Positions 1 to 64,000 of a DNA stretch of 64,000 bases are shown here, in pieces. The first letter of the stretch is position 1. Each line of letters begins with the position of its first letter. The notes beneath the pieces are model-generated. The model worked only from the letters and a program-made list of their open reading frames with translations, ran no database searches and was not told the DNA's origin. Origin of the DNA: Chromobacterium piscinae. GTDB lineage: Bacteria > Pseudomonadota > Gammaproteobacteria > Burkholderiales > Chromobacteriaceae. The stretch is taken from assembly GCF_021129175.1 (NCBI RefSeq), contig NZ_JAJOHV010000058.1:62001-126000 (forward strand), read 5' to 3'. A program made the position numbers and the translations under genes.

Positions 1-1463
1 AGGCGGTGATCAAACAGCTGACCGAGGACACCAACGCCATCCTGTTCATCGACGAAATCCACACGCTGATCGGCGCCGGCGCGGCCTCGGGCGGCACGCT
101 GGACGCGTCCAACCTGCTCAAGCCGGCGCTGTCCAACGGCAGCCTGCGCTGCATAGGCGCGACGACGTACAACGAGTACCGCGGCATCTTCGAGAAGGAC
201 AACGCGCTGTCCCGCCGTTTCCAGAAGATAGACGTCACCGAGCCGACGGTGCAGCAAACGGTGGAAATCCTGAAGGGTCTGAAGTCTCGCTTCGAAGCCC
301 ACCACGGCGTCAAGTACACGCAATCGGCGCTGTCCACCGCGGCGGAGCTGTCGGCGCGCTACATCAACGACCGCCACCTTCCGGACAAGGCCATCGACGT
401 GATCGACGAGGCCGGCGCCGCGCAAAAGATCCTGCCCAAGTCGCGGCAGAAGAAGGTGATCAACAAGTCGGAGATCGAAGAGATCGTCGCCAAGATCGCC
501 CGCATTCCGCCGAAGACGGTCTCCAGCGACGACAAGAACGTGCTGAAGAACCTGGAGCGCGATCTGAAAAACGTGGTGTTCGGCCAGGAGAAGGCGATCG
601 AAGGCCTAGCCAGCGCGATCAAGATGACCCGCTCCGGCCTGGGCAATCCGCAGAAGCCGATCGGATCGTTCCTGTTCTCCGGCCCCACCGGCGTCGGCAA
701 GACCGAACTGGCGCGCCAGCTGGCCTACATCCTCGGCGTCGAGCTGATCCGCTTCGACATGTCCGAGTACATGGAGCGCCACGCGGTGTCGCGGCTGATC
801 GGCGCGCCTCCCGGCTACGTCGGCTTCGAGCAGGGCGGCCAGCTGACCGAGGCCATCAACAAGCATCCGTACGCGGTGGTGCTGCTGGACGAGATCGAAA
901 AAGCGCATCCGGACATCTACAACGTGCTGCTGCAGGTGATGGACCACGGAACGCTGACCGACAACAATGGCCGCAAGGCGGACTTCCGCAACGTGGTGCT
1001 GATCATGACCACCAACGCCGGCGCCGAATCGTTGTCCAAGCCTTCGCTGGGCTTCACCCAGACCAAGGCCGCCGGCGACGAGATGGGCGACATCAAGCGG
1101 ATGTTCAGCCCCGAGTTCCGCAACCGCCTGGATGCCATCATCCCCTTCGGCATGCTGGACGAGCAGATCATTCTGCAAGTGGTGGACAAGTTCCTGATGC
1201 AGCTGGAACAGCAGTTGTCGGAGAAGCATGTCGACATCCACTTCACCGACGAGTTGCGCCGCTACCTGGCGAAGAACGGCTTCGACCCGCTAATGGGCGC
1301 CCGCCCGATGGCCCGTCTGATCCAGGACACGCTGCGCAAGGCGCTGGCCGACGAGCTGCTGTTCGGCCGGCTGGTCGCCGGCGGCGAAGTCACCGTCACG
1401 GTCGCCGACGACAAGGTGGAACTGTTGTTCGACCAGAGCGCGCTGGCGGCGGAACCCGTCTAA
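1..1463 (+). CDS. clpA: ATP-dependent Clp protease ATP-binding subunit ClpA (3' part)
   Basis: AAA+ unfoldase that feeds substrates to the ClpP peptidase in the cytoplasm. The window opens inside the gene: the reading frame is already open at base 3, so the N domain and first Walker A are missing. Visible parts are the D1 Walker B ([13 protein letters not shown], about bases 43-80), the D2 Walker A (GPTGVGKTE, about 681-707), the D2 Walker B ([12 protein letters not shown], about 880-915), a SLGF segment where ClpA proteins carry the ClpP-docking IGL/IGF loop, and a C-terminal D2-small domain. The loop argues for ClpA rather than ClpB. In relatives clpS lies just upstream, outside this window. 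An intrinsic terminator follows the stop codon. Confidence 0.95.
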
Positions 1464-1482
1464 CCTCGTAATGCTCAGCAAA

Positions 1483-1508
1483 AGACCCGGCCATGCCGGG
1501 TCTTTTTA
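1483..1508 (+). terminator. Bidirectional intrinsic terminator between clpA and xerD
   Basis: A 9-bp perfect stem (AGACCCGGC / GCCGGGTCT) with a 3-nt loop is followed by a T run on the plus strand and preceded by an A run, so it can stop clpA from the left and xerD from the right. Confidence 0.85.
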
Positions 1509-1531
1509 TTTTCAGCCTGCCCGGCTCCGCC

Positions 1532-2419
1532 TCAACCGCGTGGATGATGGCGGGCATGCAGCTGCTTCAGACGCTCGCGCGCCACATGGGTGTAGATCTG
1601 GGTGGTGGAGATGTCGGAATGGCCCAGCAGCAGCTGCACCACCCGCAAGTCGGCGCCGTGGTTGACCAGATGGGTGGCGAAGGCGTGGCGCAGCACATGC
1701 GGGCTGACCTTGGACAGGCCCTGGCGGCTGGCGTATTGCGAAATCAGGTGCCAAGCCATCTGCCGTGTCATCCCGGCCTTGCGCTGGGTGACGAAAACCG
1801 CGTCGCACGGCAGGCCGGCCAGCAGCAGCGGCCGCGCCTCCTTCAGGTAGCGCAGCAGCCAGTCCTGGGCGATTTCGCCGAGCGGCACCAGCCGCTCCTT
1901 GCTGCCCTTGCCTATCGTCTTCACCACGCCATCCAGCAGGTTCAGCTGGTTCAGCGTCATGCCCACCAGTTCCGACACCCGCAGGCCGCTGGCGTACAGC
2001 ACCTCCAGCATGGCCCGATCCCGCAGGCCAAGCGGCGTCTCCACATCCGGCGCGGCCAGCAGCGCTTCGACGTCGACCTCGGACAGCGATTTGGGCAGAC
2101 GCTGCCCGCGCTTGGGCGACGCCAGCCTGGCGCTGGGATCGTCGGAGCGGATGCCGCTGCGCAGCAGATACTGGCAATAGCGGCGCAGGGCCGAAATCAG
2201 TCGCGCGCGGGTGGCCGGCTTCTCACTGGCCACGCCGGCCAGCAGCGCTCGCTCCAGATCCGCCTGCCCGGCCGCTTCCAGCGTCGCCCCCTGCTCGGCC
2301 AGCCTGCCGGCCAGCTTGGACAAGTCGCGGCGGTAGGCGGCCAGCGTGTTCTGCGACAGTCCGTCCTCCAGCCACAGCTGATCGAGGAAGGCGTCGATGC
2401 TGTCCTTATCCGAGCTCAT
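1532..2419 (-). CDS. xerD: Site-specific tyrosine recombinase XerD
   Basis: With XerC this resolves chromosome dimers at dif near the terminus, controlled by FtsK. The protein is 295 residues, normal for XerD. The N-terminal SAM-like DNA-binding domain is followed by a catalytic domain with all expected residues: R147 (ASGLRVSEL), K171 (IGKGSKERLVPLG), H241 and R244 (HVLRHAFATH), H267 (LLGHSDI) and nucleophile Y276. Lineage markers such as GKGSKERLVPLG fit XerD better than XerC, although XerC cannot be fully excluded by eye. Its start overlaps the end of the upstream methyltransferase gene by 14 bases, suggesting cotranscription. The gene shows no sign of belonging to an integron or phage. 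Confidence 0.9.
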   Translation of the reverse strand: MSSDKDSIDAFLDQLWLEDGLSQNTLAAYRRDLSKLAGRLAEQGATLEAAGQADLERALLAGVASEKPATRARLISALRRYCQYLLRSGIRSDDPSARLASPKRGQRLPKSLSEVDVEALLAAPDVETPLGLRDRAMLEVLYASGLRVSELVGMTLNQLNLLDGVVKTIGKGSKERLVPLGEIAQDWLLRYLKEARPLLLAGLPCDAVFVTQRKAGMTRQMAWHLISQYASRQGLSKVSPHVLRHAFATHLVNHGADLRVVQLLLGHSDISTTQIYTHVARERLKQLHARHHPRG

Positions 2420-2870
2420 GCAGCAGCAGCCATTTCTTGATGTCCAGCGTCTCGTCGCCGGTAGACTGGTTGAAGCCGCCTAGGCCGGCGCTCGCCACCA
2501 CCCGGTGGCAGGGCACGATGATGGGAATGGGGTTGCGGCCGCAAGCGCCGCCGACGGCGCGCGGCGACGACGCCAACTCCCGGGAAAGGTCCAGGTAGCG
2601 GCGAGTGTCGCCGCAGGGTATCGCCGCAATCCGCTCCCACACCCGCAGCTGGTACGGCGTGCCGGCCAGCCGCCGCGGCACGGTGAAGACATGGCGCGGA
2701 TCGGCATAGTAGGCATCCAGCTGCCTCGCCACCTCGGCCTCCAGGCTGCACGGCTCGGGCGGCCGCAAGGCCGCGCCCGCCGGCAGGAAACGCAGCTCGC
2801 GCAACGCTCCGGCTTCGCAGCGCACGCCCAAGCGCCCGAACGGCGCGGCGATCACCACCTGATAGTCCAT
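2406..2870 (-). CDS. Methylated-DNA--protein-cysteine methyltransferase (Ogt/MGMT family)
   Basis: Repairs O6-alkylguanine by irreversible transfer of the alkyl group to its own cysteine. The 154-residue protein has the active-site PCHRVV motif with nucleophile C121, the preceding IPIIV strand, a helix-turn-helix region with the RAVGGACGRNP segment for base flipping, and a GGF(N) loop after the active site, as in Ogt and the C-terminal half of Ada. It lacks the Ada zinc domain. It overlaps xerD by 14 bases, and a terminator separates it from rplS upstream. The choice between Ogt and a shorter MGMT paralogue is not settled. Confidence 0.88.
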   Translation of the reverse strand: MDYQVVIAAPFGRLGVRCEAGALRELRFLPAGAALRPPEPCSLEAEVARQLDAYYADPRHVFTVPRRLAGTPYQLRVWERIAAIPCGDTRRYLDLSRELASSPRAVGGACGRNPIPIIVPCHRVVASAGLGGFNQSTGDETLDIKKWLLLHELG

Positions 2871-2885
2871 TCCCCTTCCCCCAAT

Positions 2886-2915
2886 AAAAAAAGCGCAAGG
2901 CCAGGCCTTGCGCTT
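2886..2915 (-). terminator. Intrinsic terminator after rplS
   Basis: On the minus strand a 10-bp-plus stem (GCGCAAGGCC / GGCCTTGCGC) with a 1-nt-core loop is followed by seven T residues. It ends the rpsP-rimM-trmD-rplS operon just before the methyltransferase gene. Confidence 0.88.
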
Positions 2916-2942
2916 TGATGATAGCGGCTGTCGCCGGCAGGA

Positions 2943-3311
2943 TTAACCCTGCTTGCGGGCCGGCAGCTTTTCTTTGATGCGTGCGGACTTGCCGGTACGA
3001 CCACGCAGGTAGTACAGCTTGGCGCGACGCACGTCGCCGCGGCGCTTCACTTCAACGGAAGCCACCAGCGGGGAGTAGGTCTGGAAGGTACGCTCAACGC
3101 CTTCGCCGGCGGACATCTTGCGCACGGTGAACGCGCTGTTCAGGCCGCGGTTACGCTTGGCGATCACAACGCCTTCGTAAGCCTGCAGACGCTCGCGGTT
3201 GCCTTCCTTTACCTTGACTTGAACCACGACGGTATCGCCCGGGGCGAATGCCGGCAGGGTCTTGCCCAGGCGTGCGATTTCTTCTTGCTCGAGTTTCTGG
3301 ATCAGATCCAT
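2943..3311 (-). CDS. rplS: 50S ribosomal protein L19
   Basis: Large-subunit protein at the 30S-50S interface. The 122-residue sequence has the family core: N-terminal [10 protein letters not shown], the [20 protein letters not shown] region, the [17 protein letters not shown] signature and the [21 protein letters not shown] tail. Last gene of the rpsP-rimM-trmD-rplS operon, 3 bases after trmD, so probably translationally coupled. An intrinsic terminator follows. Confidence 0.98.
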
Positions 3312-3314
3312 GTT

Positions 3315-4082
3315 TTACTCCGGTTTTTTGCGGATATCTTGTTCCTGCTGGTACTCCGCCAGCAGCCGAGATTCCTGTTTTGTCAAAACGCGGTCTTGCA
3401 GCAGCTCGGGCCGACGCTTCCACGTCCGCCCCAGCGACTGCTTGAGCCGCCATTTGGCGATCAGGGCATGATTACCGGACAACAGCACGTCCGGCACCCG
3501 CATGCCTCGATACTCTTCGGGTCGGGTGTAATGCGGGCAGTCCAAGAGACCGTCCACAAATGAGTCTTCGTAAGCCGATTGAGCGTCGTTCAATACGCCC
3601 GGCAGCAACCGGACCACCGCGTCGGCCAGCACCATCGCCGGCAATTCGCCGCCCGACAGCACGTAATCGCCGATCGAGATTTCCTCATCGACCTGAGTGG
3701 CGATCAGACGTTCGTCTATGCCTTCGTAGCGGCCGCACAGCAGGATCAGGCCTTGCCGCTGCGACAGCTCCGCCGCCTTGGCGTGGCTGAGCCTGACGCC
3801 TTGCGGCGACAGGTAGACCACGTGGCTGGCCTCGACGCCGGCTTCGCGCTGGCGCGCGCGCGCGGCGTCTATCGCCTGCTCCAGCGGCTCGATCTGCATC
3901 ACCATGCCGGGACCGCCGCCATAAGGCCGGTCGTCCACCCGACGATAGTTATCGTGGGTGAAATCGCGCGGATTCCAGGCTTTGAAATGCCAGAGACCCA
4001 AGTCAAGCGCCCGCTGGCTGACGCCAAAGCGGGCAATTGAATCGAACATCTCCGGGAACAGCGTCACCGCGTCGATCTGCAT
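3315..4082 (-). CDS. trmD: tRNA (guanine-N1-)-methyltransferase TrmD
   Basis: Methylates G37 next to the anticodon using S-adenosylmethionine and prevents +1 frameshifting. The 255-residue protein has the SPOUT-class trefoil-knot region ([25 protein letters not shown]), the [16 protein letters not shown] segment and the [11 protein letters not shown] loop typical of TrmD. Third gene of the four-gene operon. Its ATG shares one base with the TGA of rimM (TGATG), implying translational coupling. Length and motifs are normal. Confidence 0.97.
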
Positions 4083-4591
4083 CAGTAATCCAGACCCCAG
4101 TCCACCAGGATGCGGCCTTCGGCCGGCACCACGTCCAGCACATACTGTTCCACGAACGGAATCAGCCGCTGCTGGCCATCGTCGCCCTTCACCACCAGCA
4201 CGTCGTTGGCGCCGGTTTCGAGCAGATTATCCACCTTGCCAAGCGTTTCGCCCTGCTGATTGACCACGGTCAGACCCATCAGGTCGTTCCAGTAGTACTC
4301 GTCATCGGCGGGAGCCGGCAGTTCGCTGCGCGGAACCGCGATCTGCGAACCGCGCAACAACTCGGCTGCATCTCTGCCTTCGACGCCTTCCAGCTTGGCG
4401 GCGAGCGCCTTGGGCTGGACTGCGCCGTTCTCAAATGTATACGGCTTCCAGCTGCCGTTCTTGCCCAGCCACCAGACCGGGTAATCGAACAGGCCGTCAG
4501 CGTATTCGGTATCGGCGTGGATTTTCACCCAGCCTTTGATACCGAAGGCGCCGCGCACAAAGCCCATTACTACGAGATCTTCGTCGCGCAT
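4082..4591 (-). CDS. rimM: Ribosome maturation factor RimM
   Basis: Assists late assembly of the 30S head around protein S19. The 169-residue protein has the N-terminal RimM beta-barrel ([20 protein letters not shown]) and the C-terminal PRC-barrel ([34 protein letters not shown]) ending in the family-typical VDWGLDY. It sits between rpsP and trmD in the classic operon, sharing one base with trmD. The stop codon precisely overlaps the start of trmD. Confidence 0.96.
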
Positions 4592-4625
4592 GCGCCCAAT
4601 TCCGTCTTGATGTCGGATAGCCGGA

Positions 4626-4877
4626 TTAAGCGGCTACGACTTTCTGCTCTTTCAGCAGCTTGGCAACGGAGTCGGACAGCTGTGCGCCAACGCCGACCCA
4701 GTAGTTCAGACGGTCCATGGTGAAACGGACGCGCTCTTGCTTCTCGTTGGCTACCGGGTTGTAGAAGCCAACGCGCTCGATGAAGCGACCGTCACGACGG
4801 TTGCGGGAATCGGTCACCACGATGTTGTAGAACGGACGGTTCTTGGCGCCGCCGCGGGCCAGACGAATCACTACCAT
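4626..4877 (-). CDS. rpsP: 30S ribosomal protein S16
   Basis: Small-subunit assembly protein. The 83-residue sequence starts [17 protein letters not shown] and has the [14 protein letters not shown] signature. The ATG at 4877 was chosen because an AAGGA ribosome site lies about 9 bases upstream and S16 proteins begin at this point; the frame stays open 14 codons further upstream without homology. First gene of the rpsP-rimM-trmD-rplS operon, with a good sigma70 promoter upstream. Confidence 0.97.
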
Positions 4878-4920
4878 TGTCGATTGTCCTTGAAAAAAAC
4901 GGGATATAGAAAAGCCCACG

Positions 4921-4950
4921 ATTTTATGGCAGATTTCCCTTATCTTGCAA
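4921..4950 (-). promoter_or_regulatory. Sigma70 promoter of the rpsP operon
   Basis: On the minus strand TTGCAA (4945-4950) and TAAAAT (4921-4926) are 18 bases apart, about 45 bases upstream of the rpsP start. The match is inferred from consensus only. Confidence 0.6.
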
Positions 4951-4983
4951 GCGCTTAATGCAAGACCGTCCCGAAGCGTCCGC

Positions 4984-7659
4984 TTACAGCGTCTTCAGCA
5001 CCAGCGTCAGCGCCCTGTCCTCTGGGTGCGGCTCGACGCTAAATCCCAGTTTATGCATCAGTTTCAGCATGCCCTTGTTGCCGGCCAGGACTTCGCCGCG
5101 CATCAGTTTCAACCCCTGCTCGCGCGCCGCGTCGAACAAGGCCTGCAACAGCAAGGTGCCGATGCCGCGCCCCTGCCAGTCGTCGGCCACCTCCAGCGCG
5201 AACTCGCAGGCCTCGTTGTCCGGATCGGTGATGAAGCGCGCCACCGCCAGCATCTCCTCGCCGCCATCGCCTTCGCGCGTCATCGCCAGCGCCATCTCGC
5301 GGTCGTAGTCGAGCTGGGTGAAGCGGACCAGCATGCTTTGCGACAGCTGCTTGATGCTGGAAAGGTAGCGGTTGTAGCGGCTCTCTTCGGACAGATTGCG
5401 GACGAAGGCCTGTTGCATGTCCGCGTCCTCGGGCCGGATCGGCCGGGTCATCACCGGCGTGCCGTCGCGCAGCTTGGCGCACACCACCATATGAGTGGGA
5501 TAAGGCATGATGGCCATGTGGCCGTAGCGTTTCTGGTCCGCGCGCGCGGGGCCGACGAAGATGCGCGCGTCCAGCGCGATCACGCCCTGCTCGTCCGCCA
5601 CCAGCGGATTGATGTCCATCTCCCGCAGCTGCGGCAGCTCGCACACCATCTCCGACACCTGCAGCAAGACGTGGCGCAACTCGTCCACATCCACCGGCGG
5701 CAGATTCTTGAATGGACCCAGCAATTGGCCGATGCGGGTCTGGCCTATCATGCTGTCCACCAGATAATCGTTCAGCGGCGGCAAAGACAGCGCCAGGTCG
5801 CGCATCACCTCCACCGCGATGCCGCCGGCGCCGAAGGCGATCACCGGGCCGAGGCCGGCGTCGCGCGCCACGCCCACCATCAGCTCGCGCGCAAAGCGGC
5901 GCTTGCGCATCGGCTGCACCGACACGCCGTCGACTCGCGCATCCGGCCGCGCCTGGCGGGTGCGGGCGATGATGGCGTCGAAGGCGGCGCGCAGCGTTTC
6001 CTCATTGCTGATGTTGAGCTCCACCCCGCCGACGTCTGACTTGTAGATGATGTCCGGCGAGTCGATCTTCAGCACCACTGGATAGCCGATCTTGGCCGCC
6101 TGCTTGACCGCCTGGTCGGCGGTGCGGGCCAGCGTGGTCGGATTGACCGGAATATGGAAGGCCGCCAGCACCTGCTTGGATTCGCGCTCCGACAGCACTG
6201 TGCGGCCTTCGGCCAGCGCCGCGTCCATCACCTTGCGCGCGGTGTTGACGTCCGGATCGTTGCGCAGCCCCTCCAGCGGCCCCGGCGTCTGCAACAACAG
6301 TTGCTGGTTGCGCTGGTAGTCGGCCAGATGGCGGAACACCTCGATGCCGTATTCCGGCGCCCGGAAGTGGGCGCACTTGGCCTTGGAGAACAGTTCGCGG
6401 CTTTCCGACACCTTGGCGTCGCCCAGCCAGGACAGGAATAGCGGCTTGGTGGTCTCGCGCTGCAGGCCTATCATCAGCTGCGCGGTGGTCAGATGGTCGG
6501 TGCCAGCCTGCGGGGTGAAGATCACCATCACGCCGTCCACGCCGGGATCGTCGACGCAGGCCTTGACCGCGGTGCGGAAGCGCATCGGACTGGCGTCGCC
6601 GATGATGTCCAGCGGATTGCCGTGCGACCAGTTGCGCGGCAGCACGCTGTCCAGCAGCTTGACCGTGCCCTCGCTCAGCTTGGCCAGCTCCACGCCGTAG
6701 TCGACGGCGCTGTCGGCGGCCAGCATGCCCGGACCGAAGCCGTTGGTGACGATGGCCAGCCGGCGGCCGCCGACGCGGTAATTGGCGGCCAGCACCTTGG
6801 CGGCGGTGAACAGCTGGGCGATGGACGACACCCGCAGCACGCCGGCGCGCGCCAGCGCGGCGTCGAAGGCGTCGCCGCTGGCCACCAGATTGCTGGCGTG
6901 GGTCAGGCCGCTGGCGTCGTTTTCGAAGCGGCCGGACTTGATCACCACCACCGGCTTGGTGCGGGCGGCGGCGCGCAGCGCCGACATGAAGCGGCGGGCG
7001 TCGTGGATGTGGTGAACATGCAACAGAATGCCCTGGGTGGCGTTGTCGGCCACCAGGTAATCGAGAATTTCGCCGAAGCCGACGTCCAGCGCCCCGCCCA
7101 GCGGCACCACGCTGGAGAAGCCGATCTCCTTGCTGTCGGCCCAGTCCAGCATCGCCGCGCACAGCGCTGACGACTCCGACACCAGCGCCAGATTGCCCGG
7201 CCGCACCTTGCCGTTGTAATTGCTGGCGTTGAAGCCTGCCACCGGGCGCATCAGGCCCAGCACGTTGGGGCCGAGGATGCGGATGCCGAAATGGCGGGCG
7301 ATGGACTGGGCCTCGTTGATCAGCTCCTGCTCCAGCTGCTCGCTGTCGGAAAACTCCTTGGCCAGCAGCACCGCCTTCACGCCCTTCTTGCCGCAATCCT
7401 TGATCACGGCTGGCAGCGAGCGGATCGCCGTCACCACAACCGCCAGGTCCACCGGCTCCTCGATCTGCCGCACTGAGGCCACCGCCGGCATGCCGCCCAC
7501 CACCTTGTGATTGAGATTGACCGGGAACAGCTTGCCCTGGAAGGAACTGGCCAGCAGATTGGCGAACACCGCTTGGCCGATCGAACCCGGCCGGTCGCTG
7601 GCGCCGACCACGGCCACGGTGCGCGGGGAAAACAGCGGGGTCAGGTAATGCGGCCTCAT
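4984..7659 (-). CDS. patZ: Bifunctional acyl-CoA synthetase-like / GNAT protein lysine acetyltransferase (PatZ/YfiQ type)
   Basis: Expected to acetylate lysines of metabolic enzymes such as acetyl-CoA synthetase. The 891-residue protein has a CoA-binding Rossmann domain ([18 protein letters not shown] near residue 15), succinyl-CoA-synthetase-like domains, an ATP-grasp domain (about 470-700, with [21 protein letters not shown]) and a C-terminal GNAT domain (about 735-891) with the acetyl-CoA motif [13 protein letters not shown]. This matches PatZ/YfiQ in order and length. The ATG at 7659 was chosen because [21 protein letters not shown] is the family N terminus. Its first four bases (ATGA) overlap the stop of the upstream cation-efflux gene, so the two are translationally coupled. 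A role as a plain ADP-forming acetyl-CoA synthetase is less likely given the GNAT domain. Confidence 0.87.
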
Positions 7660-8666
7660 GAATGCTTGTCCTCGGAGATGATATCTATCGGTACCGGCTT
7701 GCCGGCGGGCGCGGACGCCGGCCATTCCGCCTGCAAGGTTACGTGATCTATGCAAAATTCGCGCGACAGCATCAGCTGGCAGGCGGCCAGGATGCGCGGC
7801 CAGTCCTGCGGCGCGGCGATGCGCACGTGGGCCGACAGCGCCGCCCGCTCGGCCGACATCGTCCACACGTGCAGATCATGGACCGAGCGGACGCCGGCGA
7901 TGCCTGACAGCGCCTCGCCGACGCGGTTGTAGTCCAGATGCGCCGGCACGCCCTCCATCAGCACGATCACCGCCTGGCGGATCAATCGCCAGGCCGCCGC
8001 CAGCAGCAGCAGCGCCACCAGGATGGACAGCAGCGGGTCCGCCGGCGTCCAGCCGGTGAGGTAGATGATCGCACCGGACGCGATGGCGGCCACCGAGCCG
8101 AACAGGTCGCCCAGCACATGCAACAGCGCCGCCCTGCTGTTGAGCGAATGCGCGCCGCGGCTGAGCACCCAGGCCGCCAGCACATTGACCGCCAGGCCGA
8201 TCGCGGCGATCAGCATCACACCCATTCCGTTCACCGCATGCGGCCGCAGCAGCCGCTCCGCCGCCTCCGCGACGATAAAGACCGACAGCCCGAACAGCAG
8301 CAGGCTGTTCAGCAGCGCGCCCAGCACCTCGGCCCGGCCATGGCCGAACGACAGCCGGTCTGTGGCCGGCCGGCTGCCGATGCGTGCCGCCCACAGCGCC
8401 AGCAGCAGCGACAGCGAATCGGTCAGCATGTGGCCGGCGTCGGACAGCAGCGCCAGCGAGCCGCTCCACCAGCCGCCCAGCGCCTCCACCAGCGCGAAAC
8501 CGCAAGTCAACGCCAACACCTTGGCCAGCGCGCGGCTGCTCAGCCGCCTGCCGTCTCCGCCCTCCGGACCGCCGTGGCGGTGCAGATGCGAGTGGTTGGC
8601 GTCGTGATCGTCGTCGTGGGCGTGATCCACGCCGTCCTCATCATGCAGATGGAAACCAGGCGTCAT
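7656..8666 (-). CDS. Cation diffusion facilitator family transporter (CzcD/ZitB-like)
   Basis: Inner-membrane proton antiporter exporting divalent metal, probably zinc, cobalt or cadmium. The 336-residue protein has a His/Asp-rich cytoplasmic N terminus (HLHDEDGVDHAHDDDHDANH), six predicted membrane helices, the two metal-site motifs of the family (SDAGHMLTD in TM2 and HVLGDLFGS in TM5) and a C-terminal ferredoxin-like domain. I place the start at the ATG at 8666 because a GGAGG site lies 5 bases upstream. The alternative ATG at 8681 has no ribosome site and would place that GGAGG inside the coding region. It is the first gene of a two-gene unit with patZ (4-base overlap). The metal specificity cannot be read from the sequence. 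Confidence 0.9.
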   Translation of the reverse strand: MTPGFHLHDEDGVDHAHDDDHDANHSHLHRHGGPEGGDGRRLSSRALAKVLALTCGFALVEALGGWWSGSLALLSDAGHMLTDSLSLLLALWAARIGSRPATDRLSFGHGRAEVLGALLNSLLLFGLSVFIVAEAAERLLRPHAVNGMGVMLIAAIGLAVNVLAAWVLSRGAHSLNSRAALLHVLGDLFGSVAAIASGAIIYLTGWTPADPLLSILVALLLLAAAWRLIRQAVIVLMEGVPAHLDYNRVGEALSGIAGVRSVHDLHVWTMSAERAALSAHVRIAAPQDWPRILAACQLMLSREFCIDHVTLQAEWPASAPAGKPVPIDIISEDKHS

Positions 8667-8859
8667 TTTGACCTCCGACAAACCACTGACAGATGCATTT
8701 CAGCCACGGCGCCCGGTGAAATTAACCCGGTGCGATACCCAGCCAGTGGCGCAAGCTTTACAATATTGCTAACCTTTACAGTTTCGCAACAAACGTTTAT
8801 TGCGCCGCAGCATTCAACCGGCCGGGTCCCTTCCCCGGTCTGGCAGGAGCCGAAACACC

Positions 8860-9777
8860 ATGACGAAACGCGTCGTCACCCTCGCTCATTATTACACCCA
8901 GCCGGAAATCCAGCAGATGGCCGACAAGGTGGGAGACAGCCTGGAACTGTCCTTGTACGCCAAGGAGGCCCAGGCCGACATCATCGTGTTCGCCGGGGTG
9001 CGCTTCATGGCCGAGACCGCGAAGATCCTCAACCCGGACGCCACCGTGATCCTGCCCGACGCAGGCTCTACCTGCTCGCTGGTGACCCAGACCGACGTCG
9101 CCGAGCTGACCCTGTGGCGCAAGCGCTATCCTGACCACGTGCACGTGTCCTACATCAATTCCAGCGCCGAACACAAAGCGGTGTCGGACTGGATCGTCAC
9201 CAGCCGCAACGTCGACGACATCATCGCCCACCTGTACGCCGAGGGTAAGCAGGTGATCTTCTCGCCTGACCGCAATATGGGCGGCTACCTCAACGACCAG
9301 TACGGCTACGACATGCCGCTGTGGTCGGCGGTGTGCGAGGTGCACGACAAGTTCAACGAGGCGGCGCTGAACGAGGCGTTCGAGGCAGTGCCCGGCGAGA
9401 AATACCTGATCGCCCACCCGGAAAGCCCGCTGCCGGTGCTGAAGAAAGCCGATTACGTCGGCTCCACCTCCGGCATGCTGAACTGGGTGAAGGCCTACCA
9501 GGGCGACGCCAAAGCGGTGATCTTCGTCGCTACCGAGGACGGCATCCTGTACAACATGGGCCTGGCCCGTCCCGATCTCGACCTGCGCCAGGCGCCGATC
9601 TACGCCGGCTGCCAGTGCAACTCCTGTCCTTACATGAAGATGAACACCATTGAGGCGGTGAAGCGCGCGCAACAGGGCGAAGGCTTGGCCATCGACTACC
9701 TGAGCCCAGAGCAGATGGACGCCGCGCGCGTGCCCATCGAACGGATGCTGGAATTCAGCAAACGCTACTACGCCTGA
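8860..9777 (+). CDS. nadA: Quinolinate synthase NadA
   Basis: Condenses iminoaspartate with dihydroxyacetone phosphate to quinolinate in NAD synthesis, using an oxygen-sensitive [4Fe-4S] cluster. The 305-residue protein has candidate cluster cysteines in GSTCSLV (about residue 71), VCEVHD (about 159) and the [12 protein letters not shown] motif (about 251-256), plus the [10 protein letters not shown] and SPDRNMGGY signatures. The ATG at 8860 follows an AGGAG site, and this start gives the usual [13 protein letters not shown] terminus. It stands alone without nadB or nadC, divergent from the cation-efflux gene, and is followed by a strong terminator. Confidence 0.96.
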
Positions 9778-9788
9778 ACAGGCTAGAC

Positions 9789-9813
9789 AAACCCGCCCTC
9801 CGCGGGTTTTTTT
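9789..9813 (+). terminator. Intrinsic terminator after nadA
   Basis: An 8-bp perfect stem (AAACCCGC / GCGGGTTT) with a 5-nt loop runs into seven T residues, 12 bases after the nadA stop. Confidence 0.9.
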
Positions 9814-9892
9814 ACGGTCCCCGCGCCCACGCCGCGCTATCCGCCGTCATGCTGGCGGCGCTACAATCGGGCGATACACACGGAAAGACAGT

Positions 9893-10636
9893 ATGAAGTT
9901 TCTGCTCAGCAACGACGACGGTTATTTCGCGCCTGGACTGGCCATGCTAGCCCAGACGCTGCAGCGCTACGGCGAAGTGGCGGTGGTGGCGCCTGAGCGC
10001 GACCGCAGCGGTGCCAGCAACTCGCTGACGCTGGACCGCCCGCTGACGGTGCGCAAGGCCGCCAACGGCTTCCATTATGTCAACGGCACCCCGACCGACT
10101 GCGTCCACCTAGCAGTCACCGGCTTCCTCGACTTCAAGCCGGACATGATCTTCACCGGCATCAACCACGGCCCGAACATGGGCGACGACACGCTGTATTC
10201 CGGCACCGTCGCCGCCGCCACCGAGGGCTTCATGCTGGGCATCCCCTCCATCGCCGTCTCGATGGCCGGCCACAGCGGCAAGCATTTCGTCAGCGCCGGC
10301 AAAGTGGTGGAGCAGTTGGTTGAGCGCTGCCAGGCAGATCCGTTCCAACAGCCGGTTCTGCTCAACGTCAACGTTCCCGACTTGCCGCCGGAGGAGCTGG
10401 GCTCCATCCAGGTCACCCGCCTGGGCCGCCGCCATGCCGCCCAGCCGGTCATCAAATCACAGAATCCCCGCGGCGAGACGATATACTGGGTAGGACCGGT
10501 CGGCGCGGTGCAGGATGCCGGCGCCGGCACCGACTTCGGCTGCGTCGCGTCCAAACAGGTGTCCGTCACGCCGCTGATGCTGGATCTGACCGCCTATGGG
10601 CAACTGGACAGGATTTCCACATGGCTGCACCGCTGA
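9893..10636 (+). CDS. surE: 5'/3'-nucleotidase SurE
   Basis: Stationary-phase survival nucleotidase that dephosphorylates nucleoside monophosphates. The 247-residue protein has the metal site [12 protein letters not shown] with D8 and D9, the [11 protein letters not shown] serine loop, and the asparagine motif [21 protein letters not shown]. It opens the surE-pcm-nlpD-rpoS cluster found in many proteobacteria. Its last 16 bases overlap the start of pcm, so the pair is probably coupled. Confidence 0.97.
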
Positions 10637-11289
10637 CCCCGAACGCCCAGGCCTACGGCATGCTGTCCGAACGCACGCGCCGCCGCATGAGCGACCGCCT
10701 GCGCCAGCACGGCATCAACGATGAGCGGGTGTTGTCGGCGATGCACGAGGTGCCGCGCCATCTGTTCGTCGACCAGGCGCTGGCGACCCGCGCCTACGAC
10801 GACGTGTCGCTGCCGATCGGCCACGGCCAGACCATCTCCCAGCCGCTGACCGTGGCGCGGATGACCGAGCTGCTGATCCAGGGCCGGCAGCCCGGCAAGA
10901 TACTGGAGGTCGGCACCGGCTGCGGCTACCAGACAGCAGTACTGCTGAAGACGGGCGCCGAGGTCTATTCGATTGAACGACTGGGCGCGATTCTTGACCA
11001 AGCAAGACGCAATCTGCGCGCCGCCAAGCTGGTCCACGCCAGGCTGGTGCACGGCGACGGCAACGTCGGCCTGCCCGAAGCCGCGCCCTTCGACGGCATC
11101 ATCATCACCGCGGCCGCGCGGGCGCTGCCGGCGCCGCTGGTGGACCAGCTGGCCGACGGCGGCCGCATGGTGCTGCCGCTGGGCGAGGCCGAGCAGCACC
11201 TGTGGCTGCTGGAGAAGACGGCTCAAGGCCTGCAAAAGACCCGGCTGGACCCGGTCAAATTCGTTCCGCTGCTGAACGGACGCAGTTAA
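10621..11289 (+). CDS. pcm: Protein-L-isoaspartate O-methyltransferase
   Basis: Repairs isoaspartyl residues in aged proteins using S-adenosylmethionine. The 222-residue protein has the family motifs: VPRHLFVD with [18 protein letters not shown], the AdoMet loop [14 protein letters not shown], and the [18 protein letters not shown] region. It overlaps surE by 16 bases and precedes nlpD and rpoS. Length is normal and no break is seen. Confidence 0.96.
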
Positions 11290-11348
11290 GACTGCAAAAA
11301 CGCAACACTTGATCTGTCAGACAATCAATCAAAACACTTATTCAACAT

Positions 11349-12440
11349 TTGAACAAAAAAAACATGCTAAAAATGCATTGCAGGTATGCGCATATAGTAG
11401 TCGCCGCAATAGCGGCCGGTTTGGCCGGTTGCAGCAGCATGGTGCAACAGGCCGCTCCGGTGGAAAGCGCCGCGCCGGCGCGGGTCGCCCAGGCGGCTCC
11501 GGCCAAGGTCGACACGCCATCCGCCCCGCATGACGCCACCGTGGCCGCCCCCTATCGGGACCAGGGCAGTCTGAAAGTCCAGCCGGTGGCGGATGACGCG
11601 GCCGCTGAAAACGGCAACACTTACGTAGTGAAACCCGGCGACAACCTGTTCCGGATTTCCCTGAACCACGGGCTGAAGTACAAGGACGTGGCAGCCTGGA
11701 ACAATCTGCCCGACAACAGCATCAAGGTCGGCCAGGTTCTGCGCTTGTCTCCTCCGGGCGGAGGCGCGGCAAACCCGGCAGCCCCCGCGGCGGACAAGCC
11801 ATCAGCCGCACCGATCGTGGCGGCGGGCGAGACGGCGAAGAATGCCGGCGGCTCCAGCGTCAAGGCTTATCCGAAGGCGTTGAAGCTGCCATACAGCAGC
11901 GAAGCGGTGAAGAATCTGCCGGCCCAGAGCGAGGGACGCGCAGCCAACAACAACAACGCTCAAACATCCGCTCCCGCGGTTGTCACGCCGCCGGCGAAGA
12001 AGCCGGAAGCCAGCGCGGTCACGCAGGCCCCGGCCAAGGAAGCCAGCGCACCCAGCGCCAAGCAGGAAGAAGACGCGGTGCCCTGGGCATGGCCTACCGA
12101 AGGCAAGATGACCAAGGGATATTCGGATAGCAACAAAGGCATCGAGATTACTGGCCGGATGGGCCAGCCGGTGCTGGCGGCCGGCGACGGCAAAGTGGTG
12201 TACAGCGGCGCCGGACTGAGGGGTTACGGCAAGCTGATCATCATCAAACATAACAAGACCTTCCTGTCCGCATACGCGCACAACAGCCAGTTGCTGGTCA
12301 AGGAAGGACAGTCTGTCAAGAAAGGGCAGAAGATTGCCGAAATGGGCAATTCCGATGCCGACCAAGTCAAGCTGCATTTCGAGATCCGCCGCTTCGGCAA
12401 GCCGGTGGACCCGATGCAGTATCTTGAACACAAGTCCTGA
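11349..12440 (+). CDS. nlpD: LysM/M23 lipoprotein NlpD (murein hydrolase activator)
   Basis: Outer-membrane lipoprotein expected to activate the amidase AmiC during cell separation. Visible are a signal peptide with lipobox LAGC (modified cysteine near residue 28), a proline/alanine-rich linker, a LysM domain ([17 protein letters not shown], about 91-134) and a C-terminal LytM/M23 domain (about 263-359). The metallopeptidase site is degenerate: NKGIEIT replaces the usual HxGxD-type motif and KLHFEIR the HxH motif, so it is an activator, not an enzyme. The start is uncertain. TTG at 11349 and ATGs at 11364 and 11373 are possible, none with a clear ribosome site. In relatives a main rpoS promoter lies inside nlpD; I cannot point to it here. 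Confidence 0.9.
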
Positions 12441-12456
12441 TCGGGCGTGGCCACCC

Positions 12457-12487
12457 ACCCCCGTCGGGACAAGACAGCGACGGGGGT
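12457..12487 (+). promoter_or_regulatory. Hairpin over the rpoS ribosome-binding region
   Basis: A perfect 10-bp stem (ACCCCCGTCG / CGACGGGGGT) with an 11-nt loop ends 6 bases before the rpoS ATG. Its right arm includes the G run that is the best Shine-Dalgarno candidate, so the folded mRNA would hide it. There is no T run, so it is not a simple terminator for nlpD. Confidence 0.5.
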
Positions 12488-12493
12488 AGAGAG

Positions 12494-13444
12494 ATGAGCA
12501 ACGAAATAGACATCCTCGACGAGGATGACATTCTTGACGAAGACAATGGCGAAGAAAACGCAGCCGAAGCCGAGGCCGAGGAAAGCGCCGAAAGCCCAGC
12601 AGTCTTCGAGGACGTGGTCGCCGACGTCACCCAGATTTATCTGAACGACATCGGCAACAACGCGCTGCTGACGCCGCAGGAAGAACTGGCGCTGGCCAGG
12701 CGGGTGGTGGCTGGCGAGTTCGAAGCCCGGCAGAAGATGATCGAGCACAATCTTCGGCTGGTGGTGAACATCGCCAAGCACTACATCAACCGCGGGCTGG
12801 CCCTGCTCGACCTGATCGAGGAAGGCAATATCGGCCTGATGCACGCGCTGGAGAAGTTCGATCCCGAGCGCGGCTTCCGCTTCTCCACCTATGCCACCTG
12901 GTGGATACGCCAGAGCATAGAGCGGGCGATCATGAACCAGTCCCGCACCATCCGCCTGCCGGTGCACGTGATCAAGGAGCTGAACGTCTACCTGCGCGCC
13001 TCGCGCCACCTGGAAAGCCAGATCGGCCGCGAACCCAGCGTGGAGGAGATCGCCCACTTGGTAGGCAAGCCGGTGGAGGACGTGCGCAAGGTGCTGAACC
13101 TTAACGAGCGCATGGCCTCGCTGGACGCGCCGCTGGACATCGATCCGATGCTGTCGATCGGCGAATCCATCCCCGACGAGCAACACGAGGAGCCTGAGCT
13201 GCAGCTGCACAACAGCCAGCTGGAAATGTTCGTCCATGACTGGCTGAGCCAGCTGAACGAGAAGCAGCGGCTGGTGATCGAGCGCCGCTACGGCCTCAAC
13301 GGCTACGAGATCTGCACGCTGGAGGAGCTGGCCGCCTCGCTGAACCTGACCCGCGAACGCGTGCGCCAGATCCAGATCGAGGGCTTGGAGCAGCTGCGCC
13401 GCATCTTGCGCCGCAAAGGCATCTCCCGCGACTTCCTGCTCTGA
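12494..13444 (+). CDS. rpoS: RNA polymerase sigma factor RpoS (sigma-38)
   Basis: Master sigma factor for stationary phase and general stress. The 316-residue protein has an acidic N terminus ([17 protein letters not shown]), sigma region 1.2 ([21 protein letters not shown]), region 2 ([31 protein letters not shown] and the core-binding/-10 segment [25 protein letters not shown]), region 3, and region 4 with helix-turn-helix ([29 protein letters not shown]). RpoS rather than RpoD is supported by its size and the nlpD neighbourhood. Translation may be limited by the hairpin immediately upstream. A terminator follows. Confidence 0.97.
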
Positions 13445-13466
13445 AGTCCGCCAGACGCAGCCATCG

Positions 13467-13488
13467 GCCCGGCCTCCCGCCGGGCTTT
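13467..13488 (+). terminator. Intrinsic terminator after rpoS
   Basis: A 7-bp stem (GCCCGGC / GCCGGGC) with a 5-nt loop and a short T tract lies 22 bases after the rpoS stop. Confidence 0.65.
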
Positions 13489-13489
13489 G

Positions 13490-15403
13490 TCATTTCCAGC
13501 GCCGCGCCCGCCTCAGCCACCGTTTTTCGCGCGCGCCGTCGGCAGCGGTTAGCCGATAACGCAGTTCGATGTATTCATCGACCAGCGCTTTCAGGCGGTT
13601 GAAATCGTCGCGCGGCAGCCCGCGCGCCGCCTTCAGCCGCTCCAGCGGCCCCTGCGCGCGCGGCGCCTCGACGCCCCTCTTCTCCAGCCGCCTGCGCAAT
13701 GCCTCCCAACCTGCGGGCAGCGGCTCCTCCACCGGTCTCCCGCGCCACCACAGGGCCAGCGGCATCATCGCCAGCGCCATCCCGGCCGCCAGCGCGCGCA
13801 ACACGCTGGCGGAATCCACCCGTTCGCCCAGTCCCAGCCATCGGAACAGCCCCTGCTGGCGTTCCGCGTCATAGCCGACCACCCACTGCTGCCAGACGAA
13901 GTTGGCCGCAAACCACTGCTGGCGGACCCGCCTCAGCCACTGGGACGGCAGTGCCGCCGCCATGCCGCTTTCCGTCCTCAGCGCGGGCAGCGTCTGCTCC
14001 GCGCCGAGCGCCAGCCGTCCCGGCGATACCGCTGCCGTCGGATCCACCCGCTGCCACGCGCCGTCCAGCCAGACCTCCACCCAGGCGTGCGCGTCCGATG
14101 AGCGCAGCTGCCAGAAACGGCCGACCGGGTTGTATTCCCCCCCCTGATAGCCGACCACCACCCGCGCAGGAAACCCCGCCGCACGGGCCAGAAAAGCGAA
14201 CGAGGACGCGTAGTGCTCGCAGAAGCCCTGGCGGCTGGCGAACAGAAAATGATCCACCGCCTGATCGCCCAGCAGCGGTTGCTGCAGGGTGTAGCGGAAG
14301 CCGCCGCGCTTCAGGAAGTCCAGCGCCGCGCGCAGGAATCCGCGGCCATCCCCGCCCGCCGCTGCCAATTGGACGGCCAAGGCGCGGCTTTGTGAATTCC
14401 CCGGCGGCAGGCGCAGGTAGAAGGCCCGCCGGGCCGGACTCAGAACCACCCGGCGGCGCTCTCCCTGCCGGCTTTCCTGCGCATAGCCGAGCAGCTCGTC
14501 GCTGCGCGGCTCCTGGCGCAACAGTCCGCCACCTTCCAGGCGGCTGCCCGGTCCGGCTCCGAATGCCTGCTCCAGCGCCGGCAAGCGCCCGCGGTCAGCC
14601 CGCAGCGTCAGGCGATAGCGCAGAACGCGCCCCGCCGCCGGCTCATCCCGCTCATCCCGCTCGCCTCCCAATCCTTGCCAACGGCGGCCGTCGAAATCGT
14701 CCAACAGCGCCACCCGCCAGTACAATTGATCCTGCCTTGGCGCGGCGCCGTCGAACACCGCGGAAAACGCCGGCTCCCGGTTCAGGATCAGCCGGCTGAT
14801 GCTGCCCGGCTCCATATCGTCGCCCAGGCCGCTGGAGGCGGTTTGCGGCGGCGTATTCAGGCTCCACAACGGCTGCGGCAGCCGCGGCATCGCCACGAAC
14901 AGAGCCAGCATCAGCGGCAGCGACAGCGCCAAGGCCTGCCAGGCGTGGCGCCAGCTGCCGCGCGGCAACGCGCCGGCCAGCCTCGCGGCGGCCCAGGTCA
15001 GCAACAGCATGGCCAGCGCCAGCCAGGCCGCCATCAACGGCGACTGGTCGAACAGCAGCGGCGTCGCCGCCAGGAAAAAGCCCAAGGCCGTCAGCACGCG
15101 CCAATCGCGCAGCGTGCGGGTCTCGAAGGCTTTGAAAGCGATCAGCATGGTCAACAAGGCGACGCCGCCCTCCCGCCCCACCAGCGTGCCCAGGCTCATC
15201 CATAGCGCCGCGGCCGCCATCGGCAGCGCCGGCAGCAGCAGCCAGCGCGGCGGCAACGCCGGCCGCCAGCCGCACCACAGCAGGGCCAGCGCGCAGCCTG
15301 CCGGCAGCCAGAACGGCAGATGCCAGGCCAGCGGCGACACGATCCACAGCAAGGCCAACAGCACCGGCCAGCGGTTCGGCTCCGAAACGACCGCCGCCGT
15401 CAC
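13490..15403 (-). CDS. Transglutaminase-like membrane protein (TgpA/DUF3488 type)
   Basis: A 637-residue membrane protein with a periplasmic transglutaminase-like domain; the role in the family is poorly defined, although the Pseudomonas homologue TgpA is essential. Several N-terminal membrane helices (about residues 10-180) precede the core domain. Its catalytic Cys-His-Asp triad is visible in GFCEHYASSFAFLARAAGFPA (near residue 393), DAHAWVEVW and DPTAA. One more membrane helix (about 535-555) and a cytoplasmic tail follow. It starts with GTG in a GTGA overlap with the upstream DUF58 gene. It is the last gene of the moxR-DUF58-transglutaminase unit and its enzymatic activity is inferred only from the triad. 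Confidence 0.9.
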   Translation of the reverse strand: MTAAVVSEPNRWPVLLALLWIVSPLAWHLPFWLPAGCALALLWCGWRPALPPRWLLLPALPMAAAALWMSLGTLVGREGGVALLTMLIAFKAFETRTLRDWRVLTALGFFLAATPLLFDQSPLMAAWLALAMLLLTWAAARLAGALPRGSWRHAWQALALSLPLMLALFVAMPRLPQPLWSLNTPPQTASSGLGDDMEPGSISRLILNREPAFSAVFDGAAPRQDQLYWRVALLDDFDGRRWQGLGGERDERDEPAAGRVLRYRLTLRADRGRLPALEQAFGAGPGSRLEGGGLLRQEPRSDELLGYAQESRQGERRRVVLSPARRAFYLRLPPGNSQSRALAVQLAAAGGDGRGFLRAALDFLKRGGFRYTLQQPLLGDQAVDHFLFASRQGFCEHYASSFAFLARAAGFPARVVVGYQGGEYNPVGRFWQLRSSDAHAWVEVWLDGAWQRVDPTAAVSPGRLALGAEQTLPALRTESGMAAALPSQWLRRVRQQWFAANFVWQQWVVGYDAERQQGLFRWLGLGERVDSASVLRALAAGMALAMMPLALWWRGRPVEEPLPAGWEALRRRLEKRGVEAPRAQGPLERLKAARGLPRDDFNRLKALVDEYIELRYRLTAADGAREKRWLRRARRWK

Positions 15404-16344
15404 CGCGCGCTCCCGAACAGCGCCAGCGCGCCCAGCGCCAACTCCCGCTGGCGCGGCTGCGGACCGATCTCGCCATCAGGCAGGCACAGCCGGTAGCGCT
15501 GGCGGCGGCGCTCGCACTGTTCCACCCGCCAGGCTAGGCGGGACAACCGGCGCTCCGGATCGGACTCGCCGACGTAGTCGTCCCAGCCCAAGCGCTGCAG
15601 CCCGGCGCCGGCCTCGGCGGAAAAACGCTTGCTGGCCAGCAGATCGCGCCGCGCCATCACCTTCCAGGCGATCTGCCGCGGCGTATCGCCATAGCGATAG
15701 GCGTCAAGATGGGAAAAATCCTCATCCCCGATGCCCTCGCCTCCCCCCTTGCCGGCTTCCGCCTCCCGGCGTCCCCTGGCCGCGTCCGGCAGCGGGGCCG
15801 GATAGGCCAGCACCCGCGCGCGCAGTCTCAGCACCGCCCACGCCCGCACCAGGCCGAACGGAGCGTCGCTTTCCACCACGCAGGCCGGCAAAGGCAGCCA
15901 GCCGCGCCTGGACGCGAGCAGCTCCAGCGCCATCCGGGCATCGGCCATGCCCTCCAGCTCGCACGCCTGCGGCTCGCCTCCCTCGGCGGATACGCGCAAA
16001 CGTCTGGCGGCGGGCGTCCGGTTCTCCAGCAACAGGGAAAAACGCGCGGCCTCGCCGACGAACACGGCCGGGCCGCCGTCGGCGCTCAGCCTCAGCCCGG
16101 CCAGCTGACGGTAGGCCATCAACACCGCCACCAGCAGCAGGCCGGCGATCCAGAACGCCAGCGCGTAAGCCAGGCTGACCTGGTAATTGAGCGCGCCCAG
16201 CCAAACCGCCAGCGCTACCGTCATCAACAGCAGGCCGAAACGGGTGGGCAACAGATAGATGCGGCGCTGCGACAACTCGCAGCGGTCTTCCTGCGGCAGG
16301 CGCGACCACCACCAGCGCCGCAGACGCTCACGGAATAGCGACAT
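15400..16344 (-). CDS. DUF58 domain-containing protein
   Basis: Conserved partner of MoxR ATPases, of unclear molecular role. The 314-residue protein has two N-terminal membrane helices (about residues 30-75), a beta-rich middle part, and the DUF58 signature around DFSHLDAYRYGDTPRQIAWKVMARR. Its start overlaps the end of moxR by 17 bases and its end overlaps the transglutaminase gene by 4, so all three are likely made together. The von Willebrand-type fold reported for part of the family cannot be judged here by eye. Confidence 0.88.
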   Translation of the reverse strand: MSLFRERLRRWWWSRLPQEDRCELSQRRIYLLPTRFGLLLMTVALAVWLGALNYQVSLAYALAFWIAGLLLVAVLMAYRQLAGLRLSADGGPAVFVGEAARFSLLLENRTPAARRLRVSAEGGEPQACELEGMADARMALELLASRRGWLPLPACVVESDAPFGLVRAWAVLRLRARVLAYPAPLPDAARGRREAEAGKGGGEGIGDEDFSHLDAYRYGDTPRQIAWKVMARRDLLASKRFSAEAGAGLQRLGWDDYVGESDPERRLSRLAWRVEQCERRRQRYRLCLPDGEIGPQPRQRELALGALALFGSAR

Positions 16345-17233
16345 GGGCGAGCAGCTTGTCCAGTTCCGGCTCCACCGGCGCGCCGGACGCCGACTGCAGC
16401 CGGTGAGCGGCCACCGGCGTGAAAATCGCCTTCACATCCTCAGGCAGCAAATGGTCCCGCCCCGCCAGCAGCGCCCAACCGCGTGCGGCGGCGGCCAGCG
16501 CTTGCCCGGCGCGCGGGCTCAGCCCGGTGGCGAACAAGCCCGGCCTGCGCGTCGCCTCCAGCAGCGCCAGCAGGTAATCGGCCAGCGCCGGCGACACTGT
16601 GACCGCGGCCGCCTTCTGCTGCAGCGCCAGCAGCTCGCCAGGCACCATCGTCGCCTGGAAACGCTCCAGCAGCGCGCGGCGGTCCTCGCCCATCAACAGC
16701 GCACGCTCGGCCTCGCGCGGCGGATAGCCGAGCGAGATCCGCATCAGAAAACGGTCCAGTTGAGATTCCGGCAAGGGGAAGGTGCCCATCTGCTCGCCGG
16801 GGTTCTGGGTGGCGATCACGAAGAATGGCGCCGGCAACGGGTGGGTGTCCCCGTCTATCGAGGCCTGGCGCTCCTCCATCGCCTCCAGCAGCGCCGACTG
16901 CACCTTGGGCGACGCGCGGTTGATCTCGTCGGCCAACAGCAGCTGGGTGAACACCGGCCCCTTGTGCAACTCGAAGCGGCCGCTGTCGCGCTGGTAGATG
17001 CTGACGCCCAGGATGTCCGCCGGCAGCAGGTCGCTGGTGAACTGCACCCGCCGGTATTCCAGCCCCAGCACGGCGGCCAGCCCGTGCGCCAGCGTGGTCT
17101 TGCCCACGCCGGGCACATCCTCAATCAATAGATGTCCCCGCGCGATCAGGCAGGCGAAAGCCAGCCGGATCGCCTGCGGCTTACCCAATATCAGCGTGTT
17201 CAGTTGCCGGTAGGCCTGGGAGAGTGATTGCAT
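16328..17233 (-). CDS. MoxR family AAA+ ATPase
   Basis: Chaperone-like ATPase thought to act with the DUF58 and transglutaminase proteins. The 301-residue protein has Walker A (EDVPGVGKTTLAHGLA), Walker B (LLADEINRASPKVQSALLEAMEE), sensor 1 (FFVIATQNPGEQMGTFPLPESQLDRF) and a C-terminal lid. The ATG at 17233 was chosen for the MQSLSQAYRQL start and a GGGG ribosome site just upstream; the open frame continues 27 codons further without homology. It is divergent from the deacetylase gene with 73 bases between them. Confidence 0.93.
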   Translation of the reverse strand: MQSLSQAYRQLNTLILGKPQAIRLAFACLIARGHLLIEDVPGVGKTTLAHGLAAVLGLEYRRVQFTSDLLPADILGVSIYQRDSGRFELHKGPVFTQLLLADEINRASPKVQSALLEAMEERQASIDGDTHPLPAPFFVIATQNPGEQMGTFPLPESQLDRFLMRISLGYPPREAERALLMGEDRRALLERFQATMVPGELLALQQKAAAVTVSPALADYLLALLEATRRPGLFATGLSPRAGQALAAAARGWALLAGRDHLLPEDVKAIFTPVAAHRLQSASGAPVEPELDKLLAHVAIP

Positions 17234-17306
17234 TTGACCCCGCTTGCGCGCAGTATTTATCAAATTCACATATCGCAATCCCATTGTAAGCACGCGGGGA
17301 GCATTC

Positions 17307-18266
17307 GTGTTCACTTGGCTGAAAAACCGCCTGCAGCGGAACGGGTTGACCGCCTACGTCACCCATCCCGACTGTCTGCAACACAATATGGGGGTGGGCC
17401 ACCCAGAGTGCCCGGAACGATTGACCGCCATCCGCGACCAGCTGATGGCCTCGCAGATTTTCGACTCGCTGCAAGAGGTGGAAGCGCCCGAAGTCGGCTA
17501 CGAGCAGTTGGCTCGCGTGCATCCGCCGCGCTACGTCGAATACCTGGAAGCCTGCGCGCCCAGCGTGGGCACCTTCCGCATGGACCCCGACACCGCGATG
17601 TCGCCCGGCACGCTGCAGGCGGCCCGCCGCGCGGCCGGCGCAGTGGTGAAGGCGGTGGAACTGGTGGCCGAGGACAAGGCGCCCAACGCCTTCTGCGCGA
17701 TCCGTCCGCCCGGACATCACGCCGAAAGCGACAAGGCGATGGGTTTCTGCTTCTTCAACAACATCGCCGTCGGCGTCGCCCACGCGCTGGCCCACTACAA
17801 GTTCGAGCGGGTGGCGGTGGTGGATTTCGACGTCCACCACGGCAACGGCACCGAAGAAATCCTGCGAGACGATCCACGGGTATTGATGGTGTCCATCTTC
17901 CAGCATCCGTTCTATCCGTACAGCGGCGACGAGCCTATGGGGCCGAACATGCACAATGTGCCGCTGAAGGCAGGCAGCGGCGGACGCGAATTCCGCGAAG
18001 CGGTGGAAAACGTCTGGCTGCCGCTGCTGCATGAGTTCCAGCCGCAGATGCTGTTCATCTCGGCCGGCTTCGACGCCCACCGCGAGGACGACATGGGTTC
18101 GCTTGGATTGATCGAGTCAGACTACGAGTGGGTGACCCGCCATATGGTGGGAATCGCCGACCAATACTGCGCCGGCCGCATCGTATCGGTGCTGGAGGGC
18201 GGCTACGACCTGTCGGCGCTGGGCCGCAGCGTCGCCGCCCATATCCGCGTGTTGTCCGACGGCTGA
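17307..18266 (+). CDS. Histone deacetylase family protein
   Basis: Zinc-dependent amidohydrolase of the HDAC / acetylpolyamine amidohydrolase / acetoin-utilisation family. The true substrate is unknown. The 319-residue protein has the family catalytic elements: RPPGHHAESDKAMGFCFFNN with the tandem histidines, zinc ligands in DFDVHHGNGTEEI, and FISAGFDAHREDDMG. The GTG at 17307 was chosen because a GGGGAG site lies 5-6 bases upstream; an ATG-less extension to 17244 lacks one. It is divergent from moxR. A link with the PatZ acetyltransferase 10 kb away is possible but only inferred. Confidence 0.88.
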   Translation: MFTWLKNRLQRNGLTAYVTHPDCLQHNMGVGHPECPERLTAIRDQLMASQIFDSLQEVEAPEVGYEQLARVHPPRYVEYLEACAPSVGTFRMDPDTAMSPGTLQAARRAAGAVVKAVELVAEDKAPNAFCAIRPPGHHAESDKAMGFCFFNNIAVGVAHALAHYKFERVAVVDFDVHHGNGTEEILRDDPRVLMVSIFQHPFYPYSGDEPMGPNMHNVPLKAGSGGREFREAVENVWLPLLHEFQPQMLFISAGFDAHREDDMGSLGLIESDYEWVTRHMVGIADQYCAGRIVSVLEGGYDLSALGRSVAAHIRVLSDG

Positions 18267-18382
18267 GCGTTCCTGTCGCCGCCAAGTCCCAACCGAGCTC
18301 CTGCGCGGAAGCCCGCAGTTTTTGGCCTGTGCCGCCCTCGGCCGGGACATTATTTCAAACATCGACATGATTGGAAAAAAGC

Positions 18383-19051
18383 ATGAGCCGTTGGCTGCGC
18401 AATAACCGCGGATTCCTGGTTTTCCTTTTGGTGTTTGGCCTGTTCCGCACCGCCATCGCGGACTGGAACCCCATTCCGTCAGGCTCGATGCGCCCCACAG
18501 TCCTGGAAGGAGACGTGGTGCTGGTCAACCGGCTGGCTTACGACCTGAAGCTGCCGCTGACCCACGTCATCCTGCATCGCACCGGCGAGCCCCTGCGCAG
18601 CGACATCGTCACCTTCTCGTCGCCCAAAGACGGCACGCGGCTGATCAAGCGCCTGATCGGCCTGCCGGGCGACACGGTGGAAATGCGCGATGAGCGGCTG
18701 ATCCTCAATGGCCAAGCCGCACGCTACCAGCCGCTGGAGCGGCTGACCGAGGCCGTGGCGGACAATGTGGCGCTGCCCGCGCTGCGCCTGCGGGAAAGCG
18801 GCGCGCTGCCGCCTCACCGCGTGCAGTGGCTATCCGGCGTCAACGCCCGCAGCGACTTCGGCCCCATCGTCATTCCGGCCGGTCAGTACCTGATGCTGGG
18901 CGATAACCGGGACGACAGCGCCGACTCACGTTACTTCGGCCTGGTGCCGCGCGAGTTGCTGATCGGCCGCGCCGTCGGCGTGATCGCCTCCGCCGACATC
19001 ACCGCCAACTGGATGCCGCGCTGGAGCCGTTTCGCCAGCGGCTTTCATTGA
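18383..19051 (+). CDS. lepB: Signal peptidase I
   Basis: Cleaves signal peptides at the outer face of the inner membrane. The 222-residue protein has one N-terminal membrane helix (FLVFLLVFGLFRTAIA), the catalytic serine in PSGSMRPTVLEGD, the catalytic lysine in TRLIKRLIGLPGD and the conserved box E LGDNRDDSADSR. It is shorter than the E. coli enzyme (324 residues) and has a single evident membrane segment. It lies alone rather than in the lepA-lepB-rnc operon, so a second copy elsewhere is possible. A start 12 bases earlier (TTG at 18371) is an alternative. A bidirectional terminator follows. Confidence 0.9.
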   Translation: MSRWLRNNRGFLVFLLVFGLFRTAIADWNPIPSGSMRPTVLEGDVVLVNRLAYDLKLPLTHVILHRTGEPLRSDIVTFSSPKDGTRLIKRLIGLPGDTVEMRDERLILNGQAARYQPLERLTEAVADNVALPALRLRESGALPPHRVQWLSGVNARSDFGPIVIPAGQYLMLGDNRDDSADSRYFGLVPRELLIGRAVGVIASADITANWMPRWSRFASGFH

Positions 19052-19070
19052 CAGAGGCGCCGGACAAACA

Positions 19071-19098
19071 AAAAGCCGTCCAGAAGGACGGCTTTTTT
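19071..19098 (+). terminator. Bidirectional intrinsic terminator between lepB and plsY
   Basis: An 11-bp perfect stem (AAAAGCCGTCC / GGACGGCTTTT) with a 4-nt loop has a T run on the plus side and an A run on the other, serving both convergent genes. Confidence 0.92.
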
Positions 19099-19115
19099 CA
19101 TTCCCGACGCGCGGC

Positions 19116-19736
19116 TCAACCGGCGTCGCCCTTATTGCCTATCTTGTCTTCCTTGCCGGTCATCAGCTTGATCAGGTTGGACTTGTGCCGATGAACCACC
19201 ACGATGGCGATGATGATGCAAGTGCCGAAATACACGCTCTGCGGCCCCAGGATGAAAAAAGCGTACACCGGCACCAATACGCAGGCGATGATGGCCGACA
19301 GCGAAGAAATCTTCACCACAAAGGCCATGAACAGCCAGGTGGCCAACGCGGCCAGCGCCAGCCATGGATTGATGCCGAACAGGATGCCCACCGCGGTGGC
19401 CACACCCTTGCCGCCCTTGAAGCCGAAGAACACCGGCCACATGTGGCCGAACAGCACGGCCAGAGCGCATAAAGCGATGCCTTGCTCGCCCAGGCCGTAG
19501 CGCGGCCCCAGCCAGGAGGCCAGCGCCACCGCCACCCAGCCCTTGACGCCGTCGCCCAGCAGCGTCAGCGCGGCGGCGAGCTTCTTGCCGGTGCGCAGCA
19601 CATTGGTGGCGCCGGGGTTGCCGGAGCCGTAGCTGCGCGGATCGGCCATGCCCATCGCCTTGCTGACGATCACGGCGAAAGACAGCGATCCGATCAAATA
19701 GGCCGCCAGAACAAAAGCGAATGCGGTCGTGGTCAT
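19116..19736 (-). CDS. plsY: Acyl-phosphate:glycerol-3-phosphate acyltransferase PlsY
   Basis: Inner-membrane enzyme making lysophosphatidate from glycerol-3-phosphate and acyl phosphate in phospholipid synthesis. The 206-residue hydrophobic protein has several membrane helices and the three PlsY motifs: GSGNPGATNVLRTGKK, GHMWPVFFGFKGGKGVAT, and the C-terminal HRHKSNLIKLMTGKEDK. It is divergent from folB with 84 bases between them, a common arrangement in proteobacteria. Confidence 0.96.
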   Translation of the reverse strand: MTTTAFAFVLAAYLIGSLSFAVIVSKAMGMADPRSYGSGNPGATNVLRTGKKLAAALTLLGDGVKGWVAVALASWLGPRYGLGEQGIALCALAVLFGHMWPVFFGFKGGKGVATAVGILFGINPWLALAALATWLFMAFVVKISSLSAIIACVLVPVYAFFILGPQSVYFGTCIIIAIVVVHRHKSNLIKLMTGKEDKIGNKGDAG

Positions 19737-19820
19737 GGTGGAGCGGTATCCGTTGCATTAGAATAGAGAGCTTCGGATTTTACGGTATCGGGCGCCAAAG
19801 CCCAACCACCTGACTGACAG

Positions 19821-20180
19821 ATGGACATCATATTCCTGCGCGAAGTGCGCGCCGACACCGTGATCGGCGTGTACGACTGGGAGCGCACAGCCGCCCAGAC
19901 CATTGAAATCGACCTGGAAATCGGCATTCCCAGCGACACGCCCTGCCATAGCGACGACATCGGCGACACCATACACTACGGCGTGGTGGTGGAGCGGCTG
20001 CGCCAGTCTCTGGAGGAGCAGCACTTCCTGCTGCTTGAGGCGTTGGCCGAGCATATCGCGAAGATGGTGCGCGAGGAGTTCGGCGCGCCGTGGGTGAGAG
20101 TGGCGGTCACCAAGCTGGGGATATTGCCCGGCGTGAAACGCGTGGGCGTGCAGATCGAGCGCGGCCATCGGCCAAGCTGA
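19821..20180 (+). CDS. folB: Dihydroneopterin aldolase
   Basis: Folate pathway enzyme that cleaves dihydroneopterin to 6-hydroxymethyl-dihydropterin. The 119-residue protein has the typical N terminus MDIIFLREVRADTVIGVYDWER, with the glutamate/tyrosine pocket region, and the conserved SDDIGDTIHYGVVVERL and lysine-containing VTKLGILPGVKRVGVQIER segments. Small-family size is normal. It is divergent from plsY, as in many relatives. Confidence 0.93.
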   Translation: MDIIFLREVRADTVIGVYDWERTAAQTIEIDLEIGIPSDTPCHSDDIGDTIHYGVVVERLRQSLEEQHFLLLEALAEHIAKMVREEFGAPWVRVAVTKLGILPGVKRVGVQIERGHRPS

Positions 20181-20189
20181 GCCCGGCGT

Positions 20190-20474
20190 CTAATCGGTAT
20201 TGAATTTCAGCCTCAGACCAACGTCTTTGTGATGCATGCGCACCGACAGGTGGGTGCGCTTTCCCATATCCAGCGCCGGCGTCAGCCTGAGGCTCTGGCT
20301 GCCGGGCTCGCGCTCCAGCCTCAAGGGCCCCAGTTGCAAGCCCTGCTCGGCCAGCTCCGGCCGCTTCACCTCCGGATCGCGCGGCGACGCGCACATCATG
20401 GCCTGCGGCAAACACCCGGCCAGAGCGGATTCGCCGCCCAATCCGATGACAAGCAGCAGCAGAAGGCGGCCCAT
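20190..20474 (-). CDS. Small secreted protein of unknown function
   Basis: Not recognised. The 94-residue product begins with a clear signal peptide (MGRLLLLLVIGLGGESALA) followed by two cysteines early in the mature part (GCLPQAMMC), then a charged segment ending in RMHHKDVGLRLKFNTD with a beta-strand-like pattern. A GGAG site lies 7 bases before the ATG, which supports a real gene. It converges with folB, with 9 bases between stops. Function cannot be inferred. Confidence 0.6.
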   Translation of the reverse strand: MGRLLLLLVIGLGGESALAGCLPQAMMCASPRDPEVKRPELAEQGLQLGPLRLEREPGSQSLRLTPALDMGKRTHLSVRMHHKDVGLRLKFNTD

Positions 20475-20608
20475 GTCCAGACTCCAGGTGTGGATACTCT
20501 AATCATGGACAAAGCGATTACAACTTCAAGCGCCTCTTTCAAGCGCAGCCAAAGACTGCTGGATGCATCGTCTGAAACGCCAGCCATTTCAGCCAGCGCG
20601 TGCTCAAC

Positions 20609-20998
20609 TCAACGGTTGCGCATGAAATCCGCGGTGTTGTAAAACGCCTCCAGCAGCTTGTCCTTCAACCAATCCTCCGCCACCAGCTCGCCCACCGCCT
20701 TGCGCATGCAGAACATCCACTGGTCGCGCGCGGCCTCGTCCACAGCGAACGGCATGTGGCGCATGCGCAACCGAGGGTGGCCGAAGGCTTCCATATACAG
20801 CGAAGGGCCGCCCAGCCAGCCGGACAGAAACATGAACAGTTTCTGGCTCGAGCCGGCGAGATCGGCCGGATGCATGTCGCGCAGCGGCTTCACCGAAGGC
20901 TCGCTATCCATGATGTCGTAGAACCGGTCGCACAGCCAGCGGACCACTCCCTCGCCGCCCAATAGCTGGTACGGCGTCATTTCCTGCACTTCGCTCAT
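20609..20998 (-). CDS. Group II truncated haemoglobin
   Basis: Small haem protein, likely binding oxygen or nitric oxide. The 129-residue sequence follows the group II 2-on-2 globin pattern: YQLLGGEGVVRWLCDRFYDIM, a SQKLFMFLSGWLGGP E-helix region, and GHPRLRMRHMPFAV, with the proximal histidine and the conserved RMRH motif, then ARDQWMFCMRKAV. A GGAG ribosome site lies 5 bases before the ATG. It shares no obvious function with neighbouring dadA. Between its start and the dadA stop lies a GC-rich hairpin (about 21009-21029) without a T run. Confidence 0.92.
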   Translation of the reverse strand: MSEVQEMTPYQLLGGEGVVRWLCDRFYDIMDSEPSVKPLRDMHPADLAGSSQKLFMFLSGWLGGPSLYMEAFGHPRLRMRHMPFAVDEAARDQWMFCMRKAVGELVAEDWLKDKLLEAFYNTADFMRNR

Positions 20999-21061
20999 TC
21001 ACGCTCCAAGCGCCGGCGCAAAACGCGCCGGCCAAAACCATTCATCAATCGCTTCGCGGCC

Positions 21062-22318
21062 TCAGTGCCCGCAAAACGCGAAATCCAGCTGCGGCGTCCT
21101 GCCGCTGATGATCTCCGCCAGCGCCTTCCCCGAACCCGCGCCCTCGGTCCAGCCCAAGGTGCCGTGGCCGGTGTTCAGGAACAGCCTGCCGATTCGGCTC
21201 CTGCCTATCAAGGGCACATTGCCCGGCGTCGCCGGCCGCAACCCGCTCCAGAAGCGAGCGGCCTCCCAGTCGCAGGCCAAGGGAAACAGCGTCCTGGCCC
21301 GCCGCAGCAAGGCCTCGCAGCGCAGCGGATCGAGGCTGGACGAATAACCGGACAGTTCAGCGGTGCCGGCGATGCGCAGCTCATCGCCCAAGCGGCTGAA
21401 CACCAGTTTATGGGATTCGTCGGTCAGGCTGACCATGGGCGCGGCGATCAGGCTCTTCACCGGCGCCGTCGCCGAATAACCTTTGGCCGGATAAACCGGC
21501 AGCCGCAAGCCCAGCGGCGCGGCCAGCAGCGGCGAGTGGCTGCCCAGCGCCAGCACGTAGGCGTCCGCCGTCACCCGCTGGTAGCCGCCGTCCGGTCCCG
21601 TCACCGATACTGCCGACACGCCGCCGTCCGCCGTTTCCAGCGCGTTGATCCGGGTATTGTAACGAAACTCCACTCCCAGGCCCGCGGCGGCCTCGGCCAG
21701 TCCACGGGTGAACAGATGCACGTCGCCGGACTCGTCGTCCGGGCACCAGCTGGCGCCGGTCAAGCCAGGCAACGTCGGCTCCAGCGCCGGTTCCAGCGCC
21801 AGCGCCTGCATCGGGCTGAGCACCCGCTTGTCCACCCCCAGCGCCTGCAGCCGCTCGGCCGAACGCCGGGCATGGCGCAGCTGACAGGCATCATAATGCA
21901 GGCTGAGAATGCCGCGCGACAGGCGGCGGTAGGAAATGCCGGTTTCCTCGCGCAGCTGGCGCATCGCGTCGCGGCTGTACAGCCCCAGCGCCACCATCTG
22001 CCGCATATTGCGCTGATGGCGGCCTGGCAGGCACTCAGCCAGGAATCCGGCTATCCAGCGCCATTGCGACGGGTCCATCCTCGGCCGGAACAGCAGCGGC
22101 GCATCATCGCGCCACAGCCAGCGCAGCACCTGCCACGGCGCGCCCGGGCTCGCCCAGGGCTCGGACTGGCTGACCGACAGCTGGCCGCCATTGGCGAAAC
22201 TGGTCTCCCTAGCCGCGCCGCAGGCGCGCTCCAGCACCACCACCTCATGTCCCATCCTGGCCAGGAACCAGGCAGTGGACACGCCCACCACCCCGGCCCC
22301 GAGAACCGCCACTCGCAT
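21062..22318 (-). CDS. dadA: D-amino acid dehydrogenase
   Basis: FAD-dependent membrane-associated enzyme oxidising D-amino acids to oxo acids. The 418-residue protein starts MRVAVLGAGVVGVSTAWFLARMGHEVVVLER (Rossmann GxGxxG). It carries the ETSFANGGQLSVSQSEPWASP signature of DadA, a substrate domain, and the C-terminal LFLNTGHGTLGWTEGAGSGKALAEII segment. The ATG at 22318 is preceded by GGGAGG. The usual partner, alanine racemase DadX, is not adjacent. Confidence 0.9.
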   Translation of the reverse strand: MRVAVLGAGVVGVSTAWFLARMGHEVVVLERACGAARETSFANGGQLSVSQSEPWASPGAPWQVLRWLWRDDAPLLFRPRMDPSQWRWIAGFLAECLPGRHQRNMRQMVALGLYSRDAMRQLREETGISYRRLSRGILSLHYDACQLRHARRSAERLQALGVDKRVLSPMQALALEPALEPTLPGLTGASWCPDDESGDVHLFTRGLAEAAAGLGVEFRYNTRINALETADGGVSAVSVTGPDGGYQRVTADAYVLALGSHSPLLAAPLGLRLPVYPAKGYSATAPVKSLIAAPMVSLTDESHKLVFSRLGDELRIAGTAELSGYSSSLDPLRCEALLRRARTLFPLACDWEAARFWSGLRPATPGNVPLIGRSRIGRLFLNTGHGTLGWTEGAGSGKALAEIISGRTPQLDFAFCGH

Positions 22319-22339
22319 ACCGCCTCCCCGCGCAAAGAC

Positions 22340-22364
22340 AACGGGCAAGACTCGCTTGCCCGTT
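22340..22364. terminator. Hairpin between cheR and dadA
   Basis: A perfect 10-bp stem (AACGGGCAAG / CTTGCCCGTT) with a 5-nt loop. It lies downstream of cheR on the minus strand but has only a weak T tract, so it may be a poor terminator or an mRNA-protecting structure. Confidence 0.4.
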
Positions 22365-22422
22365 AGAGACGAAATGGTAATGGCAATCGCGCGGCGCGGC
22401 GACTGTTTTGTCGGACAAATGC

Positions 22423-23280
22423 CTACTTTTTCGCGTGCTCGTACACGGTCTTGCCGCGCAGATGGAAGTAATCGGACGCGAAATAGAAGTTTTCCGAGTG
22501 GCCGACAAACAGCAATCCATCCGGCTTCAGCAATGGCGCGAAGCGCTTGAGCACGGCGAACTGGGTGTCGCGGTCGAAGTAGATCATCACGTTGCGGCAG
22601 AAGATCGCGTCGTACTGCTTGCGCACGCTCCAGTTGCTTTCGACCAGGTTCAAGCGCTGGAAAGTGATCATATTGCGCAGCGCCTGCTTGGCCTGGTAGC
22701 TGCCGTCGGGCTGCTTGTCGAAATACTTGACCGCATGGCCGGCCGGCAGGCGGGCGATCTTGTCAGCCGGATAAATGCCCTTGCGGCCGGTCTCCAGCAC
22801 GCTGGTGTCCAGATCGGTGGCGAGCACCGAAATATTCGGCCGCGACGCGCCCGGGAAGGATTCCAGCGCCGTAATCGCCAGCGAGTAAGGCTCTTCGCCA
22901 GTGGACGCCGCCGCGCACCAGATCGCCAGCTCTCCGCTGGCCGCCGCCTTCTTCTTCAGATGCTCCGACAGAATGGGAAAGTGGTGCTCCTCGCGGAAGA
23001 AGAAAGTCAGATTGGTGGTCAACGCGTTGACGAACTGCTCGAATTCGCGTTTGCCGCCAATCGACTCCAGGAAATCGACATAGGCGGCGAAGCCGGGTAG
23101 CTTGAGCTCGCGGATGCGCCGCACCAGCCGGCCGTATACCATGTCCTTCTTGGACGGATTCAGGGAAATCCCCGCCTCCTTGTAGATCAGCTTGCGGATG
23201 CGCTCGAAGTCGGCATCCGTGAAAGAGAATTCACGATTGAATTCGATCTTGGGCAATACCACCGGCGGCAGCTTGTTCAT
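22423..23280 (-). CDS. cheR: Chemotaxis protein methyltransferase CheR
   Basis: Methylates glutamates on chemoreceptors using S-adenosylmethionine. The 285-residue protein has the helical CheR N domain (FTDADFERIRKLIYKEAGISL, with KKDMVYGRLVRRI), the TNLTFFFREEHHF motif, the AdoMet loop IWCAAASTGEEPYSLAI, and CRNVMIYFDRDTQ, ending in LFVGHSENF. No cheA, cheW, cheB or receptor gene is near, so it is an orphan copy in this window. Its partner receptors cannot be told. Confidence 0.93.
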   Translation of the reverse strand: MNKLPPVVLPKIEFNREFSFTDADFERIRKLIYKEAGISLNPSKKDMVYGRLVRRIRELKLPGFAAYVDFLESIGGKREFEQFVNALTTNLTFFFREEHHFPILSEHLKKKAAASGELAIWCAAASTGEEPYSLAITALESFPGASRPNISVLATDLDTSVLETGRKGIYPADKIARLPAGHAVKYFDKQPDGSYQAKQALRNMITFQRLNLVESNWSVRKQYDAIFCRNVMIYFDRDTQFAVLKRFAPLLKPDGLLFVGHSENFYFASDYFHLRGKTVYEHAKK

Positions 23281-23297
23281 GTTCTGGATTCCACAGC

Positions 23298-23325
23298 AAA
23301 AAGGCCCGGGGCAAGGGCCCGGGCC
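23298..23325 (-). terminator. Intrinsic terminator after erpA
   Basis: On the minus strand an 8-bp GC stem (GGCCCGGG / CCCGGGCC) is followed by five T residues, directly after the erpA stop. Confidence 0.8.
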
Positions 23326-23347
23326 TGGTTCTTACCTGCGTTCAGTA

Positions 23348-23701
23348 TCACACCGAGAACGAAGAACCACAACCGCAAGTGGTGGTGGCGTTCGGATTGC
23401 GGATCACGAACTGCGAGCCTTCCAGGCTTTCCTGGTAATCGATCTCGGCGCCGACCAGGTACTGGTAGCTCATCGGATCCACCAGGAAGGTCACACCCTG
23501 GCGCTCGATCGCGGTATCGTCCTCGTTGGCGATTTCATCGAACGTGAAACCGTACTGGAAGCCGGAACAGCCGCCGCCGGTGACGAACACGCGCAGCTTC
23601 AGGTCGGGATTGCCCTCTTCAGCGATCAGATCCTGCACCTTGGCGCAGGCGCTTTCGGTGAAGTTGATCGGGCACGGCATTTCGGTAGCAGCTTCTGTCA
23701 T
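23348..23701 (-). CDS. erpA: Iron-sulfur cluster insertion protein ErpA
   Basis: A-type carrier delivering [Fe-S] clusters to target enzymes. The 117-residue protein has the three conserved cysteines: one in [11 protein letters not shown] and two in the C-terminal CGCGSSFSV. ErpA rather than IscA is suggested by the N terminus and the isolated location away from isc genes. A GAGG ribosome site precedes the ATG, and a terminator follows. Confidence 0.93.
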
Positions 23702-23801
23702 GTGTAACCTCGCAATTCAATCGGGCCGGTCGCGGCCATTCACCCACTATTTTAGTCGGATATCGGGGCGAATGGCGAGCGTTCAAGCCCCAGCCCCGCG
23801 A

Positions 23802-24830
23802 TCACGGCAACAGCGGCACCACATCGAGACCATCCGTCTCCGGCAGGCCGAACATCAGGTTCATGTTCTGCACCGCCTGGCCCGCCGCGCCCTTGACCAG
23901 GTTGTCTATCACCGACAGCACCACCACCGTGTCGCCGCCCTGCGGCCTGTGCACCGCGATGCGGCACAGATTGGCGCCGCGCACCGAGCGCGTTTCGGGA
24001 TGGCTGCCCGCCGGCAGCACATCGACGAAGGCCTCCCCGGCATAACGGGCCTCGAACAGCTGCTGCAGATCGACATCCTTGGACAGCCTAGCGTACAGCG
24101 TCGCGTGGATGCCCCGGATCATCGGCGTCAGGTGCGGAACGAAAGTCAGCCCCACCGGCTTGCCGCTGGCGCGCGCCAAACCCTGACGGATTTCCGGCAA
24201 GTGGCGATGGCCAGCCACGCCGTAAGCCTTGAACGAGTCGCCGGCCTCGGCCAGCAGCGCGCCGATCTCGCCCTTGCGGCCGGCGCCGGACACGCCGGAC
24301 TTGCAGTCGGCGATCAGGCTGGAGGCGTCGATCGCGCCCGACTCGATCAACGGCAGGAAGCCCAGTTGCACGGCGGTCGGATAACAACCCGGATTGGCCA
24401 CCAGCCGGGCGCCGCGAATGGCCTCGCGACTCACCTCGGGCAGGCCGTAAACCGCGTCGGCCACCAGCTGCGGCGCGGCGTGCGGCATGCCGTACCACTT
24501 CTCCCACTCGAACACGTCCTTGATGCGGAAGTCCGCCGCCAGGTCCACCACCCGCACGCCGGCGTCCAGCAGCGCGGCGGCCTCCTGCATCGCAATGCCG
24601 TTGGGCGTGGCGAAGAACACCACGTCGCAGTCCTGCAGCTTGGCTTCGTCGGGCGTGCTGAACGCCAGATCGATGCGGCCGCGCAAGCTGGGAAACATCT
24701 CGTCGACGCGGATGCCGGCATCCTTGCGCGAAGTCACCGCCGTCACGCGCGCCTGCGGATGCTTGGCCAGCAAACGCAACAACTCGACTCCGGTGTAACC
24801 GGTGCCCCCGACGATCCCAACCTTGATCAT
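23802..24830 (-). CDS. argC: N-acetyl-gamma-glutamyl-phosphate reductase
   Basis: NADPH-dependent third step of arginine synthesis. The 342-residue protein has the nucleotide-binding start [21 protein letters not shown], the active-site cysteine in [15 protein letters not shown], and the GxHRHLPEI-type motif [13 protein letters not shown]. It follows rplM-rpsI on the same strand but has its own candidate promoter, and two terminators separate it from rpsI. No other arg gene is adjacent. Confidence 0.97.
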
Positions 24831-24848
24831 GTGGACTGCCCTTTATGT

Positions 24849-24871
24849 AAAAAAATGTCGCAAAAGCGACA
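24849..24871 (-). terminator. Second intrinsic terminator, between rpsI and argC
   Basis: Minus strand TGTCGC-TTTT-GCGACA followed by seven T residues is a textbook terminator, 18 bases before the argC ATG. It overlaps the start point of the argC promoter. Confidence 0.75.
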
Positions 24872-24899
24872 GTTTAGGCAGTAGACGCTGTGGCGGCAA
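24871..24899 (-). promoter_or_regulatory. Candidate argC promoter
   Basis: Minus strand TTGCCG (24894-24899) and TAAACT (24871-24876) are 17 bases apart. The predicted start point, near 24864, falls inside the terminator hairpin, so that hairpin would not stop transcripts from this promoter. Confidence 0.45.
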
Positions 24900-24913
24900 G
24901 TGCACAGCAAAAG

Positions 24914-24947
24914 AAAAAACCGCCGGGCCGAAGCCGGGCGGTTTTTC
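24914..24947 (-). terminator. Intrinsic terminator after rpsI
   Basis: A GC-rich hairpin (AACCGCC... / ...GGCGGTT) is flanked by an A run and a T run. It lies directly after the rpsI stop on the minus strand. Confidence 0.85.
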
Positions 24948-24963
24948 GAGCAGCAATCCGCGA

Positions 24964-25356
24964 TTAACGCTTGGAGAACTGCTTGGCGCGGCGAGCTTTG
25001 CGCAGGCCGACCTTCTTACGTTCAACTTCGCGAGCGTCGCGAGTCACGTAGCCAGCTGCCGACAGAGCGGACTTCAGAGCAGCGTCGAAGTCGATCAGGG
25101 CGCGGGTGATGCCGTGGCGGATCGCGCCGGCTTGGCCGGTTTCGCCGCCGCCGACAACGTTCACCTTGATGTCGAAGGATTCGACGTTTTCGGTCAGAAC
25201 CAGCGGCTGGCGGATAACCATGCGACCGGTTTCACGGGCGAAATACTCGTCAACAGGCTTGCCGTTAACGATGATCTGGCCGGAACCCTTCTGCATGAAC
25301 ACGCGAGCGACGGAGCTCTTGCGACGGCCAGTGCCGTAGTAGTATTTACCGTTCAT
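24964..25356 (-). CDS. rpsI: 30S ribosomal protein S9
   Basis: Small-subunit protein whose C-terminal tail reaches the P-site tRNA. The 130-residue sequence has [21 protein letters not shown], the [19 protein letters not shown] signature and the basic tail [16 protein letters not shown] ending in the conserved SKR. It follows rplM by 15 bases in the universal rplM-rpsI operon. Confidence 0.98.
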
Positions 25357-25371
25357 TGTTAAGCCTTAAAA

Positions 25372-25800
25372 TCAGATTTCCAGCACTTTGGGCTGTTGGG
25401 CGACGTGCGGGTGCTCAGCGCCGGCGTATACCTTGAGCTTCTTGATCATGGCGTAGCCCAGCGGACCCTTCGGCAGCATGCCTTTCACGGCCTTTTCCAG
25501 AACGCGCTCCGGGAACTGGTTTTGCAGTTCGGTGAAGGTGCGTTCGTAGATGCCGCCCGGGTAACCAGAGTGACGGTAGTACTTCTTGTCTTGTGCCTTG
25601 GTACCGGTCACGCGCAGCTTGTCGACGTTCACTACGACGATGAAATCGCCAGTGTCAACGTGCGGGGTGAATTCCGGCTTGTGTTTGCCACGCAGACGGC
25701 GGGCGATTTCGGCAGCCAGGCGACCCAGCACCTTATCGGCGGCGTCGACCACGTACCATTCGCGCTTTACCTCATGCGCCTTGGCAGAAAAGGTCTTCAT
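25372..25800 (-). CDS. rplM: 50S ribosomal protein L13
   Basis: Early-assembly large-subunit protein. The 142-residue sequence has [33 protein letters not shown], the [16 protein letters not shown] core and the [28 protein letters not shown] signature. It is the first gene of rplM-rpsI, driven by a near-consensus promoter at 25835-25864. E. coli L13 is reported to autoregulate its own mRNA; the leader here is short (about 30 bases), so the same control is not evident. Confidence 0.98.
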
Positions 25801-25834
25801 GGAACTCTTCCATCGTAATTCTTGAAAGTTACGG

Positions 25835-25864
25835 ATTCTAGTGCAGTGGCCGGGTAGCTGTCAA
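25835..25864 (-). promoter_or_regulatory. Sigma70 promoter of rplM-rpsI
   Basis: Minus strand TTGACA (25859-25864, perfect) and TAGAAT (25835-25840) are separated by 18 bases, about 35 bases from the rplM ATG. Confidence 0.8.
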
Positions 25865-25929
25865 ACCCTTGTGACACAACAGATTTCCAGCAGGCGGGAA
25901 ACGGTGGAATCCGGGCGAAAAACGGCGGC

Positions 25930-26033
25930 AAAAAAAAAGCGCAACGCTCAAGCGTGTTGCGCCAAGTTCCACCTAAAGAAGGAGGATGGAGGAGACAACA
26001 CCAGGAACGCCACAGTGCGCAACGCCCTGATGC
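25930..26033 (-). ncRNA. Candidate small RNA with an anti-Shine-Dalgarno loop
   Basis: No protein gene fits 25865-26132, yet the minus strand has a promoter (26041-26069) and a strong intrinsic terminator (stem 25939-25962, nine T residues at 25930-25938). The implied RNA is about 104 nt. Its 5' part folds on GUUGCGC (26017-26023) with GCGCAAC (25956-25962), and GUUCC (26004-26008) with GGAAC (25966-25970). These enclose a loop of about 33 nt with UCUCCUCC and CCUCCUU, the latter identical to the 16S rRNA 3' tail. The first stem and the terminator use the same bases, so they exclude each other. A likely role is base pairing with ribosome sites of target mRNAs; this is inference. Read on the plus strand the loop shows GGA repeats, but no good plus-strand terminator is present. 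Confidence 0.55.
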
Positions 26034-26034
26034 A

Positions 26035-26069
26035 ATACCGATTATCGGTATCCCATCTGGATTAGGCAA
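26035..26069 (-). promoter_or_regulatory. Promoter and operator-like palindrome of the small RNA
   Basis: Minus strand TTGCCT (26064-26069) and GATAAT (26041-26046) are exactly 17 bases apart. A perfect palindrome with 7-base arms (ATACCGA TTA TCGGTAT, 26035-26051) covers the -10 box and reaches the start point, as expected for a repressor site. Confidence 0.5.
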
Positions 26070-26132
26070 GCATTTTTTGTGCACTGCACGATAAACGATG
26101 TGCGCGCATGCCACACTCCGTTCCGCAATGCG

Positions 26133-26157
26133 AAAACGGACGCCATCCGGCGCCCGT
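26133..26157 (-). terminator. Intrinsic terminator after deoD
   Basis: Minus strand stem ACGGGCGCC / GGCGTCCGT with a GGAT loop is followed by four T residues, about 20 bases after the deoD stop. It closes the deo operon. Confidence 0.75.
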
Positions 26158-26178
26158 TTAATCATGGATATCAGTGGC

Positions 26179-26889
26179 TTACAGCTTGATCGCTGCGTCC
26201 AGCGCCACTTCCATCATGTCGCGGAACGAGGTCTGGCGCTCTTCGGCGCTGGTGGCCTCGCCGGTCGGGATAATGTCGGACACGGTCAGGATACCGACAG
26301 CGCGCGCGCCGTACTGCGCGGCCACGCTGTAGATGCCTGCCAGCTCCATCTCGATCACGTTGACCTGCATCTTGGACAGCACGTCCAGCATGTTCGGCTG
26401 CACGCCGTAGAACAGATCGGCGGAGAACACGTTGCCGACGGTGATCGACTTGCCCTGCTCGGCGGCGGTGTCCACCACGGTGCGCAGCAGCGTGTAATCG
26501 GCGATGGCGGCGTAATCATGGTCGTTGAAGCGCATGCGGTTGACCTTGCTGTCGGTGGACGCGCCCATGGCGACGAACAGCTCGCGCAGCTTGATGTCAG
26601 GCGTCACCGCGCCGCAGGAGCCGATGCGGATGATGTTCTTGACGCCGTAGTCCTTGACCAGCTCGGTGGTGTAGATGCTGGCGGACGGAATGCCCATGCC
26701 GTGGGCCATCACCGACAGGCGCTTGCCCTTGTAGGTGCCAGTGTAGCCGAGCACGTTGCGCACGTTGGTGACCAGCTCCGCGCCTTCCAGGAAGGTCTCG
26801 GCGATCAGCTGGGCGCGCAGCGGGTCGCCAGGCATCAGTACGGTTTCGGCGAAGGCGCCGTCTTTGGCGTTGATATGCGGGGTTGCCAT
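26179..26889 (-). CDS. deoD: Purine nucleoside phosphorylase DeoD type
   Basis: Phosphorolysis of purine (deoxy)ribonucleosides to base and (deoxy)ribose-1-phosphate. The 236-residue protein has the hexameric PNP features: [24 protein letters not shown] with the phosphate-binding [32 protein letters not shown], and [13 protein letters not shown] with the substrate-site EME. It is the last gene of deoC-deoA-deoB-deoD. A 9-bp GC hairpin lies between deoB and deoD. Confidence 0.97.
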
Positions 26890-26950
26890 TCAAGGTCTCC
26901 TCTAAATGATTCTGCTCCCGTCGCGCTTGCGCGGATGGGGAAAAATGGCG

Positions 26951-26973
26951 CCGGGCCGCGCGCGGCGGCCCGG
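26951..26973 (-). terminator. Hairpin between deoB and deoD
   Basis: A 9-bp perfect GC stem (CCGGGCCGC / GCGGCCCGG) sits just after the deoB stop; five T residues follow only after a 5-base gap on the minus strand. It may be a weak terminator or an RNA-processing barrier that tunes deoD. Confidence 0.35.
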
Positions 26974-26982
26974 GTGGCGGCG

Positions 26983-28200
26983 TCAGTCCAGGAAGGACGT
27001 GCCGTAATCCATATCGGGCAGGCCCAGATGGCTGGCCACGCTCTGGCCGATGTCGGCAAAAGTGGCGCGCTCGCCTATCGGACCGGCCTTCACCTTCTTG
27101 CCATAGCACAGCACCGGGATGTGCTCACGGGTGTGGTCTGTGCCGGGCCAGGTGGGGTCGCAGCCGTGATCGGCGGACAGGATCAGGATGTCGTCGTCGC
27201 CCATCGCGGCCATCACCTCGGGCAGACGCGCGTCAAACTCCTCCAGCGCCGCGGCGTAGCCGGCGGTGTTGCGGCGATGGCCGTAGCTAGAGTCGAAATC
27301 GACGAAGTTGGCCATGATGATGGCCGGCTTGTCCTGATGCTGGTCCATCGCCGTCAGCGTGGCGTCCCACAATTGGTCGAAGCCGGTGGCCTTGTGCTTG
27401 TGGGTGATGCCGACGTGGGCGTAGATGTCGGCAATCTTGCCGATCGACACCACGTCGCCGCCGGCGTCGGCCAGTTTCTTCAGCACGGTGGCCGCCGGCG
27501 GCTCCACCGCCAGGTCCTTGCGGTTGCCGGTGCGGGCGAACTTGCCCTTGCCTTCGCCCACGAAAGGCCGGGCGATCACGCGGCCGATATTGTACGGCTC
27601 CAGCAGCTCGCGGGTGATCTTGCACAGCTCGTACAGCTTGTCGAGGCCATAGGTCTCTTCATGGCAGGCGATCTGGAACACCGAGTCGGCCGAAGTATAG
27701 AAGATCGGCTTGCCGGTCTTCATGTGCTCCTCGCCCAGACGGTCCAGAATCTCGGTGCCGGAAGCATGGCAGTTGCCCAGGAAGCCCGGCAGGCCGGCCT
27801 TCTCGACGATGGCGTCCAGCAGCTCCTGCGGGAAGCTGTTGTCGTGGTCGCTGAAATAGCCCCAGTCGAACAGCACCGGCACGCCGGCGATCTCCCAGTG
27901 GCCGGACGGGGTGTCCTTGCCGCTGGAGATTTCGCGGGCGTAGCCGTAGGCGGCTACCGGATCGGCCGGGTCCATGCCTTCCGGGAAATAGCCGGACGAC
28001 AGCCGGCAGGCGTGGCCCAGGCCCATCTTGGACAGATTGGGCAGCTTAAGCGGGCCGCTGCGGCCGACGTTGGCGCGGCCGGCGGCCGCCTCCATCGCGA
28101 TGTGGCCCAGCGTGTTGCTGCCGGCGTCGCCGAACGCCGGCGCATCGGCCGCCGCGCCGATGCCCAGCGAGTCCAGTATCAGAATGATTGCGCGTTTCAT
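26983..28200 (-). CDS. deoB: Phosphopentomutase
   Basis: Converts (deoxy)ribose-1-phosphate to the 5-phosphate. The 405-residue protein is an alkaline-phosphatase-superfamily enzyme with metal-site motifs: [15 protein letters not shown] with the first aspartate, [11 protein letters not shown] with the phosphorylated threonine, [14 protein letters not shown], and [19 protein letters not shown]. It lies 15 bases after deoA in the deo operon. Length is normal. Confidence 0.97.
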
Positions 28201-28215
28201 GATGCCTCCCCGGCC

Positions 28216-29541
28216 TTATTCGCCGCGGATGATCTGATAAACCAGCGGCAGCTCGGACGGCGCGGCTTCGTCAACGCGGATGGCGGCCTTGACGCGGCGC
28301 GCCGCGTCTTCGAAGCTCGCCTCGTCGGCGGCGTGGATCATCATCAGCGGTGTGTCTTTGCCGATATTCTGGCCCAGTTCGACGAACTGCGACAGTCCTA
28401 CGCGGAAATCCAGCACGTCGGTGGCCAGACGGCGTCCGCCGCCCAACGCGCACACCGCCATGCCGATGCCGCGGGTGTCCATCGCGCCGACGTAGCCTGA
28501 GCGGTCGGCGTACACCGGGCGCACGATGGGCGCCGGCACCAGATGGCGGTCGTAGTTTTCCATGAAGTCGGCCGGACCGCCCAGCGCGGTCACCATGCGC
28601 CCGAAAATCTCTGCGGCGCGGCCGGAATCCAGACCTGCCTGCAGCTTGGCGCGGGCGTCGGCCTCGTCGCTGGCCAGCTTGCCGCCGATCAGCATCTGCG
28701 CGCATAGCGCCATCGTCACTTCGTGCAGGCGCGGATTGCGCTCGTCGCCCTTCAGGTAGCGCACCGCCTCGCGGGTTTCGATGCTGTTGCCGGCGGTGGA
28801 GGCCAGCGGCTGGCTCATTTCTGTGATCAGCGCGGTGGTGGCCACGCCGGCGCCGTTGCCCACCTTGACGATGCGCTCAGCCAACTCGATGGACTTCTGC
28901 ATCGTCGGCATGAAGGCGCCGCTGCCGGCCTTCACGTCCATCACCAGCACGTCGAGCCCCGCCGCCAGCTTCTTGGACAAGATGGACGCGGTGATCAATG
29001 CGATCGACTCAACCGTGGCGGTGACGTCGCGGGTGGCGTAGAAGCGGCGGTCGGCCGGCGCCAGGTCGGACGTCTGGCCGATGATGGCCACGCCGACGTC
29101 CTTCACCACCTTGCGGAACAGCTCCGGCTCCGGAAACGGGTTATAGCCGGGCACCGCGGACAGCTTGTCCAGCGTGCCGCCGGTGTGGCCCAGGCCACGG
29201 CCGGAAATCATCGGCACGAAGCCGCCGCAAGCGGCGACCATCGGCCCGAGCATCAGCGACACCACGTCGCCGACGCCGCCGGTGGAATGCTTGTCCACGA
29301 TGGGGCCCGGCAGGTTCAGATCTTTCCAGTGCATGCGGCGGCCGGAATCGCGCATCGCCAGCGCCAGGTGGACGTTCTCGTCCAGCTCCATGCCGTTGAA
29401 GTAGATGGCCATCGCCAAGGCGGCGATCTGGCTGTCGGCGACGCTGTTGTCGGTGATGCCGGCGACGAATTGCTGGATGTCCTGTTGCGACAAAGTCAGG
29501 TTGTCGCGTTTCTTGCGGATGATTTCCTGCGGCAAAAACAT
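28216..29541 (-). CDS. deoA: Thymidine phosphorylase
   Basis: Cleaves thymidine and deoxyuridine with phosphate. The 441-residue protein has the family features [22 protein letters not shown], the [15 protein letters not shown] phosphate loop, the [15 protein letters not shown] motif and VKAGSGAFM. The ATG at 29541 was chosen because AGGAG lies 7 bases upstream; an extension of 8 codons lacks one. It is preceded by a 110-base spacer after deoC containing a hairpin with 8-bp arms. Confidence 0.97.
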
Positions 29542-29560
29542 GGCATTCTCCTGCCTGAAA

Positions 29561-29592
29561 CCCATTGCGCTGAAACACGGAACGGCAATGGG
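29561..29592 (-). repeat. Inverted repeat (hairpin) between deoC and deoA
   Basis: Perfect 8-base arms (CCCATTGC / GCAATGGG) around a 16-base loop, about 20 bases before the deoA start and with no T run. It is probably an mRNA structure separating deoC from deoA expression. Confidence 0.4.
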
Positions 29593-29651
29593 CGGTGCGG
29601 CCGGGAAATCGCCCGGCCAGAGTGCGGTAACCCCGCGAATTCTTGAATGGA

Positions 29652-30419
29652 TCAGTAGCCGGAAGTCGGCTTGGCGACGCCGCCGGCGATCTCGATCTGC
29701 AGATTGGCCAACAGGCTAGACGCGCCGAAGCGGAAATGGCGGGCGCTTACCCAGCCCTCGCCCAGCAGGCGCGCGGCCAGAGCCAGATATTCGGCTGCCT
29801 CGGTGGCGCTCTTCACGCCGCCGGCGGCCTTGAAGCCGCATTCGCCGCCCAGCTCCTTGATCACGGCCAGCATGGTTTCGGCCGCCGCCAGCGTGGCGTT
29901 GACCGGCACCTTGCCGGTGGAGGTCTTGATGAAGTCCGCCCCGGCGCGGATGGAAATCTCGCTGGCGGCGCGGATCAGCGCCGCATCCCTCAGCTCGCCG
30001 CTCTCGATGATCACCTTCAGCAGCTTGCCGCCGCAGGCTTCCTTGCAGGCCTTGACCAGCTCGAAGCCGATGTCGCGGTTGCCGGCCATCAGCGCGCGGT
30101 ACGGGAACACAACGTCCACTTCGTCGGCGCCGTAGGCGATGGCGGCGCGGGTTTCAGCCACCGCGATCGAGATGTCGTCATTGCCGTGAGGGAAGTTGGT
30201 GACGGTGGCCACCTGCACTTCCGGACAACCCGCTTCGCGCAGCGTCTTCTTGGCGATGGGCACGAAGCGCGGGTACACGCATACCGCCGCCACGGTGCCG
30301 TCCGGGCTCTTGGCCTTGCGGCACAGCGCGGCCACCTTCTCGTCGGTGTCGTCATCGTTGAGGGTGGTCAGGTCCATCAAGGACAGCGCGCGGCGCGCGG
30401 CTTCAATCAGTGCAGACAT
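29652..30419 (-). CDS. deoC: Deoxyribose-phosphate aldolase
   Basis: Splits deoxyribose-5-phosphate to acetaldehyde and glyceraldehyde-3-phosphate. The 255-residue protein has the Schiff-base lysine in [15 protein letters not shown], the second active lysine in [14 protein letters not shown], and [14 protein letters not shown]. It is the first gene of the operon. The ATG at 30419 was chosen for [20 protein letters not shown]; upstream codons show no homology. A good sigma70 promoter lies about 70 bases upstream. Confidence 0.97.
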
Positions 30420-30490
30420 ATCGATCTCTCTCGTATGCGTCCAAAAGGCGCAAACCGCATGACGGCGGTTTACCCAGGGCAATGCCCACG

Positions 30491-30519
30491 ATTATGAAAA
30501 TTTCTTCACATGAAAGCAA
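30491..30519 (-). promoter_or_regulatory. Promoter of the deo operon
   Basis: Minus strand TTGCTT (30514-30519) and CATAAT (30491-30496) are 17 bases apart. A TGTGA half site with a poor second half (TTTCA) lies between them, so a CRP site is only weakly suggested. Confidence 0.55.
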
Positions 30520-30581
30520 ATTGCGAATCGATGCGACTTGCTTAAACGCAAACCGTCCGGCGCCGGCCACGCGCCCGCGCC

Positions 30582-30628
30582 AAAAGCGAAACCGGCCGCA
30601 ACGCCCGTCCCGCGGGCATTCCAGCCGG
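30582..30628 (-). terminator. Candidate terminator after relA
   Basis: Nested GC hairpins (outer CCGGC / GCCGG, inner GCCCG / CGGGC) are followed on the minus strand by an interrupted T tract (TTTCGCTTTT). Confidence 0.4.
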
Positions 30629-30643
30629 CTTCTCCGTTACCGC

Positions 30644-32848
30644 TCAGACCCGGCGCGCCTCCTGCACGCCGGACAGTTCCATCAGGCGCGACAGCACGCG
30701 GCTGATGTCCTGCACCTGGCGCACTTCCACCGTCAGCCGCAAGCGGCTCTTCAGGTCGCGCGACAGGGTATTGACGCCGATCAGGTTCAGCTTCTCGCGC
30801 GACAGCACGTCGGAGATGTCGCGCAGCAGGCCCGGCCGGTCCTGCGACATCACCTCGATGTCGATCGGGAACACGCTGTTCTTCTGTTCGCCCCACTCGG
30901 CGGCGATCAGCCGTTCCGGCACTTCCTGCGACAGTTTTTTCAAGGTCAGGCAGCTGCTGCGGTGGATGGAGATGCCGCGGCCCTTGGTAACGAAGCCCAT
31001 CACCTGGTCGGGCGGCGCCGGCTTGCAGCACTTGGCCAGCACCGTCATCAGATTGTCCACGCCCTCGATCAGCACGCCGCCGGCGTCATGGCCGCCCTTG
31101 CTGGCGCGGATCAGGCTTTCCGGCTGCACCTCCACCGCCGGCGGCGGCGCGAAGCTGGTGATCGCGTTGCTGACCGCGCGTATCGTCAGCTCGCCGTGCC
31201 CCAGCGCGCCGTAGACTTCGTCCAGCTTGTCGTAGCCCAGCTTTTCCGCCAGTTGCTGCAGATTGGGCTGGATATGCGGCCGCCGCGCCAGCTCGCGCTC
31301 GAACAGCGCCTTGCCGGTCTCGCGCACGGTGTCGGCGTTCTGCAGCCGGATGTACTGGCGGATCTTGGAGATGGCGCGGTGGCTCTTCACCCAGCCGTCG
31401 TGCAGCCAGTTGACCGACGGGCCACCTTCCTTGGCCACCAGCACTTCCACTCGCTGGCCGTTCTGCAGCGGCGTGGACAGCGGCACGATCTGCCCCTCCA
31501 CCTTGGCGCCGCGGCAACGGTTGCCCAGCCCGGAGTGGATGGCGTAGGCGAAATCGATCGGCGTCGCGCCCTGCGGCAGCGCCAACACCTTGCCCTGCGG
31601 CGTCAGCACGTAGATGGTGTCGGCGAACAGCTCGGTCTTGAACGCCTCGGCCAGGCCTTCGCGGTCGGACATTTCCTCGCGCCAATCCAGCAGCTGGCGC
31701 AGCCAGGAAATCTTTTCCTCGTAAGCCGCGTCGCCCTTGCCGCCTTCCTTGTAGCGCCAGTGAGCGGCGACGCCGAACTCAGCGTGCTCGTGCATCTCGA
31801 AGGTGCGGATCTGCACCTCCAGCGCCTTGTCCTCCGGACCGACCACCGCGGTGTGCAGGCTGCGGTAATTGTTGGCCTTGGGATGGGAGATGTAGTCGTC
31901 GAACTCGCCGCGGATCGGCTGCCACATGCCGTGGATGATGCCGAGCGCGGTGTAGCAATCCGGCAGTTTGTCCACCAGGATGCGTACCGCGCGGATGTCG
32001 TAAAGCTCGGTGAAATCGAGCTTTTTCTTTTTCATCTTCTTCCAGATGGAATAGATGTGCTTGGGCCGGCCGGCCACCTCGGCCCGGACCCCGGCCTTCT
32101 TCAACTCCTCGCGCAGGACGTCCAGCACCCGCTCGATGTAGTCGATGCGCTCCAGCCGGCGCTCGTCCAGCAGCTTGGCGATCTTCTTGTAGGTGTCCGG
32201 CTCGGTGTGCCTGAGGCCCAGATCCTCCAGCTCCCACTTGATCTGCCAGACGCCCAGGCGATTGGCCAGCGGCGCGAACAGCTCCAGCGTCTCGCCGGCG
32301 ATGCGGCGGCGCACCGCCTCGTCCGGCACGTTGGCCAGGTAGTGCATGGTCTGGGTGCGCCAGGCCAGCTTGATCAGCACCACGCGGATGTCCGCCACCA
32401 TCGCCAGCAGCATCTTGCGCATGGTCTCGGCCTGGCGCGCGCAGTCTTCCGGCGTGGCCATCCTGTCGATGCGGGCGAACTCGGTGATGCGACGCACGCC
32501 GCCGACGCCGTCCACCAGCATCGCCACAGTCGGGTTGAAGGCCTCGGCCAGCCAGGCCTGCCATTCCGGCTGGTAGTCCGGCGCCGAGAACAACAGCGTG
32601 GCGACGATGGCGTCGGGCAGCAGATTCAGATCGGCGACGACCGCGGCGGCGGCCACCGCGTGGGTGAACAAGTCTTCCCCGGTGGAAGGGACGGTCTTGC
32701 CGGCGTACAGCTCCCGCGCGGCGTGGAAGGCGCGCGCCAGCAGCGCGCCTTCCTCATGGGGAAAGACGGCGGACATGCGCTCCAGCCAGCGCGCCGGGTC
32801 GGCGGCGTCGGCCAGGGTATCGGCAACGGTGCGGACTACGGAAACCAT
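30644..32848 (-). CDS. relA: GTP pyrophosphokinase RelA (ppGpp synthetase)
   Basis: Ribosome-associated synthetase making (p)ppGpp on amino acid starvation. The 734-residue protein has an inactive hydrolase domain in which the HD-type metal motif is replaced by LLFSAPDY (near residue 85). A synthetase domain with RGEFDDYISHPKANNYRSLHT (about 311-333) carries the EXDD motif of RelA rather than the RXKD motif of SpoT. TGS (about 408-470), helical, zinc-finger-like and ACT (about 650-732) domains follow. A monofunctional synthetase implies a separate SpoT elsewhere. The ATG at 32848 is preceded only by a weak ribosome site. Confidence 0.95.
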   Translation of the reverse strand: MVSVVRTVADTLADAADPARWLERMSAVFPHEEGALLARAFHAARELYAGKTVPSTGEDLFTHAVAAAAVVADLNLLPDAIVATLLFSAPDYQPEWQAWLAEAFNPTVAMLVDGVGGVRRITEFARIDRMATPEDCARQAETMRKMLLAMVADIRVVLIKLAWRTQTMHYLANVPDEAVRRRIAGETLELFAPLANRLGVWQIKWELEDLGLRHTEPDTYKKIAKLLDERRLERIDYIERVLDVLREELKKAGVRAEVAGRPKHIYSIWKKMKKKKLDFTELYDIRAVRILVDKLPDCYTALGIIHGMWQPIRGEFDDYISHPKANNYRSLHTAVVGPEDKALEVQIRTFEMHEHAEFGVAAHWRYKEGGKGDAAYEEKISWLRQLLDWREEMSDREGLAEAFKTELFADTIYVLTPQGKVLALPQGATPIDFAYAIHSGLGNRCRGAKVEGQIVPLSTPLQNGQRVEVLVAKEGGPSVNWLHDGWVKSHRAISKIRQYIRLQNADTVRETGKALFERELARRPHIQPNLQQLAEKLGYDKLDEVYGALGHGELTIRAVSNAITSFAPPPAVEVQPESLIRASKGGHDAGGVLIEGVDNLMTVLAKCCKPAPPDQVMGFVTKGRGISIHRSSCLTLKKLSQEVPERLIAAEWGEQKNSVFPIDIEVMSQDRPGLLRDISDVLSREKLNLIGVNTLSRDLKSRLRLTVEVRQVQDISRVLSRLMELSGVQEARRV

Positions 32849-32944
32849 ATCAGTTCTATCTGGACGGACTCGCCGTCTCAAAACCGCGGCCGGGCGCGCC
32901 CAGCCAGCGGATTGGCCACGCGGACAGGGCTAGCCTGCCCTCTT

Positions 32945-33994
32945 TCAATCATGCGCCGCCAGCCTCAGCAGCAATCGGCGCACCGGCGCCGGCACGCCGG
33001 CGTCCACCGCCTGATCGATCTCCAGCCACTGGCCATCGGCCTCGGCGACTCCCGCCGCGGCCAGGCGGTCGATCCGGACCGGCTGCGGCGTGATGATCAG
33101 GCGAAAATGGGTGAATACATGCTCCAGCTCCGGCCAGGCGGGCAGCATGTCGCCATCGCCCCGGCCGTTCAGCCAGCCTTCCATATCGAGCGTGGTGCCG
33201 AACTCCGGCAGCGACAACAGCCCGCCCCAGATGCCGGTCGGCGGCCGGCGCTCAAGCCATACCTTGTTTTCGTGCCGCGCCAGCAGCATCGCCGTGTGGC
33301 GCGTCGGCACCGCCCTCTTCGGCCGCGGCGTAGGCAGCTCCCCAGTGCGGCCCTCGCGCGCCGCCGCGCAGCCGTCCGCCATAGGACAGGCGGCGCAGCC
33401 GGGCTTGCCGCGGCTGCATACCGTCGCGCCCAAGTCCATCAGGCCCTGCACATAGGGGCCGATGTCGGCGGCGTCGGCCGGCAGGATCTGCTCGGCCAGC
33501 GCCCACATCCGTTTCTCAATGGCCTTGTCGCCGGGAAAACCGTCTATGCCGAAGCAGCGCGCCAGCACGCGTTTGACATTGCCGTCCAGGATGGTTTCGC
33601 GCCTGCCGAAGGCGAAAGCCGAAATCGCCGCGGCGGTGGATCGTCCAACGCCCGGCAAGCGCTCCAATTGCTCGCGCTCGGCCGGAAACGCGCCGCCGAA
33701 CTCGTCCATCACCATCCGCGCCGCCTTGTGCAGATTGCGCGCGCGGCTGTAGTAGCCCAGGCCGCTCCACTGCGCCAGCACATCGTCCGCCGGCGCGGCG
33801 GCCAATGCCGCCACGTCCGGGAAACGGGCCAGGAAGCGCGGATAATAATCGAGCACGCTCTTCACTTGAGTCTGCTGCAGCATGATCTCCGACAGCCATA
33901 CCCGGTATGGGTCCTTCACTTGCCAGGGCAGGTCGTGGCGGCCGTGCCGCCGTTGCCAGGCCACCAGCCGGGAGGCGAAACTGCTGTGCAACAT
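32945..33994 (-). CDS. mutY: A/G-specific adenine glycosylase MutY
   Basis: Removes adenine mispaired with 8-oxoguanine. The 349-residue protein has catalytic E36 (LSEIMLQQTQV), the helix-hairpin-helix LPGVGRSTAAAI, catalytic D137 (ILDGNVKRV), the [4Fe-4S] cysteines C193, C200, C203 and C209, and a C-terminal NUDIX-like domain that reads 8-oxoG. The ATG at 33994 starts MLHSSFASRLVAWQRRHGR, the family N terminus. The same frame stays open far upstream through repeats of the neighbouring gene, which is an artefact of GC-rich sequence. Confidence 0.97.
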   Translation of the reverse strand: MLHSSFASRLVAWQRRHGRHDLPWQVKDPYRVWLSEIMLQQTQVKSVLDYYPRFLARFPDVAALAAAPADDVLAQWSGLGYYSRARNLHKAARMVMDEFGGAFPAEREQLERLPGVGRSTAAAISAFAFGRRETILDGNVKRVLARCFGIDGFPGDKAIEKRMWALAEQILPADAADIGPYVQGLMDLGATVCSRGKPGCAACPMADGCAAAREGRTGELPTPRPKRAVPTRHTAMLLARHENKVWLERRPPTGIWGGLLSLPEFGTTLDMEGWLNGRGDGDMLPAWPELEHVFTHFRLIITPQPVRIDRLAAAGVAEADGQWLEIDQAVDAGVPAPVRRLLLRLAAHD

Positions 33995-34120
33995 CGCAAT
34001 CCAATATCCAATCGAACCGGTTATGGTAGCGGAAAGCCGCAGCGTCACCAAGCAGGCGGCGGCCAAATACGTTAAAATTAAAGGATTACTTATTTTAGCT
34101 TGTCCATTCGAGGTCGTTTC

Positions 34121-36715
34121 ATGTCCAGTTTCCGCTCCCGCCAACGCGCCAGCCAGCGCCGCGATCAAACCAGCCGCGAACGCGCGGCCAACTCGCCGGC
34201 AGGCGGAAACCCGAGCGCCCCCGATCGGCAGCCTCAGGATGGCAAACCGCGCGCGCCCTACTCCGGCCAGCGTCCCGGCCCGGGCAAACCGGACTGGAAG
34301 CCCGGCCAGGAACAACGCCGTTTCGACAAGCGCCCTGACGACCGCGGCGAAGGCCAGCAAAAACGCTTCAACCGCGACGGCGACAAGCCGGCCTGGCAGC
34401 CCCGCCAGGACGACCGCCGCTTCGACAAGCGCCCTGACGGCCGCGGCGAAGGCCAGCAAAAGCGCTTCAACCGCGACGGCGACAAGCCCGCCTGGCAGCC
34501 GCGTCAGGACGACCGCCGTTTCGACAAGCGTTCGGACGAGCGCGGCGAAGGCCAGCAGAAACGTTTCAACCGCGACGGCGACAAGCCGGCCTGGCAGCCG
34601 CGCCAGGATGATCGCCGTTTCGACAAGCGCCAGCCGGAAGCCGGCCATGAGCGCCGCTACGACCGCGACCGCGGTCCGTCCAGCCGCAAGCCGCTGCCGG
34701 AAGGCGTGGAACGCGCTTCCGAATTCCGCCGCGACGGCGCGCCGCAGGACAAGCGCTACAGCCGCGACCGCGGCCCGTCCGGCCGCAAGCCGTTGCATAC
34801 CGAAGACGCCCCGCCGCGCGAATTCAAGCCGCGCGCAGAAGGCGACTTCCGCCGCGATGACAAGCCGCAGTGGCAAGCCCGCGAGGACCGCGCGCCCTAT
34901 GGCGACAACGGTCCGCGCAAGGTGTTCGCCAAGCGCGAGGACGACGAGCGCGACAACCGCTTCCGCCGCGACGACAAGCCGCAATGGCAACCGCGCGAAG
35001 ACCGCGGCCCGCGTCAGGACGGCGACGCGCCGCGCAAGCTGTTCTCCAAGCGCGAGGACGGCGAGCGCGACAACCGCTTCCGCCGCGACGACAAGCCGCA
35101 GTGGCAGCCGCGCGAAGACCGCGCCCCGCGCCAGGACGGCGACGCGCCGCGCAAACTGTTCTCCAAGCGCGAGGATGGCGAGCGCGACAACCGCTTCCGC
35201 CGCGACGACAAGCCGCAGTGGCAGCCGCGCGAAGACCGCGCCCCGCGCCAGGACGGCGACGCGCCGCGCAAGCTGTTCTCCAAGCGCGAGGACGGCGAGC
35301 GCGACAACCGCTCCCGCCGCGACGACAAGCCGCAGTGGCAGCCGCGCGAAGACCGCAACCCGCGCGGCGACAGGAACGAGCATCGTCCGCGCGGCTTTCA
35401 GACCTTCGGCGACACCCATCGCGTCGACCAGCCACGCCGCGCTTTCGAACAACGCCCGCATGACGGCGGCCACGGCCACGCTCCGGCCCCCCGCGCCGAA
35501 AACGTGATCACCAATCGCCTGGATAGCCGGCTGTCGCTGTTCGCCCCCTGCCCGCGCGGCCTGGAGCAGATCCTGGCCGACGAATTGCTGGCGCTGGGCG
35601 CCGGCGACATCGCGCCGACTGACGGCGGCGTGGCATTCGCCGGCGACGCGCGGCTGATGATGGCCGTCAACCTGCACAGCCGCACCGCCAGCCGCGTGCT
35701 GCTGCGCCTGGCCCATGGCGGCTACCACGCTGACCAGGACATCTACCGGCTGGCGATGAGCGTGGACTGGCCGCGCTGGTTCGACGTGTCGCGCACCATC
35801 AAGCTGAAGGCCGACGGCATCGCCGCTCGGGTCAAGAGCCTGGACTACATCGGCCTGACGGTGAAGGACGCTATCTGCGACCGCTTCCGCCAGACCCATC
35901 AGGGCCGCCCCAGTGTCGATACCCGCCACCCGGACGTCCGCGTCAACGTGTTCCTGACCGCCGACGAAGCGACCATCTATCTGGACACCAGCGGCGAGCC
36001 GCTGTTCAAGCGCGGCTGGCGCGAGGAAACCGGCGAGGCGCCGCTGCGCGAAAACCTGGCCGCCGGCATCCTGCTGCTGGCCGGCTATGACGGCAGCCAG
36101 CCGCTGCTGGACCCGATGTGCGGCAGCGGCACCTTCCTGGTGGAAGCCGCCGACATCGCGCTGAACCGCGCGCCGGGCCGCGCCCGCGGCTTCGGTTTCG
36201 AAGCGCTGTCCAGCTTCGATTCCGCCGCCTGGGAAAAGCTGCAGCTGGACGCGCGCAAGGCCGAGCAGCCTGCCGCTTCGCTGGCCATCCGCGGCTCCGA
36301 CCGCTCTCAGGCCATGATCAACATCGCCCGCGCCAACCTGGAGCGCGCCGGTCTGGCCGACCTGATCGAAGTCGCGGCCGCCGACGTGGCCGACACCCGT
36401 CCGCACGCCGAGCACGGCCTGATCGTCAGCAACCCGCCCTACGGCGTGCGGCTGGAAGAGCAGGACCAGCTGGCGGCCTGGTACCCGGAGCTGGGCGACT
36501 GGCTGAAGGCCCACTTCGCCGGCTGGACCGCCTGCCTGTTCAGCGGCGACCTGCGCCTGGGCAAGCTGATCCATCTGGCGCCGAAGCGCCGCACGCCGCT
36601 GTTCAACGGCTCGCTGCAATGCCGCCTGTTCGTCATCAATATGGTGGAAGGCAGCGCGCGCAAGCAGAAAGACACCGGCGACAGCGAAATCGAATCCGAA
36701 GGCGGCGAGCAATAA
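34121..36715 (+). CDS. THUMP-domain class I rRNA methyltransferase (RlmL N-half type) with a long repeat-rich N-terminal extension
   Basis: The C-terminal part (about residues 461-864) is a complete 23S rRNA guanine-N2 methyltransferase of the RlmL/YpsC type. It has NRLDSRLSLFAPCPRGLE at its start, a THUMP region, the AdoMet motif LLDPMCGSGTFLVEAADIAL and the catalytic NPPYG. It lacks the RlmK half of E. coli RlmL. Before it lie about 460 residues rich in Arg, Asp, Gln, Lys and Gly with no hydrophobic core. This extension includes three 33-residue repeats (bases 34313-34609, unit RRFDKRxDxRGEGQQKRFNR...) and about five 38-39-residue repeats (34850-35370, unit RRDDKPQWQPREDR...KREDGERDNRF). 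The ATG at 34121 has GAGG 7 bases upstream. The extension is probably disordered and RNA-binding. Divergent from mutY. Confidence 0.85.
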   Translation: MSSFRSRQRASQRRDQTSRERAANSPAGGNPSAPDRQPQDGKPRAPYSGQRPGPGKPDWKPGQEQRRFDKRPDDRGEGQQKRFNRDGDKPAWQPRQDDRRFDKRPDGRGEGQQKRFNRDGDKPAWQPRQDDRRFDKRSDERGEGQQKRFNRDGDKPAWQPRQDDRRFDKRQPEAGHERRYDRDRGPSSRKPLPEGVERASEFRRDGAPQDKRYSRDRGPSGRKPLHTEDAPPREFKPRAEGDFRRDDKPQWQAREDRAPYGDNGPRKVFAKREDDERDNRFRRDDKPQWQPREDRGPRQDGDAPRKLFSKREDGERDNRFRRDDKPQWQPREDRAPRQDGDAPRKLFSKREDGERDNRFRRDDKPQWQPREDRAPRQDGDAPRKLFSKREDGERDNRSRRDDKPQWQPREDRNPRGDRNEHRPRGFQTFGDTHRVDQPRRAFEQRPHDGGHGHAPAPRAENVITNRLDSRLSLFAPCPRGLEQILADELLALGAGDIAPTDGGVAFAGDARLMMAVNLHSRTASRVLLRLAHGGYHADQDIYRLAMSVDWPRWFDVSRTIKLKADGIAARVKSLDYIGLTVKDAICDRFRQTHQGRPSVDTRHPDVRVNVFLTADEATIYLDTSGEPLFKRGWREETGEAPLRENLAAGILLLAGYDGSQPLLDPMCGSGTFLVEAADIALNRAPGRARGFGFEALSSFDSAAWEKLQLDARKAEQPAASLAIRGSDRSQAMINIARANLERAGLADLIEVAAADVADTRPHAEHGLIVSNPPYGVRLEEQDQLAAWYPELGDWLKAHFAGWTACLFSGDLRLGKLIHLAPKRRTPLFNGSLQCRLFVINMVEGSARKQKDTGDSEIESEGGEQ
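34313..34609 (+). repeat. Three tandem 99-bp in-frame repeats
   Basis: Units start at 34313, 34412 and 34511, exactly 99 bases apart, with a partial fourth at 34610. They encode 33-residue units of the methyltransferase extension. Confidence 0.9.
34850..35370 (+). repeat. Tandem 117-bp in-frame repeats
   Basis: Units begin at 34850 (114 bp, diverged), 34964, 35081 and 35198, with a partial copy at 35315. The copies at 35081 and 35198 differ at only three positions by eye, so they are recent duplications. Confidence 0.9.
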
Positions 36716-36734
36716 GCGCCAACACTCCGGCAAC

Positions 36735-36767
36735 ATGCCGCCCCGCCTATGGCCGGGCGGCATTTTT
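36735..36767 (+). terminator. Intrinsic terminator after the methyltransferase gene
   Basis: Stem ATGCCGCC / GGGCGGCAT (extended inward by GCC / GGC) is followed by five T residues, 20 bases after the stop. Confidence 0.85.
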
Positions 36768-36881
36768 ACGGACGTTCGCCGCAAAAAAGCGCGAAAACGA
36801 TTAATTTCCAGTCGCATCCCCGCTCGCCGCCATTCGGCCGGCATGAGATAATTGCGGCCGAACCCACCCAAGCCTCAAACC

Positions 36882-37484
36882 ATGCAAACCTCGTTTCTGT
36901 CCGCCACCATCCTGCTGATCCTGATCACCGACCCGCTGGGCAATATCCCGTTGTTCATCTCCGCGCTGAAGCAAGTCAAGCCCGAGCGCCGCAAGCGCGT
37001 GGTCTACCGCGAATGCCTGATCGCCTTCCTGGTGCTGACCATCTTCATGCTGTTCGGCCGCAATTTCCTCGAACTGATGCACCTGACCGACGAATCGATG
37101 CGCATCGCCGGCGGCGTGATCCTGTTCCTGATCGCGATCAAGATGATCTTCCCCGGCGAAGGCAGCGTGTTCGGCGGCGACAAGCTACATGGCGAGCCTT
37201 TCATCGTGCCGATCGCCATTCCGCTGATCGCCGGCCCGTCGGCGATGGCCACCGTGCTCCTGCTGTCCACCCGTGAGCCGGGCCGGATGCTGGAATGGAT
37301 GGGCGCGCTGACCATCTGCATGCTGGTCACCACCGTGGTGTTCCTGTTTTCCGGCAAGCTGCAGAAGCTGCTGGGAGAGCAGGCCATCACCGCGCTGGAG
37401 CGGCTGATGGGTCTGGTGCTGACCGCCATCTCGGTGGAGATGCTGCTCAGCGGCTTCGCGTCCTATCTGAAGCAGCTGCACTGA
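36882..37484 (+). CDS. MarC family integral membrane protein
   Basis: Inner-membrane protein of the MarC/YhgN family, function unknown; early claims of a drug-resistance role were not upheld in E. coli. The 200-residue protein has six predicted membrane helices, the family motif ITDPLGNIPLFISALK near the N terminus, ESMRIAGGVILFLIAIKMIFP and FIVPIAIPLIAGPSAMATVLLL. The ATG at 36882 fits the family N terminus, although no good ribosome site is visible. It lies alone between two terminators or promoters. Confidence 0.9.
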   Translation: MQTSFLSATILLILITDPLGNIPLFISALKQVKPERRKRVVYRECLIAFLVLTIFMLFGRNFLELMHLTDESMRIAGGVILFLIAIKMIFPGEGSVFGGDKLHGEPFIVPIAIPLIAGPSAMATVLLLSTREPGRMLEWMGALTICMLVTTVVFLFSGKLQKLLGEQAITALERLMGLVLTAISVEMLLSGFASYLKQLH

Positions 37485-37512
37485 ATATTCAAATCAGATA
37501 CGGCATCAGGGT

Positions 37513-37529
37513 TATCCCCGATAGGGATA
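37513..37529. promoter_or_regulatory. Operator-like inverted repeat upstream of dctA
   Basis: TATCCC / GGGATA arms around 5 bases, about 100 bases before the dctA ATG. No regulator can be assigned. Confidence 0.3.
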
Positions 37530-37627
37530 TCGACAATGCTCCCGGCTGATGGCTGTTGTTAGCATCGGATGCAAATGGACCATCCAAGAGTCCGCGTCCG
37601 AAGCAACCAACGCCAGTCGGGAGAACC

Positions 37628-38953
37628 ATGCAAACCAAGACCCCCTTCTTTTCGCGCCTGTACGTCCAGGTGCTGATCGCCATCGCGCTGGGCGTCACGC
37701 TCGGCGCCCTCGCGCCTGACCTCGGCGCCAAGATGAAACCGCTGGGCGACGCCTTCATCAAGTTGATCAAGATGATGATCGCCCCCATCATTTTCGCCAC
37801 CGTCGTGGTCGGCATCGCCAAGATGGGCGACATGAAGGAAGTAGGCCGCGTCGGCGTCAAGGCGCTGTTCTACTTCGAAGCCGTCACCACGCTGGCGCTG
37901 GTGATCGGCCTGGTCGTGGTCAACCTGCTGCAACCGGGCGCAGGCCTCAACATCGACCCGCACACGCTGCACGCCAAGGACATCGCCAAATACACCGCCG
38001 GCGCCAAGGAAATGAACACCGTCGATTTCCTGCTGCACATCATCCCGGACACCGTCGTCGGCGCTTTCGCCAGCGGCGAGATCCTGCAAGTGCTGACCTT
38101 CTCTGTGCTGCTGGGCCTGGCGCTGACCAAGATGGGCGACAACGGCAAGAACATCGTCCACATCCTGGACGAGTTCTCCCACGCGCTGTTCGGCGTGATC
38201 AATATGCTGATGAAGCTGGCCCCGATCGGCGCCTTCGGCGCGATGGCCTTCACCATCGGCAAGTACGGCATCGGCTCGCTGAAGCAGCTGGGCTTTTTGA
38301 TGGCCTGCGTGTATCTCACCTGCTTCGCCTTCGTTTTCATCGTGCTGGGCACCATCGCCCGCTTCTCCGGCTTCAGCCTGTGGCGTTTCCTGGTCTACAT
38401 CAAGGAAGAGATCCTGCTGGTGCTGGGCACGTCTTCGTCCGAATCGGCGCTGCCGGGCATCATGAAGAAGCTGGAGAATCTGGGTTGCTCCAAACCGGTG
38501 GTGGGCATGGTGGTGCCCACCGGCTACTCGTTCAACCTGGACGGCACCTCCATCTACCTGACCATGGCGGCGATCTTCATCGCCCAGGCCACCAATGTGA
38601 ACCTGACGCTGGGCGAGGAGCTGGCCATCATCGGCGTGCTGCTCTTGACCTCCAAGGGCGCGGCGGCAGTGACCGGCGGCGGCTTCATCACGCTGGCGGC
38701 CACGCTGGCGACGCTGGGCGGCAAGCTGCCGGTGGAAGGCCTGGCGCTGTTGATCGGCATCGATCGCTTCATGTCCGAAGCGCGCGCCATCACCAACCTG
38801 ATCGGCAACGGCGTCGCCACCGTGGTGATCGCCAAGTGGGAAAAGGCTCTGGACGTGGAAAAGATGCGCCAGGTGCTGGAGGGCGCCGAGCCGCCGGCCC
38901 CGCCCAGAAACCGGCAGGAAGCCGCGCCGGAACCGGCGCTGCAGACTTCCTGA
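37628..38953 (+). CDS. dctA: C4-dicarboxylate/cation symporter DctA
   Basis: Aerobic uptake of succinate, fumarate and malate with sodium or protons. The 441-residue protein has the DAACS family pattern: membrane helices, the serine-rich loop [22 protein letters not shown], the [13 protein letters not shown] motif and the [25 protein letters not shown] re-entrant region, ending in [22 protein letters not shown]. The ATG at 37628 has GGGAG 5 bases upstream. An inverted repeat lies in the 140-base leader region. No dctBD two-component genes are adjacent. Confidence 0.95.
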
Positions 38954-38975
38954 GGCGCCCGCGTCCGTTGCCGCC

Positions 38976-38999
38976 AACCCGCCGCCAGGCGGGTTTTTC
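38976..38999 (+). terminator. Intrinsic terminator after dctA
   Basis: Stem AACCCGCC / GGCGGGTT with a 4-nt loop and a T run. Confidence 0.9.
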
Positions 39000-39070
39000 G
39001 TTTCATTTAGGACGAAATTCTTGATTTCGCTGTCCGCTCGTCCACGATGAAAATGCTAGGAGGAGTGGAA

Positions 39071-39733
39071 ATGGAAGACTTTTGGGTGCAATACGGCGAT
39101 GAAATGCTGCCCGTCATCGGCGATTTCCCACGCCAAGGCAGCTATTTGCCCAGCTTCATGCTGGTGGACGACCAGAAGCGCGACGCGCCGCTGGAGGGCT
39201 TTTCCCACACGCCGAAGCTGATCGTCACCCTGTTGTCGGTCGACGAGGACGAGCACGCCGGCCTGCTGCTGTTGCGGGAAACCCGGCGCTTTCTGGACAG
39301 TTGGCCCCATCTGAAGCTGATCGTGATCACCGTCGACTCGCCGTCGTCGCTGGCGCGCGCGCGGCACGAGCACGGCCTGCCCAATATCGCGCTGCTGTCC
39401 ACGCTGCGCGGCCGCGATTTCCACAAGCGTTACGGCGTGCTGATCACCGAATACCCATTGAGCGGCTACACCTCGCCGTCCATCATCCTGGCCGACGCCG
39501 CCAACGTGGTCCATTACTCGGAACGGCTGGCGAATACCCGCGACTTCTTCAATTTCGACGCCATCGATGCGCTGCTGCAGGAAGGCGAGCAGCAAGCGAT
39601 GGCTGCCGAGCGCGAGGCCGCGGAAGCGCGGCAGGAGCAGGATGCGGAGCGGGAAAAAGGCACCGAGCGGCTGCTGGAAAAGGCCAAGCTGATCCAGGAT
39701 CAGCTAAATCGGAACGGCGGCGCCGGACGCTGA
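39071..39733 (+). CDS. Thioredoxin-fold protein related to thiol peroxidase Tpx, lacking all cysteines
   Basis: Residues about 10-180 follow the Tpx pattern: the SVDEDEHAGLLLLRETRRF stretch lines up with the Tpx active-site strand and helix. LPNIALLSTLRGRDFHKRYGVLITEYPLSGYTSPSIILADAANVVHYSE matches the Tpx C-terminal half. The peroxidatic cysteine (in Tpx, SLDTPVC) and the resolving cysteine are both gone; the 220-residue protein has no cysteine at all, so peroxidase chemistry is impossible. A charged coiled-coil tail (about 185-215, rich in Glu, Ala and Arg) is added. The ATG at 39071 follows AGGAGG. Function unknown; a binding or scaffold role is inferred. Confidence 0.7.
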   Translation: MEDFWVQYGDEMLPVIGDFPRQGSYLPSFMLVDDQKRDAPLEGFSHTPKLIVTLLSVDEDEHAGLLLLRETRRFLDSWPHLKLIVITVDSPSSLARARHEHGLPNIALLSTLRGRDFHKRYGVLITEYPLSGYTSPSIILADAANVVHYSERLANTRDFFNFDAIDALLQEGEQQAMAAEREAAEARQEQDAEREKGTERLLEKAKLIQDQLNRNGGAGR

Positions 39734-39754
39734 GCCCCGCCGGCCGCAGATAAA

Positions 39755-39783
39755 GAAAAACCGCCCGTTTCCGGGCGGTTTCT
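39755..39783 (+). terminator. Bidirectional intrinsic terminator between the Tpx-like gene and ppsA
   Basis: Stem AACCGCCCG / CGGGCGGTT with a 4-nt loop, an A run on the left and T residues on the right; it serves both convergent genes. Confidence 0.88.
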
Positions 39784-39809
39784 CATTCACCGATGGATGA
39801 CTGGCAGCC

Positions 39810-42197
39810 TTAGCTGTTCAGTTCTTTGGCCAGGTACAGCCAGGTTTCCACCACGGTGTCCGGGTTCAGCGACACGGTCTCGATGCCCTCTTCCACCAGC
39901 CACTTGGCGAAATCCGGATGGTCGGACGGGCCCTGGCCGCAGATGCCCACGTACTTGCCCAGCTTGCGGCAAGCCTGGATCGACATGTGCAGCATCGCCT
40001 TCACCGCCTCGTTGCGCTCGTCGAAGGTGGAAGCGATCGGGCCGCCGGAATCGCGGTCCACGCCCAGCGTCAGCTGGGTCATGTCGTTGGAGCCGATCGA
40101 GAAGCCGTCGAAGTGCTGCAGGAATTTCTCCGCCAGCACCGCGTTGGTCGGCAGTTCGCACATCATGATCAGGCGCAGGCCGTTTTCGCCGCGCTTCAGG
40201 CCGTTTTCAGCCAGGATCTCAACCACCTTCTCGGCTTCGGCCAGCGTGCGGACGAAGGGGATCATCACTTCCACGTTGGTCAGGCCCATCACGTCGCGCA
40301 CCTTCTTGATGGCGCGGCATTCCAGCTCGAAGCAATCGCGGAACGATTCGGCCACGTAGCGGGCGGCACCGCGGAAGCCGATCATCGGGTTTTCTTCGTG
40401 CGGCTCGTACAGCTGGCCGCCGATCAAGTTGGCGTACTCGTTGGACTTGAAGTCCGACATGCGCACGATGACCTTCTTCGGATAGAAAGCCGCGGCCAGC
40501 GTGGACACGCCTTCAGCGATCTTGTCGACGTAGAAGTCCACCGGGCTTGCGTAGCCGGCGATGCGGTCGGAAATGGTTTCCTTCAGCTCCGGGCTCAGCT
40601 TGTCGAATTCCAGCAGCGCCTTCGGGTGGATGCCGATCTGGCGGTTGATGACGAATTCCATCCGCGCCAGGCCCACGCCTTCGTTCGGCAGCTGGGCGAA
40701 GTCGAAAGCCAGTTCCGGGTTGCCGACGTTCATCATGATCTTGACCGGCGCCTTGGGCATCTTGTCCAGTTCCAGATCGATGATTTCCACATCCAGCAGG
40801 CCGTCGTAGATGTTGCCGGTGTCGCCCTCCGCGCAGGACACGGTGACCTGCATGCCGGCTTTCAGCACGCGGGTGGCGTCGCCGCAGCCGACCACGGCCG
40901 GGATGCCCAATTCGCGCGCGATGATGGCCGCGTGGCAGGTGCGGCCGCCGCGGTTAGTGACGATGGCGGCTGCGCGCTTCATCACCGGTTCCCAATCCGG
41001 GTCGGTCATGTCGGTCACCAGCACGTCGCCGGGTTTGACCTGATCCATCTCGGACGCGTCGCGGATGGTGCGCACGGTGCCCTGGCCGATCTTCTGGCCG
41101 ATGGCGCGGCCTTCGCACAGGATTTCGGACTTGCTGTTCAGGCGGTAGCGACGCAGGGTGTCCTTGCGGTCTTCCTGCGACTTAACGGTTTCCGGACGCG
41201 CCTGCAGGATGTACAGCTTGCCGTCCACGCCGTCGCGGCCCCACTCGATGTCCATCGGGCGGCCGTAATGCTTTTCGATGATCAGCGCGTACTCGGCCAG
41301 TTCGGCCACTTCCGCGTCGTTGATCGAGAATTCTTTGCGCAGCGCCGGCTCCACATCCACGGTCTTGACCGAGCGGCCCGCTTGCGAGGCGTCGGTGAAC
41401 TCCATCTTGATCAGCTTGGAGCCCATGGTCTTGCGCAGCACTGCCGGGCGGCCGGCTTTCAGCGTCGGCTTGTGCACGTAGAACTCGTCCGGGTTCACGG
41501 CGCCCTGCACCACGGTTTCGCCCAGGCCGTAGGAGGCGGTGATGAACACCACGTCTTCAAAACCGGATTCGGTGTCGATGGTGAACATCACGCCGGCCGC
41601 GCCCATATCGGAACGCACCATGCGCTGCACGCCGGCGGACAAGGCCACCACATCGTGGGCGAAGCCCTTGTGCACGCGGTAGGAGATGGCGCGGTCGTTG
41701 TAGAGGGAGGCGAAAACGTGCTTCATCGCATCCTTGACATTGTCAAGGCCGCGGATATTCAGGAAGGTTTCTTGCTGGCCTGCGAACGAGGCATCGGGAA
41801 GGTCTTCGGCGGTGGCGGAAGAGCGGACCGCTACGGAGATGTCGGCGCCGCCGGCGTCGGCCACCATCTTGTCCCAGGCTTCCTTGATGTCTGCATCCAG
41901 TTTGGCCGGGAACGGGGTGTCGATGATCCACTGGCGGATTTCCTTGCCCACCCGGGCCAGTTCGCTGACGTCGTCGATATCGAGTTTGGCGAGCGCGGCG
42001 CTGATCTTGTCGGCCAGGCCATTATGCTGCAGGAAATCCCGGTACGCCTGGGCGGTGGTGGCAAAGCCGCCGGGAACACGAACGCCGGAACCCGCCAGCT
42101 GACTGATCATTTCACCGAGGGAGGCGTTCTTGCCGCCTACCTCTTCCACGTCGGTCATACGCAGCTTCTCGAACCAGATGACGTAGTTGTCTGCCAT
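39810..42197 (-). CDS. ppsA: Phosphoenolpyruvate synthase
   Basis: Makes phosphoenolpyruvate from pyruvate, ATP and water for gluconeogenesis. The 795-residue protein has the N-terminal ATP-grasp domain ([39 protein letters not shown]), the phosphohistidine swivel domain with [18 protein letters not shown], and the C-terminal PEP-binding barrel ([27 protein letters not shown], and [14 protein letters not shown]). The ATG at 42197 with AGGAAG upstream is preferred over a GTG one codon earlier. It is divergent from its regulator ppsR, a conserved arrangement. A TAGAAT -10 box lies about 40 bases upstream. Confidence 0.97.
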
Positions 42198-42327
42198 CAC
42201 TTCACTTCCTGTGTTGGGATTGGGACGATGGGCCGCATTCTAGCCGAATTACGTGCGAATTGCGTAGCATCTTTTGCGCTGCACAAGACTTTTTGCGACA
42301 GGATGGTCGACAAAATCAATACAATCA

Positions 42328-42390
42328 AACAGTTGTTTTGAAAATGACTGTTCGTAATAGTTATTTGTCATGTAATTTTATGATTACATG
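42328..42390. promoter_or_regulatory. Inverted repeats in the ppsA-ppsR intergenic region
   Basis: The 282-base AT-rich spacer holds two inverted repeats: AACAGT / ACTGTT (42328-42333 and 42347-42352) and CATGTAAT / ATTACATG (42369-42376 and 42383-42390). Either could be a transcription-factor site; no factor is assigned. I see no gene in this spacer. Confidence 0.35.
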
Positions 42391-42479
42391 AAGAAAACGA
42401 ACTGGCTCACGCCATATCGCCGCCGCCCGCGCCGGTATACACTTTGCAGCAGGCAAATCCACCATCCGCAGGGTCATCC

Positions 42480-43301
42480 ATGTCGCACCACCGTTCAGCC
42501 TTCTTCATTTCAGACCGCACCGGCATCACCGCAGAATCGCTGGGCCACACGCTGCTGACCCAGTTCGACGCGCTGGACTTCCAGCGCGAGACCGTGCCTT
42601 TCGTCGACACCGTGGAAAAGGCGCGCGCGCTGGCCGAGCGGATCAGCGAAATCGCCGAACGCGACCACCTGCGCCCGCTGGTCTTCACCAGCATCGTCAA
42701 CCCGGAGGTGCGCGAGGCGCTGCGGCTGGAAAACGTGGTGTTGATCGACTTCTTCGAGACCTTCATCGGCCGCTTGGAGGATGAGATCGGGCAAAAGGCG
42801 ACGCTGACGGTGGGCAAGGCCCACGGCATGGTCAACGAGGAGAAATACGATCACCGGATCGAGGCGGTGAACTTCTCGCTGAACCACGACGACGGCGTCA
42901 AGCTGAAAGACCTGGACGAAGCCGATGTGATCCTGGTGGGCGTGTCCCGCTCCGGCAAAACGCCGACCTGCCTCTACCTGGCGCTGCAATACGGCATCCG
43001 CGCCGCCAACTACCCGCTGACGCCGGAAGACCTGGGCAGCCCGACCCTGCCCAAGATCCTGCTGCCGTTCAAGGACAAGATGTTCGGCCTCACCATCGAT
43101 CCCAACCGGCTGCACCACATTCGCTCGGAGCGCCGGCCGGATTCCAAGTACGCCAGCATGGACAACTGCCGCCGCGAGGTGAACGAGGCGGAATCGATGT
43201 TCCGCCATCACGGCGTGCCCTTCATCAGTACCACCCACAAGTCGATTGAGGAAATCGCTTCCACCATCATGCACAAGGCTTCGCTGGGCCGGAAGTTCTG
43301 A
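42480..43301 (+). CDS. ppsR: PEP synthase regulatory protein (bifunctional kinase/pyrophosphorylase)
   Basis: Switches PpsA off by ADP-dependent phosphorylation and on by phosphate-dependent dephosphorylation. The 273-residue protein has the DUF299 pattern: [20 protein letters not shown] at the N terminus, the P-loop [15 protein letters not shown], and the [17 protein letters not shown] region. The ATG at 42480 gives the usual start [12 protein letters not shown]. It is divergent from its target ppsA. Confidence 0.95.
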
Positions 43302-43319
43302 TCCCGGCGCGGGCGGCGC

Positions 43320-43682
43320 CTAACCGCCCGCGCGCTTGGCCTTGAAGCCCAGCCTGGCCAGCTCGGAAATCACGATCTCCACGTGCTCGCCCTGGATCTC
43401 CAGCGTCCAGTCCTTGACCGTGCCGCCGCTGCCGCAGCGCGCGCGCAGCTGCTTCCCCACCTTGGCCAGTTCGTCGGCCGTCAACTGCAGCCCCTTCACC
43501 ACTGTCACCGCCTTGCCGCCGCGTCCCTTGGTTTCCCTGAACACTCGGATAATGCCATCGCCGGCTGGCGCGGCCGGCGCCTTGCAGCGGCATTGGGCCT
43601 CGGGCTGCCCGCATTCCGGACACATCCGGCCATGCTCGGTGGAATACACCAATCCGCCCGTTCTCTCTCTCGCCATCGTCAT
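43320..43682 (-). CDS. yciH: Translation initiation factor SUI1/eIF1-like protein YciH
   Basis: Bacterial homologue of eIF1; reported in E. coli to affect initiation fidelity under stress. The 120-residue protein has a short N-terminal cysteine motif (CPECGQPEAQCRC) and a SUI1 domain with IRVFRETKGRGGKAVTVVKGL, RARCGSGGTVKDWTLEIQG and the C-terminal LARLGFKAKRAGG. The start is ambiguous: ATG at 43682 or at 43676, both served by GGGAG. It converges with ppsR, with 18 bases between stops. Confidence 0.9.
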   Translation of the reverse strand: MTMARERTGGLVYSTEHGRMCPECGQPEAQCRCKAPAAPAGDGIIRVFRETKGRGGKAVTVVKGLQLTADELAKVGKQLRARCGSGGTVKDWTLEIQGEHVEIVISELARLGFKAKRAGG

Positions 43683-43827
43683 CTCGCTCCCGGCATGAAC
43701 ACCCATGCCATCCAGGCAAGGCGTCGACAGACGCTATGCCATTGTTTATTTGTAAATTTCCTGAAAAAAGCAGAACAATAGCAACTATTCGCTCTCCAAT
43801 ATTGTGAATATTGCCAAAGAGAGCGCC

Positions 43828-44127
43828 ATGAATCTGCCCGATCCCAATCTATCGCCCATCGCGGCATTGCGGCAGCCCGCTCCGCGGCGGGTCGACGGCG
43901 TCGCCGCCGCGAACCAGGGACAAACGCCTGCCCAGCGCGAACTGGCTGAAATGCTGTTCCGCCGGCTGCTGAACAGCCAGCAGGCCGCGCCCAGTCCTGC
44001 GCAATCCCGCTCAGCCCCGTTGGACTCAAGTGCGGGCCTGAGCACGCTGGAATTCGCCCGGCGCCATACCCAGATGGCGACGGAACGCCGCGCCAAACGC
44101 GCTCAGGGACTGATACCCTACCTGTAA
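43828..44127 (+). CDS. Hypothetical protein, 99 residues
   Basis: Not recognised. The product starts MNLPDPNLSPIAALRQPAP and contains an amphipathic stretch (TPAQRELAEMLFRRLLNSQQ) and a basic end (HTQMATERRAKRAQGLIPYL). An AGAGAG site lies about 6 bases before the ATG, and an AT-rich promoter-like region (43720-43810) separates it from the divergent yciH gene, which favours a real gene. Against it, its last 102 bases run antisense to the well-conserved end of the AraC-type gene. No domain is visible. Confidence 0.45.
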   Translation: MNLPDPNLSPIAALRQPAPRRVDGVAAANQGQTPAQRELAEMLFRRLLNSQQAAPSPAQSRSAPLDSSAGLSTLEFARRHTQMATERRAKRAQGLIPYL

Positions 44128-44778
44128 CGCGGTCTCCCCCACCGCCGCGCCGCCGCTGAGCAGGCGCACAGCCTCCAGCAGCCTGGCCTGTCCCAGCCAA
44201 TTGCCGAACGACACCCCGGTTTCCCTGGCGAACGCCCGCGTCAGGCTGGCGCGGGAAAACCCATGCGCGGCCGCCAGCTCGTCCAGCAGCCACCCCCGGC
44301 TCAGATCCGCCAACACCCGCCGGCACAACGCGCGCAAGCGGCGCTCGGCCGGCAATGGCAGTTGCTGCGGCAAGGGAGCCAATTGCAGCAGCTCGTCGAC
44401 GATCACTCCGGCCAGCCGTTGCCGGCGGCCGGTCCACGGCTCCGCCTCGTAGCTCAACTGCCTCTCCAGCAGCAGGCCCATCATGCCGCCGGCCGGCACC
44501 ACTCTCGCCTCGGCGGGGAGATCCGGGTAGGCGGCGCGGTCGGCATAGGCCGTCACGCCATCCAGCTCCGCCAGCGGTTCGGCGCTATGCGCCATGCCGG
44601 CGGGAATCCAGCCGACCTGCCCCGCGGCCATCAGCCAGCGCATGGTCTCGCTCTGGCACAGCATCGCGCCGCGGCGCAGATAAATCAGTTGGCCGACCTC
44701 ATGGACATGGCTGGCGACCCCGCCGCGCGACACCCCTTGCACCGCCAGACAGCGAAACGGCAGATTGACCGTATCCAT
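44026..44778 (-). CDS. AraC family transcriptional regulator
   Basis: The 250-residue protein has an N-terminal cupin-like effector domain (GQLIYLRRGAMLCQSETMRWLMAAGQVGWIPAG) and a C-terminal pair of helix-turn-helix motifs (GWLLDELAAAHGFSRASLTRAFARETG and VGETALQVGYQSLSAFGAAFRRHLGMAPGEF). This order is typical of the AraC subfamily with an N-terminal sensor. It is divergent from the SnoaL-like gene and may control it; the effector is unknown. Confidence 0.88.
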   Translation of the reverse strand: MDTVNLPFRCLAVQGVSRGGVASHVHEVGQLIYLRRGAMLCQSETMRWLMAAGQVGWIPAGMAHSAEPLAELDGVTAYADRAAYPDLPAEARVVPAGGMMGLLLERQLSYEAEPWTGRRQRLAGVIVDELLQLAPLPQQLPLPAERRLRALCRRVLADLSRGWLLDELAAAHGFSRASLTRAFARETGVSFGNWLGQARLLEAVRLLSGGAAVGETALQVGYQSLSAFGAAFRRHLGMAPGEFQRAQART

Positions 44779-44893
44779 GATTGATCCGATTGAGACAATA
44801 CTTGATACTTTGCCGCTAACGCATCAAACCGTAAAGCTCCTACAGTGTCGTCATCCACCATCGGCGCGGCGCGCCACCTCAGGAGACTGCACC

Positions 44894-45304
44894 ATGAGCT
44901 CTTCCCTCCAAGCCCCCGACAACCTCGCCATCGTCCGCGGCATGTTCGCCGAGCTGATCGAAGCCGGCCGCGTCGACGACGACAGCATCGCCCGCTACAT
45001 GGCGCCCGGCTACCGCCAGCGCGTCGACGGCCGCGAGCTGGATCTGGCCGGCTTCAAGAGCCACCTGCGCATGCAGCGCGAAGTCGTGGAAAAAATGGCG
45101 GTGCATTTCCTGGCCGTCGCCCAGGACGACGACTGCGTGCTGACCCACCATCAGGTGCATGTCGCCAAAAAAGACGGCAGCGCCGCCCGCTTCCAGGTGC
45201 AGGCCCATATTACGCTGCGCGACGGCAAAATCGTCGCCTGCGACGAGCTGACCCGCCAACTGGAAGGCCCGGCCGCCGACCATGACCTCGGCTCGCGCCA
45301 CTGA
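44894..45304 (+). CDS. SnoaL-like / NTF2-fold protein
   Basis: A 136-residue protein of the cone-shaped NTF2-like fold, seen in polyketide cyclases and many small enzymes or binding proteins. The pattern is an N-terminal helix region (NLAIVRGMFAELIEAGRVDDDSIARYMAPGYRQRVDGREL), then strands VHFLAVAQDDDCVLTHHQVHV, FQVQAHITLRDGKIVACDEL. The ATG at 44894 has AGGAG 8 bases upstream. It is divergent from an AraC regulator. No catalytic function can be assigned. Confidence 0.75.
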   Translation: MSSSLQAPDNLAIVRGMFAELIEAGRVDDDSIARYMAPGYRQRVDGRELDLAGFKSHLRMQREVVEKMAVHFLAVAQDDDCVLTHHQVHVAKKDGSAARFQVQAHITLRDGKIVACDELTRQLEGPAADHDLGSRH

Positions 45305-45316
45305 AGCGCAAGGGGC

Positions 45317-45346
45317 TTGACGCGGCGCGCGGCCCCGTGTTTTGAT
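45317..45346 (+). promoter_or_regulatory. Candidate promoter of the trpS attenuator
   Basis: TTGACG (45317-45322) and TTTGAT (45341-45346) are 18 bases apart. The predicted start point falls at or next to the A of the leader-peptide ATG (45353), so the transcript could be leaderless. Confidence 0.45.
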
Positions 45347-45352
45347 GAAGGA

Positions 45353-45406
45353 ATGAAAACCGCACCCGCATTCGCAATCCGATTTTGGTGGTGGCGCCTC
45401 TCCTAG
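45353..45406 (+). CDS. trpS leader peptide with three consecutive Trp codons
   Basis: A 17-codon frame, MKTAPAFAIRFWWWRLS, ends in TAG at 45404-45406. Codons 12-14 are TGG TGG TGG, far beyond chance for a rare amino acid. No properly spaced ribosome site precedes the ATG (AAGGA abuts it), consistent with a leaderless or weakly initiated peptide. Stalling of the ribosome at the Trp codons when charged tRNA-Trp is scarce would free the downstream RNA to form the antiterminator. Confidence 0.8.
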   Translation: MKTAPAFAIRFWWWRLS

Positions 45407-45475
45407 GCGGCGCCGGCGAACGCATATGCAATAAAAACCCGGAGGCTGCCGACAAGGCGCACCGGGTTTGTTTTT
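45393..45475 (+). promoter_or_regulatory. Tryptophan attenuator upstream of trpS
   Basis: Three competing structures are visible. The pause hairpin pairs GGCGCC (45393-45398, overlapping the last leader codons) with GGCGCC (45409-45414). The antiterminator pairs GGCGGC and CCGG (45406-45416) with CCGG and GCTGCC (45439-45450). The terminator pairs AAACCCGG (45435-45442) with CCGGGTTT (45462-45469), followed by a T-rich tail. The antiterminator uses the left arm of the terminator, as attenuation requires. Confidence 0.78.
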
Positions 45476-45477
45476 AG

Positions 45478-46557
<1,080 letters not shown>

Positions 46558-46639
46558 CGCGCCACGGGCTGGCGGGCTTCAGGGCTTCGCCAGCCGCTCA
46601 TGCGCAAGCGCCGATGCCGCGCTTTCAAGGAGACCATGT

Positions 46640-46945
46640 ATGGACAGCGTTTTTCAATGCCAGGACCTAGCTGAAGTCAGGGAACAGATAGACCGCGTCG
46701 ACCGCTCGCTGGTGGCGCTGATCGCCGAGCGCGGCATTTACGTGCGCCAGGCGGCGGCGTTCAAACACAGCCGCGAAGAAGTGGAAGGCGGCAAGCGGGT
46801 GGACCAGGTGATGCGCCGCGTCGAGCGGCTGGCCGGCGAACTGGGCGCGGACCCCGCGCTGACCGCGGCGGTCTACCGCACGATGATAGAGTACTTCGTC
46901 GCCGACGAGATGGCGGCTTTCCGCGAACGGGCCGCCGGAGATTGA
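46640..46945 (+). CDS. Chorismate mutase, AroQ/PchB type
   Basis: Small all-helical chorismate mutase (or isochorismate-pyruvate lyase) of 101 residues. Family features are LAEVREQIDRVDRSLVALIAERGIYVRQAAAFK, with the first-helix arginine and the RxxLVxxIAxR/AAxFK pattern, then RVDQVMRRVERLAGELGADPALTAAVYRTMIEYFV. It lies 82 bases after trpS on the same strand. In phenylalanine/tyrosine synthesis it would divert chorismate from tryptophan. No siderophore genes are near, which favours mutase over lyase. Confidence 0.8.
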   Translation: MDSVFQCQDLAEVREQIDRVDRSLVALIAERGIYVRQAAAFKHSREEVEGGKRVDQVMRRVERLAGELGADPALTAAVYRTMIEYFVADEMAAFRERAAGD

Positions 46946-47031
46946 GGCGGCGAACGGCTTTGCCTACAATCGTCCCGTCCTGTGACCCTGTCCGGCCGCT
47001 CCAGGCGGCCGGCCCACGCCGGAGAAAACCG

Positions 47032-47496
47032 ATGAAACAAGCCGCCCTGCTGCTGCTCGCCTGCCTGTCCCTGCCGGCCCTGGCCGAAGAGGTGGGCGAA
47101 GTGTCCACCACCTTCAAGCTGCTCAGTCCCAACGACAAGGTGGTGGTGGAAGCCTTTGACGATCCCTCGGTGCAAGGCGTCGCCTGCTACGTGTCGCGCG
47201 CCAAGACCGGGGGCTACAAGGGCGCGATGGGATTGGCCAAGGATCCGTCCCGCTTCTCCGTCGCCTGCCGCCAGGTGGGCGCGATCCGCTTCAGCAAGCC
47301 GATTCCGCCGCAAGAGCAAGTTTTCAAGGAGGGCGCGTCCTTCGTGTTCAAGCACGTGCGCGTGGTGCGCATCGTCGACGCCAAGCGCAATGTGCTGACC
47401 TACCTCACCTACTCGGACAAGCTGGTGGACGGCAGCCCGGACAATGCGATCACCGCGGTGGCGGTGCTGGACCAGAAGATCCCGCTCAAAAAATAA
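47032..47496 (+). CDS. creA: CreA family periplasmic protein
   Basis: A 154-residue secreted protein of unknown function. A signal peptide (MKQAALLLLACLSLPALA) is followed by the family pattern VGEVSTTFKLLSPNDKVVVEAFDDPSVQGVACYVSRAKTGGYKG and CRQVGAIRF with the two conserved cysteines, then VFKHVRVVRIVDAKRNVLTYLTYSDKLVDGSPDNAI. The ATG at 47032 is preceded by GGAGA. It converges with the metallo-hydrolase gene. Confidence 0.9.
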   Translation: MKQAALLLLACLSLPALAEEVGEVSTTFKLLSPNDKVVVEAFDDPSVQGVACYVSRAKTGGYKGAMGLAKDPSRFSVACRQVGAIRFSKPIPPQEQVFKEGASFVFKHVRVVRIVDAKRNVLTYLTYSDKLVDGSPDNAITAVAVLDQKIPLKK

Positions 47497-47543
47497 ATAT
47501 CACAAGCCATTGAAAAAAATCATGTTTTTTAACATGACAACCA

Positions 47544-48320
47544 TCATTTCATGGCCACTTCGGCGCGCCAGCCATCGAAACCGACCTCCACGCCGGGCGG
47601 GCAGCGCTCGCTGAGATCGAGGTATTCAAGCTTGTGGGTCATGTGGATCAGCACCGTGCGGCGCGCGGCGATGCGTCCCGCCCATTCGAAAGCCTGGTCC
47701 ACGCACAGGTGGGATGGGTAGGGATCCTGGTTCAGACAATCGAGGAACAGCAGCTCCAGCCCTTCCAGCAATGGCAGGCTGCTGTCGGGAATGTGGGACA
47801 GGTCGGTCAGCCAAGCCACGTCGCCGATGCGCCAGCCCAGACAGGGCCAGCTGCCGTGCAGCAAGGGAATGGGCGTCAGCGCCACGCCCTGGTGTTGGAA
47901 CGGGCCGCTGACTACTTCCGGCAACAGCACCGGCTTGTCCCACATTTTGGACGGCGGCAGCAGCGCGTAGCCGAAGCGCTCGCGGATGTTGGAAATGGTG
48001 AAGTCGTTGCCATACAGCGAGATCGGCCCCTTCTTCAGGTAACAGAAGGCGCGCAGGTCGTCGATGCCGTTCAGGTGGTCGGCGTGCGGATGGGTGTACA
48101 GCACCGCGTCCAGCCGGCTCAAGCCTTCGCGCAGCGCCTGCTGGCGCAGATCCGGCCCGGTATCGATCAGGAAACCGAGCTCTCCCACCCGCACATAGGC
48201 GCTGGCGCGAGTACGCTTGTTGCGGACGTCGTCCGAGCGGCAAGTGGGGCAGCCGCAGCCTATCGCCGGCGTGCCGGAGCTGGAGCCGCAACCCAGGATG
48301 GTGACTTCTAGCGTATTCAC
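47544..48320 (-). CDS. MBL-fold metallo-hydrolase (PhnP-like)
   Basis: Metal-dependent hydrolase of 258 residues, related to PhnP cyclic phosphodiesterase and to lipoate/octanoyl-type MBL proteins. Features are VTILGCGSSSGTPAIGCGCPTCRS with the CxCxxC zinc-knuckle-like element, LIDTGPDLRQQ, the metal-binding THPHADHLNGIDDLRAF, WLTDLSH and IHMTHKLEY. No phosphonate genes are near, so the substrate is unknown. It is the last gene of the long minus-strand unit starting at mltG, 16 bases after the cysteine-rich gene. Confidence 0.85.
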   Translation of the reverse strand: MNTLEVTILGCGSSSGTPAIGCGCPTCRSDDVRNKRTRASAYVRVGELGFLIDTGPDLRQQALREGLSRLDAVLYTHPHADHLNGIDDLRAFCYLKKGPISLYGNDFTISNIRERFGYALLPPSKMWDKPVLLPEVVSGPFQHQGVALTPIPLLHGSWPCLGWRIGDVAWLTDLSHIPDSSLPLLEGLELLFLDCLNQDPYPSHLCVDQAFEWAGRIAARRTVLIHMTHKLEYLDLSERCPPGVEVGFDGWRAEVAMK

Positions 48321-48336
48321 GACTCTCCTTGCTTGA

Positions 48337-48720
48337 TCACTGGCACGGCTGCGCCCGCGCCGCGGGCACGGCGACGGAACCGCCTTCGCAAACCGGCTGT
48401 CCGCCCGGGCCTATCACGCAGCTGCCGCCCGGCTGCGCCGCGCAGTTCGGCGCGCCGTCCGGCCCCAGCAAGCACAGGCCGGGCCCGGCGTAAAAACCGC
48501 CGCGGGCGCGGACCACGCCGCCGCCGGGATACGGCGAGCAGAACAGATTGCCGAATTCGTCGGACACGCAGGCGCCGGCGCCGCAGTAGGGCTGGCCCTG
48601 GTGCAATACTGCCTGGCCGCCCGGCGGCGCGCAGTAGCTGCGTCCGCCCAGGCTGACGCAATTGGCCAGCGCCGGCAGCGCGATCAAGCATCCGATCAAA
48701 CCCAATGCGGGCAGCCGCAT
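48337..48720 (-). CDS. Small cysteine-rich secreted protein
   Basis: Not recognised. The 127-residue product has a signal peptide (MRLPALGLIGCLIALPALA) and then ten cysteines spaced through a Gly/Pro-rich chain in pairs such as SYCAPPGG, PYCGAGACVSDEFGNLFCSPYPGGG and LCLLGPDGAPNCAAQPGGSCVIGPGGQPVCEGG. The repeated xGxPxCxxxPGG pattern suggests disulfide-linked loops outside the cytoplasm. A GGAG site lies 6 bases before the ATG. It sits between tatD and the metallo-hydrolase and is probably cotranscribed. Confidence 0.7.
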   Translation of the reverse strand: MRLPALGLIGCLIALPALANCVSLGGRSYCAPPGGQAVLHQGQPYCGAGACVSDEFGNLFCSPYPGGGVVRARGGFYAGPGLCLLGPDGAPNCAAQPGGSCVIGPGGQPVCEGGSVAVPAARAQPCQ

Positions 48721-48733
48721 ATCCTTCTCCGCT

Positions 48734-49504
48734 TCAGCCCGCCGCCTTGGCGAACAGGCGGAAGAAATTGTCCGTGGTGGCTTGCGCCACCTCCTCGAAC
48801 GGGATGCCGCGCAGCTGGGCGATGAACTCCGCCACGTGGCGCACATAGGCCGGCTCGTTGGTCTTGCCGCGGAACGGCACCGGCGCGAGATAGGGCGAGT
48901 CGGTTTCGATCAGCATCCGCTCCAGCGGCACCTTCTGCGCCACCTCCTGCACCTGCTTGGCGTTCTTGAAGGTCACCACGCCGGAGAAGGAGATGTAGAA
49001 GCCCAGCGCCAGCGCGGCCTCGGCCACTTCCCAGGTCTCGGTGAAGCAATGCATCACGCCGCCGCATCGCTCGGCATGCTCTTCCCGCATGATGCGGATG
49101 GTGTCCTCAGCGGACTCCCGGGTATGGATCACCAGCGGCAGGCCCACGCGCCGGGCGGCGCGGATATGGGTGCGGAAGCGCTGATGCTGCCAACCAAGAT
49201 CGCCCTTGCACCAGTGATAATCCAGGCCGGTCTCGCCGATGCCGACCACGCGCGGATGGGCGGCCAGCTCGACCAGCTCGTCCTCGCTGTACTCCTCGGC
49301 CTCTGGGTCATCCGGATGCACGCCGACGGTGGCGTACAGATTGGGATGCGCCTCGGCCAGGGCCAGCACCTGCGGGTACTTGGGGCGGCTGACACCGATC
49401 ACCAGGGCGTGCGTCACCTGGTTCTGGCGCATATTGGCCAGCACATCGGGCATGCGCTCGGCGAGGTCGGGAAAATTGATGTGGCAGTGGGAATCGATCA
49501 ACAT
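48734..49504 (-). CDS. tatD: TatD family metal-dependent deoxyribonuclease/hydrolase
   Basis: TIM-barrel hydrolase with nuclease activity in studied members; E. coli has three paralogues and the exact role is open. The 256-residue protein begins MLIDSHCHINFPDL (metal ligands HxH) and has GIGETGLDYHW, PLVIHTRES, GVMHCFTE and LIETDSPYLAP. It follows pilZ in the conserved mltG-tmk-holB-pilZ-tatD order, also seen in Pseudomonas. Confidence 0.93.
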   Translation of the reverse strand: MLIDSHCHINFPDLAERMPDVLANMRQNQVTHALVIGVSRPKYPQVLALAEAHPNLYATVGVHPDDPEAEEYSEDELVELAAHPRVVGIGETGLDYHWCKGDLGWQHQRFRTHIRAARRVGLPLVIHTRESAEDTIRIMREEHAERCGGVMHCFTETWEVAEAALALGFYISFSGVVTFKNAKQVQEVAQKVPLERMLIETDSPYLAPVPFRGKTNEPAYVRHVAEFIAQLRGIPFEEVAQATTDNFFRLFAKAAG

Positions 49505-49564
49505 GGTCGGTGGGCAGAAAAACGTGAATCCGGCTCACAGGATATCACGTCCTCCTTCCGGACC

Positions 49565-49936
49565 TCACATGGTATGGGTGGGGCGGCTGGAGTTGAGCAC
49601 GCCGCCCAGCAGCGTCTCTATCTTGTCCTTGGCCTGCTTGCCCGCCTCGCCGGAAACGAACTCCACGCCGACGCCCTGCACCCGGCTGTTGTTGGCGCCG
49701 CCCGGCGTGATCCACACCACCTTGGCCTGCACCGCGATGCGCTGGGGATCCTCCATCAGCGTCAGCAGCAGGAACACCTCTTCGCCCAGCTGCATTTCCT
49801 TGTTGGTGGGAATGAAAATGCCGCCGTTGCGCAAAAAAGGCATGTAGGCGGCGAACAGCGCGCTGCGCTCCTTGATATGCAGCGACAGCACGCCGGGGCG
49901 ATTGGGATTGTTCAGATCCGGCTTGGCGGCATCCAT
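49565..49936 (-). CDS. pilZ: PilZ domain protein, type IV pilus type
   Basis: Needed for type IV pilus assembly in Pseudomonas and Neisseria homologues. The 123-residue protein has the PilZ barrel with PGVLSLHIKERSALFAAYMPFLRNGGIFIPTNKEMQLGEEVFLLLTLM and VQAKVVWITPGG. The c-di-GMP-binding RxxxR motif is missing at the N terminus, as in the founding PilZ, so it likely does not bind c-di-GMP. It follows holB by 15 bases. Confidence 0.9.
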   Translation of the reverse strand: MDAAKPDLNNPNRPGVLSLHIKERSALFAAYMPFLRNGGIFIPTNKEMQLGEEVFLLLTLMEDPQRIAVQAKVVWITPGGANNSRVQGVGVEFVSGEAGKQAKDKIETLLGGVLNSSRPTHTM

Positions 49937-49951
49937 TCAGGCCCCTTTTGC

Positions 49952-50956
49952 TTAGCCGGCCTTGCCGCCGGCGAAGATCTTCAGGTAATCCATCAACACC
50001 GCCTCCAGTTGCAGGCGAATGTTCAAGGTATGCTGGGAGAACGGCGCCAGCGCGGTCAACGCCTGCTGGCAAGCCATCAGCAGAACGACGTCGCAGCGCG
50101 GCGCCAGCGCGGCGAGCGCCCTCTCCTGATCTGGATAATAGCGGACCCTGCCGGCCAGGCACAGCGCGGCCAGGTCGTGCAGCCATTTCTGCAGCCAGGC
50201 CAGCGGCTGCGCCAAAGACAGCTGCTTGTTCTTGTCGATCAACTCCGCCAGTTGCAGCATGCCGGCGAAACTGGGCTGGCCCAGACCGCGGACGAACTGG
50301 GCGCGCAGCGCGGCAAGATCGGGGTCGTGGTCGAACAGCGGCGCGCCGCCGTTGTGCGCCAGTTCCGCCTCGGCGCCGGCGATGCCCTGCTCCTTCAGCC
50401 AGGCAAGCGCGGCCGGCTCCGACGGACGGGTCAGCGCGAACTGGCGGCAGCGGCTGCGGATGGTGGGCAGCAGGCGTTGCGGCGCGTGCGACACCAGCAG
50501 GAACAACACGGCCTCTGGCGGCTCCTCCAGTATCTTCAGCAAGGCGTTGGCGGCGGCCAGGTTCAGGTTCTCGGCCGGCTCCACCAGGATCACCCGGCGG
50601 CCGGCGCGGTGCGCGGTCAGATGGGCGAAATCGATCACCTCGCGCACCGCCTCGATCTTGATCTGCGGCAGCTTGCGCGTGGTCTTGGCCTCCTTGCCCT
50701 CTTCCTCCTCGTCGGCGAACGGCGACAGGCGGCGGAAGTCCGGATGGGTGCCGCTGGCGAACCAGCGGCACCCCTGGCACTGGCCGCAGGGCTGGTGGCT
50801 GGCCGCGGGGCTCTCGCACAGCAGCGACAGCGACAGGTGTTCGGCGAAGGCCAGCTTGCCGATGCCGGCGCCGCCGGTGAACAGCCAAGCGCCCGGCATG
50901 CGCTCGCGCTCGGCGGAGAGCCGCGCCCAGTCATCGCCCTGCCACGGGTACAGCAT
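49952..50956 (-). CDS. holB: DNA polymerase III subunit delta'
   Basis: Part of the clamp loader. The 334-residue protein has a P-loop region (FTGGAGIGKLAFAEHLS), zinc-binding cysteines in CGQCQGCRWF with an upstream CESP, and an arginine-finger-type sensor in SHAPQRLLPTIRSRC, then the C-terminal helical collar. Its ATG shares one base with the tmk stop, so the genes are coupled. Confidence 0.93.
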   Translation of the reverse strand: MLYPWQGDDWARLSAERERMPGAWLFTGGAGIGKLAFAEHLSLSLLCESPAASHQPCGQCQGCRWFASGTHPDFRRLSPFADEEEEGKEAKTTRKLPQIKIEAVREVIDFAHLTAHRAGRRVILVEPAENLNLAAANALLKILEEPPEAVLFLLVSHAPQRLLPTIRSRCRQFALTRPSEPAALAWLKEQGIAGAEAELAHNGGAPLFDHDPDLAALRAQFVRGLGQPSFAGMLQLAELIDKNKQLSLAQPLAWLQKWLHDLAALCLAGRVRYYPDQERALAALAPRCDVVLLMACQQALTALAPFSQHTLNIRLQLEAVLMDYLKIFAGGKAG

Positions 50957-51597
50957 CAGCCGCGCTCCAGCAAGCGTTGCAGGTGGACGGCGATGTCGGC
51001 CTGGATGTCGGCGATGCCGCGGCCGGCGTCCAGCACGACGATGCGCTGCGGCGCCTCCTCGGCCCGGCGCAGGTAGGCCGCTCGCACGCGGCGGTGGAAA
51101 TCGGCGGCTTCCTGCTCGAAACGGTCAGGCACCCGGGTGCCGGCCATGCGCCCGGCGGCCACTTCAGTCGGCAGGTCGAACAGCAGGGTCAGGTCCGGCT
51201 GCAGGCCGCGCTGCACCCAGTCTTCCAGCGCGCGGATGCGTTCGAACGGCACGCCGCGGCCGCCGCCCTGGAAAGCGTAGGTGGAGTCGGTGAAGCGGTC
51301 GGACACCAGCCAGCGGCCGGCGGCCAGCGCCGGCTCTATCACTTCGGCGATGTGCTGCTGGCGCGCGGCGAAGGCCAGCAGCGCCTCGGCGTCCAGCGAA
51401 GCCACGGTGCCGGGATCCAGCAGCAGGTCGCGTATCTTTTCCGACAGCGGCGTACCGCCCGGCTCGCGGGTGAACGCGGCGCCGACATCGCGTCCGGACA
51501 GCCAGTCGCGGATGAAGGAGAGGTGGGTGCTCTTGCCCGCGCCGTCTATGCCCTCCAGCGTGATGAAACGGCCGCGTCGGACCTGCTGCGTGCTCAT
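50956..51597 (-). CDS. tmk: Thymidylate kinase
   Basis: Phosphorylates dTMP to dTDP. The 213-residue protein has the P-loop [15 protein letters not shown], the DRF-type motif [18 protein letters not shown] and the lid sequence [10 protein letters not shown]. Its ATG overlaps the mltG stop by 4 bases (ATGA) and its stop touches holB. Confidence 0.95.
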
Positions 51598-52586
51598 TGC
51601 TGGCCTTTCTTCAGAATGTATTTGCGCACCGCCTGGTTGTGCTGCTCCAGGGTGCTGGAAAACTCGGAGCTGCCGTCGCCGCGGGCGACGAAGTACAGCG
51701 CGTCGGTTTCGGCTGGCTGGGCCGCCGCGTACAGCGCGGCCTTGCCCGGCATCGAGATCGGCGTCGGCGTCAGGCCGGCGCGGGTATAGGTATTGTAAGG
51801 CGTATCGCGGCGCAGGTCGGCCTTGCCGATATTGCCCTGGTAGCTGGCGCCCATGCCGTAGATCACCGAGGGATCGGTCTGCAGCCGCATGCCCTTCTTC
51901 AAGCGATTGACGAACACCGCCGCCACCATAGACCGGTCCGCCTCGCTGGAGGTTTCCTTCTCGATCAGGCTGGCCATGGTCAACAGCTCATACGGCGAGG
52001 TATAGGGCAAGCCGGGCTTGCGCGCCGCCCAGGCGGCGTCGAGGTGCTGCCGCATCGTGGCATAGGCCTGGCGGTACAAGTCCAGATCGGAGGTGCCAGG
52101 CGTGAACAGATAGGTGCTGGGGAAGAACAGGCCCTCGGGGCTGGCGTCTCCCAGGCCGATGCGCGCCACCAGATCCACATCGCTCAGTTTCCGCGCGTCG
52201 TGGCGGATATCCGGGTTGCGCTCCACCGCCTGGCGCAGCTGGCGGAAGGTCCAGCCCTCGATCGTGGTCAGGCTCGCCTCGTCCGGATGCCCCTGCACCA
52301 GCCGATCGAGCACGTCCAGCATCGACTGGCTGCCGTCCAGACGGTACAGGCCGGCCTTCACCTTGCGGTCCGAGCCGGTGATCCTGGCCAGCGCGACCAT
52401 CAGCTGGCCGTCGCGTATCGCACCATCCTTCGCCAGAGAATGGGCGATCTGCTTCATCGTGCGGTTGGGGCCGACCAGCAGCTTGTAACCACCCGCCGGC
52501 ATCTCGACCGGCAGCAGCAGCGCCCAGGCCAGCCACCCCGCCGCGCACAGCAGCAGCAACAACAGAACGCGGGAAATTTTCTTCAT
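51594..52586 (-). CDS. mltG: Endolytic murein transglycosylase MltG
   Basis: Cuts nascent glycan strands in the periplasm and is thought to terminate peptidoglycan polymerisation. The 330-residue protein has one N-terminal membrane anchor ([19 protein letters not shown]), the LysM-like segment, and the YceG domain with the catalytic glutamate in [17 protein letters not shown], then [23 protein letters not shown] and SPIG-type end. It opens the operon; the 231-base spacer upstream separates it from a divergent gene. Confidence 0.95.
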
Positions 52587-52817
52587 TTAAACGCTTCGCA
52601 AATCCAGATGTGACGGCCGCCACGGCGACGAAGGCGGAATCATACCAGCAAGCGAGGCTGTCCGACATGACAGCTTGCACTGGCCACAAGCCCGGTAGTT
52701 TGCGCCAAATCAATAGTCATTTGCCGTTTTTTGCCTATTTTTCAGCCTAGACAACCGGCCTCGCGCCGGACGCTCCTTCACTTTATTCAACAAGATACGG
52801 CCAGGGTAGAACAAACG

Positions 52818-53438
52818 ATGAAACCCTTCTTCAATCTCGGATGCGCGCTGGTCGCCTGGAACGAACTGTGCCGGGTGGCCCGCGGCGGCGACAGCGACCC
52901 GCAAACCGCCCGCCCCGGCTTCTGCCAGGGCAGGCACAACCGCCAGTTCGTCTACGCCGAGTCACCCCGGCTGCTCACTCCCTACCACGGCCTGCTGCTG
53001 GAGCCGCTGTGGCTGCTCGACACCCGCCGCGACGGGCGCTGGCAACTGGTGGCCACCGCGCTCGGACACAGCCTCAACCTTCGCCTGCAAACGCTGTTGC
53101 GCGCCTGGATGCCGGCCATTCCCCAGGTGGCGGAGCCGGCGCCCGGCATCGTCAGACTGCGGCTGGTGGTCCCCGGCATCGATGCCGGCCCGACCCCCGG
53201 CCGGCCGATAGACGGCCAGTCGCCGCTGGTCCGCGGCATCGCGCCTTACCTGGAGCAGGTGGCCAGCATCGCGCAGTTCGAGGACTCGCGCGACGGCCAT
53301 CTGCTGGGCGGCGTGGTCAATCTGCAAAGCGCGGCCTCCCACCCCTCCGGCGTCCGCGGGGAAGACTGGCAGGACCTGCTAGGCTGTGACTGGCAACAGT
53401 TGCTCCAGTTCAAGATCGCCAGCCGGGCGGCTGGCTAG
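52818..53438 (+). CDS. Conserved hypothetical protein, 206 residues
   Basis: Not recognised. The soluble-looking product starts MKPFFNLGCALVAWNELCRVARGG and has no signal peptide or membrane helix. Visible features are LLTPYHGLLLEPLWLLDTRRDGRWQLVATALGHSLNLRLQTLLRAWMPAIPQ, a proline-rich middle part and a C-terminal DWQDLLGCDWQQLLQFKI. The ATG at 52818 is chosen because the frame upstream shows no coding character; the ribosome site is weak. It is divergent from mltG and followed by modA. Confidence 0.6.
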   Translation: MKPFFNLGCALVAWNELCRVARGGDSDPQTARPGFCQGRHNRQFVYAESPRLLTPYHGLLLEPLWLLDTRRDGRWQLVATALGHSLNLRLQTLLRAWMPAIPQVAEPAPGIVRLRLVVPGIDAGPTPGRPIDGQSPLVRGIAPYLEQVASIAQFEDSRDGHLLGGVVNLQSAASHPSGVRGEDWQDLLGCDWQQLLQFKIASRAAG

Positions 53439-53491
53439 CCGCCGGCCTTTGGCAGCATAATGGGCGGATGATCCTGTCCCCGGAGTCCGCC

Positions 53492-54220
53492 ATGCCGCGC
53501 CTGCGCCTTGCCCTGCTGTGCCTGATCCTCTCCCCCCTCGCTCTCGCCGACACCGTCAATGTCGCCGTCGCCAGCAATTTCCAGCAGACGCTGGACAAGA
53601 TCGCCAAATCCTTCAAGGCCGCCACCGGGCACGACGTCAAGGCCAGCGCCGGCGCGTCCGGCAAGCTGGCCGCGCAAATCCGCCAGGGCGCGCCGTTCGA
53701 GGTGTTCCTGTCCGCCGACGACGAACGCCCGACCGAGTTGGCCAAGGCCGGCTTAGGCCAGGCCTCCAGCCAGTTCACCTATGCTTACGGCCAGTTGGCG
53801 CTGTGGAGCAAGCAGCGCGACGACGCCGGCGAAGCGGCGCTGCGCCAGGGAAATTTCGCCAAGCTGGCCGTCGCCAACCCGGCCACCGCGCCCTACGGCC
53901 GCGCCGCGATGGAAACGCTGGACGCGCTGAAGCTGGAAGCGGCGGTGAAACCCAAGCTGCTGACCGGCGACAATATCGGCCAGACCATGCAGTTCGCAGA
54001 TGTCGGCGGCGCCGACTTCGCCTTCGTCGCCTATTCCCAATTGCTGGAGCAAGGCATACATAGCCGCTACTGGCTGGTGCCTGAAAAACTGCATCAGCCG
54101 ATCCGCCAGGACGCGCTGCTGATCAAGCCCACCCCGGCGGCGACCGCGCTGATGGCCTTCCTCAAAGGCGAGCAGGCGCGCGCGCTGATGGCTCAGGCCG
54201 GCTATCGCTTCAAGCCGTGA
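53492..54220 (+). CDS. modA: Molybdate ABC transporter, periplasmic binding protein
   Basis: Binds molybdate in the periplasm and delivers it to the membrane transporter. The 242-residue protein has a signal peptide (MPRLRLALLCLILSPLALA) and the ModA family pattern VNVAVASNFQQTLDKIAKSFKAATGHDVKASAGASGKLAAQIRQGAPFEVFLSADDERP and AVANPATAPYGRAAMETLDAL. The ATG at 53492 is preferred because GGAG lies 6 bases upstream; an ATG at 53468 is possible. Its stop overlaps modB by 4 bases. Confidence 0.93.
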   Translation: MPRLRLALLCLILSPLALADTVNVAVASNFQQTLDKIAKSFKAATGHDVKASAGASGKLAAQIRQGAPFEVFLSADDERPTELAKAGLGQASSQFTYAYGQLALWSKQRDDAGEAALRQGNFAKLAVANPATAPYGRAAMETLDALKLEAAVKPKLLTGDNIGQTMQFADVGGADFAFVAYSQLLEQGIHSRYWLVPEKLHQPIRQDALLIKPTPAATALMAFLKGEQARALMAQAGYRFKP

Positions 54221-54891
54221 GTCCCCAGGACTGGAGCGCGATCGCGCTGACATTGCGCCTGGCCAGCATCAGCACCCTGCTGCTGCTGGCCCTGTGCATT
54301 CCCTGCGCCTGGTGGCTGGCGCATAGCCGCTCCCGGCTGCGCCCCTTCATGGAGGCCGGCGCCATGCTGCCGCTGGTGCTACCGCCGACGGTGCTGGGCT
54401 TCTATCTGCTGCTGGCTTTCGGGCCGCACGGGCCGGTCGGAAAGCTGACCACCTCGCTGGGCCTTCCCGGCCTCGCCTTCACCTTTCCCGGCGTGGTGCT
54501 CGCCTCCATCCTGTACTCGCTGCCCTTCGTGCTGCAGCCCTTGCTGGCCAGTTTCCGCGCGGTGCGGCAGGAAGAACTGGAAAGCGCGCTGCTGCTGGGC
54601 GCGGGCCGCTGGCAGCGGATGCGCCACGTGATCCTGCCATCCTGCCGCAGCGGCCTGTTGAGCGCGGCCTGCCTGGGCTTCGCGCATACGGTCGGCGAAT
54701 TCGGCGTGGTGTTGATGATAGGCGGCAACATCGACGGCGAAACGCGCGTGATATCGATCGCGCTGTACAATCAAGTAGAGCAGGCCAACTATGGCGCGGC
54801 CCACCAACTGGCGCTGATGTTGCTGCTATTTTCACTGGCGGCGTTGAGCGCCGTTTATTGGCTGAACGCCAGACAAAAACAATCGGAATGA
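54217..54891 (+). CDS. modB: Molybdate ABC transporter permease
   Basis: Inner-membrane permease of molybdate uptake. The 224-residue protein has five or six membrane helices and the EAA-type loop EELESALLLGAGRWQRMRHVILP that contacts the ATPase. It starts with GTG in a GTGA overlap with modA. No modC ATPase gene follows: the next genes are a PsiF-repeat protein and an unrelated FliD-like gene. The ATPase must be encoded elsewhere or borrowed from another transporter. Confidence 0.93.
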   Translation: MSPQDWSAIALTLRLASISTLLLLALCIPCAWWLAHSRSRLRPFMEAGAMLPLVLPPTVLGFYLLLAFGPHGPVGKLTTSLGLPGLAFTFPGVVLASILYSLPFVLQPLLASFRAVRQEELESALLLGAGRWQRMRHVILPSCRSGLLSAACLGFAHTVGEFGVVLMIGGNIDGETRVISIALYNQVEQANYGAAHQLALMLLLFSLAALSAVYWLNARQKQSE

Positions 54892-54932
54892 CATCCGCCC
54901 GCGCCGCGGGCCTTCACTGGAGACCAACCATC

Positions 54933-55187
54933 ATGCGCACATCCGTGCTGATCGCCGTACTCGCCCTGTTCAGCGCCAATCTGGCGCTGGCCGACGCCGC
55001 CTGCGACGCCAAAGCCGCCGAAAAGAAACTGGCCGGCGCCGCCAAGCAAAGCTTCCTGAAAAAATGCGAAAAAGACACCGCCGCCGCCCAGAGCAGCTGT
55101 GACGCCAAGGCTGCGGAAAAGAAACTGGCCGGCGCCGCCAAGCAGAGCTTCGCCAAGAAATGCGTGAAGGACGCGATGGCCAAGTAA
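54933..55187 (+). CDS. PsiF-repeat periplasmic protein
   Basis: An 84-residue secreted protein of unknown function related to the phosphate-starvation-inducible PsiF. A signal peptide (MRTSVLIAVLALFSANLALA) is followed by two nearly identical repeats, CDAKAAEKKLAGAAKQSFLKKC and CDAKAAEKKLAGAAKQSFAKKC, each with a cysteine at both ends. The ATG has GGAGA about 9 bases upstream. It lies 41 bases after modB and a terminator follows. Confidence 0.85.
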   Translation: MRTSVLIAVLALFSANLALADAACDAKAAEKKLAGAAKQSFLKKCEKDTAAAQSSCDAKAAEKKLAGAAKQSFAKKCVKDAMAK

Positions 55188-55203
55188 GCGCCCTCCCCCG
55201 CAT

Positions 55204-55237
55204 ACGGCATGCCGCCTCGCGCCATGCCGTTTTTTTG
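55204..55237 (+). terminator. Intrinsic terminator after the PsiF-repeat gene
   Basis: Stem ACGGCATG / CATGCCGT around an 11-nt loop, followed by eight T residues. Confidence 0.88.
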
Positions 55238-55360
55238 TGTCTCGCTTACGCCAAATCCCACATGCGCGCACACGGCCAAGATCGACAAAAACGCTGAATA
55301 AGCAATGACTTGAGCGATTTGATCTACACTGGAACAAGGTGTGGCTTGCGAGTGTTGGCA

Positions 55361-56893
55361 ATGAACCCCCTGTCCGGATACAACTCCTCTTTCTCGTCTT
55401 TCGACAGCTTGCTGCCAAACTTGAGCAGTTTGTTGTCGAGCGGCTTGTTATTGGGTTCGTCCAGCGCAGCCAGCCAAAGCAGCGCCAGCAGCAGCGCAAC
55501 CGATCCGATCCAGATCGAGCTGTCCACGCTGGGCCAGCTGATGTCGATTCTCGGCACCTTCCAAAGCAGCCTGCAGCAGATTTACACGCCGTCGATACGA
55601 TTCGGCGGCGGCACCGCCAGCAGCAGCAATCCCGCCGTGGCCAGCGTCAGTACCTCCGCCGGAGCGCAGAACGCCAGCTACCTGCTCAATGTCTCCCAAC
55701 TGGCGCAAGCGCACAGCGCGACCACCAGCTTCTCGCTGTCCGACAGCGGCACCACCGTGGTGGGCAGCGGCAGCCTGACCATCACCACCGGCAGCTATGC
55801 CTACACCAGCTCGACCTCGGCCACCAGCTTCACCGCCAACGATACGCCGGTGACCATCAGCATCAGCAACGGCACGCTGTCCAGCATCGCCAGTTCGATC
55901 AACGGCGCCGGCGCCGGAGTGGTGGCCAACGTGGTGCAGAACTCGTCCGGCGCCTATCAGTTGCAGATCAGCCAAGCCAGCACCGGCGCCAGCAACAATT
56001 TCAAGATCACGGTCAGCGACAACGATGGCAACAACACCGACCAGAACGGCCTGTCGCGGCTGGCATTCGACCAGACCCAGGCGGTGGGCAGCGGCCAGAA
56101 CCTGACCCAGACCCAGGCCGCGCTGAACGCCAGCTACACCGTCAACGGCGCATCCGGCTCCAACGCCAGCAATTTCGGCATCCAGCTGGGAAGCGGCGTG
56201 TCGGCCAACCTGCTGGCGACCGGCAGCAGCAACATCTCGGTCAACGTCGACTTCGGCCAGCTCAACACCAACGCCCAGTCGCTGGCCAGCGCCTTCAATA
56301 CCGCTCAGGGCGCCATCAATAGCCTGCTGGGCAACCAAGTGCGGCCGAGCAATGATCCGATCGCCGCCATGTTGCCGCGAATGCTGAACCAGCAGGCGCA
56401 AAACAGCTACAGCAACGGCAGCTCGCTGCTGACGATGCTGAGCCAAGTCGGCCTCAGCTACCAGAGTCCGGCGCAATATGGATTGGGCGGCACGCTCAGC
56501 CTCAATGTCAATTCGCTGCAGGCGGCATACAACAGCGACTCCAGCGGCGCCGCCAACCTGCTGTACACGGTGGCGCAATCGCTGAACGCGCTGGCCAACA
56601 GCTACACTTCGCAGGGCAGCGGCTCGCTGGTCAATGAAACCCGCGCGCTGCAAGCCCAGCAACGCAACCGGCAATTGGTGATCCATACGCCGCAAACACC
56701 CAATACCTTCCCCTTCAACCTGCAGAACCTGCTCAGCTACCCGTCCGGCAACAGCATGCTGTCCGCCCAGCAGATCAGCGGCCTCGCGATGTACGCTCTG
56801 GTGTACTCGATCGGCGCGCCCTACACGCTGAACGCGCTGCTGGTGGGCCAGGGGCTGGGCCTGTCCAGCAGCGGTTTTTCCGCCACCGCCTGA
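55361..56893 (+). CDS. FliD-like (flagellar hook-associated protein 2-like) protein
   Basis: The 510-residue protein follows the FliD layout in a diverged form. It has a Ser-rich N terminus, a FliD_N-like region (VSTSAGAQNASYLLNVSQLAQAHSA...) with repeated strand pattern including GSLTITTGSYAYTS, ISNGTLSSIASSINGAGAGVVANVVQNSSGAYQLQISQ, and a C-terminal half resembling FliD_C (LASAFNTAQGAINSLLG, SLLTMLSQVGLSYQ, LGGTLSLNVNSLQAAYNSDSSGAANLLYTV). It has no cysteine and no classical signal peptide, as expected for export by the flagellar route. No flagellar gene is near. The ATG at 55361 has a weak ribosome site. Confidence 0.65.
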   Translation: MNPLSGYNSSFSSFDSLLPNLSSLLSSGLLLGSSSAASQSSASSSATDPIQIELSTLGQLMSILGTFQSSLQQIYTPSIRFGGGTASSSNPAVASVSTSAGAQNASYLLNVSQLAQAHSATTSFSLSDSGTTVVGSGSLTITTGSYAYTSSTSATSFTANDTPVTISISNGTLSSIASSINGAGAGVVANVVQNSSGAYQLQISQASTGASNNFKITVSDNDGNNTDQNGLSRLAFDQTQAVGSGQNLTQTQAALNASYTVNGASGSNASNFGIQLGSGVSANLLATGSSNISVNVDFGQLNTNAQSLASAFNTAQGAINSLLGNQVRPSNDPIAAMLPRMLNQQAQNSYSNGSSLLTMLSQVGLSYQSPAQYGLGGTLSLNVNSLQAAYNSDSSGAANLLYTVAQSLNALANSYTSQGSGSLVNETRALQAQQRNRQLVIHTPQTPNTFPFNLQNLLSYPSGNSMLSAQQISGLAMYALVYSIGAPYTLNALLVGQGLGLSSSGFSATA

Positions 56894-56971
56894 ACCGTTC
56901 CCCTTGGTTTTGCCCTTCCCGGCGTTTATCGGTAAAATTCATCGGATGATTGGATGTTTAAGCCGGGATCT

Positions 56972-57661
56972 ATGAATATTTCCGCAGTGAAACGCTCGCT
57001 GGTCGACATCGCCGTCGACAATCTGGGCCGCCAACTGGAACAAGGCCGCTGGCCGGTTGGCAGCCGCATCCCCACCGAGCCGGAACTTGCCGACGAGCTG
57101 GGCATCAGCCGCAACACCGTACGCGAGGCGGTGCGGGTGCTGCTGTACGCCGGCTTGCTGGAAGTGCGCCAGGGCGACGGCACCTATGTGCGGGCCATCG
57201 TCAATCCTGGCGAGGCGATGCGCGCGATCACCCGCGCCAGTCTGCGCGAGCATCTGGAAGTGCGCTGCCTGCTGGAAGAAAGCGCCGCGCGGCTGGCCGC
57301 CGAGCGCGCCGGCGGAGCCGATATCGCCCGTATCGCCGCCACGCTGGAAGGATTGCGGCCGCAGGATGGAGAAACGCCGGAAAGCTACGCCGAGCGCGAC
57401 CTCGATTTTCATGTCGCCATCGCCGACGCCAGCGGCAACCAAGCGCTGGCCAGCCTCTACCACTTTTTCTCGCGCGCGGTGCGGCAGAGCGTCCAGGACT
57501 CGATCCGCGACGAAGCGCTGCCCGATCCGGGCTTCGCCGCCCATGCCGCCATCTTCGACGCGATCCGGCAAGGCCGGCCTGACGAAGCCGGCCAAGCCGC
57601 CGCCGCCATCACCCGTCCGCTGCTGGCCACGCTGGACCGGCTGCTGGACAAGCAACGATAA
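56972..57661 (+). CDS. GntR family transcriptional regulator, FadR subfamily
   Basis: A 229-residue repressor-type protein with a winged helix at the N terminus (GRWPVGSRIPTEPELADELGISRNTVREAVRVLLYAGLLEVRQGDGTYV) and an FCD effector domain (LEVRCLLEESAARLAAERAGG, DLDFHVAIADASGN and FAAHAAIFDAIRQGRPDEAGQAA with metal-binding histidines). The ATG at 56972 has a GGGA site; an ATG at 56954 is possible. It lies 12 bases before an MFS gene and probably regulates that operon. Confidence 0.9.
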   Translation: MNISAVKRSLVDIAVDNLGRQLEQGRWPVGSRIPTEPELADELGISRNTVREAVRVLLYAGLLEVRQGDGTYVRAIVNPGEAMRAITRASLREHLEVRCLLEESAARLAAERAGGADIARIAATLEGLRPQDGETPESYAERDLDFHVAIADASGNQALASLYHFFSRAVRQSVQDSIRDEALPDPGFAAHAAIFDAIRQGRPDEAGQAAAAITRPLLATLDRLLDKQR

Positions 57662-57673
57662 GAAGGAAGCACG

Positions 57674-58936
57674 ATGCAAGAAAATACGGGTCGGCCCCAA
57701 GCGATCGCCGACGAACTGTTGATCGATGACGACACTCCCTCCGCCGTGCCGCAAACCGGCAGCCGCAAGCGCGCGCTGCTGTTGTTGCTGGGGCTGGTGC
57801 TGGTGGGGCTCAACCTGCGGCCGGCGCTGTCCAGCCTGGCGCCGGTGCTGGCCATGGTCAGCGCCGATACCGGCCTCAGCCCGGCCATGGCCGGGCTGCT
57901 GACCACGCTGCCGGTGGCCTGCCTCGGCCTCTTCGGCCCGCTGGCGCCGCATCTGGCCCGCCGCCTGGGCAGCGAGAAAACCATCGCCGTCGTCCTGCTG
58001 GCGCTGGCCGCCGGCATCCTGCTGCGCACCCAGTTGGGTTTGTTCGGCCTGTTCGTCGGCTCAGCGCTGGCCGGCGCCGCCATCGGCGTGATCGGCGTGC
58101 TGCTGCCCGGCATCGTCAAACGCGACTTCGCCAGCAGCGCCGGCCTGATGACCGGCGTCTACACCATGGCGCTGTGCCTGGGCGCGGCGCTGGCCGCGGG
58201 CTTCACCGTGCCTGTGGCCGAGCATTTCAACCACGACTGGCGGCCCGCGCTGGCCTTGTGGGCCTTGCCGGCGGCGCTGGCCCTAACCGTCTGGTGGCCG
58301 CAACTGAACACCCGCCACGCCGCCGGACGCGGCCAGTGGCGGGTCAGCGGCCTGCTGCGCGACCCGCTGGCCTGGCAGGTGACCTTGTTCATGGGCCTGC
58401 AATCCTCGCTGGCCTACATCGTGTTCGGCTGGCTGCCGTCCATCCTGATGGACCGCGGCCTGACCGCGATGCAGGGCGGACTGATGCTGTCGTTGTCCAC
58501 CATGGTACAGGTGCCGGCTTCCCTGCTGGTGCCGATACTGGCCCACCGCTGCCGCAACCAACGCCCGCCGATCGCAGCCACGCTGCTGATGGTCATCGCC
58601 GGCTTGCTGGGCATGCTGTACGCGCCTACCGACAGCCTGATCCTGTGGGCAGCGCTGCTGGGCTTCGGCCAGGGCGGCCTGTTCAGCACCGCTCTGAGTC
58701 TGCTCGCGCACCGTTCTCCCGACCAGCATGTGGCAGCCAGCCTGTCCGGCATGGCTCAGGGCATAGGCTATATGCTGGCCTCGATGGGCCCGTTCGCCGT
58801 CGGACTGATCCGCGGCCACAGCCATGAGGCTTGGCCGCTGGCGCTGCTGTTCAGCATGATCGCCGCAGCCGCTTTATCCATCGGCATGCTGGCCGGCCGC
58901 AAGCGGCTGGTCGGCGTCAAGGCCGAACCGGTCTGA
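57674..58936 (+). CDS. MFS transporter, CynX/NimT family
   Basis: A 420-residue twelve-helix transporter. The NLRPALSSLAPVLAMVSADTGLS start after helix 1 is typical of the CynX family (cyanate- and nitroimidazole-type exporters or sugar/acid importers); GHDA-like GSEK follows helix 3. A 30-residue hydrophilic N terminus precedes the first helix. AAGGA lies upstream of the ATG. It forms a two-gene unit with the FadR-type regulator and ends with a terminator. Substrate unknown. Confidence 0.87.
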   Translation: MQENTGRPQAIADELLIDDDTPSAVPQTGSRKRALLLLLGLVLVGLNLRPALSSLAPVLAMVSADTGLSPAMAGLLTTLPVACLGLFGPLAPHLARRLGSEKTIAVVLLALAAGILLRTQLGLFGLFVGSALAGAAIGVIGVLLPGIVKRDFASSAGLMTGVYTMALCLGAALAAGFTVPVAEHFNHDWRPALALWALPAALALTVWWPQLNTRHAAGRGQWRVSGLLRDPLAWQVTLFMGLQSSLAYIVFGWLPSILMDRGLTAMQGGLMLSLSTMVQVPASLLVPILAHRCRNQRPPIAATLLMVIAGLLGMLYAPTDSLILWAALLGFGQGGLFSTALSLLAHRSPDQHVAASLSGMAQGIGYMLASMGPFAVGLIRGHSHEAWPLALLFSMIAAAALSIGMLAGRKRLVGVKAEPV

Positions 58937-58951
58937 CCCTGCCGCGCCATG

Positions 58952-58983
58952 AAAAAGCCCCGCCGTTTCGGCGGGGCTTTTTC
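58952..58983 (+). terminator. Bidirectional intrinsic terminator
   Basis: Stem AAAGCCCCGCC / GGCGGGGCTTT with a 5-nt loop, flanked by A and T runs, between the convergent MFS gene and the gene at 59001. Confidence 0.92.
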
Positions 58984-59000
58984 TCATCCAGACAAACGAC

Positions 59001-59522
59001 TCACCTAGGCCGGGCGATTATGCCGTAACGCGCCTGCAGCGCCGACAAGGTTTCAGTCGCCAGCGGCAGCCCGGCTTCGCCCACTTTCAACACAGCGGGC
59101 AGCGACGCCGCGTCGCCGTCCCAATCCGGCAACGCCTCCTCCAGCACAGCGGCCAGATCGCGGTCGTCCACCGCGGCCAGCTCGCCGCCGATCTCCAGCA
59201 GCAGCATGCCGTCCGGCGTCAACCAGGCCGCGCGCGCCGGCACGTCGTCGTCGTAAGGCACTGTACTCCAGCCCTTGGGCGTGCGCCGCGCCGCCAAGGG
59301 AGCGGCGTCCAGCTGCACATACACTTTTTGCGGACCGTTCTGCACATAGCAGCGGCCCTGGCCGTCGCGGCTGTAGTTGCGGTTGAAGAACTCCACCATC
59401 CCCTCATGCTGCAGCCTGGCGTCCTTGATCCACCACTGGCCCCGGGCGTCCAGCCGCAGCCAGCCGAACACCGCCGGCACGTTCGGCCACTTGGCCAGCG
59501 CCGCCAACACCATTTCGTCCAT
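59001..59522 (-). CDS. Conserved hypothetical protein, 173 residues
   Basis: I recognise the type from betaproteobacterial genomes but know no function. The soluble product has MDEMVLAALAKWPNVPAVFGWLRLDARGQWWIKDARLQHEGMVEFFNRNYSRDGQGRCYVQNGPQKVYVQLDAAP and a C-terminal acidic part. AAGGAG lies 5 bases before the ATG, so it is expressed. It lies 39 bases downstream of the YbbP-like permease gene and may share its transcript. Confidence 0.75.
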   Translation of the reverse strand: MDEMVLAALAKWPNVPAVFGWLRLDARGQWWIKDARLQHEGMVEFFNRNYSRDGQGRCYVQNGPQKVYVQLDAAPLAARRTPKGWSTVPYDDDVPARAAWLTPDGMLLLEIGGELAAVDDRDLAAVLEEALPDWDGDAASLPAVLKVGEAGLPLATETLSALQARYGIIARPR

Positions 59523-59561
59523 CGCCTCTCCTTCCGCGGGTTCGTCCCGCTTGTTCCGCCG

Positions 59562-62057
59562 CTAGCCTATCGCGCGCAGCACCGTCAGCGGCGGCGTTCT
59601 CGTCACCTTGCCCACCAGCGGCCAGCCAGCGAGCGTCACCACCAGCACCCCGCCGGCCATCCCCAGCGGCAGCAGCCACCAGTTGAGCAGCAGGGGCAAG
59701 GAAAACAGCTTCACCGCCGCCAGCACGCCGATGCCCATCGCCCCCAGCGCCGCCAGCAGGCCGGACACCGCGCCCAGCCACACCAGCTCGGCCAGCACCA
59801 CGCTGCGCACCTGCCTGCGCGACGCGCCCAGCGCCCGCATCAAACCCACGTCGGCCAGCCGCTCGTCGCGGGTGGCGGTCAGCGACGCCCACAACACCAG
59901 CACCCCGGCCGCCAGCGCCAGCAGGAACATCGCCTCGATCGCGCGCGTCAGCTTGTCCACCATCGCCCTGACCTCGGCCAGAATGCTGCCGACGTCGATC
60001 ACCGACAGATTGGGAAAACGCTCCACCAGCTGATTGGCGAAAGCCTCGTCCGCCGGCTCCAGGCGGAAGCTGGTGATCCAGCTGGCCGGCTGCCGGCTGA
60101 ATTGGCCCGGCGTGCCGATCACGAAGAAATTGACGCGGAAGCTGTCCCAGGGCACTTCGCGCAGGCTGGTCACCTTGGCGCGGTAGGCGGTGCCGGCCAG
60201 ATCGAAGGCCAGCGTGTCGCCCAGCTTGATGCCCAAGAGATTGGCCAGGCCTTTTTCCACCGAAAACTGCGGCTTCACTCGCTTGCCCTCGTCCCACCAC
60301 TTGCCGGACACCACCTGGTTGCCCGGCGGCGGCTCGGCTCGCCAGGACAGGTTGAACTCGCGCTCGGCCAGGCGCCGCGCCTGCTCGTTGTCATAGCTTG
60401 CCGGACGCACCGGCTGCTCGTTGATGGCGATCAGCCGCGCGCGGACCATAGGCGCGAGCTCGGGCTGCGGCCGCCCGGCGGCGGCGAACGCGTCGCGCAC
60501 GCCGTCGAGTTGATTGCCCTGGATGTTGATCACGAACTTGTTCGGCGCGTCGGCCGGCACGCTGCGCTGCCAGGCGCCGATCAGGTCGTCGCGCACCACG
60601 GTCAGCGTCAGCAGAGCCATCAGCCCCACCGACAGCGAGGCGATCTGCAGCACCGCCAGCCAGCGCCGCCGCGCCAGGTTGGCGATGCCGAAGCGCCAGC
60701 CCACCTTGCCGCCGCGCGGCAGCCGGCGCAACAACAGCACCAGGCCCAGCGCCAGCGCGCCGGACACGCCGAGGAAACCCAGCATCGCCGCCAGCAGCCA
60801 GCCGGCCAGCGACCACTCGCCCACCTGCCACGAGGCCAGACCCAGCAGCGTGACCAAGGCCAGCACCGGCGCGATCACGCCCTGGCGCGTCGGCGGCAGC
60901 TCGTTGCGCAGCACCGCCGCCGGCGACACGTCGCGGATGGCCATCAAGGGCGGCAGCGCCAGGCCGGCCAGCAGCAATTGCGCCGCCAGCGGGCCGATCA
61001 GCCACGGCTGCCAGCCCGGATCGGGCAGAATCTCGCCGACGTAGCCGCTGAACAGCCGCATCAGCCCCAGCTGCACGCCAAAGCCCGCCAGCGTGCCGAG
61101 CAGGCCGGCCAGCAGCCCCACCAGCGCGAACAAGCCGACGAACAGCCCCCACACCTCGCCGGAGCCCAGGCCCAGGCAGCGCAGCACCGCCACCTGCTGC
61201 CAATGGCGCTGCAGGTAGCGGCGCACCACCAGCGCCACCGCCGACGCGGCCAGCGCCACGGTCAGCATCGCGGTCAAGCCGAGGAAGCGCCGCGCCCGCT
61301 CCAGGCCGGTGCGGATTTCCGGCCGCATTTCCTCTACGTTTTCCAGCCGAGCGCCCTTGGGTTTGTGCGCGCGCAGCCAGACGCGGAAATCGGCGACCTG
61401 GCGGTCTTCGCCGGCGAACAACAGCCGCCAGCGGATGCGGCTGCCTTCCTGCACCAGGCCGGTGGCCGGCAGGTCGGCGCTGTTGAACATCAGCCGCGGC
61501 ACGAAGTTGTAGATGTCCATGCTGCCGTCCGGCTCGCGGACGATGACGCCGGCCAGCTTCAACTGGGCGTTGCCGACGCCGATCTCGTCGCCCAGCTTCA
61601 GCTTGAGCCGGCTGATCAGCCTGGCGTCGGCCCAGGCGGTGCCCGGCGCCGGCTGCAGCCGGCCGCTTTTCTCGGCGCCGTCGGCCAGCCGCACCGTGGT
61701 CTCGCCGCGCAGCGGGTAGCCGGCGCTCACCGCCTTGTACTGGGCCAGCGTCGCCTGCCCGCCGGCGAACACCATGGACGGGAAAGTGATGTTGTCGGCG
61801 GTCTGCAGGCCGCGGCGCTTCGCCTCGGCCCGCACCGCGTCCGGAGCCGTCTCGTTGCCGGAGAGCACCAAATCGGCCGCCAGCAGCTGGGTGGCCTGGG
61901 TGGTCAGCGCCTTTTCCACCCGGTCGGAGAAGAAGGCGACGCTGCTCATCGCCGCCACCGCCACCAGCAGCGCCAGGCCGAGGATGGTGAGCTCGCCCGC
62001 CGCCAGCTCGCGGCGGATGAAGCGGATGACGAATCTGAAACGTCCAAGCAGGGTCAT
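59562..62057 (-). CDS. ybbP: ABC transporter permease (YbbP/FtsX-like)
   Basis: An 831-residue membrane protein with two FtsX-type domains, each with a large periplasmic loop and four membrane segments (for example FLGLTAMLTVALAASAVALVV, and the C-terminal MLFLLALAAGVLVLWASLTATRDERLADVGLMRALGASRRQVRSV). Together with YbbA it forms an ABC system of the MacB/LolCDE-like class; the role is uncertain and unlikely to be classical transport. Its start overlaps the ybbA stop by 4 bases (ATGA). Confidence 0.9.
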   Translation of the reverse strand: MTLLGRFRFVIRFIRRELAAGELTILGLALLVAVAAMSSVAFFSDRVEKALTTQATQLLAADLVLSGNETAPDAVRAEAKRRGLQTADNITFPSMVFAGGQATLAQYKAVSAGYPLRGETTVRLADGAEKSGRLQPAPGTAWADARLISRLKLKLGDEIGVGNAQLKLAGVIVREPDGSMDIYNFVPRLMFNSADLPATGLVQEGSRIRWRLLFAGEDRQVADFRVWLRAHKPKGARLENVEEMRPEIRTGLERARRFLGLTAMLTVALAASAVALVVRRYLQRHWQQVAVLRCLGLGSGEVWGLFVGLFALVGLLAGLLGTLAGFGVQLGLMRLFSGYVGEILPDPGWQPWLIGPLAAQLLLAGLALPPLMAIRDVSPAAVLRNELPPTRQGVIAPVLALVTLLGLASWQVGEWSLAGWLLAAMLGFLGVSGALALGLVLLLRRLPRGGKVGWRFGIANLARRRWLAVLQIASLSVGLMALLTLTVVRDDLIGAWQRSVPADAPNKFVINIQGNQLDGVRDAFAAAGRPQPELAPMVRARLIAINEQPVRPASYDNEQARRLAEREFNLSWRAEPPPGNQVVSGKWWDEGKRVKPQFSVEKGLANLLGIKLGDTLAFDLAGTAYRAKVTSLREVPWDSFRVNFFVIGTPGQFSRQPASWITSFRLEPADEAFANQLVERFPNLSVIDVGSILAEVRAMVDKLTRAIEAMFLLALAAGVLVLWASLTATRDERLADVGLMRALGASRRQVRSVVLAELVWLGAVSGLLAALGAMGIGVLAAVKLFSLPLLLNWWLLPLGMAGGVLVVTLAGWPLVGKVTRTPPLTVLRAIG

Positions 62058-62752
62058 TCGGCGCGCGCTCCGTTCAGCTTGCCATCCACCAGCCGGTAGA
62101 TGGCGTCGCAGCGGCTGGCCAGCTCGTTGTCGTGGGTGACCAGCACCAGCGCCGTGCCCTGCTCGGCGTTCAGCTGGAACAGCAGGTCTATGATCTGGCG
62201 GCCGGTGTGCGGATCGAGATTGCCGGTGGGCTCGTCGGCGAACAACAGGCCGGGATGAATGACGAAGGCGCGCGCCAGCGCCACCCGCTGCTGCTCCCCG
62301 CCGGACAGGTGGCGCGGATAATGGCCCAGCCGCGCCGCCAGCCCCACGCGCTCCAGCATCCTCTCCGCCGCTTCGCGCGCGTCGTTGCGCCCGGCCAGCT
62401 CCAGTGGCAGCATGACGTTTTCCAGCGCGGTCAATTGCGGCAGCAGCTGGAAGTTCTGGAACACGAAGCCCACCCTGTCGCGCCTGAGCAGCGCGCGGGC
62501 GTCTTCGTTGAGCCGCGACAGCGGCTTGCCGAACAGCGCCACCTCGCCGTCGCTGGGGTGGTCGAGGCCGGCCAGCAGCGACAGCAGCGTGGACTTGCCC
62601 GAACCCGAGGTGCCGACGATGGCCACGCTCTCGCCGGAATACAGGGTCAGCGACGCGCTGCGCAGGATGTGCAGCACGTCGCCGCGGAAATGCACTTGTT
62701 TCGCCAATTCGCTGGCGGCCAATACCGCCTTCTTTTTCTCAGGATGGTTCAT
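62054..62752 (-). CDS. ybbA: ABC transporter ATP-binding protein (YbbA/LolD type)
   Basis: A 232-residue ATPase with Walker A (VGTSGSGKSTLLSLLAGL), the Q-loop (FVFQNFQLLPQLTALENVMLP), the signature LSGGEQQRVALARAFV, Walker B (LLFADEPTGNLD) and the switch histidine (LVTHDNELA). The ATG at 62752 was chosen because tesA starts at 62751 on the other strand; a longer form would overlap tesA heavily. The divergent tesA/ybbA-ybbP arrangement is conserved with E. coli. Confidence 0.93.
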   Translation of the reverse strand: MNHPEKKKAVLAASELAKQVHFRGDVLHILRSASLTLYSGESVAIVGTSGSGKSTLLSLLAGLDHPSDGEVALFGKPLSRLNEDARALLRRDRVGFVFQNFQLLPQLTALENVMLPLELAGRNDAREAAERMLERVGLAARLGHYPRHLSGGEQQRVALARAFVIHPGLLFADEPTGNLDPHTGRQIIDLLFQLNAEQGTALVLVTHDNELASRCDAIYRLVDGKLNGARAE

Positions 62753-63347
62753 GCGCTCTATCGTCTGCAAAATGCTGTTCCCCTTGTTGCTGCTGTGGCA
62801 GCTGCCCGCCTTCGCCGCCACGGTGCTGGTGTTCGGCGACAGCCTGTCGGCCGGCTACGGCCTGGCGCCGGGCCAGGGCTGGGCGGCGCTGCTGGCGCGC
62901 GACCTCGCGCCCCGGCACCAGGTCGTCAACGCCAGCGTCTCCGGCGAAACCAGCGCCGGCGGCCTAGCCAGGCTGCCCGACGCGCTCGTCCGACACCGAC
63001 CTGACGTGCTGGTGCTGGAGCTGGGCGCCAACGACGGCCTTCGCGGCCTGCCGATGGCCGAGATGCGGCGCAACCTGCAGCAAATGATAGACATGGCCCA
63101 GGCCCGCAAGGCCAAGGTACTGCTGGTGGGCATGGCGCTGCCACCCAACTATGGCCCCCGCTACGGCGCCGAGTTCCGCGGCGTTTATGACGATTTGGCC
63201 CGGCGCAACCGCCTGGCCTACGTGCCGCTGCTGGTCGACGGCTTCGCCGGCGATCTGAGCGCCTTCCAGCCCGACGGCCTGCATCCCCGCGCGGAGAAGC
63301 AGGCCACCATGATGCGCACGGTCAAGGCAAAACTGCCAGTGAAATAA
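62751..63347 (+). CDS. tesA: Acyl-CoA thioesterase I / lysophospholipase TesA (GDSL family)
   Basis: Periplasmic esterase acting on acyl-CoA and lysophospholipids. The 198-residue precursor has a signal peptide (MRSIVCKMLFPLLLLWQLPAFAA), the GDSL motif with nucleophile serine (VLVFGDSLSAGYGL), the GxND block (ELGANDGLRGLP) and the catalytic Asp-His in FQPDGLHPRAEKQ. AGGA lies upstream of the ATG at 62751, inside the ybbA coding sequence. A shorter start at 62772 has no ribosome site. Confidence 0.93.
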   Translation: MRSIVCKMLFPLLLLWQLPAFAATVLVFGDSLSAGYGLAPGQGWAALLARDLAPRHQVVNASVSGETSAGGLARLPDALVRHRPDVLVLELGANDGLRGLPMAEMRRNLQQMIDMAQARKAKVLLVGMALPPNYGPRYGAEFRGVYDDLARRNRLAYVPLLVDGFAGDLSAFQPDGLHPRAEKQATMMRTVKAKLPVK

Positions 63348-63360
63348 TGCAACAAAGCCA

Positions 63361-63390
63361 TTGACTGGTTATTGTTTTAAATAGAAGAAT
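63361..63390 (+). promoter_or_regulatory. Candidate promoter before the last MFS gene
   Basis: TTGACT (63361-63366) and AAGAAT (63385-63390) are 18 bases apart in an AT-rich spacer, about 85 bases before the ATG at 63475. Confidence 0.35.
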
Positions 63391-63474
63391 AAGCATATTG
63401 CATAACCATGCAGCGATCCGCCAATCTGCTTCCGCCGCCCAGACGGAACCAGGCCGAACGGCCGTTGCCGCGCC

Positions 63475-64000
63475 ATGCCCCAAACCGCTTTGCTTGACCG
63501 CCTCGCCCGCCCCTACCGCGGCCTGCCGCCCAGCGTCTACATCCAAGTCGTCTGCAGCTTCATCAATAACGTAGGCGGCATCTCCAAGCTGTTCCTGCCG
63601 CTCTATCTGCGCGAGAACTACCACCTGCCCTATAGCCAGATCGGCACGCTGATGGCCTTCTACGGCGCCGGAATGCTGGCCGGCTCGCTGAAGGGCGGCA
63701 GCCTGAGCGACCGCTTCGACAGCCGGGCGCTGGGCGTGCTGGCTCTCGCCTTGTCCGGCCTGTGCATGGCCTTGCTGGCGCTGCAGATTCCGGTGTGGAT
63801 GTTCATGCCGCTGCTGGTGCTGTCAGGCATGGCGGACGGCGGCTTCCGGCCGATCAACCAGCGGCTGGCGCTGGAGCCCTGCTCCCCGCAGCAACGGCCG
63901 GTCGCCCAAGGCATGATGCGAGTGGCCTTCAACCTGGGCGTGGCCATCGCCGGCGTCACCAGCGGCTTCCTCGCCGCTTACGGCTACCAGTGGGTGTACG
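63475..64000 (+). CDS. MFS transporter, N-terminal part (cut by window end)
   Basis: The frame is open from ATG at 63475 to the end of the window, giving 175 residues. The start is MPQTALLDRLARPYRGLPPS. Helix 1 follows (VYIQVVCSFINNVGGISKLFLPLYLRENYHLPYS), then GTLMAFYGAGMLAGSLKGGSLSDRFDSRALGVLALALSG with the MFS loop 2-3 motif (GGSLSDRFDSR), and IPVWMFMPLLVLSGMADGGFRPINQRL. This is the N-terminal half of a 12-helix major facilitator. Substrate unknown; the rest lies outside. Confidence 0.8.
   Translation, partial: MPQTALLDRLARPYRGLPPSVYIQVVCSFINNVGGISKLFLPLYLRENYHLPYSQIGTLMAFYGAGMLAGSLKGGSLSDRFDSRALGVLALALSGLCMALLALQIPVWMFMPLLVLSGMADGGFRPINQRLALEPCSPQQRPVAQGMMRVAFNLGVAIAGVTSGFLAAYGYQWVY

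Follow-up and report, generated by a model that had tools for sequence, protein, structure and literature searches.

A putative tryptophan-codon attenuator in front of an auxiliary tryptophanyl-tRNA synthetase gene in Chromobacterium piscinae and its relatives

The stretch of DNA analyzed here (64,000 nucleotides from Chromobacterium piscinae, hereafter called the window) carries, downstream of a gene for a SnoaL-like protein, a short reading frame with tryptophan codons, a series of predicted hairpins, and a gene for a tryptophanyl-tRNA synthetase (TrpRS), whose features are compiled in Table 1. The genome contains two trpS genes, whereby the other copy comprises 414 codons and scores over the cut-off of the NCBIfam model NF008922, which the window gene does not. 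The best solved relatives of the window protein are the TrpRS II structures 1yi8 and 2a4m (E 1.4e-122; next best E 8.7e-68), whose chains we take to be those of Deinococcus radiodurans TrpRS II. The original prediction had placed an attenuator in front of trpS without further distinction. The candidate attenuator does lie upstream of a trpS gene, but the gene in question is an auxiliary second copy of the TrpRS II type, which is referred to as trpS2 in the following. The type II chorismate mutase gene downstream, which has the same orientation, may be co-transcribed with trpS2 and share its attenuator. Of 110 loci, 35 have a chorismate mutase gene near trpS2 and 7 have a SnoaL gene (in both counts, flank lengths differ and some genomes are counted twice), and the leader remains with trpS2 whether or not a SnoaL gene lies upstream. 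A second attenuator was looked for in front of trpE in the same genome, and no frame with two consecutive Trp codons (WW) is present within 500 nt upstream of the four trpE-family genes. At locus L175, a trpE-family gene over cut-off, there is a 38-codon frame with a Trp-Arg-Trp motif 172 to 55 nt upstream, and at L176, likewise of the trpE family, a WW frame is located between 637 and 532 nt upstream, in a region in which a different frame is open for about 400 codons.

Table 1. Positions of the leader, hairpin, and gene features around trpS2 in the window.
Feature	Position	Strand	Remarks
-35 box TTGACG, leader promoter candidate	45317..45322	+	TTGAC spacing kept in family leaders
Weak -10 box TTTGAT	45341..45346	+	18-nt spacer; ends 6 nt before leader ATG; assigned by sequence
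Leader peptide frame, MKTAPAFAIRFWWWRLS followed by stop	45353..45406	+	17 codons; between SnoaL-like gene and trpS2
TGG TGG TGG, proposed stall site	45386..45394	+	three consecutive Trp codons; read from sequence
1:2 (pause) hairpin	45386..45418	+	-19.5 kcal/mol
2:3 antiterminator	45406-45416 with 45439-45450	+	-17.5 kcal/mol
3:4 terminator	45435..45475	+	hairpin 45435-45469, U-run 45471-45475; -21.1 kcal/mol
trpS2, auxiliary tryptophanyl-tRNA synthetase	45535..46557	+	340 aa, TrpRS II type; TIGR00233 over cut-off
Chorismate mutase type II gene	46640..46945	+	82 nt downstream of trpS2; PF01817

The leader frame begins with an ATG at 45353 and ends with a TAG at 45404-45406, and the three consecutive Trp codons that had been predicted for a leader between the SnoaL-like gene and trpS are indeed present. 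For comparison, a sample of 61 genomes of the family Chromobacteriaceae was used, 58 of which have trpS2 at E 1e-90. Of these 58 orthologues, 57 have a leader frame with WW upstream, the only trpS2 without it being that of locus L140 in genome G030. Under the same rule, a WW leader was found at none of 30 upstream regions of housekeeping trpS paralogues, which were the ones examined among 57 genomes with a paralogue match, and dinucleotide shuffles of the family upstream regions gave a WW leader in 50 of 5800 and a WWW leader in 1 of 5800 cases. Thus, Trp-rich leaders, whose presence in front of the trpS genes of relatives had been proposed as a check, were recovered with two to three consecutive TGG codons and with their hairpin arms in nearly all Chromobacteriaceae relatives.

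The promoter candidate shows a similarly fixed geometry. In 56 of the 57 family leaders the distance from the start of TTGAC to the leader ATG is 36 or 37 nt, compared to 5 of 20292 background positions; in the sole exception (L137) it is 45 nt, whereby an in-frame ATG 9 nt upstream would give 36 nt. Boxes resembling a -10 element were seen by eye at a similar place in the leaders of relatives, and among 52 leaders of named genomes that do not belong to the family set, 27 have a TATAMT box ending 6-8 nt before the ATG and 25 do not. None of four Shine-Dalgarno-like words occurs 4-16 nt before the leader ATG in the 57 family leaders; in the window, AAGGA directly abuts the ATG and is too close by the usual Shine-Dalgarno spacing. 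Because the promoter spacing is conserved, these data support a transcript start at or next to the leader ATG, which would make the leader peptide a leaderless one. A consensus promoter and terminator scan of 44900-45700 missed both elements by its rules, as the -10 box of the leader promoter has no A at position 2 and the stem of the terminator has an internal loop.

The pause hairpin, the competing antiterminator, and the terminator that had been predicted for this region were all found within 45386-45475. The outer stem of the terminator pairs 45435-45442 with 45462-45469 and encloses an inner stem, and GTTTTT then extends to 45475. In the predicted folds, region 2 is common to the 1:2 and 2:3 hairpins and region 3 (within 45439-45450) is common to 2:3 and 3:4; therefore, the hairpins are mutually exclusive on paper. 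The stop codon abuts region 2 at 45406, and according to masked folding, for which a ribosome footprint size was assumed, a ribosome at the stop codon would cover region 2. When region 2 was masked, the 3:4 structure was predicted, and when region 1 was masked and the transcript was ended at 45456, the 2:3 structure was predicted, so that the model folds yield the one or the other structure depending on the region covered, which is in line with the alternative structures originally suggested. When the complete 3:4 sequence is included, masking of region 1 yields the terminator as the minimum-energy fold. Therefore, the switch would need kinetic, co-transcriptional folding, on which classical trp attenuation likewise relies.

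In the window, the terminator is more stable than its shuffles (z -3.3, with 1 of 200 as low; z -3.7 in a separate run). The entire stretch 45338-45480 reaches only z -1.75 (12 of 200), and the 2:3 antiterminator alone is no better than shuffles in the window (z -0.66). The family median fold z values are -3.65 for 1:2, -1.66 for 2:3, and -3.96 for 3:4. Hence, it is the comparative data, namely the family median z and the kept pairing, that argue for the antiterminator. The pairing was assessed in an alignment (A1) of 49 distinct sequences, from which eight identical sequences and one row without leader had been removed, and in which all 49 sequences carry the core TGGTGGCGC unchanged. Paired cells make up 96.3% in 1:2, 93.8% in 2:3, and 89.0% in 3:4, and all three values exceed those of the six slid controls. 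For 3:4 there is a modest covariation: four pairs changed on both sides, a count that 48 of 500 shuffles reach and that two slid controls exceed with 5, and the covariation score was matched by 1 of 500 shuffles. For 2:3 the covariation is weak, with 54 of 500 shuffles matching the paired percentage and 11 of 500 the covariation score. For 1:2, in which one arm is fixed by codons, no covariation beyond shuffles was detected in the 49 sequences, and one slid control has a higher covariation score. RNAalifold on the whole alignment recovered only part of the helices, probably due to exclusive structures and indels that blur the signal.

Rfam gave no match in the window at gathering score. The family RF00513 (Trp_leader) aligns to 45383-45475 but reaches 13.8 bits (E 3.2) and stays below the family cut-off, which is 41. 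A permissive search also returned an sR4 match, which lies on the opposite strand and was rejected as a chance hit. A T-box leader was likewise rejected: Rfam lists none at gathering score anywhere in the window, nor any up to E 10 over 45300-45545.

With regard to the enzyme, one motif residue separates the two TrpRS types. The position, which judging by the motif presumably corresponds to His43 of the Bacillus enzyme, is occupied by Gln in 57 of 58 family trpS2 products (one has Arg) and in 80 of 80 relatives from named genomes, and by His in 30 of 30 housekeeping paralogues. Gln is also present in the 10 plasmid-record genes and the 18 new loci of the phylum draw described below, irrespective of whether they have the leader or not. 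For Bacillus TrpRS, it has been reported that the exchange of His43 for Asn (H43N) confers indolmycin resistance (PMC4899734, accessible portion). Thus, the motif Gln hints that TrpRS2 is possibly inhibitor resistant. At the thresholds used, both trpS types are present in 54 of the 61 family genomes, and the housekeeping trpS alone is present in three (G029, G031, and G032). Four family genomes with 99% completeness (G039, G041, G042, and G043) have the trpS2 type only, and all four have kept the WW leader, whereby the G043 copy (L134) has a poor U-run. Therefore, trpS2 is apparently able to serve as the only TrpRS.

In order to describe how far the leader reaches beyond the family, several sets of genomes can be considered. 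An even draw of 300 Burkholderiales genomes contained 42 genomes that carry the gene at E 1e-100. Of their 43 gene copies, a WW leader is present at 27 and absent at 16. An even draw of 398 Pseudomonadota genomes contained 25 with the gene, seven of these genes being common to the order draw, and the WW leader is present at 19 and missing at 6. Among the best 80 of at least 586 named relatives, a set that overlaps the family, 65 have a WW leader and 15 do not, and a few of the 65 look accidental (L078, L104). These counts have to be compared bearing in mind that the scanned position range differs slightly among the leader rules for the family and named sets, the order, and the phylum, that one-Trp leaders were not counted as matches, and that L202, which follows a looser W.W rule, was excluded. 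Matches were also found in 102 plasmid records. Ten of these were picked by hand, some of them chromosome-sized, and nine have a WW leader, including the Escherichia coli record NZ_CP090457.1 (L222) and two from Streptomyces; among the ten, the gene on a conjugative Rhizobium plasmid is without a WW leader. Altogether, the conservation of the putative attenuator extends well beyond Chromobacteriaceae and is of unusual breadth.

Some further observations were made on these sets. The 102 plasmid records with a match include 22 from Klebsiella and 24 from Staphylococcus, and several of the matches cover part of the query. L198 and L200 have no WW leader, and by eye a TTGACA box, GC-rich arms, and a U-run remain there, which is perhaps a decayed or altered attenuator. 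At L213 and L227, single-Trp leader-like frames are visible by eye before hairpin-like arms. Searching the own genome with an RNA model of the leader revealed no second copy (next best E 1.5), and a search of 369 genomes of the class with the model R1 returned the own genome only. This result is little informative, as the model stems from one family and 11 candidates were scored in each genome (E 0.001), and leaders were widely recovered in the draws that started from the protein.

As the best reading of these data, we consider it very probable that the auxiliary TrpRS gene is controlled by ribosome-mediated transcription attenuation. The original reading of the region as a trp-type attenuator with a possibly leaderless leader has thereby withstood the comparison of codons, arms, and fixed promoter distance among relatives. 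According to this model, transcription would start on the leader ATG or no more than two bases from it. When Trp-tRNA is ample, the ribosome would pass the Trp codons and proceed to the TAG at 45404, where it would cover region 2 (45406-45416), so that the 3:4 terminator would form and trpS2 would remain untranscribed. When charged tRNA-Trp is scarce, either because Trp is lacking or because the housekeeping TrpRS is inhibited, the ribosome would stall on the TGG codons and cover region 1, upon which region 2 would pair with region 3, the terminator would be blocked, and trpS2 would be made.

It might also be that leader and hairpins control translation, whereby the position of the ribosome frees or hides the trpS2 start and the hairpin is no working terminator. 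Such a mode of action would fit the finding that a 9-nt window with at least six T is absent from the 30-85 nt past the leader stop in 13 of the 57 family leaders, i.e., these have a hairpin without a good U-run, and termination may there depend on a further factor, or translation may be the level of control. However, the stem in the window is immediately followed by GTTTTT, trpS2 starts at 45535, which is 59 nt past the U-run, and the drawn hairpins (folded to 45480) fall short of this start, and we regard translational control as improbable. The 13 leaders include five loci of the genus Chromobacterium (L015 and L017-L020), in which leader and hairpins are kept and the stem is followed by CCAGCAG instead of a U-run. 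Even less probable is that the leader peptide or a short attenuator RNA works in trans, besides or instead of attenuation in cis. In Sinorhizobium meliloti, peTrpL and rnTrpL have been reported to act in trans, and the proposed leaderless form resembles rnTrpL as described in the accessible part of PMC7298713, but from genus to genus the leader differs greatly in its N-terminal half, with WW and the arms unchanged. Finally, that a chance WWW frame lies beside the ordinary terminator of the SnoaL-like gene and that trpS2 has its own downstream promoter would agree with the single promoter-like site that a simple scan of 44900-45700 lists, within trpS2, and with the lack of an Rfam match at gathering score, but it is hardly credible given that 57 of 58 orthologues share the frame, the Trp codons, the arms, and the distance to the promoter, that SnoaL genes were seen at only 7 of 110 loci, and that a WW leader precedes none of 30 paralogues.

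If transcription attenuation is indeed at work here, cells whose main TrpRS is blocked would switch on a TrpRS that is possibly insensitive to the inhibitor, which would bear on how they survive natural TrpRS inhibitors. It would also mean that a well-understood RNA switch is placed before spare synthetases common across much of Pseudomonadota, where Rfam does not flag it in the window. As a broader interpretation, which we put forward tentatively and with slightly less than even confidence, the Trp-codon attenuator and the Gln-type TrpRS could constitute one portable unit in Pseudomonadota, Streptomyces, and plasmids, i.e., a spare synthetase with its own sensor that is triggered by starvation or inhibitors, and that in four family genomes has replaced the housekeeping enzyme as the sole, self-regulated TrpRS. 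The genomes with trpS2 only provide a natural test of the attenuator as a homeostatic control.

Among known systems, proteobacterial trpL (RF00513) resembles the window leader in its tandem Trp codons, regions 1-4 with exclusive pairings, and a stop codon between regions 1 and 2. However, trpL controls biosynthesis, whereas the window leader precedes a synthetase gene. Attenuation of a synthetase gene is found with pheST, which encodes a housekeeping synthetase. In gamma-proteobacteria, pheST is subject to classical attenuation (PMC1262725, accessible portion). The amino acid concerned is a different one. In S. meliloti, the trpL-trpE(G) transcript begins with the leader ATG, as stated in the available text of PMC7298713, and the same is implied for the window by promoter spacing; in S. 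meliloti, the attenuator controls trpE(G), whereas that of the window would control trpS2 from a start that is deduced. For Caulobacter, a small leader coding sequence has been listed on the trpS mRNA (PMC4117421, accessible portion). No trpS leader is described in the accessible part of PMC4974804, and no trpS is mentioned in the main text of PMC2965389. The literature considered, which is chiefly open-access, contained no recognised description of trpS attenuation in beta-proteobacteria, and Vitreschak 2004 (cited in PMC8079986) may cover some cases. TrpRS II has a reported link to nitric oxide synthase (PMC9437257, accessible portion). By sequence, Deinococcus TrpRS II is the closest solved relative of the window protein, and it has Gln at the same motif position in the 1yi8 alignment.

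The closest parallels come from Streptomyces. Vecchione and Sello reportedly described an auxiliary, antibiotic-resistant Streptomyces TrpRS gene in 2010. Attenuators have been predicted before trpS genes of Streptomyces, including trpS2 of S. avermitilis (PMC1262725), and a trpL2-trpS attenuator with a leaderless leader has been listed from RNA-seq for S. lividans (PMC8079986), in both cases according to the accessible portions of these papers. As in the window, a Trp leader peptide and hairpins precede trpS there. The S. lividans leader differs in that it has one Trp codon and no U-rich stretch past the hairpins, whereas the window has WWW and a U-run (PMC8079986, accessible portion). In the light of these precedents, the initial view that the use of attenuation for the synthetase gene itself is unusual has to be revised, and T-boxes are not in use at every Gram-positive trpS gene, contrary to what had been assumed. 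Compared to the window protein, the two TrpRS encoded on Streptomyces plasmid records have identities of only 44% and 41%, although both likewise combine a WW leader with Gln. Thus, while attenuated trpS is already known from Streptomyces, the proteobacterial case appears to be new and is of unusual breadth.
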